Notes under the pieces: model-generated
Database searches by the model: none
What the model saw: the letters and a program-made list of their open reading frames with translations, nothing else
Told to the model about the DNA's origin: nothing
Assembly (NCBI GenBank): GCA_902384525.1
Contig: CABMCA010000125.1
Coordinates: 1 to 43,184 of the forward strand
Origin: an uncultured archaeon
GTDB lineage: Archaea; Halobacteriota; Methanosarcinia; Methanosarcinales; Methanoperedenaceae
Length of the DNA stretch: 43,184 bases
Direction: 5' to 3'
Position numbers and translations under genes: made by a program
Shown here: positions 1 to 43,184 of the stretch, piece by piece
Layout: each line of letters begins with the position of its first letter
Position numbering within the stretch: the first letter of the stretch is position 1

Positions 1-120
1 ACATTCCTCGTTTATGCCACGCCTTGTACCTTTCGGATAAGCGAGTATTACTCTCTCGTATCTTACTTTTACCGGGCAAAGGGTTTGTCTTGCTGCACCA
101 CATAATTCACAATATGCCAT
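1..120 (-). CDS. fpoO: FpoO-like small subunit, N-terminal part only
   Basis: The first 40 codons of a gene that runs off the left edge. The peptide begins MAYCELCGAARQTLCPVKVR and continues with an AYPKG motif and a GINEEC end. The early CxxC pair and the AYPKG segment resemble what I recall of FpoO, the small protein at the end of fpo operons in Methanosarcinales. It follows fpoN by only 5 bases on the same strand, so it is the last visible gene of the operon. FpoO is regarded as a non-core, possibly iron-sulfur subunit of the F420H2 dehydrogenase. The rest of the gene, and any later cysteines, lie outside the window. Confidence 0.7.
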   Translation of the reverse strand, partial: MAYCELCGAARQTLCPVKVRYERVILAYPKGTRRGINEEC

Positions 121-125
121 AATTA

Positions 126-1601
126 TCACACTCCTAGAGCTTGAGCCGCATTGATCGCCATCTGGATGAACGGTTCAGGATACAGTCCTATTCCGATCGT
201 ACCTATCACTGCAAGAAGGATCGCAATTACATAAGGAACAGGTTCTTTTATTCTTTCGCCATTTGGCGGCAGCACATACATATATCTTATGACCCTGGCA
301 TAATAATAAATGGATAGTGCGCTGTTTAAAATTGCAATGATCACAATAATTAAGAGCCAGCTGCTTGCCTGGCTTACTGCTTCTACCGTTATTGAATAGA
401 ATAATATGAATTTCCCGACAAATCCTGCTGATGGCGGTATTCCTGCCAGGGCCAGGAAAAATATGAACAGGGACAATGCGGTTATTGGTGCGCGTTTTCC
501 AAGCCCCGCAAAATTGCCTAAATCATCTGTGTTCTTCGCATTCTTATTATCATTCAAAACCATATAGCTGACAACTGCTACAGCAATGAATGCGCCTCCT
601 TTCATGAGGGCATGGCCAAGCGCAAGAAGGACGCCTCCGGCGACTGACATTTGTGTCATCACCACAAAAGCAAGTGAAATATATCCGGCCTGGGCGATGG
701 ATGAATATGCAAGCATCCTCTTGATGCTGCGCTGGGAGATCGCGACAACGTTACCGTATGTCATGGTTATTATTGCAAGTATTGCGAATGTATACTGGAT
801 ATCCACTCTGATCGCCACTAATGCCAGGATAAGAATCCTGAATGCTGCAACAAATCCCATCTTCTTTGAACCTGCTGCAAGCAGGGCAGATACTACACTG
901 GGTGAACCTTCGTATGTATCAGGAGCCCACATGTGGAATGGAACAAGCGCCATCTTGAAACCAAATCCTGCCACAAGGAAAATCATTGCCAGTATCCCGA
1001 TAGAGCTTTCTGCACTGAGATGAGTTATCCTGAAGAATTCAATTATCGCAGGAATATTGGTTGAACCTGTTATTCCATAAATCAGCGACATGCCGAACAA
1101 CATCAATGCAGATGATATTGAACCTATTATGAAATATTTCAATGCAGCTTCAAGTGAAGCAGGGTTCTTTTTCTCAAAACCTGCAAGTACGTATGTTGAC
1201 ATGCTTGCAAGTTCAAAACCTACAAATAACGCTATCAGGTCATTTGCCGATGCTACTACCATCATTCCGACCGTGGACAGGAGAAGGAGTGCATAATATT
1301 CATCCTGATTGCGATTATTCTTAAAATATTCAATAGAAGCAATGACTGCTATTAATGAAACTATTACGAATATTAATTTGAAAACCTGGGACAATGGGTC
1401 AATAATAAGGGAATCATAGAAAAAACTCGTCTTCCCGGTCATCCCGTTACCAAGAACATATACAAGTGAAGCCAGAAGTCCTGCTGCGCTTAAGTATCCA
1501 AACATATTCTTGGATTTATCGCTTATCAATAAACCCATTAGTATAATAACAAAAGCCAGTATGGTCAGCAGTATTTCAGGGAGAAGTAAAGTAAAATTCA
1601 T
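126..1601 (-). CDS. fpoN: F420H2 dehydrogenase / complex I membrane subunit N
   Basis: A 491-residue polytopic membrane protein of the NuoN/ND2 antiporter-like family, one of three proton-pumping subunits of the membrane arm. Family signatures include the lysine-bearing helix FGFKMALVPFHMWAPDTYEG, followed by SPSVVSALLAAGSKK, and the AYSSIAQAGY segment around residues 300-310. Length is normal for the family. Its ATG overlaps the fpoM stop by 4 bases (ATGA type), so translation is probably coupled. It is second-last among the visible operon genes. The assignment to an Fpo/Fqo-type rather than NADH-type complex rests on the whole gene set, which shows no NuoE, NuoF or NuoG. Confidence 0.95.
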   Translation of the reverse strand: MNFTLLLPEILLTILAFVIILMGLLISDKSKNMFGYLSAAGLLASLVYVLGNGMTGKTSFFYDSLIIDPLSQVFKLIFVIVSLIAVIASIEYFKNNRNQDEYYALLLLSTVGMMVVASANDLIALFVGFELASMSTYVLAGFEKKNPASLEAALKYFIIGSISSALMLFGMSLIYGITGSTNIPAIIEFFRITHLSAESSIGILAMIFLVAGFGFKMALVPFHMWAPDTYEGSPSVVSALLAAGSKKMGFVAAFRILILALVAIRVDIQYTFAILAIITMTYGNVVAISQRSIKRMLAYSSIAQAGYISLAFVVMTQMSVAGGVLLALGHALMKGGAFIAVAVVSYMVLNDNKNAKNTDDLGNFAGLGKRAPITALSLFIFFLALAGIPPSAGFVGKFILFYSITVEAVSQASSWLLIIVIIAILNSALSIYYYARVIRYMYVLPPNGERIKEPVPYVIAILLAVIGTIGIGLYPEPFIQMAINAAQALGV

Positions 1602-3115
1602 GTTATCACTCCTTTCATTCCGGTAACAAACTGAAGTAGCTGGGTTGCACTCGTAGTCATCATATCAAGCACAGGGTTCGGATTTATTCCGAAATATATA
1701 ACCAGGAGGACAAGAATGGCCATGGAGGCTATTTCATAGTTCGCCCCATCATGGATATGCCCCAGTTTTTCATTATATGTACCAAATACTGCCCTTTGCA
1801 TGGCCCATAGATGGTATCCTGCTGTGAAAACAATACCAAAGAGTGCAAATATCACAAATGTTGGAAGCGTAAAATACGAGTTCACAAGGATGAGGAATTC
1901 AGCAATGAACCCGCTCATACCTGGTAATCCCAGCGAAGCCAGGAACCCTGCCAGCATGACAAATGTCAGTTTTGGCATATATTTAGCTATGCCTCCTAAA
2001 TCGTGGATTATCCTTGTTCCTGCAGAATGCTGGATCACACCGCATGACATGAACAGGATACCTGTTATAAGGCCATGCGAGAACTGCTGGTACATCGCCC
2101 CGCTTACGGAAAGTGGAATAAGTGCAGCAGCGCCAAGGGTCACATAACCCATGTGGCTTATACTGGAATAAGCAACCATCTTCTTGAGGTCGCGCTGGGC
2201 CAGAGCCAGGAAAGTTCCGTATAGTATGCTAAGCACTCCGATTATAGCCATGATCGTGATCATTTTTCCTGGTGAATCGGAATATGGCAGGATTGGAAGG
2301 ATCACCCTGAAAAGGCCATAACCACCCATCTTGAGCAGCAAAGCAGCAAGTATGACACTGCCCGCTGTTGGGGCTTCAACGTGCGCATCAGGCAGCCAGG
2401 TATGGAAAGGCACCGCAGGCATCTTGACAAGAAAACCAAACAATAACCCTAAGAATACTGCATCTTTTATTGATATGATATCTTTTATCAGCCATCCATC
2501 CATGACCTGATAGGATTTCAGGAGTTCAAACATATCAAAACTTGGTATCTTGGTAATATTCAGTGCATTGAAGTAGAGCGTGAATATCGCAAGCAGCATA
2601 ACCAGGCTCGCCACATGCGTATATATGAAGAACTTAATGGCAGCATAGTCTTTTCTTGGGCCCCCCCAGATGCTTATCAGGAAGTACATTGGTATAAGAA
2701 CGATTTCCCAGAATATATAGAACACAAAGAAATCAAGTGAAGTGAAAACTCCCATCACGCCTACCAGTTCAAGGAGGATCAAACCGTAGAACTTGTTTGC
2801 CTGTTGTGTTTCACCCCATGCAAATATGACAGTAAGCGGGATAATTATATTCGATAACAGCACAAGAGGCATACCGATCCCATCAACACCGAACTTTAAG
2901 TTCACTCCGATACTTGGTATCCAGGAGTATGTTTCAAGGAACTGTATTGCGGATATTTTACTATCAAATCCCAGGAATAATATCAATGATAAAGCAAGTG
3001 ATACCAATGATGTTATCAAAGCGATCGTGCGTGCCTGCTTACGGGTTTTTGTTAAAAATGTTAAGATCGCTCCAAGCAAAGAGATAACGATCATTAATGA
3101 AATTAAAGCTGCCAT
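1598..3115 (-). CDS. fpoM: F420H2 dehydrogenase / complex I membrane subunit M
   Basis: A 505-residue membrane protein of the NuoM/ND4 family. Conserved features are EIVLIPMYFLISIWGGPRKD (the helix with the functional glutamate), FLVKMPAVPFHTWLPDAHVE with the pumping lysine, and MVAYSSISHMGYVTLG. These are the residues of antiporter-like proton channels. The start codon overlaps the fpoL stop by one base (TAATG), preceded by GGAGGG, which fixes the start. It sits between fpoL and fpoN as in Methanosarcina-type fpo operons. In the cell it would pump protons while the complex passes electrons from F420H2 to a membrane carrier. Confidence 0.96.
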   Translation of the reverse strand: MAALISLMIVISLLGAILTFLTKTRKQARTIALITSLVSLALSLILFLGFDSKISAIQFLETYSWIPSIGVNLKFGVDGIGMPLVLLSNIIIPLTVIFAWGETQQANKFYGLILLELVGVMGVFTSLDFFVFYIFWEIVLIPMYFLISIWGGPRKDYAAIKFFIYTHVASLVMLLAIFTLYFNALNITKIPSFDMFELLKSYQVMDGWLIKDIISIKDAVFLGLLFGFLVKMPAVPFHTWLPDAHVEAPTAGSVILAALLLKMGGYGLFRVILPILPYSDSPGKMITIMAIIGVLSILYGTFLALAQRDLKKMVAYSSISHMGYVTLGAAALIPLSVSGAMYQQFSHGLITGILFMSCGVIQHSAGTRIIHDLGGIAKYMPKLTFVMLAGFLASLGLPGMSGFIAEFLILVNSYFTLPTFVIFALFGIVFTAGYHLWAMQRAVFGTYNEKLGHIHDGANYEIASMAILVLLVIYFGINPNPVLDMMTTSATQLLQFVTGMKGVIT

Positions 3116-5121
3116 TATGTCCCTCCGTATTTAAGCTTGAGCAAAACTAAAAGCAATGCTACTCCAAGTATTGTGATTGAAGCATAATTCTGGACTACGC
3201 CTGTCTGCAATTTCCGGATTATTTCACCAAGCTTAAGCAGTGTATTGCTGATAATATTGTCTATTATAAGCCAGTCAATAATCTTTCGGTCAATGAACTC
3301 TCCTGACTGGGCTACAACATCATGTGTCAATTTGACACCGATCAGGTTTGCACCTATCTTTGGTTCATAATACCTGTTATACAACAATTTATAAAGTGGA
3401 TTCTGTGATGAAACGATCTTACTCATGTCGATCATTCGTTTGTTGTAAATTGCATATGATATTAAGAAACCCAATACACCCACGATCACGGGCAACAGTA
3501 TTAAAAATGCTGATGGGTGGAATGCCTCACCTTCATGAACAGCTATATTTACATCCATCAATTCAAAATTTTTCTCAAGATAACCATAGAAACCAATCTG
3601 GGAGAAACCAAACAAAAGGGCAAATATTGCCAATATCATTAATGGTCCTGTCATTACCCCGGGTGATTCATGGGAATGCCTTTCAGAACGCGGCTTTCCT
3701 GTAAATGTCATGAACCACAGCCTGAATATGTATATTGATGTCAAAAGAGCTGCAATAATGGCAAAGCCGTATGGGATCATATCATGCGTCACTTCCCCAT
3801 ACTCTAATGCACCTTCTATTATTGCATCCTTGCTGAAGAAACCCGCAGTTCCAATATTCATAATGGGCATACCCAGGCTCGCAAACGGAAATCCAATACC
3901 TGCCAGTGCAAGTGCTGCTATTAACATGGTTGTACCTGTGATCTTCATCTTATTGAATAATCCACCCATTTCACGAATATCGTTGGTTCCAAGTGCATGT
4001 ATCACACTTCCGGCACACAGGAAAAGTAGTGCCTTAAAGAATGCGTGGCTTAAGAGATGGAACATGGATATTCCCACGGCTTTTGCTCCAAGAACAGTTC
4101 CGGCTGTCCCAAGTGCGAGCATCATGTAACCAAGCTGGCTGACTGTTGAATAAGCAAGCACTCTCTTAATATCATTCATTACAAGTCCCATCGTTGCTGC
4201 AAAAATGGCAGTGAAACCTCCAACATATGTAACAATCAGAAGCGCATCCGGCACACCCGCAGATATTGTTGACGGGGTTGCGACAAACATCGGGAATGTT
4301 CTTGCAACAAGGTAAACACCAGCCGTTACCATTGTTGCTGCATGAATAAGTGCAGACACTGTTGTCGGGCCTTCCATAGCATCAGGCAACCAGCCATGAA
4401 GAGGGAATTGGCCGCTCTTACCTACAGCTCCGCCAAAGAAGAGAAGTGCGATATATGTTAATTGTGTCCCGTTGATCAGCGGAATTGCTTCAAACATCGT
4501 CTTGAATTGCAGTATGAAACTTTGTGATTCGACAACAAGAGTTCCATTATCTACAAGCAGTTTCATATTTACATAGAGCAGTACGATCCCTGCAAGGAAG
4601 AGCACATCTCCTACCCTTGTAACAAGGAAAGCCTTCTTAGCTGCTGCCGCTGCTGATGGTTTATGATACCAGAAACCTATCAGGAGGAATGAACACAGGC
4701 CCACAAGTTCCCAGGAAACAAAGAACTGGAGGATATTATCAGATAATATTACGCTTAACATCGCTGCTGTGAACAATGATGTTTCTGCAAAATACCGTGG
4801 TCTTGCAGGGTCATGCGCCATGTACCCGACAGCATAAATGTGAATCAGCAGGCTTACAAATGAAACCATCATCAGCATTACTACAGCCAGTGGATCAATT
4901 AAGATCCCAAGATTCATTCCCGCAAACCATGGCAATGATTGCTGTACCATTCCATTTGGATATATTTCAAGGAATATCCCGAGCGAGATAATGAACGATC
5001 CTGCTATAGCCGCTATTGGGAGCAATGCTCCGCCTGAATAGAGCTTCTTTCCGAGGAAAAGCGTAAAAACAAACGCTATAACCGGTAATAATACTATTAG
5101 TGCTGCATAATCACTGAACAT
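3115..5121 (-). CDS. fpoL: F420H2 dehydrogenase / complex I membrane subunit L
   Basis: A 668-residue NuoL/ND5 family protein, the largest antiporter-like subunit. Visible signatures are FFVSWELVGLCSFLLIGFWY (glutamate helix), GKSGQFPLHGWLPDAMEGPT (pumping lysine), and VLAYSTVSQLGYMMLALG. The C-terminal extension with a final hydrophobic segment fits the long lateral helix and anchor typical of NuoL. The start lies one base past the fpoK stop, so spacing is operon-like. Length and motif order are normal and nothing looks degraded. Confidence 0.96.
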   Translation of the reverse strand: MFSDYAALIVLLPVIAFVFTLFLGKKLYSGGALLPIAAIAGSFIISLGIFLEIYPNGMVQQSLPWFAGMNLGILIDPLAVVMLMMVSFVSLLIHIYAVGYMAHDPARPRYFAETSLFTAAMLSVILSDNILQFFVSWELVGLCSFLLIGFWYHKPSAAAAAKKAFLVTRVGDVLFLAGIVLLYVNMKLLVDNGTLVVESQSFILQFKTMFEAIPLINGTQLTYIALLFFGGAVGKSGQFPLHGWLPDAMEGPTTVSALIHAATMVTAGVYLVARTFPMFVATPSTISAGVPDALLIVTYVGGFTAIFAATMGLVMNDIKRVLAYSTVSQLGYMMLALGTAGTVLGAKAVGISMFHLLSHAFFKALLFLCAGSVIHALGTNDIREMGGLFNKMKITGTTMLIAALALAGIGFPFASLGMPIMNIGTAGFFSKDAIIEGALEYGEVTHDMIPYGFAIIAALLTSIYIFRLWFMTFTGKPRSERHSHESPGVMTGPLMILAIFALLFGFSQIGFYGYLEKNFELMDVNIAVHEGEAFHPSAFLILLPVIVGVLGFLISYAIYNKRMIDMSKIVSSQNPLYKLLYNRYYEPKIGANLIGVKLTHDVVAQSGEFIDRKIIDWLIIDNIISNTLLKLGEIIRKLQTGVVQNYASITILGVALLLVLLKLKYGGT

Positions 5122-5122
5122 A

Positions 5123-5422
5123 TTACCACCTCAAGATATTGATATTGTCAAGATTGATCGTATCCCGCAACCTGAACAATGCAACAAGTATAGCAAATCC
5201 AATGGCTGCTTCTGCTGCTGCTATGGCAATTGAGAATATTGCAAATATCTGGCCTGTCGCATTGCCATTATAACTTGAGAACGCAACAAGGTTAAGATTT
5301 GCTGAGTTCAAAAGCAGTTCTATGCACATCAGGATTTTGATTCCGCTTCTTTGTGTAATTATTCCATATACACCTATGGTGAATATTATTATCGAAATTA
5401 AGAGATATGAATACAACGACAT
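5123..5422 (-). CDS. fpoK: F420H2 dehydrogenase / complex I membrane subunit K
   Basis: A 99-residue, three-helix NuoK/ND4L protein. I chose the ATG at 5422 (MSLYSYLL) rather than an upstream one because a GGAGG site lies 6 bases before it, the gene then overlaps the preceding J fragment by only a few bases, and the length becomes the family standard of about 100. The two conserved membrane glutamates are visible in [17 protein letters not shown] and [10 protein letters not shown]. It forms part of the proton path linking the membrane arm to the quinone or methanophenazine module. Confidence 0.95.
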
Positions 5423-5423
5423 T

Positions 5424-5675
5424 TTATGCCTCCTTTTTTGCGATATACAGGGCACCGATCAGTGCTGCCAGCAATAACAATGAAAGCAATTCAAAGGAAA
5501 ATATAAAATCGCTGAAAATCCCGCCCCTGATATCAGGACTTCCTGCAAGATCCTGGGTACTGATTGCAGTTATTTCCTCCTTCTTTGCCAGATCCGTATA
5601 ACTGTTATCCAGGGCCATGAACAATACAGCAAATAACAGTAATGCGATCAATAAATTGAATGTCTTGTTGATCAT
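5424..5675 (-). CDS. fpoJ: FpoJ, C-terminal half (split J subunit)
   Basis: An 83-residue protein with hydrophobic helices at both ends ([20 protein letters not shown] and [20 protein letters not shown]). It corresponds to the C-terminal half of NuoJ/ND6. With the adjacent 81-residue ORF it makes up one complete J subunit. Both halves have their own start and lie 1 base apart, so this looks like a stable gene split rather than a frameshift error. As far as I recall, a split J also occurs in Methanosarcina fpo operons. The final AKKEA is followed at once by the fpoK start. Confidence 0.85.
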
Positions 5676-5676
5676 T

Positions 5677-5922
5677 TTATTCTTCCTCTCCCTTCTTGGT
5701 CAACATAATAGTGAATAATATAAGGGTTATTACAGCCCCAACATAGACAAGAATCTGTACCCAGGCAAGGAATTCTGCTTTCAGGAGTATGAATAGACCA
5801 GCGGTTCCAACGAATGTACCTGCAAGAAATATTGCACTGTGGACTAATTTATTTGACCTGACCACCATGATCGTTGATATGATAGTGAGAACCGAAATAA
5901 CAAGAAATACAATGTCTATCAT
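5677..5922 (-). CDS. fpoJ: FpoJ, N-terminal half (split J subunit)
   Basis: An 81-residue, three-helix protein matching the N-terminal half of NuoJ. It has the conserved segment SAIFLAGTFVGTAGLFILLKAEFLAW in residues 31-56, then VQILVYVGAVITLILFTIML, the bulge-containing helix TM3 of the J subunit. It ends in a charged KKGEEE tail, showing a true C-terminus rather than readthrough into the next ORF. It overlaps fpoI by 4 bases. Together with the downstream half it would assemble into a normal J position next to K. Confidence 0.88.
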   Translation of the reverse strand: MIDIVFLVISVLTIISTIMVVRSNKLVHSAIFLAGTFVGTAGLFILLKAEFLAWVQILVYVGAVITLILFTIMLTKKGEEE

Positions 5923-6335
5923 TGCTTCACCTCTTTGTTGAATAATAATCTATCAGGACCATACACAAGACTCTCACGGCTGTAATCCGCAAGTTCATAA
6001 TTCCCGGTCATTTTCATAGCATTCATGGGGCATACGTCCACACAAAGCCCGCAAAACAGGCACATCCCGATATTGACCTGGGGATACCATCTTGTTTTAT
6101 ACTTGACTATCTGGATAGTCCCGTTCGGACAATTTACTTCACATATCCCGCAACCTATGCAGGCGTTTTCATCTACTGCATGCAATCCCCTGAATCTTGG
6201 TGACACTTTCATTTTCTGGTAGGGGTACTGAATGGTCACAGTCGGCCTGTTACCGACCCGTAACATATGTTTCATTGTAACAATGAGCCCTTTAATTATC
6301 CCACTCATTGTCCAGTTCCTTGTTATCCAGGTCAT
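5919..6335 (-). CDS. fpoI: F420H2 dehydrogenase 2x[4Fe-4S] subunit I
   Basis: A 138-residue ferredoxin-like protein of the NuoI/TYKY family. Two full [4Fe-4S] motifs are present: C59-x2-C62-x2-C65-x3-C69 (CIGCGICEVNCP) and C92-x2-C95-x2-C98-x3-C102 (CLFCGLCVDVCP). It carries clusters N6a and N6b, which pass electrons from the F420H2-oxidising input to cluster N2 in FpoB. The start overlaps the end of fpoH by 4 bases. The F420-oxidising subunit FpoF is not encoded in this window; in relatives it is often elsewhere on the chromosome. Confidence 0.96.
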   Translation of the reverse strand: MTWITRNWTMSGIIKGLIVTMKHMLRVGNRPTVTIQYPYQKMKVSPRFRGLHAVDENACIGCGICEVNCPNGTIQIVKYKTRWYPQVNIGMCLFCGLCVDVCPMNAMKMTGNYELADYSRESLVYGPDRLLFNKEVKQ

Positions 6336-7441
6336 TGGAACACTCCTATGGTCAAAAGGAAACCAGTGACCAGTAAATTAAGTAAAGCCAGAGGTATCAT
6401 GATCTTCCATCCCAGGTTGAGGAGTTGATCTATCCTTACCCTGGGTACTGTATGTCTTAACCACATTGCAAAGAATATTACTGCATAGGTTTTAACAAGA
6501 AATACTCCCAACGATATCAGTGGAACCACTGCCGCTGGAAGTAATGAAAGGTATGGAAATGACCATCCCCCCAGGAACAATGTGACAACAATTGCAGAGA
6601 CTGAGAATAAATGAGCATACTCTGCAAGGAAGAACATTGCAAATTTTATTCCGCTGTATTCAGTGAAGAATCCTGCAACAAGTTCCTGTTCAGATTCCTG
6701 GAAATCAAAGGGTATGCGTCCCATTTCAGCAATGGAAGCAATAAGGAATAAAATGAACCCGAGGGGTTGCAGGAATATGAACCATTTTGGAATAAAGCCA
6801 AACCATGTGCCATTTTGAGCAGTTACAATATCAACAGTACTCAGGGAGCCTGTAAACAAAACAATAGCAATCGCAGAAAGGGCCAGTGGTATTGTATAAC
6901 TTATATCCTGGGCTACGGCCCTCATCGCCCCCATCAATGAATATTTATTATTTGAGGACCAGCCTGCCAGCAAAATCGCAATTGGTGACAAGGCAGATAT
7001 AGCAATCAAATAGAGAAGCCCAACCTTTAGATCTGATATTATCAGTGACTCTCCAAACGGCAGTGGAATAAATATGAGGAGCGCTGGTATGAATACGAGA
7101 AAAGGCGCAAGTGTAAAAACCCACCTGTCAGCTTTTGCAGGAATTATATCCTCTTTTCCAATGAGTTTTACACCATCCATGACTGGCTGGAGCAATCCTC
7201 TTGGGCCCGTTACCATCGGACCGTATCTTGCCTGCACCATTGCGACAACTTTACGTTCCATCCATGTAAGGAACATGATCGTCAGAAGAGCGAAAACCAA
7301 TAGGACCGCAATCTCTGCGAATACTATAATGATTCTCAAAATATACTCGATTCCTAATGTCTTGAATATGTTATTTATAGGTTCATAAATCCCTATGAAA
7401 TTCAAGATGAAAACAATAAGTTCGTAAGCATTTGCAAACAT
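6332..7441 (-). CDS. fpoH: F420H2 dehydrogenase / complex I membrane subunit H
   Basis: A 369-residue eight-helix NuoH/ND1 family protein. Signature stretches are MERKVVAMVQARYGPMVTGP (first cytoplasmic loop), DGVKLIGKEDIIPAKAD, and IAEMGRIPFDFQESEQELVA, the acidic loop lining the quinone chamber. An ATG 45 bases further upstream is open, but I prefer MFANAYELIV at 7441. It has GGTGA just before it and leaves 4 bases after the fpoD stop instead of a 41-base overlap. The protein joins the hydrophilic and membrane arms. Confidence 0.95.
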   Translation of the reverse strand: MFANAYELIVFILNFIGIYEPINNIFKTLGIEYILRIIIVFAEIAVLLVFALLTIMFLTWMERKVVAMVQARYGPMVTGPRGLLQPVMDGVKLIGKEDIIPAKADRWVFTLAPFLVFIPALLIFIPLPFGESLIISDLKVGLLYLIAISALSPIAILLAGWSSNNKYSLMGAMRAVAQDISYTIPLALSAIAIVLFTGSLSTVDIVTAQNGTWFGFIPKWFIFLQPLGFILFLIASIAEMGRIPFDFQESEQELVAGFFTEYSGIKFAMFFLAEYAHLFSVSAIVVTLFLGGWSFPYLSLLPAAVVPLISLGVFLVKTYAVIFFAMWLRHTVPRVRIDQLLNLGWKIMIPLALLNLLVTGFLLTIGVFQ

Positions 7442-7445
7442 TATA

Positions 7446-8594
7446 TCACCGGTCCACATCGCCAAGAACAACATCAATGGTCCCAAAGGCCGCTATCAGG
7501 TCAGGGATCATAAGCCCTTCTACCATTTTAGGTATAGCTGTAAGATTACAGAAAGAGGGTGAACGTATTTTGATCCTGTAGGGTTTAATGGTTCCGTCAC
7601 TTACTATATAAAACCCTAATTCACCTTTAGGCGCCTCGATCCTGCTGTAAACCTCACCTGGCGGCGGGGTGAATATTCTCGGGAAATACGTAGAAACTGC
7701 TGTTGGGGCGCCTGTCATCGGAGCTATCCCATATTTAGCCTGGCTTGCTGGTTTTGCCGGAGGCATAGCATCAACTACCTGTCTTAAAATATGCAGGCTT
7801 TCTCTCATCTCATCTATTCTTACCATGTATCGGGCGAAGCTGTCACATTCATTGCGCACACATACCTTGAAATCAAGGTCAGGATATACGGAATACGGCT
7901 CTAATTTCCTTATATCGTAATTTACGCCATGACCGCGAAGTGACGGACCTGTCATACCATAATTAATAGCATCCTGCGCGCTCATTACCCCTATACCCTT
8001 CATTCTCCCCATGAAAATCTCATTACCGCTGACAAGCTGCTCGTAATCATCAATGCGCTTATCCATATCATTTATGAACTCATTGAGTTTTGGTATGAAG
8101 CCCTCAGGCATGTCTTCCCTTACTCCTCCGGGTTTGATATAATTAAAAGTCATCCTTGCGCCGCATAACATATCAAATAATGCAAGGGCATTCTCTCTTT
8201 CCCTGAATCCGTACATTATCATAGTGGATGCGCCAAGGTCAAGAAGAAGAGAGCCAATCATTACGAGATGGTTCACTATCCTGTTCAGTTCAAGCGTGAG
8301 AACACGTATGTACTCTGCCCTCAACGGAACCTCTATGCCTGCAAGTTCCTCCACGGCCTTAACGTAAGCGTAATTATTGGCAAAAGCCGACATATAATCG
8401 AGCCTGTCCGTGTAGGGAACGAACTGCATATACGTCTTCATCTCCCCCAGCTTTTCTGTCCCTCGATGGAGATATCCCATGACGATTTCGCAATTCCTGA
8501 TTATCTCTCCGTCCATGGTTAACTTAAACCTCAATACACCGTGTGTACTGGGATGAACAGGGCCCATGTTAATTAGAAGTTCATCTGTTTTCAT
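7446..8594 (-). CDS. fpoD: F420H2 dehydrogenase 49-kDa-type subunit D
   Basis: A 382-residue NuoD/49-kDa subunit, related to NiFe-hydrogenase large subunits but without their nickel ligands. The N-terminal loop GPVHPSTHGVLRFKLTMDGE contains the histidine implicated in quinone reduction, MGYLHRGTEKLGE follows, and the C-terminus has the family end FGTIDVVLGDVDR. Together with FpoB it forms the site where methanophenazine or menaquinone is reduced. It is followed 4 bases later by fpoH and preceded 1 base earlier by fpoC. Confidence 0.96.
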   Translation of the reverse strand: MKTDELLINMGPVHPSTHGVLRFKLTMDGEIIRNCEIVMGYLHRGTEKLGEMKTYMQFVPYTDRLDYMSAFANNYAYVKAVEELAGIEVPLRAEYIRVLTLELNRIVNHLVMIGSLLLDLGASTMIMYGFRERENALALFDMLCGARMTFNYIKPGGVREDMPEGFIPKLNEFINDMDKRIDDYEQLVSGNEIFMGRMKGIGVMSAQDAINYGMTGPSLRGHGVNYDIRKLEPYSVYPDLDFKVCVRNECDSFARYMVRIDEMRESLHILRQVVDAMPPAKPASQAKYGIAPMTGAPTAVSTYFPRIFTPPPGEVYSRIEAPKGELGFYIVSDGTIKPYRIKIRSPSFCNLTAIPKMVEGLMIPDLIAAFGTIDVVLGDVDR

Positions 8595-8595
8595 T

Positions 8596-9096
8596 TTATC
8601 TCCTCAACAGGTTCGTCCCGTCAGTGCTCACGATATCTTCTCCATCTTCCCCGACAGTAACGAACTGATCAACATTCATATCATAATCCTTTCGCAGGGG
8701 ATGACCGATCCAGCCATCGGGCAGCAGTATCCTTTTAAGATTTGGGTGGCCTGAGAACTTGATCCCGACAAGGTCATATGTCTCCCGTTCAAGCCAGTCT
8801 GCCACTTTCCAGATAGACGCAAGCGAAGCAACTTCGGGATTCTTATGCTCAAGTATAACCTTTAAAACAAGGTTCTGCTTTTTGGTATAAGAAAAGAAAT
8901 TGTAAACAACCTCGAACCTGTCCCTGTAATCAATTCCCGTTATAACCGATAGATTGTCAAATCCCATTTCTTTCACTTTCTTTGCCACATTTAACAGATC
9001 TTCTTTCTTAATGATCGCAAGAGGTTTTTTTATCTGAAGCCCTACACTTACGACAGAATCCGGAAATAACTGCTTTAGCTCTTCGGCCGGGTTCAT
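8596..9096 (-). CDS. fpoC: F420H2 dehydrogenase 30-kDa-type subunit C
   Basis: A NuoC/30-kDa subunit of about 166 residues with the diagnostic stretch [20 protein letters not shown] followed by [18 protein letters not shown]. The frame is open for another 32 codons upstream inside fpoB. I place the start at 9096 because it makes an ATGA overlap with the fpoB stop and has GGGGG 8 bases upstream. An ATG at 9111 with GGAG in front is nearly as good and would add five residues. The protein is a structural part of the peripheral arm. Confidence 0.93.
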
Positions 9097-9686
9097 TTGT
9101 TCAGCCCCCATTTTGCTCCATATCCCTGGTTCTTGATTTTTTCCCTCAACTGGATGATCCCATATAACCATGCCTCTGGCCTGGGAGGGCATCCGGGAAT
9201 ATAAACGTCCACGGGTATTATCAGATCAACGCCTTTTAAGACCGAATATGATTCAATGTAAGGCCCTCCTGTATTTGCACAACTGCCCACAGAAATGACC
9301 CATTTTGGGTCAGGCATCATTTCGTAAAGTTTTTTTACTCTGGGAGCCATGCGTTTTGTAACAGTTCCTGCCACGAACATAAGGTCAGCCTGTCTGGGGC
9401 TTGCCCTGAAAATTTCCATGCCAAAGCGCGAAATATCATGATGTGCCATGGATGTGGCCATCATTTCGATAGCGCAGCAGGCAAGACCGGATGTGACAGG
9501 CCACAGGGAACTCAAACGCGCCCAGTTAAAAACCTGGTCAATTGTTGAAAATAATATTAATCCTTCTCGTTCCCTGGCTGCAAGGACTGTGCTGATAAGG
9601 CCGGTATCATTCAGTTTATCAAGCGCGGTCACAGGCTGCTTCTTTGTAATTTTGATCTTTGTAGTATCAATCGTTAATGGATCCAC
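9093..9686 (-). CDS. fpoB: F420H2 dehydrogenase N2-cluster subunit B
   Basis: A 197-residue NuoB/PSST protein. The tandem cysteines C70-C71 in [13 protein letters not shown]136 in VGSCANTGG and C166 in IPGCPPRPE are the four ligands of cluster N2, the last iron-sulfur cluster before the membrane electron acceptor. The N-terminal 45 residues are variable and hydrophilic, as in other archaeal FpoB. It overlaps fpoA by 13 bases and fpoC by 4, so it is embedded in a compact translationally coupled run. Confidence 0.96.
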
Positions 9687-10051
9687 TCTAAAGCCTCCTT
9701 TCTCCAGGCATAAGCCAGGCCTATTATAAGTACTTCAATAAAAATTATCATTTCAAAGAATCCCAGCGGTCCGAGGTTCTTGAATTGCACTGCCCAGGGA
9801 TACAGGAAAAGGACTTCAACATCAAATACCAGGAAAACAATAACGATCAGGTAATATTGGATGTTAAAATGTATCCTTGCATCGCCTATAGGGGTCTCGG
9901 CGCATTCATATGTAGAAAGTTTTACTTTTGTTTTATTGCTAATTGGTCTAACCATCAGCGACATGAATAGTGCGATTGCTACGAACACAACACTTACAAT
10001 CGTAAGAATTACGACAGGCAAATAATTATCTAAAATTTCATTTGTGACCAT
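9674..10051 (-). CDS. fpoA: F420H2 dehydrogenase / complex I membrane subunit A
   Basis: A 125-residue, three-helix NuoA/ND3 protein and the first gene of the operon. The conserved loop [20 protein letters not shown] contains the cysteine-glutamate motif of the ND3 loop; the helix with [13 protein letters not shown] follows. A GGTGG ribosome binding site lies a few bases before ATG 10051. Transcription must start in the 133-base gap it shares with the divergent marker 9 gene, where two TATA-like stretches are visible. Confidence 0.95.
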
Positions 10052-10184
10052 TGGACCACCGTTTGCATTTATATATTCTGCTTAAAAAAGGATTATTGCT
10101 ATAAAAAGCTTATGAAATTGTTTTAGCGCAAAATTCTTTAATGATTCTGACAAGTGAAAGGCAAATAATTAATCAGGCTAAATC
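10052..10184. promoter_or_regulatory. Divergent promoter region fpoA / marker 9 gene
   Basis: A 133-base AT-rich gap between two genes read in opposite directions. For fpoA, the reverse strand shows CTTTTTATAG near 10098-10108 and AATATATAAAT near 10068-10078. The first would give a leader of roughly 20-25 bases containing the GGTGG site, so it is my preferred TATA box. For the rightward gene CTATAAAAAGC at 10099-10109 is the obvious TATA box. The two promoters may therefore overlap. No riboswitch-like structure was noticed. Confidence 0.55.
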
Positions 10185-11306
10185 ATGATAGAAAAATTAT
10201 TTGACATCAAAATAGGTTATGCATCACCCAAAAATCCAATTGCAGTTGCTTCAATGGCAGGTATAACAGATAGCAAATTCGCAACTGGTTTTGCGAATGC
10301 AGGATTGATCATTCTTGGCGGATATAATCTCGATAAGCCAACAAATGAAGCTGCCCGGAAAGAGGTTGATAGGGGTAGGTCTGAGTTCATATCAGATAAA
10401 CCCCTGGAATTCCTCAAGTCAGAACTTGTTGCTGCAAAAGGATACACAACGATCGCAGTCAATGTGCGCGCAGCATCCATTGAACCGCTTTTAGAAGCTG
10501 CTGCCCTTGCAAAAGAACATGGCGCCATTCTTGAATTAAATGCGCATTGCAGACAGCCTGAAATGGTTGAACTGGGAGCAGGTGAGGCATTATTAAAAGA
10601 CATACCGCGCCTTTGTGAATATATCAGAGAGATCAAAAAAACAGGCGTCGTGTTCTCGGTCAAAATAAGGGCAAATGTTGTGAATGATGTAGAACTTGCA
10701 AAAGCTATCGAGAGAGCCGGGGCTGATATTATACATATAGATGCCATGCATCCGCAGGGTGTGGATATCGGGGTGATCAAAAGGGTCAGGAACTCAACGA
10801 ACCTGTTCATAATAGGCAATAATTCGATCACGGATTTTGAAAGCGCCAAGGAAATGTTTTCCCACGGTGCAGACATGGTCTCGGTTGCGCGTGCAGTCCG
10901 GAAAAATCCCAGGATCATCGACCAGCTTGTTTTTGAGGTGACATCTTTCCAATCCATGACCGGATGGTATAACGCACCCAAGCATATTTGCGGCGGCGGC
11001 GACCTGAGAGCTCTTGCTTTTTGCTGCCTTCCCGTAAAACCATGTGCACTTCACGGTGCACTTAAACAGGCAGGTATCAGCGCTGAGGAATTCATGAAGA
11101 TCAAGACCGATTTTGCAAGAAACACACCCATTGAATATGGTGAAGGAACATGTTTTGGAAGCATGACATGGTGCTGCAAGATCACAAAACCCTGTTTCTT
11201 AAGGGATTCTGCGCTTGAATCCAGCGGCCTGTCTGATGTGGAATATATGAGGACTAAGAAGCGATTGTCGGAATATATATTGAAACACGCGAAAATACGA
11301 CTATAA
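10185..11306 (+). CDS. Methanogenesis marker protein 9-type, Dus/DHOD-like barrel with Cys-rich tail
   Basis: A 373-residue protein with two parts. Residues 1-260 look like a TIM-barrel flavoprotein of the dihydrouridine synthase/dihydroorotate dehydrogenase type: PIAVASMAGITDSKFA at the start, HIDAMHPQGVD, and the glycine-rich FIIGNNSITDFESAKEM. Residues 265-345 are a cysteine-rich domain with two similar modules: C269...C280-C281-x5-C287 and C323...C330-C331-x5-C337. I recognise this tail as the methanogenesis marker 9 domain, found in methanogens and methanotrophic archaea. Its function is unknown as far as I know; cluster or metal binding is inference. The gene stands alone, divergent from fpoA. 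Confidence 0.85.
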   Translation: MIEKLFDIKIGYASPKNPIAVASMAGITDSKFATGFANAGLIILGGYNLDKPTNEAARKEVDRGRSEFISDKPLEFLKSELVAAKGYTTIAVNVRAASIEPLLEAAALAKEHGAILELNAHCRQPEMVELGAGEALLKDIPRLCEYIREIKKTGVVFSVKIRANVVNDVELAKAIERAGADIIHIDAMHPQGVDIGVIKRVRNSTNLFIIGNNSITDFESAKEMFSHGADMVSVARAVRKNPRIIDQLVFEVTSFQSMTGWYNAPKHICGGGDLRALAFCCLPVKPCALHGALKQAGISAEEFMKIKTDFARNTPIEYGEGTCFGSMTWCCKITKPCFLRDSALESSGLSDVEYMRTKKRLSEYILKHAKIRL

Positions 11307-11351
11307 AATCGTTATTAGAGATAGGATAATATAATATTCACGAGATAACTT

Positions 11352-12398
11352 TTATTTTTTATTTTTCAGTGCGTATCCAATAGCGAATGTTATTAATACA
11401 AATCCTATAATTTGAGCGAGTGTGTTATCCTGTAGTTGAATCGGGGGTGTAGGAGTAGAAGTCGGAATTGGTTTCGGAGTTTGTCTAACCAAAGGAACTT
11501 CTTTGTAAACCCTGACATAATCTATAATCAATGGACTATTATTTGTTGTTAATGAACTACAACTTTCTCCTCCTGCCCATGGACTTTTATTGATTCTTGG
11601 ACATGGAATAACCTGTAATATCAAATATATTCCATTTTTCCAATATGGTGAATTAGCATTTGGTTTATCATTTAATTTAAATTCATTTCCTTGAGGAATT
11701 CCATCAAAAAAAAGCTGCATTGTACCATCCGCAGAACCATCATCTCGCCAATATAGTCCATATTTGTGAAATGCATTTGATAAACTTCCAACTCTTGTTA
11801 TAGGATATTTTAAACCATGTTCATTGTTAACATAATCTTGTAAATTAAAAGTTGTATAATCCATATTATGCCTTCCCATAATTTTTTCCATTATGTCAAC
11901 TTCTTCATGCTGCACTCCTGGCGGTAATTGATGTGAATTGTCTGTTTTTCCAATAGGTAAAGCCCAAAAAGCTATCCATGCACCATTTGATTCTCCATTG
12001 GAATTATAAGGAGTTTTCATACTAATTTCAAAATATCCATATTTTTGACTGAATTTAGCATCGTTTGTATTTAATCCTCCAGTGTGTATCATTGCACGAT
12101 TTGCATATTTAAAAGAATAATCTGGAGGTATTGCTTTTCCTTGCAGCTCAAGTACACCATTTGAAACTGTTACTCCACTATACTGATCCGGACATGTACC
12201 ATTGTTACAAAACTGTAGATGTGAATATCCACCTCTCCATTTTGTGGTATCTATCGTACTTCCATTGAAATCATCAAAGAAAGTTAGTTCCCATTTTTTA
12301 TTTGGAGGTAGTTGCGGAGTAGTATCTGCATATACTGTCGGTATTGTGATTGATATTATCACACATAATAATATAAGAAGTATTATTTTTGTTTTCAT
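11352..12398 (-). CDS. Secreted, membrane-anchored GH16 family glycoside hydrolase
   Basis: A 348-residue exported enzyme. It has a signal peptide (residues 1-24, cut near VYA-DT), then a GH16 beta-jellyroll starting ELTFFDDFNGSTIDTTKWRG. The catalytic motif E166-V-D168-I-M-E171 is intact, so a retaining endo-glucanase (laminarinase or lichenase-like) activity is likely; the exact glycan cannot be read. A proline-threonine linker (about 305-322) leads to a C-terminal membrane helix and AYALKNKK-like basic tail, which would tether it outside the cell. Base composition is more AT-rich than the neighbours and no clear ribosome binding site precedes the ATG, both compatible with horizontal transfer. 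Flanking genes give no polysaccharide context. Confidence 0.88.
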   Translation of the reverse strand: MKTKIILLILLCVIISITIPTVYADTTPQLPPNKKWELTFFDDFNGSTIDTTKWRGGYSHLQFCNNGTCPDQYSGVTVSNGVLELQGKAIPPDYSFKYANRAMIHTGGLNTNDAKFSQKYGYFEISMKTPYNSNGESNGAWIAFWALPIGKTDNSHQLPPGVQHEEVDIMEKIMGRHNMDYTTFNLQDYVNNEHGLKYPITRVGSLSNAFHKYGLYWRDDGSADGTMQLFFDGIPQGNEFKLNDKPNANSPYWKNGIYLILQVIPCPRINKSPWAGGESCSSLTTNNSPLIIDYVRVYKEVPLVRQTPKPIPTSTPTPPIQLQDNTLAQIIGFVLITFAIGYALKNKK

Positions 12399-12511
12399 AA
12401 GAAGGAAGGATCAGGGGATATCATCATAATACTATTTATTCAAAAATTCGTTGTCTTTATCAATTCGCTCAATCATTGTTTATTTAGTAGGGATTAAAAC
12501 CTTTCGTAGAA

Positions 12512-12597
12512 CGCCGAGGTAGGGATTTGAACCCTAGCTTACCGGAAGGTAAAACAGGTCTCGAGCCTGCCGCGTTAGTCCGCTCTGCCACCTCGGC
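12512..12597 (-). tRNA. tRNA-Ser (anticodon CGA)
   Basis: Read on the minus strand, the 7-bp acceptor stem is GCCGAGG/CCTCGGC, with G as discriminator base and no encoded CCA. The anticodon arm GCAGG-CTCGAGA-CCTGT has loop CTCGAGA, whose central triplet CGA reads the UCG serine codon. A long variable arm (TTACC-TTCC-GGTAA) and T arm (TAGGG-TTCAAAT-CCCTA) complete a class II tRNA, as expected for serine. No intron is seen. A TATA-like element (ACTATATTAA on the minus strand) lies about 15-23 bases upstream. Confidence 0.95.
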
Positions 12598-12664
12598 ATG
12601 GAGTATGCTTTTAATATAGTTGATTTGCTATTAACCTTTTGAATGAATATGAAAAAGGTGTTTC

Positions 12665-13312
12665 ATGAGGCTTGACTCCTATCTTGTGGAAATCGGCAAT
12701 GTCGGTTCCAGGGGCAGGGCAAAACGCGCAGTAACTGAAGGGCACGTCAGAGTAAATGACAGGGTCATAACCAGACCTTCATTTGATGTCGCATATTCTG
12801 ATAAAATTGAAATAACACCAGGTCTGGACAAGCCTTCCGGATATTGGAAACTTAAAGATATACAGGAAAAGACAAATATAATTAAGAAAGGTGATACTGT
12901 CCTGGATGTCGGTTCAAGCGCAGGAGGTTTCCTGTTGTATGCATCAGAGCTTGCCTCTTGCGTCCATGGAATTGAATTCAGCTCAGAGTTCCACTCTGAA
13001 CTTGGAAAAATCGCACATGAGCATAAGAATATCACAATTGAATTCGCTGATGCGTTCACGATGGCTCATGATAATAAAAAATATGATGTTTTGCTTCTTG
13101 ACATTACAGTGGAACCACAAGATTCATTAATTGCCCTTAAGAATCTGCTTCCGGCATTGAAAAAAGGCGGAATGCTGCTTCAGGTTTTTAAATTGCCAGA
13201 AAAAAGTGAAAGTGGAACAATTATTGAAGAATTATCATTGATAGGATTTGAGATCATACAAATAATGGAAGCGCAAAAGAAAGAAAAATATGTTATTGCA
13301 AGGAGATTATGA
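12665..13312 (+). CDS. TlyA/FtsJ-type rRNA methyltransferase with S4 domain
   Basis: A 215-residue protein. Residues 1-60 are an S4 RNA-binding domain ([20 protein letters not shown] and [17 protein letters not shown]). The rest is an FtsJ/RrmJ-type Rossmann methyltransferase with SAM motif [17 protein letters not shown]. This architecture is that of TlyA-like 2'-O-methyltransferases or hemolysin A homologues acting on ribosomal RNA; the target nucleotide is unknown. AAGGTG sits 5 bases before the ATG. The stop overlaps the start of the dph2 gene by 4 bases, so the two are co-transcribed and both serve the translation apparatus. Confidence 0.88.
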
Positions 13313-14304
13313 AAAACCAGTTCGATTTTGATTTAGAGAAAATAATAAATATCATAAAAGAAAAGCACTTTAAAACAGTCGGGCTCCAGTTTCCCGAAGG
13401 TTTTAAGAGACAAGCTATTATCATTGCAGGGCAGCTTGAAGAGCGAACAGGAGCAGGCATTTTGATATCAGGAAATCCCTGTTTTGGTGCATGTGATATC
13501 GATACATCACTTTTTGGAAAAGTCGAGGTCATGTTCCATTTCGGGCATTCAAAGATGGGTAATTTCGACAATGTGGTTTTTATTGAAGCGCGCTCTGATG
13601 TTGATGTTATACTGTGTGTAAAAACTGCACTTCCACTTTTAGCGGCCAATAAGATCGGCCTCATAACCACAGTCCAGCACATACATAAACTGGATGAGAT
13701 ATCCGATTTCCTGTGGGAAATTGGAATGGAAGGGGTTTCGGGAACAGGTGATTTAAGAATAAGTTATCCGGGACAGGTACTTGGATGCAATTTCACGGCA
13801 GCACGTGTTGATTGTGACGAATATCTTTATATTGGCAGCGGAATTTTCCACCCGCTTGGTGTTGCGATCGCCACAGGAAAAAGAGTTGTTGCGGCAGACC
13901 CATATTTAAACAAGGCAATCGAAGTATCTCCTGAGAAGTTTTTGCGAAAGCGAAGCGGATCTATTGCAAAGTCAATGGATGCAAAGGTCTTTGGAATCAT
14001 AGTTTCTTCAAAAACCGGACAGAACAGGATAGATCTTGCAAAAAAGCTTGCGCAAATTGCAGGGGAGCATGGAAAGAAGGCACAAATTATTATAATGGAT
14101 CTTGTGACACCTGAACAATTACTGGCTTTTAAAGTAGATGCATATGTTAATACTGCTTGCCCGAGGATCACTATCGACGATGCAGAGAGATTCCATGTAC
14201 CAGTCCTTACGGCGCAGGAATTTGAAATTGTCCTCGGGGAAAGAATCTGGGATGCACTGGTAATGGATGAGATATTGGAAGATAAAATGCAAGAATTGTT
14301 GTGA
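13309..14304 (+). CDS. dph2: Diphthamide synthase Dph2 (3-amino-3-carboxypropyl transferase)
   Basis: A 331-residue archaeal Dph2. It catalyses the first step of diphthamide formation on a histidine of elongation factor 2, using S-adenosylmethionine and an unusual [4Fe-4S] cluster that makes an aminocarboxypropyl radical. The three cluster cysteines are visible: C58 ([11 protein letters not shown]), C160 ([11 protein letters not shown]) and C284 ([12 protein letters not shown]). Their spacing matches Pyrococcus Dph2 (59, 163, 287) almost exactly. The start overlaps the upstream methyltransferase gene (ATGA). A short inverted repeat, GTTGAA...TTCAAC, follows at about 14311-14340 and may end transcription. 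Confidence 0.93.
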
Positions 14305-14339
14305 GAAGTGGTTGAAAAAATAAAGATTCTTATTTCAAC

Positions 14340-14423
14340 TTATTTCGCCATCTTGAAATATGCTTTTCTTGCACCTTCTAAGTCCTCAGCAAAAATTCTA
14401 TACCTGCCTATATGATATGTCAT
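14340..14423 (-). CDS. Small ORF with strong ribosome binding site (27 residues)
   Basis: A short reading frame below usual gene-calling limits. The minus strand has AGGAGGT 9 bases before an ATG, followed by 27 codons starting MTYHIGRYRIFAED and ending ARKAYFKMAK, then TAA. The peptide is basic, probably one or two short helices, and I recognise no family. The Shine-Dalgarno match is better than for most full genes in the window, and the composition (Y, R, A, K, E) looks protein-like. It lies in a 440-base gap between dph2 and the peroxidase gene. Chance remains possible. A decayed gene end is an alternative. Confidence 0.4.
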   Translation of the reverse strand: MTYHIGRYRIFAEDLEGARKAYFKMAK

Positions 14424-14705
14424 TTATTATATACCTCCTGTTCCTTTTTTTGAGTTTTGTTTCTCAATGAAAAACACCTATCTATATCCAATATGTAAAA
14501 GATATTTTAACGTATATATAGATATTTTAAAATTTTAATGCTTAGTATAATTGTCATTATTATGTTAATTTTAGCAGCATCAATTCTTGTGGTTGAAAAT
14601 TGCCCCATCGGGTCAACTGGCATTAACTATAGCAATCCCGAATTTTTTTAGGGTGATCCAGTGTTTCTCGCAAGCTTTGCCTAAAAAGTCTGTTAAAAAT
14701 AAAAT

Positions 14706-14736
14706 AAAACTAGTGGGGATAATCCCCAATAGTTTT
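14706..14736 (-). terminator. Hairpin terminator of the di-heme peroxidase gene
   Basis: A near-perfect inverted repeat: AAAACTA-G-TGGGGAT, one base, ATCCCCA-A-TAGTTTT. Read in the minus direction it is followed by TTTTATTTTATTTTT, so it looks like a stem with a U-rich tail immediately downstream of the peroxidase stop at 14744. The upstream remainder of the gap (14424-14705) is AT-rich and I see nothing further in it. Confidence 0.65.
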
Positions 14737-14743
14737 TCTTCCA

Positions 14744-16432
14744 TTAGATTTTCTCTAACCGAACATCATCAATGTAGTATGTATCTCCTGCTTTCGCGAA
14801 AGGTACAAGGTAGAACATCAATCGTCCATCATTTACCATATCTCCGAAGTTAGTTGTAGTAAATTCAGTCGAGAATTCCTGCCAATCTGTGCTGAGGTTG
14901 AACTTTTTATCAAGACCGTAGTGTGTAAAGGGTGAAATGTGCTTAATTAAAACTACTTTCAGATCGTGTCCTTTCGTCGAATTCGCTGCAAAACTCAACC
15001 GATAGCGCGTATGCGATTCCAGTGATATGCTCTTCTGATATAACTGTATATTCGTGCCTCCAGTGTACAGAACGATTTTTGCAGATTTTGACCCCTCAAA
15101 CCCTGGGGGTGCTGCAGTGAATTTCCCCTTTCCATTCGTATAGAATATCCATGGAGATGTTCCCGATTCAAACCCAGGGTTACTGAGCAGTTCAGGCTGA
15201 ATAAATCCATCTGATAATGTTTTCAAGAAAGCTACAATATTGTCCTCCTCTTCATCAGTCAATCCCAGATGACCAACCTTTGGATTTGCATTCAATGCCA
15301 CCTCAGGTAACGGCCAACAGTTCTTACCGACCACACTATCGCTAAAGCCGCAAACAGGCAAGACATCTCTGGTATTATAAAAATGGACTACTTCCTGTAA
15401 GCTGCTGAAGAAACCGTTATGCATATATCTTTTCACATATGTCTCATTTGGTCTCTTATCTACATTTCTCAAAGTTGGCACTCTGAACTTGCCATAATTT
15501 ATCCTTTGATATTTCAATAAATTCGGATCATTCTGTATATGTCCGGCAAGGCCTGGGTCTATATATGCAGCCCCCGAAGGATTAAATTCTGTTTCATTAT
15601 AAAACGGATTTTGCGGATTTCTAGGAACTCCTGGATCTCCATAGATGGAGTTTGTAAACAACGGATGTTTTCCATCATTACCAATATCTGCTACATGACA
15701 TTCATCGCATATGGCTTTTCCTTTAAATAACTCCAGCCCTCTCATTTCTTTGTCAGTCAATTTAACTTTTCCGTCCAGATAAGCATCATATTTTGAAGTA
15801 AACGGAGTTACCTCTTTAGATGCCTCAAAAGCAACGATTGAGAATGCTATATCATCAAATGCTTTTTTCTTATCATCGCAGGCATTGCTTCCCCATACTT
15901 GCTTAAATAAATCTACATAATCGGACATACATACTTTATCCACAACAGTATCTCCATCTGGATTGTTCATCTCCAGAGGATTCAGGAAAGGTCCGGTAGC
16001 TTGGTCCGCAGCTGCGGTTCCTCTTATTTCTCCAGTTGCCCTGCCATCCCAGAATTCTCCTCCTGCGAATGTTCCGGCAGTTCCATTATCTAAACGGAAA
16101 TTCGGTGCAAATGTTGAGTATGCAATTGTAGGAGGCTTGCGATTTCCAAATCTTGATGTATTTGCTCCGTGATAGACTCCTCCTCTAAGTACATTTGATG
16201 CTTCATTTGGACCTGTCCAGCCTACATCTTCACCATGACAATCTTCACAAGCCTGACCTTTTGGTTCGGATAAATTGGAATCGAAGAATATAAGTTTTCC
16301 AAGTTGCTCTTTGGGTGTGAGATTTGAGTCCACATTTCCCAATGCTGTAGTTCCCATTGCAGCGGCAAATAGTAAAACCATCAGGCAAATACAGATTCTT
16401 CTACTTACCGTACTTTTTTCATACTTTCCCAT
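14744..16432 (-). CDS. Exported di-heme cytochrome c peroxidase (MauG type) with C-terminal CBM-like domain
   Basis: A 562-residue secreted protein. Residues 1-32 are a signal peptide (RRICICLMVLLFAAAMGTTA). Two c-type heme motifs are present, CEDCH at 62-66 and CDECH at 242-246, spaced as in bacterial di-heme cytochrome c peroxidases and MauG; EFWDGRA near 126-132 is another family mark. Residues about 415-562 form a separate beta-sandwich, starting ELLSNPGFESGTSPW and ending TYYIDDVRLEKI, which resembles a carbohydrate-binding module of the CBM4/9 type. That fusion is unusual. It would reduce peroxide or oxidise a protein or quinol outside the membrane with electrons from cytochromes. GTGGAGGA precedes the ATG. 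The gene appears monocistronic. Confidence 0.9.
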   Translation of the reverse strand: MGKYEKSTVSRRICICLMVLLFAAAMGTTALGNVDSNLTPKEQLGKLIFFDSNLSEPKGQACEDCHGEDVGWTGPNEASNVLRGGVYHGANTSRFGNRKPPTIAYSTFAPNFRLDNGTAGTFAGGEFWDGRATGEIRGTAAADQATGPFLNPLEMNNPDGDTVVDKVCMSDYVDLFKQVWGSNACDDKKKAFDDIAFSIVAFEASKEVTPFTSKYDAYLDGKVKLTDKEMRGLELFKGKAICDECHVADIGNDGKHPLFTNSIYGDPGVPRNPQNPFYNETEFNPSGAAYIDPGLAGHIQNDPNLLKYQRINYGKFRVPTLRNVDKRPNETYVKRYMHNGFFSSLQEVVHFYNTRDVLPVCGFSDSVVGKNCWPLPEVALNANPKVGHLGLTDEEEDNIVAFLKTLSDGFIQPELLSNPGFESGTSPWIFYTNGKGKFTAAPPGFEGSKSAKIVLYTGGTNIQLYQKSISLESHTRYRLSFAANSTKGHDLKVVLIKHISPFTHYGLDKKFNLSTDWQEFSTEFTTTNFGDMVNDGRLMFYLVPFAKAGDTYYIDDVRLEKI

Positions 16433-16508
16433 AAATTTTCCTCCACTCTTTTTATAAAGATAGATTTCTATATCTCATTATTTGGTAGAACCTGTTTGTA
16501 TTTATAGC

Positions 16509-17165
16509 TTATGCGATACTTTTCTTTAAAAATCCGATCCATTCATCGAATCCTTCGCCTGTTTTGAGACTCATTTTGAGGACATCAATACGCGGATTGA
16601 TGATACGGGCATCCCCTACCATTTTATCAGCATCTGCATTTACAGCTTCTGCAATATCGATCTTATTTATGATAATAAGGTCAGCAGTACTGAATATCAG
16701 GGGATGTTTCTCAACAATATCATCCCCTTCACTGACGCTTACGATCACGATCCGTTTATGCTCGCCAAGTTCAAAATCCGCAGGACAGATGAGGTTTCCT
16801 ACATTTTCTATGAACAATATATCCAGTTTATCAAGAGGGAGCTGCGTAAGTCCGTGCTCAACAAGGTGGGCATCCAGATGACACTCCTTTCCTGTGTTCA
16901 ATCCTACCACAGGTATGCCCAGCTTTTCAAACCGGGATGCATCAAGGCGTGCTACAACATCCCCTGCAATGGCGCCGATCCTGTAGCTATCCCCCAGCCG
17001 CTCAATAGTCTTTTCGATCAGTAATGTTTTTCCTGAGCCAATTGCGCCCATGATATTAAAAGCTGTAACTCCATATTTTTCAAGGGTGGTCCGGTTGTTT
17101 CTCGCAAGCTTTTTATTTGCTTCCAGAACATCGTAGCCAATTGATATATCTTCAGTGGTATGCAT
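16509..17165 (-). CDS. hypB: Hydrogenase/CODH nickel insertion GTPase HypB
   Basis: A 218-residue SIMIBI-class GTPase that delivers nickel to NiFe-hydrogenase (or possibly CODH). Walker A is G40AIGSGKT47, the metal site at the dimer interface is GKEC95H96LDAH100, ENVGNLICP is the switch region, and NKID (167-170) sets guanine specificity. There is no N-terminal histidine-rich tail. The gene follows a zinc-ribbon/AbrB ORF by 57 bases on the same strand. Its partner hypA lies 3.7 kb away on the other strand. No hydrogenase structural genes are in the window. Confidence 0.95.
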   Translation of the reverse strand: MHTTEDISIGYDVLEANKKLARNNRTTLEKYGVTAFNIMGAIGSGKTLLIEKTIERLGDSYRIGAIAGDVVARLDASRFEKLGIPVVGLNTGKECHLDAHLVEHGLTQLPLDKLDILFIENVGNLICPADFELGEHKRIVIVSVSEGDDIVEKHPLIFSTADLIIINKIDIAEAVNADADKMVGDARIINPRIDVLKMSLKTGEGFDEWIGFLKKSIA

Positions 17166-17222
17166 GGTTTATTATATATGATTGAGTTCGTTTATATCAG
17201 TAGGGAGTTAGAATTGAGTTGT

Positions 17223-17513
17223 TCACGCGGTCGCTTTAGAAATTATTATCTTTTTATCTTGTACGGAAAAGTTTACTTCTGTTCCCTCTTTTATGGAAAG
17301 GGCATCAGCTATTTCCTTGGGTATCCTGACTGCGATACTGCCTCCCAGGTTGAAGGTTTTGCGCTTGAATAGATCTACAAGCTTATCATGCTCTTTTTCA
17401 TCTATCCATTCGTCTTTGCACTGAGGGCAGACTTCAACTGTAACCCATACCCCTTTTTCTATCTCTTTACGTTCTTTTCTCATTTCTGTTTCGCATAAGG
17501 GGCATTTAGTCAT
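17223..17513 (-). CDS. Zinc-ribbon plus AbrB/SpoVT DNA-binding protein
   Basis: A 96-residue two-domain protein. Residues 4-36 hold two CxxC pairs (CPLCET and CPQCKDEWID), a zinc ribbon. Residues 50-96 (NLGGSIAVRIPKEIADALSI, then KEGTEVNFSVQDKKIII) are a swapped-hairpin AbrB/MazE-type DNA-binding domain. Such proteins act as antitoxins or transition regulators; no toxin ORF lies beside it. It is upstream of hypB on the same strand and may be co-transcribed with it, so local regulation of nickel maturation is conceivable but unproven. Confidence 0.8.
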   Translation of the reverse strand: MTKCPLCETEMRKERKEIEKGVWVTVEVCPQCKDEWIDEKEHDKLVDLFKRKTFNLGGSIAVRIPKEIADALSIKEGTEVNFSVQDKKIIISKATA

Positions 17514-17651
17514 TTTTTATTCCTCTATTGAACGTCGATCAACAATTATCAGTATTACTTAGATACATATAGTATATTAATATTGTGAGGAACTTTCCGG
17601 CGCCCAATTCACAGGGCACGACCTTGAAGAGCCATATAATGAGCCTCTTAT

Positions 17652-17668
17652 TAGATAATCTATATCTA
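17652..17668 (+). promoter_or_regulatory. Inverted repeat and probable promoter before the restriction-modification genes
   Basis: TAGATA-ATCTA-TATCTA, a perfect 6-bp inverted repeat with 5-base spacer, about 50 bases upstream of the methyltransferase start. The centre contains a TATA-like core, so promoter and operator may coincide, which would suit control of a modification gene. The rest of the 203-base gap is AT-rich apart from a GC-rich patch near 17597-17630, where I see no gene. Confidence 0.4.
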
Positions 17669-17716
17669 ATATTAAATCAATTAAAATTAAATTAAAGATT
17701 ATTATATGAGGTTAAT

Positions 17717-18604
17717 TTGAAAGTACCACATTTAGTCCAGTATCAAGGGTCTAAACGAAATCTTGCATCAGAAATATTAAAATACATGCCAAGACATTAT
17801 AATCGATTGGTAGAACCATTTTCAGGAACGGCTGCTATTACGATGGCATGTGCATCAAAGAAGATTGCTAAAGAATATATAATCAATGATTTAAATAAAC
17901 CTCTAATAGAACTCTTGAGGATTGTTGTTGAGGAACCAGAATTTTCTTCCAAAAGATATGAAGAAATATGGAATGAACAGCAATCAAATTCTATTGAGCA
18001 TTATTATCAGACAAGAGAAAAATTCAACCTTACAAAAGATCCAATTATGTTTCTATATTTACTTGCTCGCTGTGTCAAAGGAGCAGTCCGATATAACTCG
18101 GATGGACTATTTAATCAAAGTCCAGATAAAAGAAGAAATGGAACAAACCCCAAACTAATGAAGAAAAATATCATTGATATTTCATCTATTTTAAAAGAGA
18201 AATCAAAATTCTACTACTTAGATTACAAAACAATTTTAGAAATGGCTCTACCGGGTGATATTGTATATATGGATCCTCCATATCAAGGCGTTTGCGGTGA
18301 AAGAGATTCAAGGTATTTTTCGGGAATTGAACATAATGAATTTGTAATCGAATTAGAAAAACTAATAAAAAGAGGCATTTCTTTCATTGTTAGTTATGAC
18401 GGCAAATGTGGTGAAAAGGCTTACGGTGAAGAGATTCCTATTGAATTGGGTCTTGAGCATATTCATTTAAATGCTGGTCGATCTTCGCAAGCCACGTTAT
18501 TGGGAAAAGACTCAATTACATTTGAATCACTTTATATAACAAAAGATTTGCTGAAAAACAAAAATTCTACTTCAAAGTGGAGAATTAATAATGAGTTATT
18601 CTAA
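17717..18604 (+). CDS. D12-class (Dam-like) adenine-N6 DNA methyltransferase
   Basis: A 295-residue type II modification enzyme. The SAM-binding motif is VEPFSGTAAITMA (residues 32-44), preceded by QYQGSKRNLASEI, and the catalytic motif IV is D186PPY189. The order matches alpha-group/D12 class adenine methyltransferases. The start is TTG at 17717 with GAGGT 6-10 bases upstream; no in-frame ATG is close. It overlaps the HNH endonuclease gene by 14 bases, forming a restriction-modification pair. The recognition sequence cannot be deduced. Codon use is distinctly AT-rich compared with hypB or hypA, so the cassette was probably acquired horizontally. Confidence 0.92.
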   Translation: MKVPHLVQYQGSKRNLASEILKYMPRHYNRLVEPFSGTAAITMACASKKIAKEYIINDLNKPLIELLRIVVEEPEFSSKRYEEIWNEQQSNSIEHYYQTREKFNLTKDPIMFLYLLARCVKGAVRYNSDGLFNQSPDKRRNGTNPKLMKKNIIDISSILKEKSKFYYLDYKTILEMALPGDIVYMDPPYQGVCGERDSRYFSGIEHNEFVIELEKLIKRGISFIVSYDGKCGEKAYGEEIPIELGLEHIHLNAGRSSQATLLGKDSITFESLYITKDLLKNKNSTSKWRINNELF

Positions 18605-19304
18605 AGAGTTTCTTGACCTTCTTAAGTCTGTAACTGCTAAAAGACCCAAAACAGTTATCGATCATATCCTTGCACATGGTTCCATCACGACGGAAGAATT
18701 GAAGGATAAATATGGATATAATCATCCTCCGAGAGCTGTCCGTGACGTTAAAGAATGTGGAATCCCAATAGTGATGGAAAGGGTAGAAGGTTCTTATGGA
18801 AGAAAAATCGCAGTCTACAAATTCGGCGATTTTAAAAAGGAATCAATAAAAAAGTTTACTGGAAGAACAGCTTTTTCTAAAGAACTCAAAGAAGTATTAA
18901 TTGATAAATACGGTTCAAAATGTTTTATCTATAATGAAATAATGGACGCGCGAGATCTACAAATAGATCACCGAGTACCATATGAAGTTGGAGGAGATTC
19001 CGAAGGTGAATTAAATCCAGATGATTTCATGCTTCTTTCTGCATCAGCTAATAGAGCAAAATCATGGTCATGTGAAAACTGTTCAAATTGGAATAAAGAG
19101 AAGGATGTAACAATTTGTTTATCTTGTTATTGGGCTTTCCCAGAAGATTACACTCATATCGCACAAAAGGAAATCCGAAGGGTTGATTTAATTTGGCAAG
19201 GTAAAGATATCTTTGTATATGAAGCACTGAAGGAGAAATCAACAGAACTAGATAAAGAAATACAAGAAATAATAAAAGATATTTTATTAATAAGTATTAA
19301 ATAA
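18591..19304 (+). CDS. HNH-type restriction endonuclease with N-terminal winged helix
   Basis: A 237-residue protein coupled to the methyltransferase. Residues 15-75 resemble a winged-helix domain (VIDHILAHGSITTEELKDKY). Residues 105-180 form an HNH nuclease: LQIDHRVPYEVGGD (124-137) supplies the general-base histidine, and SASANRAKSW (150-159) the asparagine. Zinc would be held by CENC (161-164) and CLSC (176-179). The first position where many HNH enzymes have CxxC reads CFIY, a small deviation. The likely role is cleavage of the unmethylated site recognised by the partner methyltransferase. I cannot name a prototype enzyme. Confidence 0.82.
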   Translation: MSYSKEFLDLLKSVTAKRPKTVIDHILAHGSITTEELKDKYGYNHPPRAVRDVKECGIPIVMERVEGSYGRKIAVYKFGDFKKESIKKFTGRTAFSKELKEVLIDKYGSKCFIYNEIMDARDLQIDHRVPYEVGGDSEGELNPDDFMLLSASANRAKSWSCENCSNWNKEKDVTICLSCYWAFPEDYTHIAQKEIRRVDLIWQGKDIFVYEALKEKSTELDKEIQEIIKDILLISIK

Positions 19305-19472
19305 TGTATCGAATGAGCCACGGATGACGATGACGTTTTTCTTAATCGCGGGTTGCTCTTCTGTTGTGGAATTTAATTAAATAAAAAATTATCCACCATT
19401 TCCAGTAAAATTTGCGATTATTTCGAGACAACTTTTTAAAAGCTCATGAATTCCGAGTCCTTCTGATTTACT

Positions 19473-19607
19473 GGCACTGTTCCAAAATCCATTTATGCCA
19501 GTAATTATTTAGACGCAGATTTCACAGATTTACGCATCTTTTGCCCTAAATCTGTATTAATCAGCATTAATCTGGTCTTAAAAATCACTGGAAAATGGAA
19601 CAGTGCC
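19473..19607. repeat. MITE-like palindromic element, about 135 bp
   Basis: The 12-bp ends are perfect inverted repeats: GGCACTGTTCCA at 19473-19484 and TGGAACAGTGCC at 19596-19607. Inside, a second pair matches with few mismatches (CCAGTAATTATTTAGACG near the left, TCTTAAAAATCACTGG near the right). A third pair is CAGATTTA/TAAATCTG. The heptamer TGATTTA occurs just outside both ends (19464-19470 and 19608-19614), possibly a target duplication. No protein is encoded. It occupies the middle of a 533-base gene-free stretch; the remainder (19305-19472 and 19615-19837) is AT-rich and I see nothing else there except a likely promoter for the next gene. Confidence 0.65.
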
Positions 19608-19837
19608 TGATTTATTTTATTTATTATAAAAATATATACATTTATTAGTTATTTCGATGTTGATATCATTGCTCGCCCAAAGAAATAAGTACCCCAAGAT
19701 TTTTTATTTATAATGAATTCTAAATCCGAAATTAAAACGAATTAAAACGATATCTTCAAAATATCAAAAAATAAACTCTTAGCCTCAATGATAAAGATTT
19801 AATATAATGATCAATGATAAAGAATTGATGAAAAAGT

Positions 19838-20848
19838 ATGGATTTCGTTGAGCAAGTCAGGAAGAACCTGGAGGGGAAGCTGCATATCGAAGACGGCAAC
19901 TGCGGCACGACACATAAGGTTTTAAGAGAAATATCACGGCTGGGTGGGAAAGCGATTGTCTGGGAGCGCCCGGATGGGGTTTACTCACAAATACTGGATA
20001 ACAACGGGAATGTCGTGGGAGAAGGGGAAGGCATAACCTGGCCTCCTGCTATCCTGTTTGCAATGGTTGAAGGAGGATTCTTCCCGAAGGATATCGGAAA
20101 AGAGCTGACAAAGTCCCTGCAATGTATTATCGACATGGAAAAGGTCGCCGACATATATGGCTACGGCAGGGTGGTCACACCAGTTGCTTCCGCATATAAC
20201 GAGGTCTGGAAAAACGGGGGGCACGTGGCCATAAGGCGCAATTCATGGGGTATAGAGGTAGTATTCATAGATAAAGAGGACAAAGAAATAGCTGTCGGCC
20301 CGATATCCTATTGTCCCACGTGCGGCACAGCGGCGACAATACCGCGCGCTCCGGCTCTTGCAGCAAAGATCAAAGAAGAACTGAAGGATAAGCGCAACAC
20401 CGGAAAAGACAAATATGAACGCGGGATGGAGAATCACTTCTTCTTCAAGAACGATAAGGTGTGCTGTGAGATACGTGAGAATGGGCAGTTACTGGGAAGG
20501 GCCTCACGATGCTGTATAGCATACGCAGGTGTTGTTGCAGAAGTACACGCAGGTATTGCCGGACCCAAATGGGGAGCACTATTCAAGGAATATTGCAAGA
20601 TATGTCCCACGAAACTATGCAGGAAAGGAAAAAATACAGGAGAGGAAGCAAATAATCTTCTTGTTTCGCTTGAAAAAAAGAGCCTGAAGACAGATGTCAG
20701 GATGGATACCTATATTACTGCCACGGTTAAAAAAGAGGGTGAGCTTTTGGGTGAAGGTATCGGAACAGTCTGTGCATTTTCGTCATTGATGTATGCCAGG
20801 GCCAAATGTGTACAGCTCAGGTCTGAAATAGAAGTCGTAAGAGAATAG
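19838..20848 (+). CDS. Cysteine-rich protein of unknown function, co-oriented with hypA
   Basis: A 336-residue soluble protein I do not recognise. Cysteines come in groups: CPTC (159-162), CC (209-210), CC (225-226) and CKICPTKLC (253-261), suggesting zinc or iron-sulfur binding. A motif of a beta-hairpin with an [N/E]G turn followed by LG-x-G and a helix seems to recur: ILDNNGNVVGEGEG (52-65), FIDKEDKEIAVGPISYC (143-159), EIRENGQLLGRASRC (211-225) and TVKKEGELLGEGIGTVC (296-312). This points to an internally duplicated fold. It lies 8 bases upstream of hypA, so a nickel or hydrogenase-maturation connection is possible but only contextual. Codon use is like the core genes. Confidence 0.75.
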   Translation: MDFVEQVRKNLEGKLHIEDGNCGTTHKVLREISRLGGKAIVWERPDGVYSQILDNNGNVVGEGEGITWPPAILFAMVEGGFFPKDIGKELTKSLQCIIDMEKVADIYGYGRVVTPVASAYNEVWKNGGHVAIRRNSWGIEVVFIDKEDKEIAVGPISYCPTCGTAATIPRAPALAAKIKEELKDKRNTGKDKYERGMENHFFFKNDKVCCEIRENGQLLGRASRCCIAYAGVVAEVHAGIAGPKWGALFKEYCKICPTKLCRKGKNTGEEANNLLVSLEKKSLKTDVRMDTYITATVKKEGELLGEGIGTVCAFSSLMYARAKCVQLRSEIEVVRE

Positions 20849-20856
20849 TGAGCTAA

Positions 20857-21222
20857 ATGCATGAGATATCTATAGCAGGAGCAATAATTGATTCAGTGCT
20901 TGATGCTGCTAGAAAAAATAATGCCATAAAAGTTAAAGAGATTTTTCTTGAGGTCGGGGAGCTTACAGCGCTAAATCCGGATCAGTTGAAATTCATCTTT
21001 GAAACAATTACTGCAGGAACTATTGCACAGGGTGCCACATATAATATCCAGGTCATTAAACCCGTGATAAACTGCACGAAATGTTCCTATAACGGCCCGA
21101 TAGAATTCTTTGAAAAACTGCATTTTTTCCTTCCTGTAATAAAATGCCCACGATGCGATGACACTAATGTAGAAATTATCAGCGGACGGGAATGCTGTGT
21201 CAGGAAAATAAATATATCTTGA
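20857..21222 (+). CDS. hypA: Nickel metallochaperone HypA
   Basis: A 121-residue HypA. The start MHE provides the N-terminal nickel ligands (Met1, His2), and the zinc site is formed by C73-x2-C76 and C97-x2-C100, the family pattern. It hands nickel on together with HypB to NiFe enzymes. It follows the cysteine-rich gene by 8 bases, presumably in one transcript. HypC-F are not in the window. A large hairpin lies 24 bases after the stop. Confidence 0.95.
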   Translation: MHEISIAGAIIDSVLDAARKNNAIKVKEIFLEVGELTALNPDQLKFIFETITAGTIAQGATYNIQVIKPVINCTKCSYNGPIEFFEKLHFFLPVIKCPRCDDTNVEIISGRECCVRKINIS

Positions 21223-21245
21223 ATAATAATTAAAATTATAAGTAT

Positions 21246-21302
21246 AAGATAAGCGGGAAGGGGAGTGGGTGGTATCGTTGAAAAAATGAACCCGCTTATC
21301 TT
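21246..21302 (+). other. Long hairpin with G-rich loop downstream of hypA
   Basis: A perfect 12-bp stem, AAGATAAGCGGG at 21246-21257 and CCCGCTTATCTT at 21291-21302, closes a 33-base loop beginning AAGGGGAGTGGGTGG. A small second hairpin, GTTCG-N8-CGAAC with a TTTTT run in its loop, follows directly. The loop is too long for a standard terminator. It could be a transcript-end structure, a small RNA, or a regulatory leader for lysA 150 bases downstream. The stretch 21303-21453 otherwise holds only AT-rich promoter-like sequence. Confidence 0.45.
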
Positions 21303-21453
21303 GTTCGTTTTTACGCGAACACTTCTATCATCTATTGCACGGAATAAATAGTTTTCGCTCGGTTAATGATACTCAGGATTTGTATGAAATGATTATTCAT
21401 GAAATTATAAAAACAAGGCAAGCTATAATATAATATCCGTTAATTGTGCCCCT

Positions 21454-22737
21454 ATGTTCACAATAAAAGATCATCTTGAAATCAAGAATAATCATCTTAT
21501 GATCGGCGGCGCTGATACCACTGTCCTTGCAGAACAGTTTGGAACTCCCCTGTACGTTACAAATGAATCCCGCGTCATCGGTAATTTCTCATCATACAGG
21601 AAGGCTTTCCCTGATGCTGATATAAATTATGCGGCCAAAGCCAATGGAAGCTTTGCCATCCTCAGGATGCTTGCACGGGAAGGAGCAGGCGCCGATGTTT
21701 TCAGTTTCGGTGAGCTTTATATGGCGCTTCTTGCCGGGATACCTCGTAAAAAAATCCTTTTTAACGGCAATTCAAAGACTGATTTTGAACTGCAAAAAGC
21801 AGTAGAAATAGGGATAAAAGTTTCTGTGGATTCTCTTGATGAACTTCACACATTATCAAAAATAGCTGATTCCCTGGGTAAAACTGTAGAGATCGCATTC
21901 CGTGTCAATCCCGACGTCTCTGCGAAGACCCATCCGAAAATATCAACAGGACTTCGAACTTCAAAATTCGGAATTCCTTCGGAAGAAGTTGTGGATGCAT
22001 ATAAAGAGGCGAACGGGCTTCCGGGGATCTTACCGGCTGGCATTCATTGCCATATTGGTTCCCAGATACTGGATACAACGCCTTTCACCGAAGCCACCCA
22101 CAAAATGATGGATCTGGTTGAAAAAATCACGGGGCTTGGAATAAATCTTAAATTCGTGGACATGGGCTCAGGTCTCGGTATACCTTATAAGAAGGATGAA
22201 GGACAGGCTCCAACTCCGCTTGACCATGCTAAAGCGATCCTTCCGGTATTTGAAGAAAGAACAAAAGCTCTGGGGATATCACCCAGACTTGTGCTTGAAC
22301 CCGGACGTTTTATTGTTGCAGATACGACCATCCTCCTGGCACGCGTCAATACCGTGAAGAAAGCAGCCAGGAATTTTGTGGGTGTAGATGCAGGTTTTAA
22401 TCTTCTTGTCCGCCCCACCATGAATGACTCATATCATCACGTTGTAGTTGCGAATAAAGCAAATTCCAAACCTGAGGACACTTATACGATCGTCGGGCCA
22501 ATATGCGAGACCGGGGATATTTTCGCAAAGGATAGAACCCTGCCGCACATTGAAAAAGGCGACCTGGTCGCCCTATTGGATGCCGGAGCATACGGTTTTA
22601 GCATGAGCAGCCAGTATAACGGAAGACCCCGATGCGCTGAGGTGCTGATTAAAGATGGAGAGGCCGACGTCATCAGGAGCAGGGAGGACTTTGTGGACCT
22701 GCTTAACGGGCAGAAGCTTCCAGCCAGGCTGATGTGA
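21454..22737 (+). CDS. lysA: Diaminopimelate decarboxylase LysA
   Basis: A 427-residue fold-type III PLP enzyme that converts meso-diaminopimelate to lysine. Signatures are YAAKANGSFAILRMLA (the Schiff-base lysine at the start of the barrel), GAGADVFSFGELYMALLAGI, GIHCHIGSQI, the phosphate-binding FVDMGSGLGIPY, LEPGRFIVADT, and the substrate-binding GPICETGDIFA. Length is typical. It stands at the head of a rightward run with cbiD 28 bases downstream, although the pathways are unrelated. Confidence 0.96.
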   Translation: MFTIKDHLEIKNNHLMIGGADTTVLAEQFGTPLYVTNESRVIGNFSSYRKAFPDADINYAAKANGSFAILRMLAREGAGADVFSFGELYMALLAGIPRKKILFNGNSKTDFELQKAVEIGIKVSVDSLDELHTLSKIADSLGKTVEIAFRVNPDVSAKTHPKISTGLRTSKFGIPSEEVVDAYKEANGLPGILPAGIHCHIGSQILDTTPFTEATHKMMDLVEKITGLGINLKFVDMGSGLGIPYKKDEGQAPTPLDHAKAILPVFEERTKALGISPRLVLEPGRFIVADTTILLARVNTVKKAARNFVGVDAGFNLLVRPTMNDSYHHVVVANKANSKPEDTYTIVGPICETGDIFAKDRTLPHIEKGDLVALLDAGAYGFSMSSQYNGRPRCAEVLIKDGEADVIRSREDFVDLLNGQKLPARLM

Positions 22738-22765
22738 AATTCAGTTTTAATATAAATATCTAAAT

Positions 22766-23779
22766 ATGATTGATCCTGTTGATAATTTTGAAATTCCCGC
22801 AGAATGGATAAAACGGGCAAGCATACCACTTGACGAACTCGAATTACGCATATCCAGCGGGCGTTATGTTCTTCTTTCGGATGGCTCGCTTTTGCGGCGT
22901 GGGTTTACAACAGGGACAACTGCTGCTGCTGCTGCAAAAGCTGCGGTCTTATCCCTTAAAGGGGATATTTCGGAATTTTCTGTTCTCACACCTGCGGGTA
23001 TCCGTGTTTTCCTCCCGGTTTATGCAAAGAATGGGAAGGCTTCTGCGATAAAGGATTCAGGGGATCATGCAATTGATGTGACCGGGGGAATAGAGATCCG
23101 GGCCGAAGCAAAAGAAAATGAGACAATAATCATTAAAGCTGGATTCGGCATTGGTTCAAAAAATGGCAAACCAGCAATCAATCCTTCTCCGATGCGACAA
23201 ATAGAGGAAGCTATAAAAGAGGCGCTTCTTGAAACTGGCGGAAGAGGAGCTTTAGTTACAATTTCAATCCCCAGGGGTAAGGAAATTGCAAAAAAAACAC
23301 TTAATGAAAAGATCGGGATAATCGGAGGACTTTCCATTCTGGGAACAACCGGCTTTGTAGAGCCATGGAATGAACATCTGGGTGAGATGAAGGAAGAACT
23401 TATCGGAAAAGCCGACAAAGTCGTTCTTACAACAGGAAGAATTGGAATGCGCTTTTCCAGCATGTTTTTCCCGGGATATACGGTAATCCTTATCGGGAGC
23501 GATATCCCAAGAGGTCTTGCAGCTGCAAAAGGAGAGGTAATAATCTGCGGTCTTCCGGGACTTATATTGAAATGGGCAAATCCGGATATCTTAAAAAATA
23601 GCGTTTATCTCACAATTCAGGAAATGATCGATGCTAATCCGGAAAATCCTGTTATTGACCAGGCACTGGATGAGGCAGTCAAGGTATCGGGAAAAAGAAT
23701 TGTGCTATTGAACAGGAACGGGACAATTCTTCGTGACAGCAGTGAACGAAATATCTTCTATCCGGAAAGAACTTCATGA
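22766..23779 (+). CDS. cbiD: Cobalt-precorrin-5B C1-methyltransferase CbiD
   Basis: A 337-residue CbiD. It methylates C1 of the corrin ring in the anaerobic (early cobalt) cobalamin pathway. The characteristic N-terminal LRRGFTTGTTAAAAAKAAV and the PRGKEIAKKTLNEKIGIIGG region identify it. The first 45 residues, before the family motif, are a small extension. It overlaps cbiE by 4 bases (ATGA), so the two enzymes are coupled. Corrinoids are essential for methyl-transfer enzymes in methanogens and their methanotrophic relatives. Confidence 0.94.
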   Translation: MIDPVDNFEIPAEWIKRASIPLDELELRISSGRYVLLSDGSLLRRGFTTGTTAAAAAKAAVLSLKGDISEFSVLTPAGIRVFLPVYAKNGKASAIKDSGDHAIDVTGGIEIRAEAKENETIIIKAGFGIGSKNGKPAINPSPMRQIEEAIKEALLETGGRGALVTISIPRGKEIAKKTLNEKIGIIGGLSILGTTGFVEPWNEHLGEMKEELIGKADKVVLTTGRIGMRFSSMFFPGYTVILIGSDIPRGLAAAKGEVIICGLPGLILKWANPDILKNSVYLTIQEMIDANPENPVIDQALDEAVKVSGKRIVLLNRNGTILRDSSERNIFYPERTS

Positions 23780-24363
23780 AAATAATTGGGGTGGGCGCGG
23801 GCCCTGGTCTTCTTACAAAAGAAGCAATAAAGGCAATAGAAAATGCCAGAATAATATTCGGATCAAAACGGGCTATTGAACTTGCAAAAGAACATATAAA
23901 ATGCAAAGCGAATATACTTACGGATTATACTTTGCAAAAACTCCCCGGAAATGCGGTCGTCCTCTCCACAGGAGACCCGATGCTTTCAGGTCTTGGGAAG
24001 TATGCAAAATCGGACGATGAAATTATCCCCGGGATCTCATCAATGCAGATCGCATGCGCAAGGCTGAGGCTTGAAATTGACAATATCGCTGTCATTACAG
24101 CCCATTCAAGAGAGATTGGAATTGTTAAAGAACGGATATTAGCGGATTTAAGAAATGGAGAAAATATTTTTCTGCTTCCCGACTCCTCTTTTGGTGTAAA
24201 AGAAATTGCAGGTTTCCTTAAAAATGAGGGTTTTTCAAAGAAGATCTCTGTTTGTGAAAAGCTTGGTTATCCCGATGAGCGCATAGTGACCGGAACTACT
24301 GATAAGCCTCCAGTCGCTGGATCTGATATGTATTGTATAATTATAACCGACTTTTTAATTTAA
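23776..24363 (+). CDS. cbiE: Cobalt-precorrin-7 C5-methyltransferase CbiE
   Basis: A 195-residue tetrapyrrole methylase. The N-terminal MKIIGVGAGPGLLTKEAIKA is the family SAM/substrate-binding start. LSTGDPMLSGLG and EIIPGISSMQIACARL are the second and third conserved blocks. It lacks a fused CbiT decarboxylase domain, and no cbiT is beside it. It is the last gene of the lysA-cbiD-cbiE run and ends 10 bases from the convergent KaiC-like gene. Confidence 0.92.
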   Translation: MKIIGVGAGPGLLTKEAIKAIENARIIFGSKRAIELAKEHIKCKANILTDYTLQKLPGNAVVLSTGDPMLSGLGKYAKSDDEIIPGISSMQIACARLRLEIDNIAVITAHSREIGIVKERILADLRNGENIFLLPDSSFGVKEIAGFLKNEGFSKKISVCEKLGYPDERIVTGTTDKPPVAGSDMYCIIITDFLI

Positions 24364-24373
24364 TTTTCCAAGG

Positions 24374-25855
24374 TCAATGCATTTCATCAAATTTTTCCCT
24401 GAAACTATCTCCTGAAGTTTTGCGTGCGCTTCCACAAAGCACACTTTCATAACCTTTCATGGCGCTCATTATCTTGATCCCTTTATTTGTGAGTTCATAT
24501 TCCCGTATCTCGGTATCATGTTCAATACCTCGCGATTTAAGTATGCTTAAAACCCCGTGTATTTTTCCATTGATCTCAACATGACGAAGCAGTATGATAT
24601 TATCTACAGCACACGATAAAGCTTCATGCGTCAGCTTCACAGCGCCGAAAAGTTCAGATATCTCACTTGTTACGGCTGTGGTCACGCCCATTGTTGAAAA
24701 CATATCGAGAAGGATTGTAATGTAGTTCTTGCGTACTATGCTATCCGGTATCGATGTCTCAAGATTTTCTATGCCATCAAACAAGATGCGTTTAATATTG
24801 TTTTCTTTTATTTTCCTTTTCAGTATCAAAGCTTCTTCATCAGGTCTGAAAAAAACCGGAGATAAATACATGATCTCAAGCATTTTCTTATCAAGATACG
24901 GTTGCAGCTCCAGGCCAAATGTCCTTGAATTCCTGACAAGTTTTGATGGACGCTCTTCCATGGATATTATCATTCCATTTTCATTCCGGGTGAGCCCATC
25001 GCAGATGAAATGAATGCCAAACGTAGTTTTCCCTGTGCCTGTTGTGCCTGAAATGAGTATTACATCATCATCAGGAATGCCGCCTTTTAGCATATTATCA
25101 AGACCTGATATACCAGTGCTGACTTTAATACTGGATACTTGTTTATCTCCGGTTTCCGGTAATAACCTGGGGAAAACAATTATGCCCATATTTCTTATAT
25201 CCATCGAATGTTTCCCTGATATGTATTTTTGCCCCCTCATTTTGATGATGAGAAGATTCCTTTCCACACGCATTCCGAAAACGTCCTCAGACATGTATAT
25301 TATCCCGTCAGCAAGGTATCCCACTACGCTTTTCCTCAGATCTTCAAGAATGAATTCACCTGTAACAATTACAAGGGTGTTCCAGCTTTTCATTGAAGTG
25401 AACAGGTCAAAATAAAACCCCCTTCTCTCATCATCAGAAACCGGCCTGTTTTCAAATGACTTCAGAAGGTCACCCAGCACGGTCAGGGGATCTATGACGA
25501 TCCTTGCTGGTTTGATAATAGAAATTTTTTTGTTAATAAAATCCAGGACTTCATCATGCCCTTTTTTCAGCAAGGATTCACTGACACTGACCATATTCAT
25601 CTTGTTTGTTTCATAGAGTTTCTGGTCAAAGAAAGAAAAGCGCGACATATAATTATTTATCATTGCCGGGGGTTCGGAGATAGTGGAAATGAAAAGACAG
25701 GTATCGCCTGCTTTTGCTGCATTGAACAGGGATTGGGCTGCAAATGTTGTTTTTCCGCTACCTGCCGCGCCTGCTACAAGCACAATTGAAGGCTTGTTGA
25801 AGCCTCCCTCAAGTATTTCATCGAGGTTTGGTATATGAGAAGGAACGATTATCAT
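24374..25855 (-). CDS. KaiC-like protein with two RecA-type ATPase domains
   Basis: A 493-residue tandem KaiC-domain protein. Walker A motifs are GAAGSGKT (29-36) and GTTGTGKT (270-277). Conserved KaiC features include LDEILEGGF and LDNMLKGGIP before each P-loop and IIKMRGQKYISGKHSMDI at the end of domain 1. A C-terminal extension of about 80 residues ends in a basic-acidic tail. Start: TTG at 25867 is possible, but ATG 25855 has GGTGGTC directly upstream, so I prefer it. KaiC-like ATPases in archaea often regulate motility, pili or signalling. It follows the first AbrB-PhoU gene by 49-60 bases on the same strand, probably in one transcript. Confidence 0.9.
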   Translation of the reverse strand: MIIVPSHIPNLDEILEGGFNKPSIVLVAGAAGSGKTTFAAQSLFNAAKAGDTCLFISTISEPPAMINNYMSRFSFFDQKLYETNKMNMVSVSESLLKKGHDEVLDFINKKISIIKPARIVIDPLTVLGDLLKSFENRPVSDDERRGFYFDLFTSMKSWNTLVIVTGEFILEDLRKSVVGYLADGIIYMSEDVFGMRVERNLLIIKMRGQKYISGKHSMDIRNMGIIVFPRLLPETGDKQVSSIKVSTGISGLDNMLKGGIPDDDVILISGTTGTGKTTFGIHFICDGLTRNENGMIISMEERPSKLVRNSRTFGLELQPYLDKKMLEIMYLSPVFFRPDEEALILKRKIKENNIKRILFDGIENLETSIPDSIVRKNYITILLDMFSTMGVTTAVTSEISELFGAVKLTHEALSCAVDNIILLRHVEINGKIHGVLSILKSRGIEHDTEIREYELTNKGIKIMSAMKGYESVLCGSARKTSGDSFREKFDEMH

Positions 25856-25916
25856 TTTGACCACCAACTACTTAATAAATATTGGGTCAAATTCTATATA
25901 AGGATTGGGTAGAGAT

Positions 25917-26918
25917 TTAAGATACTTCAGTTGACATATTGATAGCTACCTCTGCAATATCTCCGCTGTAGCTCGCAATTCTTCCAAGGCTATCAAGCAT
26001 TGTTTTCATTAAAATAGCAGATTGAATATCTTCTATCTTGAATAATTCTTTTGAAATATCTGAATGGGATTTCTCAATCTTCTTCAATTCATGAAACACA
26101 AGTTCAGCCATTTCATCATTTCTTGTAAATAATGCCTGAACAGATTTTTCGAAAGTTGCAACTATATCCTTTGTGATATCTATAAATTCGTCCAGTTGCG
26201 CTTCTTTTTGAATCTCAAATAACTGGATGTAACTTTTTGCGATGTTTTCAATATGGTCGGCAATTCTTTCAAGAACCTTTACCACAATCCTGTATCCAAG
26301 GCAATCCCTTTGAGATTCTATCCCAAGTTTTTCCGCTATCTGCTGGTATTCTACAGCGCTCTTAAGCTGCCTGACAACTAAAAAATAGAGCCTGTCAATT
26401 TCTTTCTCTCTTGCTATTATATCTTTTGCCAGCCCGATATCCATGTTTTTTAAAGCCTTGCCAAGATCAAGAAGCATCGACCTATCTATGGAGAACATTC
26501 GCTGGAGTATCTGCATGGTACTCATACGTTTATAATCCAGCATTATCTCAAGCGTCATTGCTTCGTTAGTATCTTCGACTATCTCGACACCTATCAAATA
26601 GTCCAAAATGTTCCGTATAATCTCCCTGTATGCAAGATGATCCTTCCGGTCAACTTTTATTTTAATTGTATCATAACCCACCAGATAAAAAGCAATTAAT
26701 ATACGCTCAAGAGCTTCGCTTGATTTTATTTGTGAGATTTTAATTTCCTTCGTTAGTGACTCTTTTTCAATTGTACTGGTCCCGATCAGCAAAGAACTGC
26801 CATGTTCTGTGACCATCAGAGAGTCTCCTGGCTTCAGGTTAGTCTTCTTAACCCATTTTTTTGGTAGTGAAATCACATAAGTTGAACCGCCGCTTACGTA
26901 AACTTTCCGTGCTTCCAT
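25917..26918 (-). CDS. AbrB-PhoU phosphate regulator, copy 1
   Basis: A 333-residue archaeal PhoU-type protein. Residues 1-45 are a swapped-hairpin AbrB/SpoVT DNA-binding domain (MEARKVYVSGGSTYVISLPK, then KWVKKTNLKPGDSLMV). Residues 110-330 are two PhoU three-helix bundles, with conserved acidic patches such as LVVRQLKSA and ERIADHIENIAKSY. In characterised systems PhoU senses phosphate transport status. Here the N-terminal domain suggests that this form binds DNA directly, which is inference. The promoter contains the AT-rich palindromic element seen across this region. A second copy of similar length lies at 37335. Confidence 0.9.
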   Translation of the reverse strand: MEARKVYVSGGSTYVISLPKKWVKKTNLKPGDSLMVTEHGSSLLIGTSTIEKESLTKEIKISQIKSSEALERILIAFYLVGYDTIKIKVDRKDHLAYREIIRNILDYLIGVEIVEDTNEAMTLEIMLDYKRMSTMQILQRMFSIDRSMLLDLGKALKNMDIGLAKDIIAREKEIDRLYFLVVRQLKSAVEYQQIAEKLGIESQRDCLGYRIVVKVLERIADHIENIAKSYIQLFEIQKEAQLDEFIDITKDIVATFEKSVQALFTRNDEMAELVFHELKKIEKSHSDISKELFKIEDIQSAILMKTMLDSLGRIASYSGDIAEVAINMSTEVS

Positions 26919-26943
26919 ATTATCATTACTCTACTGATAGTTT

Positions 26944-26963
26944 ATAACATATATAGATTATTG
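26944..26963 (-). promoter_or_regulatory. CTATATA-type element upstream of PhoU copy 1
   Basis: The minus strand reads CAATAATCTATATATGTTAT about 26-45 bases before the start codon of PhoU copy 1. It fits one half of the regional palindrome AATCTATATAGATT and sits where the TATA box should be, so promoter and operator cannot be separated by eye. Confidence 0.45.
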
Positions 26964-27050
26964 TAATAAAATATATATTATTTTTGAGACAAATTTAGTC
27001 AAACAAGTTTAGAAAAAGAGAAATAGGGAATTTTGAGAAAATGCTTGATT

Positions 27051-27570
27051 TCACTGCTCACTTTGAGTAATGGAAAAAGCTCAGGTCAATAAACCGAAAC
27101 AAGCAACGAATAAAAGTTGCAATGGTTCATCGAGCGATAAGAAATCAAAGAAAAGATTTTGCTCACAAGATAAGTAAACAACTTGTCGATAAATATGATC
27201 ACATCGTATTTGAGGATCTACAGATCAAGAACATGATGCAGAATTATCATCTTGCAAAATCAATCTCAGATGCTGGTTGGTCACAGTTAATCAGTTTCAC
27301 GAAAACCAAAGCAGAATATGCTGGGAAGATAGTTGAACTGGTTAATCCATATGGTCCCAGACATGCATATGTGGATATAAAGTACCAAAAAAACTATCGA
27401 TGAGGATACACTCATGTCCTCAATGTGGTCTTGTATCAGGAAGAGATCATATGTCTGCGATAGTAATTGAAAGTAGAAGTTGTACCGTAGGAACTACGGG
27501 ATTTCAAGCCTGTCTGAGTAATCTAAAAAGAGATACGATGAAGCAGGAAGCTCCCTTGCTTTATCAGGGA
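27051..27570 (+). pseudogene. Decayed TnpB (IS200/IS605 family) remnant
   Basis: Fragments of an OrfB/TnpB protein in shifting frames. LTLSNGK at 27057 matches the region before the central domain. A second frame reads WKKLRSINRNKQRIKVAMVH, then RAIRNQRKDFAHKISKQLVD, and FEDLQIKNM with the catalytic glutamate of the RuvC-like domain. The zinc-finger region CPQCGLVSGRDHMSA and the C-terminal TVGTTGFQAC...MKQEAP are in yet another frame. About two thirds of the protein, including the N-terminus, is missing, and a stop (27067) and a frame change (27403) interrupt it. No tnpA is present, so the element is immobile. Confidence 0.88.
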
Positions 27571-27579
27571 GTAGTTCAC
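27551..27579 (+). mobile_element. Right end hairpin of the IS605-type element
   Basis: CTCCCT-TGCTTTATC-AGGGAG, a 6-bp stem, followed by TAGTTCAC. This is the usual right-end layout of IS200/IS605 elements, overlapping the 3' end of tnpB, and it is where a TnpB guide (omega) RNA scaffold would lie. The terminal TCA at 27576-27578 doubles as the stop codon of the pilin gene on the other strand. I could not locate a convincing left end. Confidence 0.6.
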
Positions 27580-28355
27580 GGATATACCCATCGAGTAGAA
27601 CCCTGCATCCCATTGCTATCTGTCACGGTAAGGGTGACATTGAATGGCCTGGTGAAATTATTTGTCCTGTATTTTTGTCCGCTGCCCGGAGTGAAATTGT
27701 CGCCCTGCCATGAATAGTTAATAATTGTTCCTTCGCGGTCAATGGAATCCGAACCGTCCAGGGTGAGGACTTCCTGGGACATATTTGCAATAATTTCAGA
27801 CTCAACATTCACTTTTATGATGGGAACAGGAGGAAGAAAAACACGCTCAAAGTTGTTTGCCAGGCTGGTAAGTAGAATTACTCTGATAGGATCTTTCCTG
27901 GAAATATTAAAAGGAGGTGTAAATGAAATGTTAAGAGAGGAAGTAGAGTTTGAGGAATAGTTGGAAATAAGGTTTAAGATTATCTGCCTGCTTGCGCCCT
28001 CTGGTACAGGGAATTGACTCTGGAAATTGTATTCTCTCTCACCATCTGAATAGTTTTTTGCATTTCTATCATTAATATTGATACCAACAATCCTGGCTTC
28101 TGTATTCATGTTTACGACGTTTATTTTTATGGTACTCCAATTTTCATCACTAAGATTGTCAGTCTTGGGGGCAAGCGATGTGATCTTCAGGTTCTCACTT
28201 TCTACGGCAATGCGAAGGCTGTTCCTCTCCATCTCCTTTTTCTGTGCCTCATTCACCATGAGAGCAAGGGCAGATACAGAACCTACCACGACTATTATCA
28301 GCAGCAGCGTGCCCACAACTACGGAAAGTCCTGACTCATCTTCAATCAATTTCAC
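27576..28355 (-). CDS. Archaeal class III prepilin with C-terminal PKD-like domain
   Basis: A 259-residue exported protein starting at GTG. The N-terminus MKLIEDESGLSVVVGTLLLI, then IVVVGSVSALALMV, is an archaeal type IV prepilin leader: charged start, cleavage expected around the glycine-leucine-serine before the hydrophobic stretch. After it comes a beta-rich domain with several N-glycosylation sequons. A PKD-like domain follows (VLTLDGSDSIDREGTIINYS ... NVTLTVTDSNG). It ends STRWVYP, where the stop codon is supplied by the IS605 right end, so the original C-terminus was probably slightly different. A close paralogue starts at 42707. It is likely a structural or adhesive pilus subunit. Confidence 0.85.
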   Translation of the reverse strand: MKLIEDESGLSVVVGTLLLIIVVVGSVSALALMVNEAQKKEMERNSLRIAVESENLKITSLAPKTDNLSDENWSTIKINVVNMNTEARIVGININDRNAKNYSDGEREYNFQSQFPVPEGASRQIILNLISNYSSNSTSSLNISFTPPFNISRKDPIRVILLTSLANNFERVFLPPVPIIKVNVESEIIANMSQEVLTLDGSDSIDREGTIINYSWQGDNFTPGSGQKYRTNNFTRPFNVTLTVTDSNGMQGSTRWVYP

Positions 28356-28394
28356 AGTTCATATTTTTCCCTTCTGGCCAATAATGCATCCCCT

Positions 28395-28428
28395 CATAGT
28401 GTATATAGATGTATTTAGACTATAGTGG
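28395..28428. promoter_or_regulatory. Double CTATA(TA)-type element between divergent pilin and ATPase genes
   Basis: The segment reads CATAGTGTATATAGATG and, 2 bases on, TTTAGACTATAGTGG. On the minus strand TCTATATACACTATGAGG closely resembles the end of the triplicated promoter block near 39650 (TCTATATAGTCTATGAGG). It lies 40-73 bases before the pilin start and 67-100 before the ATPase start. Confidence 0.5.
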
Positions 28429-28494
28429 TTAATTTAACGATTCGGGTGGATGTTTACATCATAATAGTTTCAAATAAGGAATAATTGAGATAAG

Positions 28495-29355
28495 ATGACA
28501 AATGATTATAAACTGTATGGCCTGAATTCAAATCCTTTCAGGGAGGTATCTGCTGAATCGATAGTTAATGTCAGTCTTTTGCACGTGAGCCAGAAGATAG
28601 ATAGTGAACTGGCATCCATAGTTGGAGAAGTATCGGGCGGAGGAAGGGCTGTAGTGGCATACGCAGGAGACCTTGGTATTGGAAAAACCGAGAGATTAAG
28701 ATGGCTTGATGATGTAGCTGCCAGGAGTGGTGTGTTCCGCATTACCTTCAGCGTTGACCAGGATTTTACGGTTAACATGAAACGATTATTTGGAAGCGGG
28801 CTGAAACAAATAAATGACAAAACGGGTTTTATGGGGCGGCTGCGAGTGCCCGGATATGTCACAGAAATAAAAAAATCATTAAAATATAATAAAACACCCA
28901 CCGAATACGGCATACTGGCATCAACGATATTAAAAGAGCAGATGCCTTCCTACATCCTGCTGGATAATATCGATTGCGGAGATAATAACTTCACGGAATT
29001 CCTGGTATCCCTTGTGAATAATATAAAGGCTGGAAGCCTGTTGTGCTTTACATGTAACAAAGAAGCTCTTGAAGGCATCAAAATAGCTAATCCTTCTTTC
29101 ATAGACCGGATAAACAAACTATATATCCTGGACGGGCTTGCAGATAAAGAAGCTGAACTCATGGCAGCTAAAAGGCTTGCTGTAAGCAGATCTATTCCGA
29201 ATATGGACCCCATTTTTCCCTTTACAAAAGAGTTCATATACAATTTGAACTCGCAGGTTAAAGGAAACCCCAGGGCGCTGCTTAAGTTTATGGATGATGC
29301 ATTGAGCACGGCGTGCATAGCCGGTTTGCCTCTTATTGTGAAAAGTATGAGCTGA
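28495..29355 (+). CDS. ExeA/Cdc6-like AAA ATPase
   Basis: A 286-residue single-domain AAA protein. YGLNSNPFREV at 8-18 is the motif that opens ExeA- and Orc1/Cdc6-like ATPases, Walker A is G58DLGIGKT65, Walker B is YILLDNID (152-159), and a C-terminal lid ends in KGNPRALLKFMDDAL. There is no winged-helix domain as in true replication Cdc6, so an ExeA-like role in assembly or regulation of the secretion/pilus system is more plausible; that is inference from context. It is divergent from the PKD-pilin gene and shares the regional operator-like element. Confidence 0.78.
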   Translation: MTNDYKLYGLNSNPFREVSAESIVNVSLLHVSQKIDSELASIVGEVSGGGRAVVAYAGDLGIGKTERLRWLDDVAARSGVFRITFSVDQDFTVNMKRLFGSGLKQINDKTGFMGRLRVPGYVTEIKKSLKYNKTPTEYGILASTILKEQMPSYILLDNIDCGDNNFTEFLVSLVNNIKAGSLLCFTCNKEALEGIKIANPSFIDRINKLYILDGLADKEAELMAAKRLAVSRSIPNMDPIFPFTKEFIYNLNSQVKGNPRALLKFMDDALSTACIAGLPLIVKSMS

Positions 29356-29367
29356 AGTTAATTTTTT

Positions 29368-29790
29368 TTAATCAAAGGATACTAACTTGATGACATCTTT
29401 TGTGGAAAGCACTTTAATACGATCTCCAAAAATTTTCTGTCTGAAATGCTTTGTGTTGAACGTCCATATTCCTTCATTATCGATTGATAAAGCAAGCGCA
29501 ATCACTGGAGCATCATCTTTATCGACAGTGAGCTTTTCCGCCTCCAATACATAAGGATTATAAATCTCTGGAGATATGACCATTACGAACAGCCTTTTTA
29601 CGTCAGCAATGATATCAAGTAATTCATTATCCTGGAGCCGGTTATTATTCCAGCGGTTCCTATGTTCCCATAATTCATCATAACAGTGGTCCGGAGACAT
29701 AAAAATCTCAGGGTTTTCTGTGATGATTTTTCGAGTTATACCGTCTGTGAGAAGAAAAGCCAACAGAACATTCGTATCAATAATTATCAT
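29368..29790 (-). CDS. PIN-domain toxin (VapC-like)
   Basis: A 140-residue PIN-domain ribonuclease. Acidic residues expected at the active site are D5 (MIIIDTNVLLAF), E39 (CYDELWEH) and D92/D93 (DKDDAPVIALAL). The usual fourth aspartate in the W-T/S-x-D motif is replaced by asparagine in IWTFNTKHF, which some active PIN proteins tolerate. It overlaps the antitoxin gene by 14 bases, the normal vapBC layout. The target RNA is unknown. Confidence 0.85.
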   Translation of the reverse strand: MIIIDTNVLLAFLLTDGITRKIITENPEIFMSPDHCYDELWEHRNRWNNNRLQDNELLDIIADVKRLFVMVISPEIYNPYVLEAEKLTVDKDDAPVIALALSIDNEGIWTFNTKHFRQKIFGDRIKVLSTKDVIKLVSFD

Positions 29791-30028
29791 TCGTCTTCTC
29801 AGAACGCCATCTATTGACCATTTTTTCGATATCTTTTTCTTCTAATCCTTCCACTTCAATTTTTTTGAGCTTTTGAAGCGCTTTTTTTCGTTCAATGTCA
29901 TCAAGGAATTTCCTGATCGCTGCTCTAAACCATTCATTCCTTGTCTTGAATCCGGACATTTCAAGAGTGTCATCAAATTGTTTAAGTAACCTTTTATCAA
30001 GTCTAAAAATTACCTGAGTTTCTACCAT
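29777..30028 (-). CDS. Ribbon-helix-helix antitoxin (VapB-like)
   Basis: An 83-residue protein with an N-terminal ribbon-helix-helix DNA-binding domain (TQVIFRLDKRLLKQFDDTLE, then MSGFKTRNEWFRAAIRKFL). It has a charged C-terminal tail that would wrap around the toxin. It precedes and overlaps the PIN-domain gene. A perfect palindrome 16 bases upstream of its start is a likely autoregulatory site. Confidence 0.82.
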   Translation of the reverse strand: MVETQVIFRLDKRLLKQFDDTLEMSGFKTRNEWFRAAIRKFLDDIERKKALQKLKKIEVEGLEEKDIEKMVNRWRSEKTNDNY

Positions 30029-30043
30029 AGATAATTATATCAT

Positions 30044-30060
30044 TTTGATATCTTATCAAA
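30044..30060 (-). promoter_or_regulatory. Palindromic operator of the toxin-antitoxin pair
   Basis: TTTGATA-TCT-TATCAAA, a perfect 7-bp inverted repeat with a 3-base spacer, just upstream of the antitoxin start at 30028. Position and symmetry suit binding by a ribbon-helix-helix dimer pair, the standard autorepression of such operons. Confidence 0.6.
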
Positions 30061-30122
30061 GTTTCTAACTAACAATCTAATATTTTTAGTTGGTTTTTTT
30101 GGCAGTCCTCTTTGTACGATAG

Positions 30123-30482
30123 TACAATTATACAGTAAAAAATGAAGAAGCGGTCATAATAGATAAAAACAAAACGAGATTTGTTTTAGAATGCCATGAA
30201 ACTGGGCCAGAAATTATTGTTTATCTTGGGTTTGGAACAGCATCTATAGTTCTCGTAAAATCGGTAGTTGATTTAATTATTACTATTTTAAAGGCTAGGC
30301 AAAATGAGTACCATAACCATTCGGGGAAGTTCAAGATTATAAGACGCCGCCAAATTAAAGGAGAGATGGATGAAGAAGAGATTATGGAGTTAGATTTACC
30401 TCTTTCTGAAGACAATATCAAAAAATTAAATGAAATTGTGAAGGAAAACCTGTCTAAAACGGGTAGAGAAGACAAGGCGTAA
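30123..30482 (+). pseudogene. Gene remnant without start codon (120 codons)
   Basis: An open frame on the plus strand with convincing protein character but no ATG, GTG or TTG near its beginning; a TAG at 30120 closes it upstream. The peptide runs FVLECHETGPEIIVYLGFGT, a hydrophobic helix ASIVLVKSVVDLIITILKA, a basic stretch KFKIIRRRQIKGE and an acidic-amphipathic end, DEEEIMELDLPLSED and later LSKTGREDKA. It has the look of the membrane or helper component of a stress or defence gene, but I cannot name a family. A 5'-truncated gene is the simplest reading. A non-standard ATT start is less likely. The flanking bases 30061-30122 and 30483-30562 hold nothing else I can see. Confidence 0.5.
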
Positions 30483-30562
30483 TAAATCAGTTAATATTTA
30501 ATTAATTTTAATTATTCTCTGTCATTTTGCAGAGTTTGTGTTCAAAATCCTGATTCTGACTG

Positions 30563-31546
30563 TTAATCCAGCAAAAACGAGAGGCTCACGACATAGCCTA
30601 CGATCATTAATATGACCGAATGTTTTAAACCGTGCCTTGCCTTTCCTTCTGATATCTGCCCTGCAATGATCCCGCTTGCGAAGGCGTTTATCATTATCAC
30701 GCGGAAGAATCCTGTCCTGAATTGGCTGATAGTCATTCCAATAGATGATATCCCAAAAGCTGCACCCGATCCTCCCTTCACCATATCCAGGATCGAGGGT
30801 AGAAGAGTGTTGTTGAGGAGATAGATTATTCCTATAAGAATGGCTTCTGCAGCATAAATAATCATAATGAATTCCTTTAGTTCTGCCTCTTTCTCTCGCT
30901 CAAGCTGCAGGGTTTTTTCAAGGTCATCTGCAGCTTTCAGGATAATAGCCGGACTGATGGCCCCAAGTTTGGAAGCCTGGACTATGAGGTAGCCATACTT
31001 GCTTATCAGCGGGCTTTTAAGTGATTCAGCCATGCTGCTGATAACATTTTCAAAGGAAACACCCCATGCTATTTGCGCCGCTGCTTTTTTCAGGTGAGGC
31101 GCCAGGGCATTAAGGCTTTGATCAGATTCCACTTCCGGGGATGCTATCTCGGTTATAGCATTCAGGGGATCAAGACCCCCGCGCAGGAGTTCTGACAGTT
31201 CATAGAGAAAACCAATAAACTCCTGCTCGTATCTCCTTTTTCTCCTATTTTCAAGATATACATCTATACTGTAAGGTGTTATCGTTATCAGTACCGCAAA
31301 GACTATTACTTGGTCAAGAGTGATCTTTATTCCCTTTGATTGTATTGCTGCTGTTTCATTTAATGATGTGTTAATATTTACAGAGGCAGATGCATCCTCT
31401 GGTGTATATTCAATAGTTTGTTGTTTTTCACTGGCTGGAAGCATATACACCGCGATCAACATTAATGCTATAAGCGCAGGAATCAGGAGGATAATGTATT
31501 CCCTTTTAATTTTATACCGGATAAATAATTTTTTTAAAACATTCAT
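30563..31546 (-). CDS. Archaeal pilus platform protein, T2SSF domain (second)
   Basis: A 327-residue membrane protein with an N-terminal anchor (IILLIPALIALMLIAVYMLP). An extracytoplasmic loop of about 40 residues and a second helix follow. The T2SSF/FlaJ-like cytoplasmic domain is at about 110-215 (FLYELSELLRGGLDPLNAI ... VSFENVISSMAESL). At least three C-terminal helices follow. It would form the inner-membrane platform of a type IV pilus or secretion apparatus with the adjacent paralogue, as TadB/TadC do in Tad systems. It overlaps the preceding gene by 4 bases and is the last gene of the ATPase operon. Confidence 0.87.
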   Translation of the reverse strand: MNVLKKLFIRYKIKREYIILLIPALIALMLIAVYMLPASEKQQTIEYTPEDASASVNINTSLNETAAIQSKGIKITLDQVIVFAVLITITPYSIDVYLENRRKRRYEQEFIGFLYELSELLRGGLDPLNAITEIASPEVESDQSLNALAPHLKKAAAQIAWGVSFENVISSMAESLKSPLISKYGYLIVQASKLGAISPAIILKAADDLEKTLQLEREKEAELKEFIMIIYAAEAILIGIIYLLNNTLLPSILDMVKGGSGAAFGISSIGMTISQFRTGFFRVIMINAFASGIIAGQISEGKARHGLKHSVILMIVGYVVSLSFLLD

Positions 31547-32403
31547 TTATCCTCCCCGTAAGGCGAATACATGACCATCAACATCACAAAGAAGATTACA
31601 TTGGCTCCAGGCATTATAAAATATATAAATATATCAAAAAATTCACTCGACTTGAACGGCCCTATCTGCCCCCCCATGAGAATACTCCCGACTGTCACGC
31701 CCAGGACTGCCATAATGACCCCGGTACTTATGAATGTTATATACATCTCGCTAAAGAGACCCAGGGACTGGTTTAGCTCTTGTTGCATCTCACGTTTGAT
31801 TATCAGGAGCTGGTCAAGCCTTCCGTGCAGATATGATTCCATGCTTCCGCCGGTATGTGCCATCCTGGTTAATTCAATGAGCATGGAACGCATGTGCGGT
31901 GAAGGTGTGATCCTTGCAACATCTATGGTAGCTGCTATAAAGTCTTTACCCAGAATATCAACAGAATAGATGATTTTCTTGAGTTCACCTGAAACAGCAC
32001 CGTGATCAGAAGACGCAAGCAGATGAATGAGGTTCATTGGAGTTGTGCCTGTGGATGCCAGTATGGACATATGGCTGATAGCAAAAGGTAGATGGCGATC
32101 AATGTCAAGACGCCTGTTCTGGATTTTTGAGGTAAGCTGGAAATAGGATACACCTGAGGACGCTGCAAAAACCAGAAAAGCAGCACTTATAGGATTCATA
32201 ATTTTTATGGGAAGGAGATATAAAATGATCCCGATCACAAGTCCGATTAAGAGTGAACTTACCAGTAAGACAGACAGGAACATGCTGCCCCTGCTATTAA
32301 TTTCTGCCTGGCGAAGAGTTAAAGAGAATTCATTTTCAAGGCTGCTTCCTTCAATATATTTCCCCAGCAGGCGGTAGCATAATTTTTTATAAGAATTATT
32401 CAT
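31543..32403 (-). CDS. Archaeal pilus platform protein, T2SSF domain (first)
   Basis: A 286-residue membrane protein. Two helices around 40-90 (MFLSVLLVSSLLIGLVIGII and IMNPISAAFLVFAASSGVSY) are followed by the cytoplasmic T2SSF bundle (LPFAISHMSILASTGTTPMN ... RMAHTGGSMESYLHGRLDQL). C-terminal helices (SEMYITFISTGVIMAVLGVT and IMPGANVIFFVMLMVMYSPY) complete it. It overlaps the ATPase gene by 4 bases (ATGA) and the second T2SSF gene by 4 bases. The two-platform-gene arrangement is typical of archaeal pili and Tad-type systems. Confidence 0.88.
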   Translation of the reverse strand: MNNSYKKLCYRLLGKYIEGSSLENEFSLTLRQAEINSRGSMFLSVLLVSSLLIGLVIGIILYLLPIKIMNPISAAFLVFAASSGVSYFQLTSKIQNRRLDIDRHLPFAISHMSILASTGTTPMNLIHLLASSDHGAVSGELKKIIYSVDILGKDFIAATIDVARITPSPHMRSMLIELTRMAHTGGSMESYLHGRLDQLLIIKREMQQELNQSLGLFSEMYITFISTGVIMAVLGVTVGSILMGGQIGPFKSSEFFDIFIYFIMPGANVIFFVMLMVMYSPYGEDK

Positions 32404-34124
32404 ATCAAACTAACCTTTTTCAGGAGTTCGTCTGGCAAGCTGTAATATGATTTGAGGATCTTTGCCACATCCTTGTAGTTTGTTATCCCATTCCTGTACA
32501 TCCAGTCGATCACTTTCTCCCGCTGTTCTAATTCCTTTTCCATATACTCGAGCGATATCCAATGCTCGGCTGCTATACTTCCCAGGAGAATATTTTTTCC
32601 AGTGTAATTGGAATGATCCGTATAAGGGTCCCAGTGGAAAACAGTATTCGTAATGAGATTCTTTGTTGCCGGGTCGATCCCTCCTATCTCCACCATGTCT
32701 ATAGCCCGCCTGGCATAGCTGTTGTTAATGCGCATCCTGCTTGCAAAAATCACAAGATCAAGGCTTGCAAGCTGGCTTCGCGGAACGTTCATGGGAAAGG
32801 ATTCAATGCGGTTAACAAGTTCATCCATGGAGCCGGCGTGTATCGTTCCCATGGCAGCATGACCAACTGAGATCGCCTGGAAGAGAGTAATTGCCTCAGC
32901 TCCCCTGACTTCACCAACGATTATATATTCCGGTCTCTGCCTGAGAGCGGCTGTTAACAGTTCATACAGGCCAATATCCCCGCGTTTAGAATTTCCTTTA
33001 CTTTCTTCCCCTCTTCCAAAACCGCTCCTTGTTATGGATTGTATCCAGTTCTCGTGAGGAATGTTGATCTCTGCCGTATCCTCAAGGCTCACGATCTTTG
33101 ATTCTGGTTTTATGAAAAGGCAGATACCGTTTAGCAATGTTGTTTTTCCCGAAGCGGTGCCGCCTGAAACCAGGATCGACTTACCATATTCTACGATAAG
33201 CCAGAGATACGAAAGCTGCTTTGCATTCAGGGTTCCGTATTTTAACAGGTCTATAAAGGAAATCGGCTCCCCCCTGAACCTGCGGATGGTGAAAGATGAG
33301 CCTTTCCTTGTCACCTCGTTACTGTAAGTGAGGTTAATCCTGCTGCCTTCAGGCAGGGTCGCGTCTGTGATGGGATCAAGTATAGAAATATGTCTTCCTG
33401 ATATCTGGGCCATCTTTAATATAAATGAATTTAACTTGTATTCGTTCTCAAACTTCACAAGTGTACGAAGTGATTCAAAGACACGGTGGTAGATATAGAC
33501 GTTCCTGCCCGGGCCGTTGCAGCTTATGTCCTCTATAACGGGATCATTCATCAAAAGGTCTATCTCACCATATCCTATGAAATCCCTCTTAAGAAAATAA
33601 AGCACTTTATCAAGTGTTTCCTTGCTTACTTTTATACCGTATAAGTCAATAATTTCTTCCACTTTTTTATCAATGTATGTATAGCGGTTGGTCTGTATGC
33701 CTCCAATATCCAGATCACCCTCAAAAATACCTTTGATCATCCGGAAGGTTTCGATCTCCTTGCCTTCGATCACAGGCTCAACCGGAATATAAACGAGTTC
33801 TTCGGTGCCGCTATCATAGGCTATCCTGGCAAACTGGTCCTGAGCTAACGGATATGTTATATTTATCTCACGGACAGGTTTATTCTTAAAGGAGATCAGC
33901 GTCTCCATGATATTGGCCTTACGCTCTTCTTTCCTGTCAAGTATCTGTTCCTCAAGCTGTTTAATATGCAATTCAAGTTCAGCACCGTTATTATGTTTGC
34001 TCCCGTTTCCATTCCCTGGGCTGCTTTTTGGAAAAAGATACCCGCGGATGCGCTGGGGAAACTGATTCGATTTAATAAAATTAATGTTTTTAGAAAATGA
34101 TTTCATTCCAGCCGAGAAATGCAT
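32400..34124 (-). CDS. Type IV pilus / secretion ATPase (TadA/GspE-VirB11 family)
   Basis: A 574-residue hexameric assembly ATPase. Residues 1-80 are a poorly conserved, charged N-terminal extension. The N-terminal domain (about 150-300) includes DFIGYGEIDLLMNDPVIEDI, typical of archaeal GspE. The motor domain has Walker A G321GTASGKT328, the Asp box SLEDTAEINIP, Walker B IIVGEVRGAEAI, and the His box HAAMGTIHAGSMDEL. It powers pilin polymerisation through the two T2SSF proteins encoded immediately downstream. The promoter faces the divergent 34208 gene across an 83-base gap holding the regional palindrome. Confidence 0.93.
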   Translation of the reverse strand: MHFSAGMKSFSKNINFIKSNQFPQRIRGYLFPKSSPGNGNGSKHNNGAELELHIKQLEEQILDRKEERKANIMETLISFKNKPVREINITYPLAQDQFARIAYDSGTEELVYIPVEPVIEGKEIETFRMIKGIFEGDLDIGGIQTNRYTYIDKKVEEIIDLYGIKVSKETLDKVLYFLKRDFIGYGEIDLLMNDPVIEDISCNGPGRNVYIYHRVFESLRTLVKFENEYKLNSFILKMAQISGRHISILDPITDATLPEGSRINLTYSNEVTRKGSSFTIRRFRGEPISFIDLLKYGTLNAKQLSYLWLIVEYGKSILVSGGTASGKTTLLNGICLFIKPESKIVSLEDTAEINIPHENWIQSITRSGFGRGEESKGNSKRGDIGLYELLTAALRQRPEYIIVGEVRGAEAITLFQAISVGHAAMGTIHAGSMDELVNRIESFPMNVPRSQLASLDLVIFASRMRINNSYARRAIDMVEIGGIDPATKNLITNTVFHWDPYTDHSNYTGKNILLGSIAAEHWISLEYMEKELEQREKVIDWMYRNGITNYKDVAKILKSYYSLPDELLKKVSLI

Positions 34125-34140
34125 GAACTAAATTAATAAT

Positions 34141-34170
34141 TTATCTATATAGATTATATGAACTATATAC
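34141..34170. promoter_or_regulatory. Palindromic element between pilus ATPase operon and divergent surface-protein gene
   Basis: ATCTATATAGAT (34143-34154) is a perfect 12-bp palindrome; GAACTATATAC follows on the right. It sits 19-46 bases before ATG 34124 (minus) and 38-67 bases before ATG 34208 (plus), so each half may serve one direction. Confidence 0.55.
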
Positions 34171-34207
34171 AAAAAGGCCAAATAGCGCCTCATTCTATCT
34201 TCGGGCA

Positions 34208-35650
34208 ATGAAAGCTATCCTGTTTTTCATTGTATTAATGAATATAATAGCAGTTGCATCCGCCTCTGAATGGGAAGAACATACAGCAACTGTGTACTGG
34301 GGAAAAAGTGTTGATATTTCAGGTTATAATATTACAGCAGCAGATTTCCGTCCTGGCACGGTGGAAGAGCCTACAAATAAAACAAAGTGTGATGTTGAAT
34401 CAGACGCCTTTAAAAGAAAAGCTTGGGGGTGCGACGATTATGTATTCTTGAAAATTTCTAAGAATTCAGATCCCTTATTTCTTGATGCACTAACACAGAA
34501 AAACAATACGTTCATTGATGGCTCTGAATTTTACAATGAGACTGTATATGAAGACGCACAAGGTTCGCTGAAGATAATTGCCCTGGATGTTGTAACTGGT
34601 AAATATATACCATCTCCGTATGCAGAGCTTAAAATTCTGGTAAAAAGTAATGAATTTGAATTCGATATTGCGAATAACTTTACTATTGTTAAGACGGTGC
34701 CTCCAGAGGCCCATGTAAATCCATCATACCCGTTCATCCCTGTGTTGATCTCTGTAAAAAATATCGGTACATACGATTTTTCTTATATATGGGTGAATGA
34801 TTCGATTTCTGAAGGCATTATTTCGAAACCACAGGAACTGGGGTGGGGCAAATCCCTGAAAAAAGGAGAAATCTGGCAGGAAGAATATTTCATCAAGCCG
34901 CTTAAGCCTGTTGCAGGAAAGGAATACACTCTGCCGCCTGCAACTCTTTATGTTGTCTTTAATAATATAACATATAATCTCTCAACAGGTACCTATCCTT
35001 TCATCCTGCGCTCTTCTGATATCATTGTAACAAAGACCGCTGATAAGGCAGAGATAGGAGAACCCGGGAATGTTACAGTGAATATAAAAATGAAAAACAA
35101 CGGAAGCAGGGCAGCGCTGATAAAAGTGCGGGATTCTATTCTTCCTGATATGGAGATCATGGGCGGAGAATTGAACTTCAGCATTGTTTTACAGCCGGAT
35201 GAATCTTATAACAATAGCTATATATTAAAATTAAATAATATCTCGGATAATGTCACATTGCCTTATGCAAGGTTCGATTTTAAAGAATATTGGTCAGATT
35301 ATAACCCGGAAACGAAAACGCAGAATAATACCGGCTCCGGCATTTCCAATCAGATAGAAATAAAATCTGTATCAGCTTCTAAACAGGATAATACTGCATC
35401 CCCCGAGTCGGCTCCTGATGAAAAAACTCCTGTTAATGCTTCTTCGGCTAAAGCTTCTTCAAGTCCAACGAAGGAATTATCTTCAGCAGACACATCCTGG
35501 GATATCCTGAATATCATCAGGTCTCTTTTAAGCCCTCAACAACTTCCTTATGTAGTTCTGGTACTGCTGGCAGGAGGAGGACTGGCTGTGTTCATAAATA
35601 GAACCATCAGCCCAAAAAAAGACAAACAAAAGGACAAGAGTAAGCTGTAG
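34208..35650 (+). CDS. Membrane-anchored surface protein with CARDB-like domain, pilus-linked
   Basis: A 480-residue exported protein with no recognised family name. Features are a signal peptide (1-19, cut at ASA-SE), a beta-rich ectodomain with two cysteines (C61, C75), and many N-x-S/T sequons. A domain at about 280-370 reads GEPGNVTVNIKMKNNGSRAA with VLQPDESYNNSYILKLNN, resembling CARDB/DUF11-type adhesion modules of archaeal surface proteins. A serine/alanine-rich linker (about 385-430) leads to a C-terminal membrane helix (YVVLVLLAGGGLAVFI) and a lysine-rich cytoplasmic tail. It is transcribed divergently from the pilus ATPase operon, so a role as cell-surface anchor, minor pilus component or S-layer-associated protein fits. 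Confidence 0.75.
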   Translation: MKAILFFIVLMNIIAVASASEWEEHTATVYWGKSVDISGYNITAADFRPGTVEEPTNKTKCDVESDAFKRKAWGCDDYVFLKISKNSDPLFLDALTQKNNTFIDGSEFYNETVYEDAQGSLKIIALDVVTGKYIPSPYAELKILVKSNEFEFDIANNFTIVKTVPPEAHVNPSYPFIPVLISVKNIGTYDFSYIWVNDSISEGIISKPQELGWGKSLKKGEIWQEEYFIKPLKPVAGKEYTLPPATLYVVFNNITYNLSTGTYPFILRSSDIIVTKTADKAEIGEPGNVTVNIKMKNNGSRAALIKVRDSILPDMEIMGGELNFSIVLQPDESYNNSYILKLNNISDNVTLPYARFDFKEYWSDYNPETKTQNNTGSGISNQIEIKSVSASKQDNTASPESAPDEKTPVNASSAKASSSPTKELSSADTSWDILNIIRSLLSPQQLPYVVLVLLAGGGLAVFINRTISPKKDKQKDKSKL

Positions 35651-35681
35651 AAAACATTCTTTTCCAAAAAAAAGAACCCTA

Positions 35682-35697
35682 TAATCTATATAGATTA
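35682..35697 (+). promoter_or_regulatory. Perfect 16-bp palindrome at the promoter of the first PstS-like pilin
   Basis: TAATCTATATAGATTA is its own reverse complement. It lies 35-50 bases before ATG 35732 and contains the only TATA-like core there, so a bound repressor would block TBP. The implied leader is about 15 bases. Confidence 0.6.
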
Positions 35698-35731
35698 GTT
35701 TTATCAGAAAGTAAAATACACAGAACTACTT

Positions 35732-36682
35732 ATGAGATTAATCGATGACACAAAAGCCGTTTCCATGGTCGTATCTGCGCTCCTTCTTATCATAGTGGTG
35801 GCTGGATCCGTAGCATTCCTTGCAGGCACGATGCAGGGCGTGACTTCCCAGACAGATAAGGTTGTCAGCAATGGCAACAGTGCAGACATTGGGGCTATCA
35901 AGATAAATATAATAAGTTCTGACCTTGCTCTTCCTGCAGTGAGCCCGCTCGTAAAAGCTTATAATGATAAGAATCTGGGAGTGAAGCTCCAGTTACAGCA
36001 AAGTGATTCCCTGGGCGGTACTTCTAATGTTTCCATAGGTTCTGTATCTTCTGGTTTAGCAGATATTGGAGTCTCTGACAGGGAACCATCTCCATATGAG
36101 ATGGAAAAATATCCGGACCTGGTAGCCCAGAAGTTTGGCACTTCGGGAATTGTTGTCATAGTTAATGGACCTGGTGACAACTTTAGTAAAGACACTCTCA
36201 GAAGATTTTACAACCACACGGACATTTCACTCACAGCATATCAAATGACAGGTTCTCCAGGTACAGAGGCAGCCTTTTTGGAGTATATAGGAAATAATTC
36301 AATCGATTCAAGCATCACTAATGTTGCAGGCGGTGCCGGAATGCTTGATGCGGTGAAAACCAGGCCATATTCTATAGGATTCATAGAATACGGTTATATT
36401 GACACTCAAGATAAACTTGGAATCGTGCGTATTACTGGTCTTTATAATGAAACTAGCTCTAAAACATACACAAATATGAGTTATTCCAACTTCACGCTTG
36501 CTGCAATCAGCGATAATGTGAACAACTCCTATTATCCCCTGGAGCTTTCACACCCCCTTTACTTTATAACCAGGGGGAAATCATCTCTTGCGGATGCCTT
36601 CGTAAAGTGGGCGCGATCATTTGAAGGACAGGATATTATAGAAAAGAATGGATACATTAGCTATACGAGGGAATTTAGCTGA
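35732..36682 (+). CDS. PstS-like substrate-binding protein with class III prepilin N-terminus, divergent copy
   Basis: A 316-residue protein. The first 35 residues (MRLIDDTKAVSMVVSALLLI, then IVVAGSVAFLAG) are an archaeal prepilin leader and helix, not a lipoprotein or Sec signal. From about residue 52 a type II periplasmic-binding fold follows: INIISSDLALPAVSPLVKAY, SSGLADIGVSDREPS, GTSGIVVIVNGPGD, TGSPGTEAAFLEYIG, RPYSIGFIEYGYID, and LADAFVKWARSFEGQDIIEK. The loop equivalent to the phosphate-binding SGT motif reads SPGTEAAF, so ligand specificity may differ from phosphate. Several sequons suggest glycosylation. No permease genes accompany it. A prepilin peptidase lies 5 kb downstream. Confidence 0.83.
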   Translation: MRLIDDTKAVSMVVSALLLIIVVAGSVAFLAGTMQGVTSQTDKVVSNGNSADIGAIKINIISSDLALPAVSPLVKAYNDKNLGVKLQLQQSDSLGGTSNVSIGSVSSGLADIGVSDREPSPYEMEKYPDLVAQKFGTSGIVVIVNGPGDNFSKDTLRRFYNHTDISLTAYQMTGSPGTEAAFLEYIGNNSIDSSITNVAGGAGMLDAVKTRPYSIGFIEYGYIDTQDKLGIVRITGLYNETSSKTYTNMSYSNFTLAAISDNVNNSYYPLELSHPLYFITRGKSSLADAFVKWARSFEGQDIIEKNGYISYTREFS

Positions 36683-36751
36683 TGCAAAGAAGCAAAAGCT
36701 TTATACTTTTCCCAAATTATCATCATCATAATCATCATTATAAGTAATGAT

Positions 36752-36766
36752 TTTATATAGTATAAA
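36752..36766 (+). promoter_or_regulatory. Palindromic TATA element before the 36782 membrane protein
   Basis: TTTATA-TAG-TATAAA, a perfect 6-bp inverted repeat with its centre about 23 bases before ATG 36782. With a TATA box here the transcript would start at or very near the ATG, so the mRNA may be leaderless. Confidence 0.45.
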
Positions 36767-36781
36767 GTCTGACTTACTATT

Positions 36782-37216
36782 ATGTCGATGAATGAAACGA
36801 TGAGTAAGATATTGATAGCTTTACCCGTCTTTTTTTCTGTCTCCGCAATCATAGATTATTCCACTACCATCTGGTTTTCGGGGTCGAAAGAAAATCTGAT
36901 CCAGAATGAGTTCAGTCCACTGCTGGTATATGCAGTCAAAAACGACATGGTGATCCCTTATGTTTTCTTTACTGTGATTTTTTATTTCTTCGCATCTTAC
37001 CTTGCACTGAAAATGCTCTCTTCGGATAAAAATATCTTCTATTGCGCATCCGCCATACTTGCCCTGATATCGCTGGCACACACATTCGGGGGTTTATCCT
37101 GGTATTTCAAGAGCGAAGCGTACTCCAACGCCATCCTTGCAATTTCAGCAATTACGGTCATGATGGCAATATTCTTATCGGGATGGACTTTTCTTCGAAA
37201 AAAGAATACGGTTTGA
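36782..37216 (+). CDS. Four-helix membrane protein of unknown function
   Basis: A 144-residue integral membrane protein with four hydrophobic helices (around 8-30, 55-75, 82-105 and 115-138). The segment IDYSTTIWFSGSKENLIQNE, then FSPLLVYAV, between helices 1 and 2 recalls DUF5658-type archaeal proteins, but I cannot confirm this. The C-terminus is basic (FLRKKNTV). It lies between the first PstS-like pilin and the second PhoU copy, all on the plus strand, each with its own TATA-like palindrome. A role linked to the pilus regulon is inferred from position only. Confidence 0.7.
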   Translation: MSMNETMSKILIALPVFFSVSAIIDYSTTIWFSGSKENLIQNEFSPLLVYAVKNDMVIPYVFFTVIFYFFASYLALKMLSSDKNIFYCASAILALISLAHTFGGLSWYFKSEAYSNAILAISAITVMMAIFLSGWTFLRKKNTV

Positions 37217-37266
37217 ATATGCTTGTTATTCTTGCACTGTTCGATCCTCATCATTTCTACTGATTT

Positions 37267-37311
37267 TATATATAGTCTATATATTCTTGGGAAAAAGTAT
37301 ATAGTATTTAC
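37267..37311 (+). promoter_or_regulatory. Two CTATATA-type elements before PhoU copy 2
   Basis: TATATATAGTCTATATAT and, 13 bases later, GTATATAGTATTTA, located 24-68 bases upstream of ATG 37335. The proximal one is placed as a TATA box for a very short leader; the distal one is a near-palindrome and could be the operator. Confidence 0.5.
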
Positions 37312-37334
37312 TAACCTCAAAAAGTATTATTAAT

Positions 37335-38333
37335 ATGATCAATCCAGAAATAAGAAAAGTCCAGATAACAGGAAAATCAACGTTCGTTGTTTCTCTTCCT
37401 AAGAAGTGGGCTATAAATGTCGGAATAACATCAGGTTCCCTTGTTCATATGCACCCCCAGGAGGATGGTTCTCTTCTTTTAACCTCAAACGGCGGTTTGG
37501 CGTCTCAGGGTCCAAAGACCTTAACCATAGATGGGAGGGCAGGCGAGCCGCTGATAAGAGATATAATAGCCACCTACGTTGCCGGATATCGTGTGATCGA
37601 ACTTAAAGCCAAAAATATCACACATGAACAGAAAAAAGACATAACAACTATAGTGAAAAAATTGATAGGCATTGAGATCATCGAAGAGACTCATGATAAG
37701 GTGATAATCCAGGATATCTCAAATCCAGGGGAGATGCCTATCGATATGAGCTTTCGGCGCATGCATATAAAAGTGCAATGGATGCTTGACAATACCATAA
37801 AGGCAATGAACACAAGAGATGTCTCTCTTGCCTCTGAAGTCGTAAAGCAGGATGATGAGATTGACCGCCTTCATCTATTGATATCAAAACAGTTCATGGA
37901 TATTTTACTTCATTCGAGGATATCCGAAAAAAGTGAACTCGGATTGACAGGGGCATTCTACTACAGGCTGGCAAGCGACCAGTTAGAGCGTGTGTCAGAC
38001 CATGCTGGTAAGATCGCTGGCATAATACTGGAATCAGATGAAAAAATTCCTCACGCTATGCTTGAAGATATTGTTAAAATCGGGATTGTTTCTTACAGGC
38101 TTGTCAATGATTCTGTCATTTCTTTTACAAAATGCAATGTAGAACTTGCAAACAGGATTATTGACGAACATAAAAAAATAGGCGAAGATCTGCGAAAAAT
38201 CAGAAACATTTCAACAGGTATGAATCCTGACGCTGTCATGTCCCTGGGCCTTATAGCAGACAGTGTGAAAAGGATAGGGGATTATGCTGCAAATGTCGCA
38301 GAGTTAGCCATTGACTTCTCTAAAAGTATATAG
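37335..38333 (+). CDS. AbrB-PhoU phosphate regulator, copy 2
   Basis: A 332-residue paralogue of the protein at 25917, with the same layout. The N-terminal AbrB/SpoVT domain is KVQITGKSTFVVSLPKKWAI, then NVGITSGSLVHM. Two PhoU bundles follow (FRRMHIKVQWMLDNTIKAMN; YRLASDQLERVSDHAGKIAG; LIADSVKRIGDYAANVAELA). The two proteins are clearly diverged, so this is not a recent duplication. It is surrounded by the two PstS-like pilin genes, supporting a phosphate theme for the whole cluster. Whether it senses phosphate via an unseen transporter or the pilins is unknown. Confidence 0.9.
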   Translation: MINPEIRKVQITGKSTFVVSLPKKWAINVGITSGSLVHMHPQEDGSLLLTSNGGLASQGPKTLTIDGRAGEPLIRDIIATYVAGYRVIELKAKNITHEQKKDITTIVKKLIGIEIIEETHDKVIIQDISNPGEMPIDMSFRRMHIKVQWMLDNTIKAMNTRDVSLASEVVKQDDEIDRLHLLISKQFMDILLHSRISEKSELGLTGAFYYRLASDQLERVSDHAGKIAGIILESDEKIPHAMLEDIVKIGIVSYRLVNDSVISFTKCNVELANRIIDEHKKIGEDLRKIRNISTGMNPDAVMSLGLIADSVKRIGDYAANVAELAIDFSKSI

Positions 38334-38441
38334 AGTTCGGGCTGATTATAACCCACATTCCGTACCCTTTACTTTTATAAATTTTAATTTAAGTATACAG
38401 CCGTAGTATTTTGGAAACTTTTATTATCTTCTGGTTTGAGA

Positions 38442-38510
38442 AACCACAGAGAGCACAGAGTACACAGAGAAAAGCGCCAAAGCTCTGTTCTCTCTGTGTA
38501 CTCTGTGGTT
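38442..38510. repeat. CACAGAG-type interrupted palindrome
   Basis: AACCACAGAG (38442-38451) and TACACAGAGA (38461-38470) on the left are exactly complementary to TCTCTGTGTA (38491-38500) and CTCTGTGGTT (38501-38510) on the right. A short extra block, AGCACAGAG, lies between the left halves. Such CACAGAG-rich palindromes are dispersed intergenic repeats in many genomes. The rest of the 360-base gap is AT-rich and contains only the promoter of the next gene. Confidence 0.65.
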
Positions 38511-38648
38511 GATTTTCCTTGTGATGAACCATTTCTCCAGAATAAATTGAAAAAATCTCGCATTTTGGTTTAAATTTTTGCAATTACTAACAAGGGTACA
38601 GAATAAGGGTTATAATATTACAGCATCGTTATTTTTTTTTCTGTTTTG

Positions 38649-38677
38649 TTCTATATACTTTATTGTTTCTATATAGG
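38649..38677 (+). promoter_or_regulatory. Paired TTCTATATA elements before a small membrane protein gene
   Basis: TTCTATATAC at 38649-38658 and TTTCTATATAGG at 38666-38677 are two copies of the regional motif in direct orientation, 17 bases apart. They precede the 38694 gene and can act as TATA box plus a regulator site. Confidence 0.45.
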
Positions 38678-38693
38678 ATGGTTTTATGATTTG

Positions 38694-38885
38694 ATGCAAC
38701 CAAAATCAGGTATGCGCAATGAAATTGTGGGTGCAATTCTGATTTTTGTCCTTTCACTCTACAGCGCCGCTTCAGTATCGTGGTATTCCCCGTCGGCAGA
38801 TCTTCCCGCTGCGATGCTTGCGGTATTTCCTGTGATGGGCGCGATTGGCGTGATATTTCTTGCCCGTAAAAAGAAAATGGTTTGA
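38694..38885 (+). CDS. Small membrane protein, two helices
   Basis: About 63 residues: two hydrophobic helices (EIVGAILIFVLSLYSAASVS and PAAMLAVFPVMGAIGVIFLA) joined by a short loop, with a basic end RKKKMV. The frame is open upstream to 38646, but that part overlaps the promoter-like TTCTATATA elements, so I prefer ATG 38694 (MQPKSG). ATG 38712 (MRNEIVG) is equally possible and gives 57 residues. No family recognised. Located between PhoU copy 2 and an SRPBCC protein. Confidence 0.55.
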   Translation: MQPKSGMRNEIVGAILIFVLSLYSAASVSWYSPSADLPAAMLAVFPVMGAIGVIFLARKKKMV

Positions 38886-38937
38886 TACCATACTATATGA
38901 AAAATGATTTTAAGATGCGCGTATAATGTTCTGACGT

Positions 38938-39414
38938 ATGAAAGAACTTCGTACTGAAATCGAAATCCAGGCATCTGCAGAGAGGGTATGGCAAATACTC
39001 ACAGATTTTGCCAATTTTCCAAACTGGAATCCGTTTATCCGCAAGGCAATCGGGGAACCCGGAATAGGGGCACATCTGGAAGTGTTCCTCCAGCCTTCCG
39101 GCGCAAGGGGCATGACTTTTCGGCCTGAAGTCCTAAAGGCCGAGCCAAACCGTGAACTGCGCTGGCTAGGGCACTTGCTTGTACCTGGCCTGTTCGATGG
39201 GGAGCATATTTTTACTATTGAGCCGCTGGAAGCAAACCGTGTGCGCTTTATACAGCGCGAAATCTTCACAGGCTTGCTTGTCCCTCTTTTTATGCGCTGG
39301 CTGCATACTGAAACACTTCGCGGCTTTGAAGAAATGAATCATGCTCTTAAGATACGGGCGGAAAGCCTGCATTTTGTTATTTCAAAAAAAAATAGACTAT
39401 ATAACTCTATATAG
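38938..39414 (+). CDS. SRPBCC (START/polyketide-cyclase-like) domain protein
   Basis: A 158-residue single-domain protein. The N-terminus MKELRTEIEIQASAERVWQI, then LTDFANFPNWNPFIRK, and the end helix MRWLHTETLRGFEEMNHALK are standard for the SRPBCC hydrophobic-cavity superfamily. It binds a small hydrophobic ligand or lipid; the ligand is unknown. Its last codons (RLYNSI then TAG) lie inside the first copy of the triplicated promoter palindrome, so the gene end and the regulatory element overlap. The preceding context (small membrane protein 50 bases upstream) does not reveal a pathway. Confidence 0.82.
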   Translation: MKELRTEIEIQASAERVWQILTDFANFPNWNPFIRKAIGEPGIGAHLEVFLQPSGARGMTFRPEVLKAEPNRELRWLGHLLVPGLFDGEHIFTIEPLEANRVRFIQREIFTGLLVPLFMRWLHTETLRGFEEMNHALKIRAESLHFVISKKNRLYNSI

Positions 39415-39450
39415 TTTATGATGATTATCCTGAAATAGTTTCTGAAATTA
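39387..39450 (+). promoter_or_regulatory. Triplicated promoter block, copy 1
   Basis: The core at 39392-39419 is an interrupted palindrome: ATAGACTATAT, a 6-base spacer, ATATAGTTTAT. It is followed by a conserved tail (TTATCCTGAAATAGTTT, then AAATTA). The same roughly 64-base block recurs at 39621 and 39838. Spacing from the TATA core places transcription start near 39426-39440, just before the first RNA hairpin. The stop codon of the SRPBCC gene lies in it. Confidence 0.7.
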
Positions 39451-39610
39451 TAACAGGCTGGCGCGAAAAACACACACTGCGCCGGCAAAACTCGAATAAA
39501 CGTAGCAGGAATATGAAGCCCTGATAAAAAGTCTTTTTTTGTCTTCATAAGGGCTTCATTCATTCCGGAACTGTGCCCTGATTCTCCTCTTCAGGGCATG
39601 GGTTTTTCAA
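39437..39610 (+). ncRNA. Putative structured small RNA, tandem copy 1
   Basis: A sequence with no sizeable ORF but three good stems. Stem 1 is GCTGGCGC/GCGCCGGC (39437-39444 with 39479-39486, one G-T pair), and it is followed by AAAACTCGAA. Stem 2 is ATGAAGCCCT/AGGGCTTCAT (39513-39522 with 39550-39559). Stem 3 is TGCCCTGA/TCAGGGCA (39574-39581 with 39591-39598), followed by GGGTTTTTC, a terminator-like tail. The same order of elements appears in copy 2. The boundaries are approximate. A regulatory RNA made from its own promoter is the best reading. Confidence 0.5.
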
Positions 39611-39620
39611 CTCTGGAGAA

Positions 39621-39684
39621 TAAAAATAGATTATATGATTCTATATAGTCTATGAGGCTTATCCTATTATAGTTTCCAAAATTA
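39621..39684 (+). promoter_or_regulatory. Triplicated promoter block, copy 2
   Basis: The core at 39626-39653 is ATAGATTATAT, 6 bases, CTATATAGTCTAT, followed by GAGGCTTATCC, then ATAGTTTCCAAAATTA. It is highly similar to copies 1 and 3 and lies 234 bases after copy 1. It presumably drives the second structured RNA. Confidence 0.7.
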
Positions 39685-39830
39685 TATTAACTCCGGTGGC
39701 TCACACACTTGCCGCCAAAACGCCGAAAAAGATGAACCCTTACTTACTCATTCTTTTGCCATGGTAAGGGTTTCTGTCACGTCGAAACCATGCCCCCCGC
39801 ATAGGGAGAGCGGGGGCGCTGGTTTCATGT
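39685..39830 (+). ncRNA. Putative structured small RNA, tandem copy 2
   Basis: Stem 1 is GGTGGC/GCCGCC (39695-39700 with 39711-39716), loop TCACACACTT, followed by AAAACGCCGAA. Stem 2 is AACCCTTAC/GTAAGGGTT (39735-39743 with 39764-39772). Stem 3 is GAAACCA/TGGTTTC (39784-39790 with 39820-39826), continued inward by GCCCCC(C)GC/GCGGGGGC. Stem positions match copy 1, but stem sequences differ while pairing is kept. No ORF of note. Boundaries approximate. Confidence 0.5.
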
Positions 39831-39837
39831 TTGAAAA

Positions 39838-39901
39838 TAAAAATAGACTATAGTACTCTCTATAGTTTATGAGGGTTCTCCTAAAATAGTTTATGAAATT
39901 A
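39838..39901 (+). promoter_or_regulatory. Triplicated promoter block, copy 3 (promoter of the PstS-pilin gene)
   Basis: The core at 39843-39870 is ATAGACTATAG, 6 bases, TCTATAGTTTAT, then GAGGGTTCTCCT and ATAGTTTATGAAATTA. It lies 217 bases after copy 2 and about 160 bases before ATG 40027, so the PstS-pilin mRNA should carry a leader of about 130-150 bases. Confidence 0.7.
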
Positions 39902-40026
39902 GTATGATCGGTGATGCTATAAATCCGTGTCCGCCAAACTTCGAATTGAAAGCACATAATACTCAGAGGGCATGCCGGTGGGCATCACTTAAACATTGGA
40001 TAGAAAAAACAAAGGAGAACATAAAA
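39902..40026 (+). promoter_or_regulatory. Structured 5' leader of the PstS-pilin gene
   Basis: The leader starts with a reduced version of stem 1 (GGTG 39910-39913 with CGCC 39932-39935), followed by AAACTTCGAA, the same signature as after stem 1 in the two upstream RNAs. Outer complementarity GTGATGC/GGCATCAC and an inner hairpin ATGCC-GGTG-GGCAT (39972-39985) lie nearer the gene. AAAGGAG at 40011-40017 is the ribosome binding site. An upstream ATG at 39904 is in frame but would put the pilin leader 41 residues inside the protein, so I treat this stretch as untranslated. Confidence 0.5.
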
Positions 40027-41094
40027 ATGGTAAACACTAAAGGAATAAGAGCATTCCTGCATGACGCAAAAGCCGTCTCGCCAGCAATCGCGACATTGAT
40101 TTTGATCGTGATCGCAGCAGTGGCAGCAGCAGGCGTAGGAATACTTGTACAGTCCTCGCAGAAGAATGCGCAGGATCAGACAGGGAACAAAAATCTTGAC
40201 GTAATGGGAACCATCAATATCAAAGGCAGCACAACAGTAATGCCTATAACACAGGGCGCAGCAGAAGTATTCATGAAGAAGTACCCGGCTGTAACAATTA
40301 ACGTAGGCGGCGGCGGCTCAGAGGTCGGACAGTTGCTTGCATGGACTACAGCCAGCCCGAAAGAAGATATTGGCGCAAGCTCATCCAAATGGTCAACAGA
40401 CGATAAAACGATAAACGGCATACTCATACCAAAGAGAGCGACGGCCATTATCCAGGAAGCTGGAGAAAGTGCAAAAGTCTTTGAGACAAAGATTGGAACA
40501 GGCATGATCGTTCTGGCAGGACAGAACACAATGGACATAGTTAACACCACTGGTTGCGTAAGCAACACGACCTCTATATGCTATGGAGATTTGAAGGCAG
40601 CATATGCAGGAACCGGTCAAATTGGAACAACTGGTTTAACCGTAATCCAGCGCAGCGACAAATCAGGAACTGAAGAGACATTCGCAGCATGGATTGGTCT
40701 TGTCAAATCAGATGACAAACAGCTTAATTCAAATGTTACAGGCTACCAGGGCAACCAGGGCATAAGAGATGCTATCGCATCAAATCCTAACTTAGTCGGT
40801 TTCGTTGATGTTGGCTTCACCGGTTCATTCCTGAACGGTAATGCCAAAGTAGTAGCTGCAACCATGAACAACACAAAAGCCGAAGATGCTAACAAGGGCG
40901 TAGGCAAAACATATGACATTCAGAGCATATCACTGACTGGCATAACAGACGTAACCAAGCAGAAAGGACTTGCAAGAGACCTCTTCTATTACAATCAGGG
41001 CATACCCACAGGTGCAATCAAAACATATCTTGACTGGATTATGACTCCTGACGGACAGAAGGTTGTACAGAACGAAGGATTCTTCAGCATTTAA
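40027..41094 (+). CDS. PstS-type phosphate-binding protein with class III prepilin N-terminus
   Basis: A 355-residue protein starting MVNTKGIRAFLHDAKAVSPA, with the hydrophobic pilin helix IATLILIVIAAVAAAGVGIL; KAVSPAIAT is a typical archaeal prepilin cleavage region. The remainder is a clear PstS fold: INIKGSTTVMPITQGAAEVF, VTINVGGGGSEVGQLL, DIGASSSKW, VIQRSDKSGTEETFAAWIG (phosphate-binding SGT loop), YQGNQGIRDAIASNPNLVGF, and TYLDWIMTPDGQKVVQNEGF at the end. It would be displayed at the cell surface or built into a filament rather than anchored as a lipoprotein. AAAGGAG fixes the start. Regulation involves the promoter block and structured leader upstream. No PstCAB genes are nearby. Confidence 0.9.
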   Translation: MVNTKGIRAFLHDAKAVSPAIATLILIVIAAVAAAGVGILVQSSQKNAQDQTGNKNLDVMGTINIKGSTTVMPITQGAAEVFMKKYPAVTINVGGGGSEVGQLLAWTTASPKEDIGASSSKWSTDDKTINGILIPKRATAIIQEAGESAKVFETKIGTGMIVLAGQNTMDIVNTTGCVSNTTSICYGDLKAAYAGTGQIGTTGLTVIQRSDKSGTEETFAAWIGLVKSDDKQLNSNVTGYQGNQGIRDAIASNPNLVGFVDVGFTGSFLNGNAKVVAATMNNTKAEDANKGVGKTYDIQSISLTGITDVTKQKGLARDLFYYNQGIPTGAIKTYLDWIMTPDGQKVVQNEGFFSI

Positions 41095-41104
41095 ATAAAC
41101 ATCA

Positions 41105-41128
41105 ATTATGAGGAGTTACCCTCATAAT
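41105..41128 (+). terminator. Hairpin terminator of the PstS-pilin gene
   Basis: ATTATGAGG-AGTTAC-CCTCATAAT, a perfect 9-bp stem 10 bases after the stop codon, followed by TTCTTTTTTCTT. It should end the PstS-pilin transcript. Confidence 0.75.
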
Positions 41129-41180
41129 TTCTTTTTTCTTATCAGCTTAACCATCAGCAAAAATGAAAAACGGTGAATGT

Positions 41181-41414
41181 ATGGAATATTCTACAGGAGA
41201 CATAGTAAAATTCAAACTCGAATCGGGTGAGATCCATGAAGGAGATGTCCGGTTCATAGAAAGGAGCCGCAATGAGGATATACTGTATATAAGCAGTTTC
41301 AACAGGTGGGACAGGGTTCCTGAAAACAGGATTATAGCGATCTGTAGAAGAATTCGATCAAATGAAAAGCAGGATTCGGCCAGATTGCGAACCGGAGTCG
41401 ATAATAAAAGATAA
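41181..41414 (+). CDS. Small basic protein of unknown function
   Basis: About 77 residues beginning MEYSTGDIVKFKLESGEIHE; an ATG 18 bases earlier is possible, but GGTG lies before this one. The N-terminal half looks like a small beta-barrel (GDIVKFKLESGEIHEGDVRF ... LYISSFNRWDRVPENRIIAI), and the C-terminus is basic and probably disordered. I recognise no family. It follows the PstS-pilin terminator and may form a short operon with the next small gene and the prepilin peptidase. Confidence 0.55.
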   Translation: MEYSTGDIVKFKLESGEIHEGDVRFIERSRNEDILYISSFNRWDRVPENRIIAICRRIRSNEKQDSARLRTGVDNKR

Positions 41415-41455
41415 AGAAAAAATAATTATTATTAATTCAGATATCAGGGAGATTT

Positions 41456-41683
41456 ATGAAAAAAGAGAATTTGCAATATATTCTAAAAACTTTATCATAT
41501 ATTTTTGAGAATTCAGCGCAAAAGGCGCATATAGAGGAATTCAAGGCAAAATACAAAGGAGTGCCGTGGAATGATGGGATCGAACGCACCCTGCTGAGTT
41601 ATGCCCGGACCGGCGTGACAATGAAAAGATGGATTGGCAATTTAATTAATTTCATGATAGAGAAGAATATCACGTATAATTAA
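41456..41683 (+). CDS. Small helical protein of unknown function
   Basis: A 75-residue, mostly alpha-helical protein (ENLQYILKTLSYIFENSAQK ... RTGVTMKRWIGNLINFMIEK). CAGGGAG lies 6 bases upstream of its ATG, so it is probably translated. No known domain recognised; the shape would suit a small DNA-binding or adaptor protein. It precedes a truncated regulator-like ORF and the prepilin peptidase gene on the same strand. Confidence 0.6.
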   Translation: MKKENLQYILKTLSYIFENSAQKAHIEEFKAKYKGVPWNDGIERTLLSYARTGVTMKRWIGNLINFMIEKNITYN

Positions 41684-41711
41684 AAGGCTTGAACATCCCG
41701 TGCAAAATCAG

Positions 41712-41807
41712 ATGACTTTGTCTCCGGACATAAAAAAGAGGAACAGTATGCGGGGAAGGCTTGACATAATTATCGATATTCTTGAAGTTGCGAAAAAGGA
41801 AAAATGA
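41712..41807 (+). pseudogene. Fragment resembling the start of an archaeal winged-helix regulator
   Basis: A 31-codon ORF ending TGA. Its end, MRGRLDIIIDILEVAKKEK, looks like the first helix of the small winged-helix regulators common in methanogens (pattern RLdII.DIL..A). It stops where those proteins would continue. A second tiny frame (MEKAKEINIQLK) follows. I read this as the stump of a deleted regulator gene. A genuine microprotein is possible. Confidence 0.35.
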
Positions 41808-41869
41808 TCATGGAAAAGGCGAAAGAAATCAATATTCAGTTAAAATAACATATCGTCCGGGAGGATTTG

Positions 41870-42628
41870 ATGGAACAGAGAGTGTTTGATATTTTAAAAA
41901 TCTTATTCTGCACGCCGTTTCTGCTTTACGCATGTTATTCGGATATTAAAAAGCGCAGGGTGACCAATAATGTATGGCTGGTAATGCTTGTTGGCAGCAT
42001 TTTTTCTATTTCTTATGAGTTCTCGCTATACAAGGAACTTGCTCTGCGTCCATTGATTATTTCAGCAGGATTCATCTTCATACTTGCCTGTATCCTTTTT
42101 AAAATCGGCGCATTCGGCGGGGCTGACGCCAAAGCGATTATGGTCATGTCATTGATCATTCCGACCTATCCGGTTTTCCAGACCCTGGGATATGCTTTTC
42201 CCCTGAATAAACCCATCTATGATATTTTTGCCCTGAGTATCTTAGGCAATGCAGCACTGCTGATTGCTGTCGTTCCCATCGGGCTGGCTTTATATAACCT
42301 GGCGGAAATGGGTTTAAATTTCGATAATCCGGCATATATTTTCATGGGTTATAAAACGAGAATTTCAAAGCTTGCGGGCAAACATATCCGGTTGATCCAG
42401 GGTTTTGAAATGACAGATGGCAGGGTCAGATCCTGTTTTAAATTGGGCGGTATGGAAATTAACGAGAAAACGATCAGGGAGCTTAAGAATCTGTCAGGGA
42501 AGTGTTTAATAAAAGACGAGGTCTGGGTGACCCCGGAGTTGCCTTTTATGATCCCCATAACATTAGGTTTTTTCACGGCTGTTTTCTATGGCGATCTGAT
42601 GTTTGAATTAATCAGATTTCTCCTGTGA
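41870..42628 (+). CDS. Archaeal prepilin peptidase (A24 aspartic protease family)
   Basis: A 252-residue membrane protease. GGGAGGA 5 bases upstream supports ATG 41870 over the TTG at 41867. Catalytic aspartates are D25 in YACYSDIKKRRVTNNVW and D87 in IGAFGGADAKAIMVM, the A24 signature (D...K.R...N and GxFGGADxK). About six membrane helices are present, with a soluble insertion at about 160-225 (YKTRISKLAGKHIRLIQGFE ... DEVWVTPELPF), as in larger FlaK/EppA-like archaeal peptidases. It would remove the charged leaders of the prepilins encoded in this window. Confidence 0.9.
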   Translation: MEQRVFDILKILFCTPFLLYACYSDIKKRRVTNNVWLVMLVGSIFSISYEFSLYKELALRPLIISAGFIFILACILFKIGAFGGADAKAIMVMSLIIPTYPVFQTLGYAFPLNKPIYDIFALSILGNAALLIAVVPIGLALYNLAEMGLNFDNPAYIFMGYKTRISKLAGKHIRLIQGFEMTDGRVRSCFKLGGMEINEKTIRELKNLSGKCLIKDEVWVTPELPFMIPITLGFFTAVFYGDLMFELIRFLL

Positions 42629-42647
42629 GAGACTATGAAAAATCTAA

Positions 42648-42673
42648 ATAGCCCTATATATTCTATAGTGAAT
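42648..42673 (+). promoter_or_regulatory. CTATATA/TCTATAG element before the second PKD-type pilin
   Basis: ATAGCCCTATATA followed by TTCTATAGTGAAT, 34-59 bases before GTG 42707. Order and spacing match the triplicated palindromic block upstream of the PstS-pilin gene, with some mismatches. Confidence 0.5.
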
Positions 42674-42706
42674 ACATTATTAGTCTGGAAAGGAAAAACG
42701 TAGTGT

Positions 42707-43184
42707 GTGAAACTTATTAGAGATGAGTCTGGACTTTCAGTAGTTGTCGGCGCACTGCTGCTGATATTGATCGTTGTAATTTCGTTATCTACACTGGCTC
42801 TCATGCTGTCCGATGCACAAAAAAAAGAGCTGGAACAGAAAAGCCTTCGTGCAGCAGTGGAGAGTGAAAACTTAACAATCCTTTCGCTGGCTCTCAACGA
42901 TTCGGATGGAGATGGATACTGGAATACCGTAATAATAACAGTTGTGAATCGCAATAATGAGGAGTCAAGGATCGTAGGTCTCAATATTAATGACGGGAAT
43001 GCGGCAAACTATACAAATGGAGTAAAAGAATACAATTTTCAGAAACAATTTCCTGTACCACCTGCCAGAAGCATGCAGATATTCTTAAATTTTACCTCTA
43101 ACTTTGCTTCCCCTCTTAACATACACAAGAATGATGCTATCCGGGTAATCCTATTTACCAGCCTGACAAACAGGTTTGAGCGTG
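42707..43184 (+). CDS. Archaeal class III prepilin, paralogue of the 27576 gene (partial)
   Basis: The first 159 codons of a gene cut by the window end. It starts at GTG, as its paralogue does; no in-frame ATG precedes it. The leader VKLIRDESGLSVVVGALLLI, then LIVVISLSTLALML, is nearly identical to the protein encoded at 27576-28355. The following ectodomain aligns along its length (AVESENLTILSL, RIVGLNINDGNAANYTNG, YNFQKQFPVPPARS, AIRVILFTSLTNRFERV). A C-terminal PKD domain is expected beyond the edge. It lies directly after the prepilin peptidase gene. AAAGGA is 12 bases from the start. Confidence 0.85.
   Translation, partial: MKLIRDESGLSVVVGALLLILIVVISLSTLALMLSDAQKKELEQKSLRAAVESENLTILSLALNDSDGDGYWNTVIITVVNRNNEESRIVGLNINDGNAANYTNGVKEYNFQKQFPVPPARSMQIFLNFTSNFASPLNIHKNDAIRVILFTSLTNRFER

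Follow-up and report, generated by a model that had tools for sequence, protein, structure and literature searches.

Tandem sets of small RNA (sRNA) genes are known from bacteria, where PrrF1/PrrF2 and LhrC are associated with iron or envelope stress. In archaea, a role has been established for only a few small RNAs. sRNA132 of Haloferax volcanii, a 138-nt RNA with its own promoter that is confined to one genus, has been linked to the expression of a phosphate ABC transporter under phosphate starvation (PMC6560208). As cited in the same paper, sRNA257 of Sulfolobus solfataricus is connected with a phosphate transporter mRNA as a negative regulator acting on a 3' untranslated region, and the pho-boxes of Halobacterium salinarum are promoter elements of phosphate transporter operons that are bound by PhoU regulators (PMC6560208). 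The nitrogen-linked sRNA154 of Methanosarcina mazei pairs with mRNAs through its loops (PMC5867862). No small RNA from the genus considered here was found in the literature searched, the coverage of which was partial.

The window analyzed in this work, a whole stretch of 43,184 nucleotides, belongs to a genome that encodes a methyl-coenzyme M reductase alpha subunit (closest PDB entries 9qr1 and 9qqt, next to 1e6y), and the host, an archaeon of the methane-oxidizing type, is probably Ca. Methanoperedens. We consider it likely, with a probability of about 0.7, that the window contains tandem sRNA genes placed ahead of a gene for a phosphate-binding, pilin-type protein (PstS-pilin), served by one promoter type and co-expressed with phosphate acquisition.

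Tandem promoter blocks in a phosphate and pilin gene cluster

Three gapless copies of a ∼67-bp block, 81 to 87% identical, were found in the window (Table 1), each with a 28-bp palindrome (ATAGACTATAT-N6-ATATAGTTTAT) as its core, followed at rigid spacing by a downstream AATAGTTT-N5-ATTA element. Blocks 1 and 2 precede structured segments of ∼140 to 160 nt, and block 3 precedes the 5' leader of the PstS-pilin gene. The palindrome pattern gave six matches in the window (three sites, both strands) versus 0.02 expected, and these three sites were the only intact ones in the whole 2.92-Mb genome, weaker matches being about as frequent as those of a reversed control pattern. Together with those of related loci, 22 promoters could be aligned without gaps over about 60 bp, the TATA-region element lying exactly 24 bp away from the right palindrome arm. 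The pilin promoter was 83 to 96% identical between species, and its coding sequence was 68 to 79% identical. Judging from this arrangement, the tandem blocks would drive the units and the pilin gene, each from its own promoter copy, with transcription starts predicted to a precision no better than several bases.

Besides two PstS-like proteins and an AbrB-PhoU protein, the surrounding cluster encodes a secretion/pilus ATPase and a prepilin peptidase. It continues with pstS/C/A/B-like genes in genome G020 and includes an alkaline phosphatase in its continuation in G018 and G021, as read by eye from the translations with no family search. A clear pilin-type N terminus was recognized in the PstS-like protein behind block 3, whose orthologues within the genus share 48 to 75% identity and, for the most part, carry the same cassettes upstream. 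A relative of this protein was not found in viral contigs, and a scan of genome contigs returned only distant bacterial PstS relatives. The two PstS-like genes lie near a pilus/archaellum-type ATPase (32400 to 34124), a FlaJ-like protein, and the prepilin peptidase (41867 to 42628); a phosphate-binding, bindosome-like assembly of the two proteins and the nearby pilus-type products is possible. An imperfect inverted repeat of the CCACAGAGAGCACAGAG type was observed at window positions 38440 to 38520 and also near the locus in L013 and L052.

An orthologue of the AbrB-PhoU protein (79 to 94% identity) was detected in 13 genomes, in one of them split over two contigs. The RNA units described below occurred in 9 of these 13 genomes versus 0 of the 18 genomes without an orthologue (Fisher p = 3.5e-5), the gene lying at a contig end in three of the four unit-free carriers (G014, G022, and G023), so that the absence of units is not established there. 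Such co-occurrence could result from mere linkage in one gene cluster. The sequence CTATATAG, which corresponds to the palindrome core, occurs five times in the window, always between 34145 and 39641 and just upstream of a gene or unit, and in G018 it is found just upstream of the alkaline phosphatase gene. Halves stand ahead of PstS-like, unit, and alkaline phosphatase genes, and the full palindrome is present at the PstS-pilin locus only. Sites of this type are candidate markers of an AbrB-PhoU regulon. Separately, CTATATAG-type sites precede several phosphate/pilin-cluster genes between 34145 and 42680, and a second AbrB-PhoU-like protein is encoded at 25929 to 26921, with 29% identity to the first.

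Table 1. Features of the locus in window coordinates (fold z, folding compared with shuffled sequence)
Feature	Position	Strand	Evidence or elements
CTATATAG half-site-like element	34145-34152	.	Upstream of 34208 CDS
CTATATAG half-site-like element	35686-35693	.	Upstream of PstS-like protein 35732-36682
Second PstS-like protein	35732-36682		
AbrB-PhoU regulator (N-terminal MazE/AbrB-like domain plus PhoU)	37335-38333	+	Pfam PhoU 9e-26; MazE_antitoxin 6e-4, below its cut-off
CTATATAG half-site-like element	38669-38676	.	Upstream of short membrane-protein CDS
Promoter block 1	39387-39450 (gapless copy 39384-39450)	+	Palindrome 39392-39419; TATA-region element 39434-39450 (AATAGTTTCTGAAATTA)
RNA unit 1 (type A)	39455-39612	+	R1 match 39456-39609, 94.5 bits; fold z -5.96
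Unit 1 stem 1	39457-39465/39478-39486		
Unit 1 stem 2	39513-39521/39551-39559		ATGAAGCCC/GGGCTTCAT
Unit 1 stem 3	about 39570-39580/39591-39604		U-rich tail
Promoter block 2	39621-39684 (gapless copy 39618-39684)	+	Palindrome 39626-39653; TATA-region element 39668-39684
RNA unit 2 (type B)	39690-39832	+	R1 match 39691-39829, 96.3 bits; fold z -4.34
Unit 2 stems	Stem 1 39695-39700/39711-39716; stem 2 within 39731-39778; stem 3 within 39779-39830		
Promoter block 3	39838-39901 (gapless copy 39835-39901)	+	Palindrome 39843-39870; TATA-region element 39885-39901
Structured 5' leader of PstS-pilin mRNA	39908-40026	+	R2 match 104 bits; 98.1% of cells paired
Leader elements	P1 39910-39918/39981-39989; inner P2 near 39925-39933/39968-39979; Shine-Dalgarno 40012-40017		Shine-Dalgarno AAGGAG
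PstS-like substrate-binding protein (PBP_like_2), N-terminal class III/pilin-type signal	40027-41094	+	Pfam 3.9e-11; PstS chains in PDB; N terminus read

A family of three-hairpin RNA units

With the covariance model R1, built from 14 units, 20 tandem units were detected at E ≤ 6e-8 in 9 of the 31 genomes of the genus (1 to 4 per genome), the 14 training units matching by construction and the six in G005, G008, and G018 being the independent finds. Four units were present in G016, three in G005, two each in G000, G021, G026, G017, G028, and G008, and one in G018, all of them at the PstS-pilin/phosphate locus and none elsewhere. The retrained model R3, run over 238 genomes of the class, returned the same nine genomes and no others. 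Weak reverse-strand R1 matches were discarded as mirror images of self-complementary hairpins. Three subtypes could be distinguished: type 0, which occupies the first position, lacks stem 1, and has a divergent promoter; type A, which carries AGGAGGAATATGAAGCCC or a near variant; and type B, the kind of window unit 2, which is 92% identical to its counterpart in G021.

In the 20-unit alignment, 84.7% of the cells pair in the three-hairpin fold, versus 37 to 49% when the partners are slid. There were 25 double-changed cells in 10 pairs compared with 11.3 after shuffling, a level reached by 0 of 500 shuffles; since the shuffles ignore the relatedness among units, these counts are not probabilities. 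Most of the covariation falls in hairpin 3, and hairpin 2 (TGAAGCCC/GGGCTTCA) is nearly invariant in sequence. This alignment (A4) was fitted to the model and hence leans to the structure, but a similar result had been obtained with the first MAFFT alignment, A1. No open reading frame (ORF) of at least 80 aa was found across the units, and pairing of the GGAGG linker with loop 2 as a pseudoknot was rejected (mean z, 0.03).

The preliminary description had read the locus as three tandem promoter-like blocks, two driving related structured RNAs and the third the PstS-pilin gene, in agreement with the three gapless block copies and with the loci of the relatives. The compensatory change that it placed in stem 1 does exist (C-G in unit 1 versus G-C in unit 2, beside a kept U-G pair), but the positions it gave, C38-G85 and G96-C715, map to nothing usable. 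Its two further stems were found in units 1 and 2 in the same order. The proposed signature CCAAA(A)C...CGAA is carried by all three window copies (as GCAAAAC in unit 1), but the CGAA part is missing from most homologues. Conservation of RNA structure, which it had argued from stem 1, is now backed by covariation in both the units and the leader. It knew of no described family of this form; no Rfam family scored above its gathering threshold, and no Rfam riboswitch matched even at E ≤ 10, the leader included. A known repeat or insertion sequence, the alternative that it had named, was rejected, as were dispersed repeats in general and a MITE, with only three intact palindrome sites in the genome and no similar plasmid sequence found.

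Several relatives have lost parts of the locus. G018 retains one unit and a promoter stump, with leader and pilin gene absent; in G008, two units and the leader stand before a broken pilin gene; and in G005 three units and the leader are followed by an insertion ahead of the pilin gene. Thus, units can be present where the pilin gene is no longer intact, but these losses could be recent. In L053 (G008), at about 5264 to 5320 on the reverse strand, a unit remnant (promoter part plus GGCGGAGAGCCTGTATTTTT) stands directly before the leader. In L052 (G005, reverse strand, 6880 to 8000), a CACTGAGGCACAGAG-type repeat and two ORFs, which look like a VapBC/AbrB toxin-antitoxin pair, lie between leader and pilin gene. 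In the window, positions 39355 to 39384 (GGAAAGCCTGCATTTT) match the 3' arm and tail of the type-0 hairpin 3 (GGAAAGCCTGCAATTTT in G028), and are probably what is left of a first unit that was deleted; they now form the end of a cyclase-like ORF (38938 to 39414), which runs into palindrome 1.

The leader of the PstS-pilin mRNA

The leader behind block 3 was present in nine genomes, always at the PstS-pilin locus, and G020 has it together with the pilin gene and no unit. In an alignment of nine species, about 98% of the cells of its helix P1 (GGTGATGC/GCATCACY) are paired, and its covariation score was reached by 0 of 500 shuffles. The single-sequence fold gave a z of -0.24 against shuffles; the helices nonetheless covary between species. 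The hairpin first assigned to this third copy can be formed, as a short stem (GGUG/CGCC), but it competes with the longer conserved P1, so that unit 3 is a different RNA and not a third copy of the unit fold. The leader is thus a distinct, conserved RNA, and possibly a regulatory one.

Two weak matches to the leader, in G030 and G104 (E about 0.04), lie in surroundings that, by eye, are unlike the locus, the one in G030 inside protein-coding sequence, and they look like chance. A reading of the leader as coding sequence (a 396-aa ORF from 39904) was also rejected, the upstream extension being shared by G021 and missing from the ORFs of the other genomes. Beside the Shine-Dalgarno sequence, the leaders of G026, G016, and G028 contain a small hairpin, CCAA/TTGG, which in G028 is CCTA/TAGG, possibly a compensatory change.

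Proposed role and comparison with described systems

The transcription, phosphate response, regulator, and targets that we infer for the units are as follows. The palindrome would be the Pho-box-like operator of the genus, bound by the neighboring AbrB-PhoU protein, and, if it is the operator of that protein, all palindrome promoters would be activated jointly under phosphate scarcity. Every unit would give an RNA of ∼140 to 160 nt ending after hairpin 3, and the presence of 1 to 4 divergent copies would raise the dosage and diversify the targets. Hairpins 2 and 3 have long loops rich in pyrimidines, which might then base-pair in trans with phosphate-response mRNAs, by analogy with the loops of sRNA154 in the nitrogen response; we advance this step tentatively and hold it to be rather doubtful. 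When loops 2 and 3 were tested for anti-Shine-Dalgarno pairing at the start site of their cognate pilin gene, they did no better than shuffled loops (mean z, -0.38 and +0.26), and this pairing was rejected; no anti-Shine-Dalgarno enrichment was found in the unit loops. All in all, co-expressed phosphate-stress sRNAs acting in trans, after the examples of sRNA132 in Haloferax and sRNA154 in Methanosarcina, would be the most economical model, and the family probably helps the cell to respond to phosphate shortage.

Units and leader share a promoter and a 5' segment (CTGGYG...CCGCCAAAC), with the same start bases at the same promoter distance, and the leader is strongly conserved and structured. 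The units could therefore be decoys (sponges) that titrate away some binding partner of the leader, be it a protein, a ligand, or another RNA. However, units and leader resemble each other over only some 40 nt at the start, the pairing of the main leader helix P1 is quite unlike that of the units, type-0 units have no stem 1, and a duplicated promoter and transcript start would also explain the shared beginning, which leaves decoys unlikely. That the units are functionless copies of the pilin promoter and leader undergoing erosion is in agreement with a copy number of 0 to 4 and with the unit remnants in the window and G008; it is nevertheless very improbable, given that hairpin pairing is kept through double changes in nine species and that the stem 2 sequence hardly varies in 20 units.

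Wherever they were found, the units lie on the same strand as the pilin gene or its remains and directly upstream of it, as they would if the array were a single long multi-promoter 5' untranslated region with hairpins serving as processing or attenuation sites. Yet each unit closes with a GC-rich hairpin and a short U-rich tail, after which the next complete promoter follows; G018 retains a unit without leader or pilin gene, G008 retains two units beside a broken pilin gene, and G020 has leader and gene with zero units, so that we regard a long untranslated region as quite unlikely. Short peptides encoded by type-A units from the conserved AGGAGGAATATG start are scarcely credible: a ribosome-binding site and ATG do occur in several of these units, but the products, of 3 to 41 aa, have unrelated ends and are not conserved, window unit 1 stops after three codons, and one G008 unit has ACG in place of the start codon. 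It also seems improbable that the leader is an undescribed cis-regulatory RNA switching between the 5' GGUG/CGCC hairpin and the long-range helix P1 with phosphate status, and that the tandem sRNAs derive from its 5' module and adjust it in trans, the two forming one combined phosphate circuit of an anaerobic methane-oxidizing archaeon.

The units are best read as a new, undescribed, genus-restricted RNA family of a known kind, the archaeal sRNA; what is unusual is that an array of sRNAs and a structured leader occur together behind one promoter. A covarying RNA family fixed to a phosphate cluster comes with named transcripts, a candidate regulator, and a candidate operator, all open to checking in existing metatranscriptomes, and the leader adds another candidate regulatory RNA of its own. 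Like PrrF1/PrrF2 and LhrC, the units are related sRNA genes in tandem that would share their control, but those sets are bacterial, have other folds, and share no promoter with an adjacent structured mRNA leader. sRNA154, from a methanogen, is likewise structured and nutrient-linked, with hairpin loops as proposed pairing sites, but it is linked to nitrogen, its targets are known, and it has no shared promoter array. sRNA257 is also an archaeal sRNA with a phosphate-transporter connection, although it acts on a 3' untranslated region as a negative regulator and is cited in PMC6560208 with no mention of a tandem array of this kind. The palindrome, as a candidate element for a PhoU-type regulator, is comparable in kind to the H. 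salinarum pho-boxes. For its part, sRNA132 consists of two stems and a pyrimidine-rich linker and lies between hypothetical-protein genes, whereas the units form three hairpins in 1 to 4 tandem copies beside PstS-pilin and PhoU genes; in common with it, they are archaeal intergenic RNAs of similar length, limited to one genus and linked to phosphate, here by locus and sequence.
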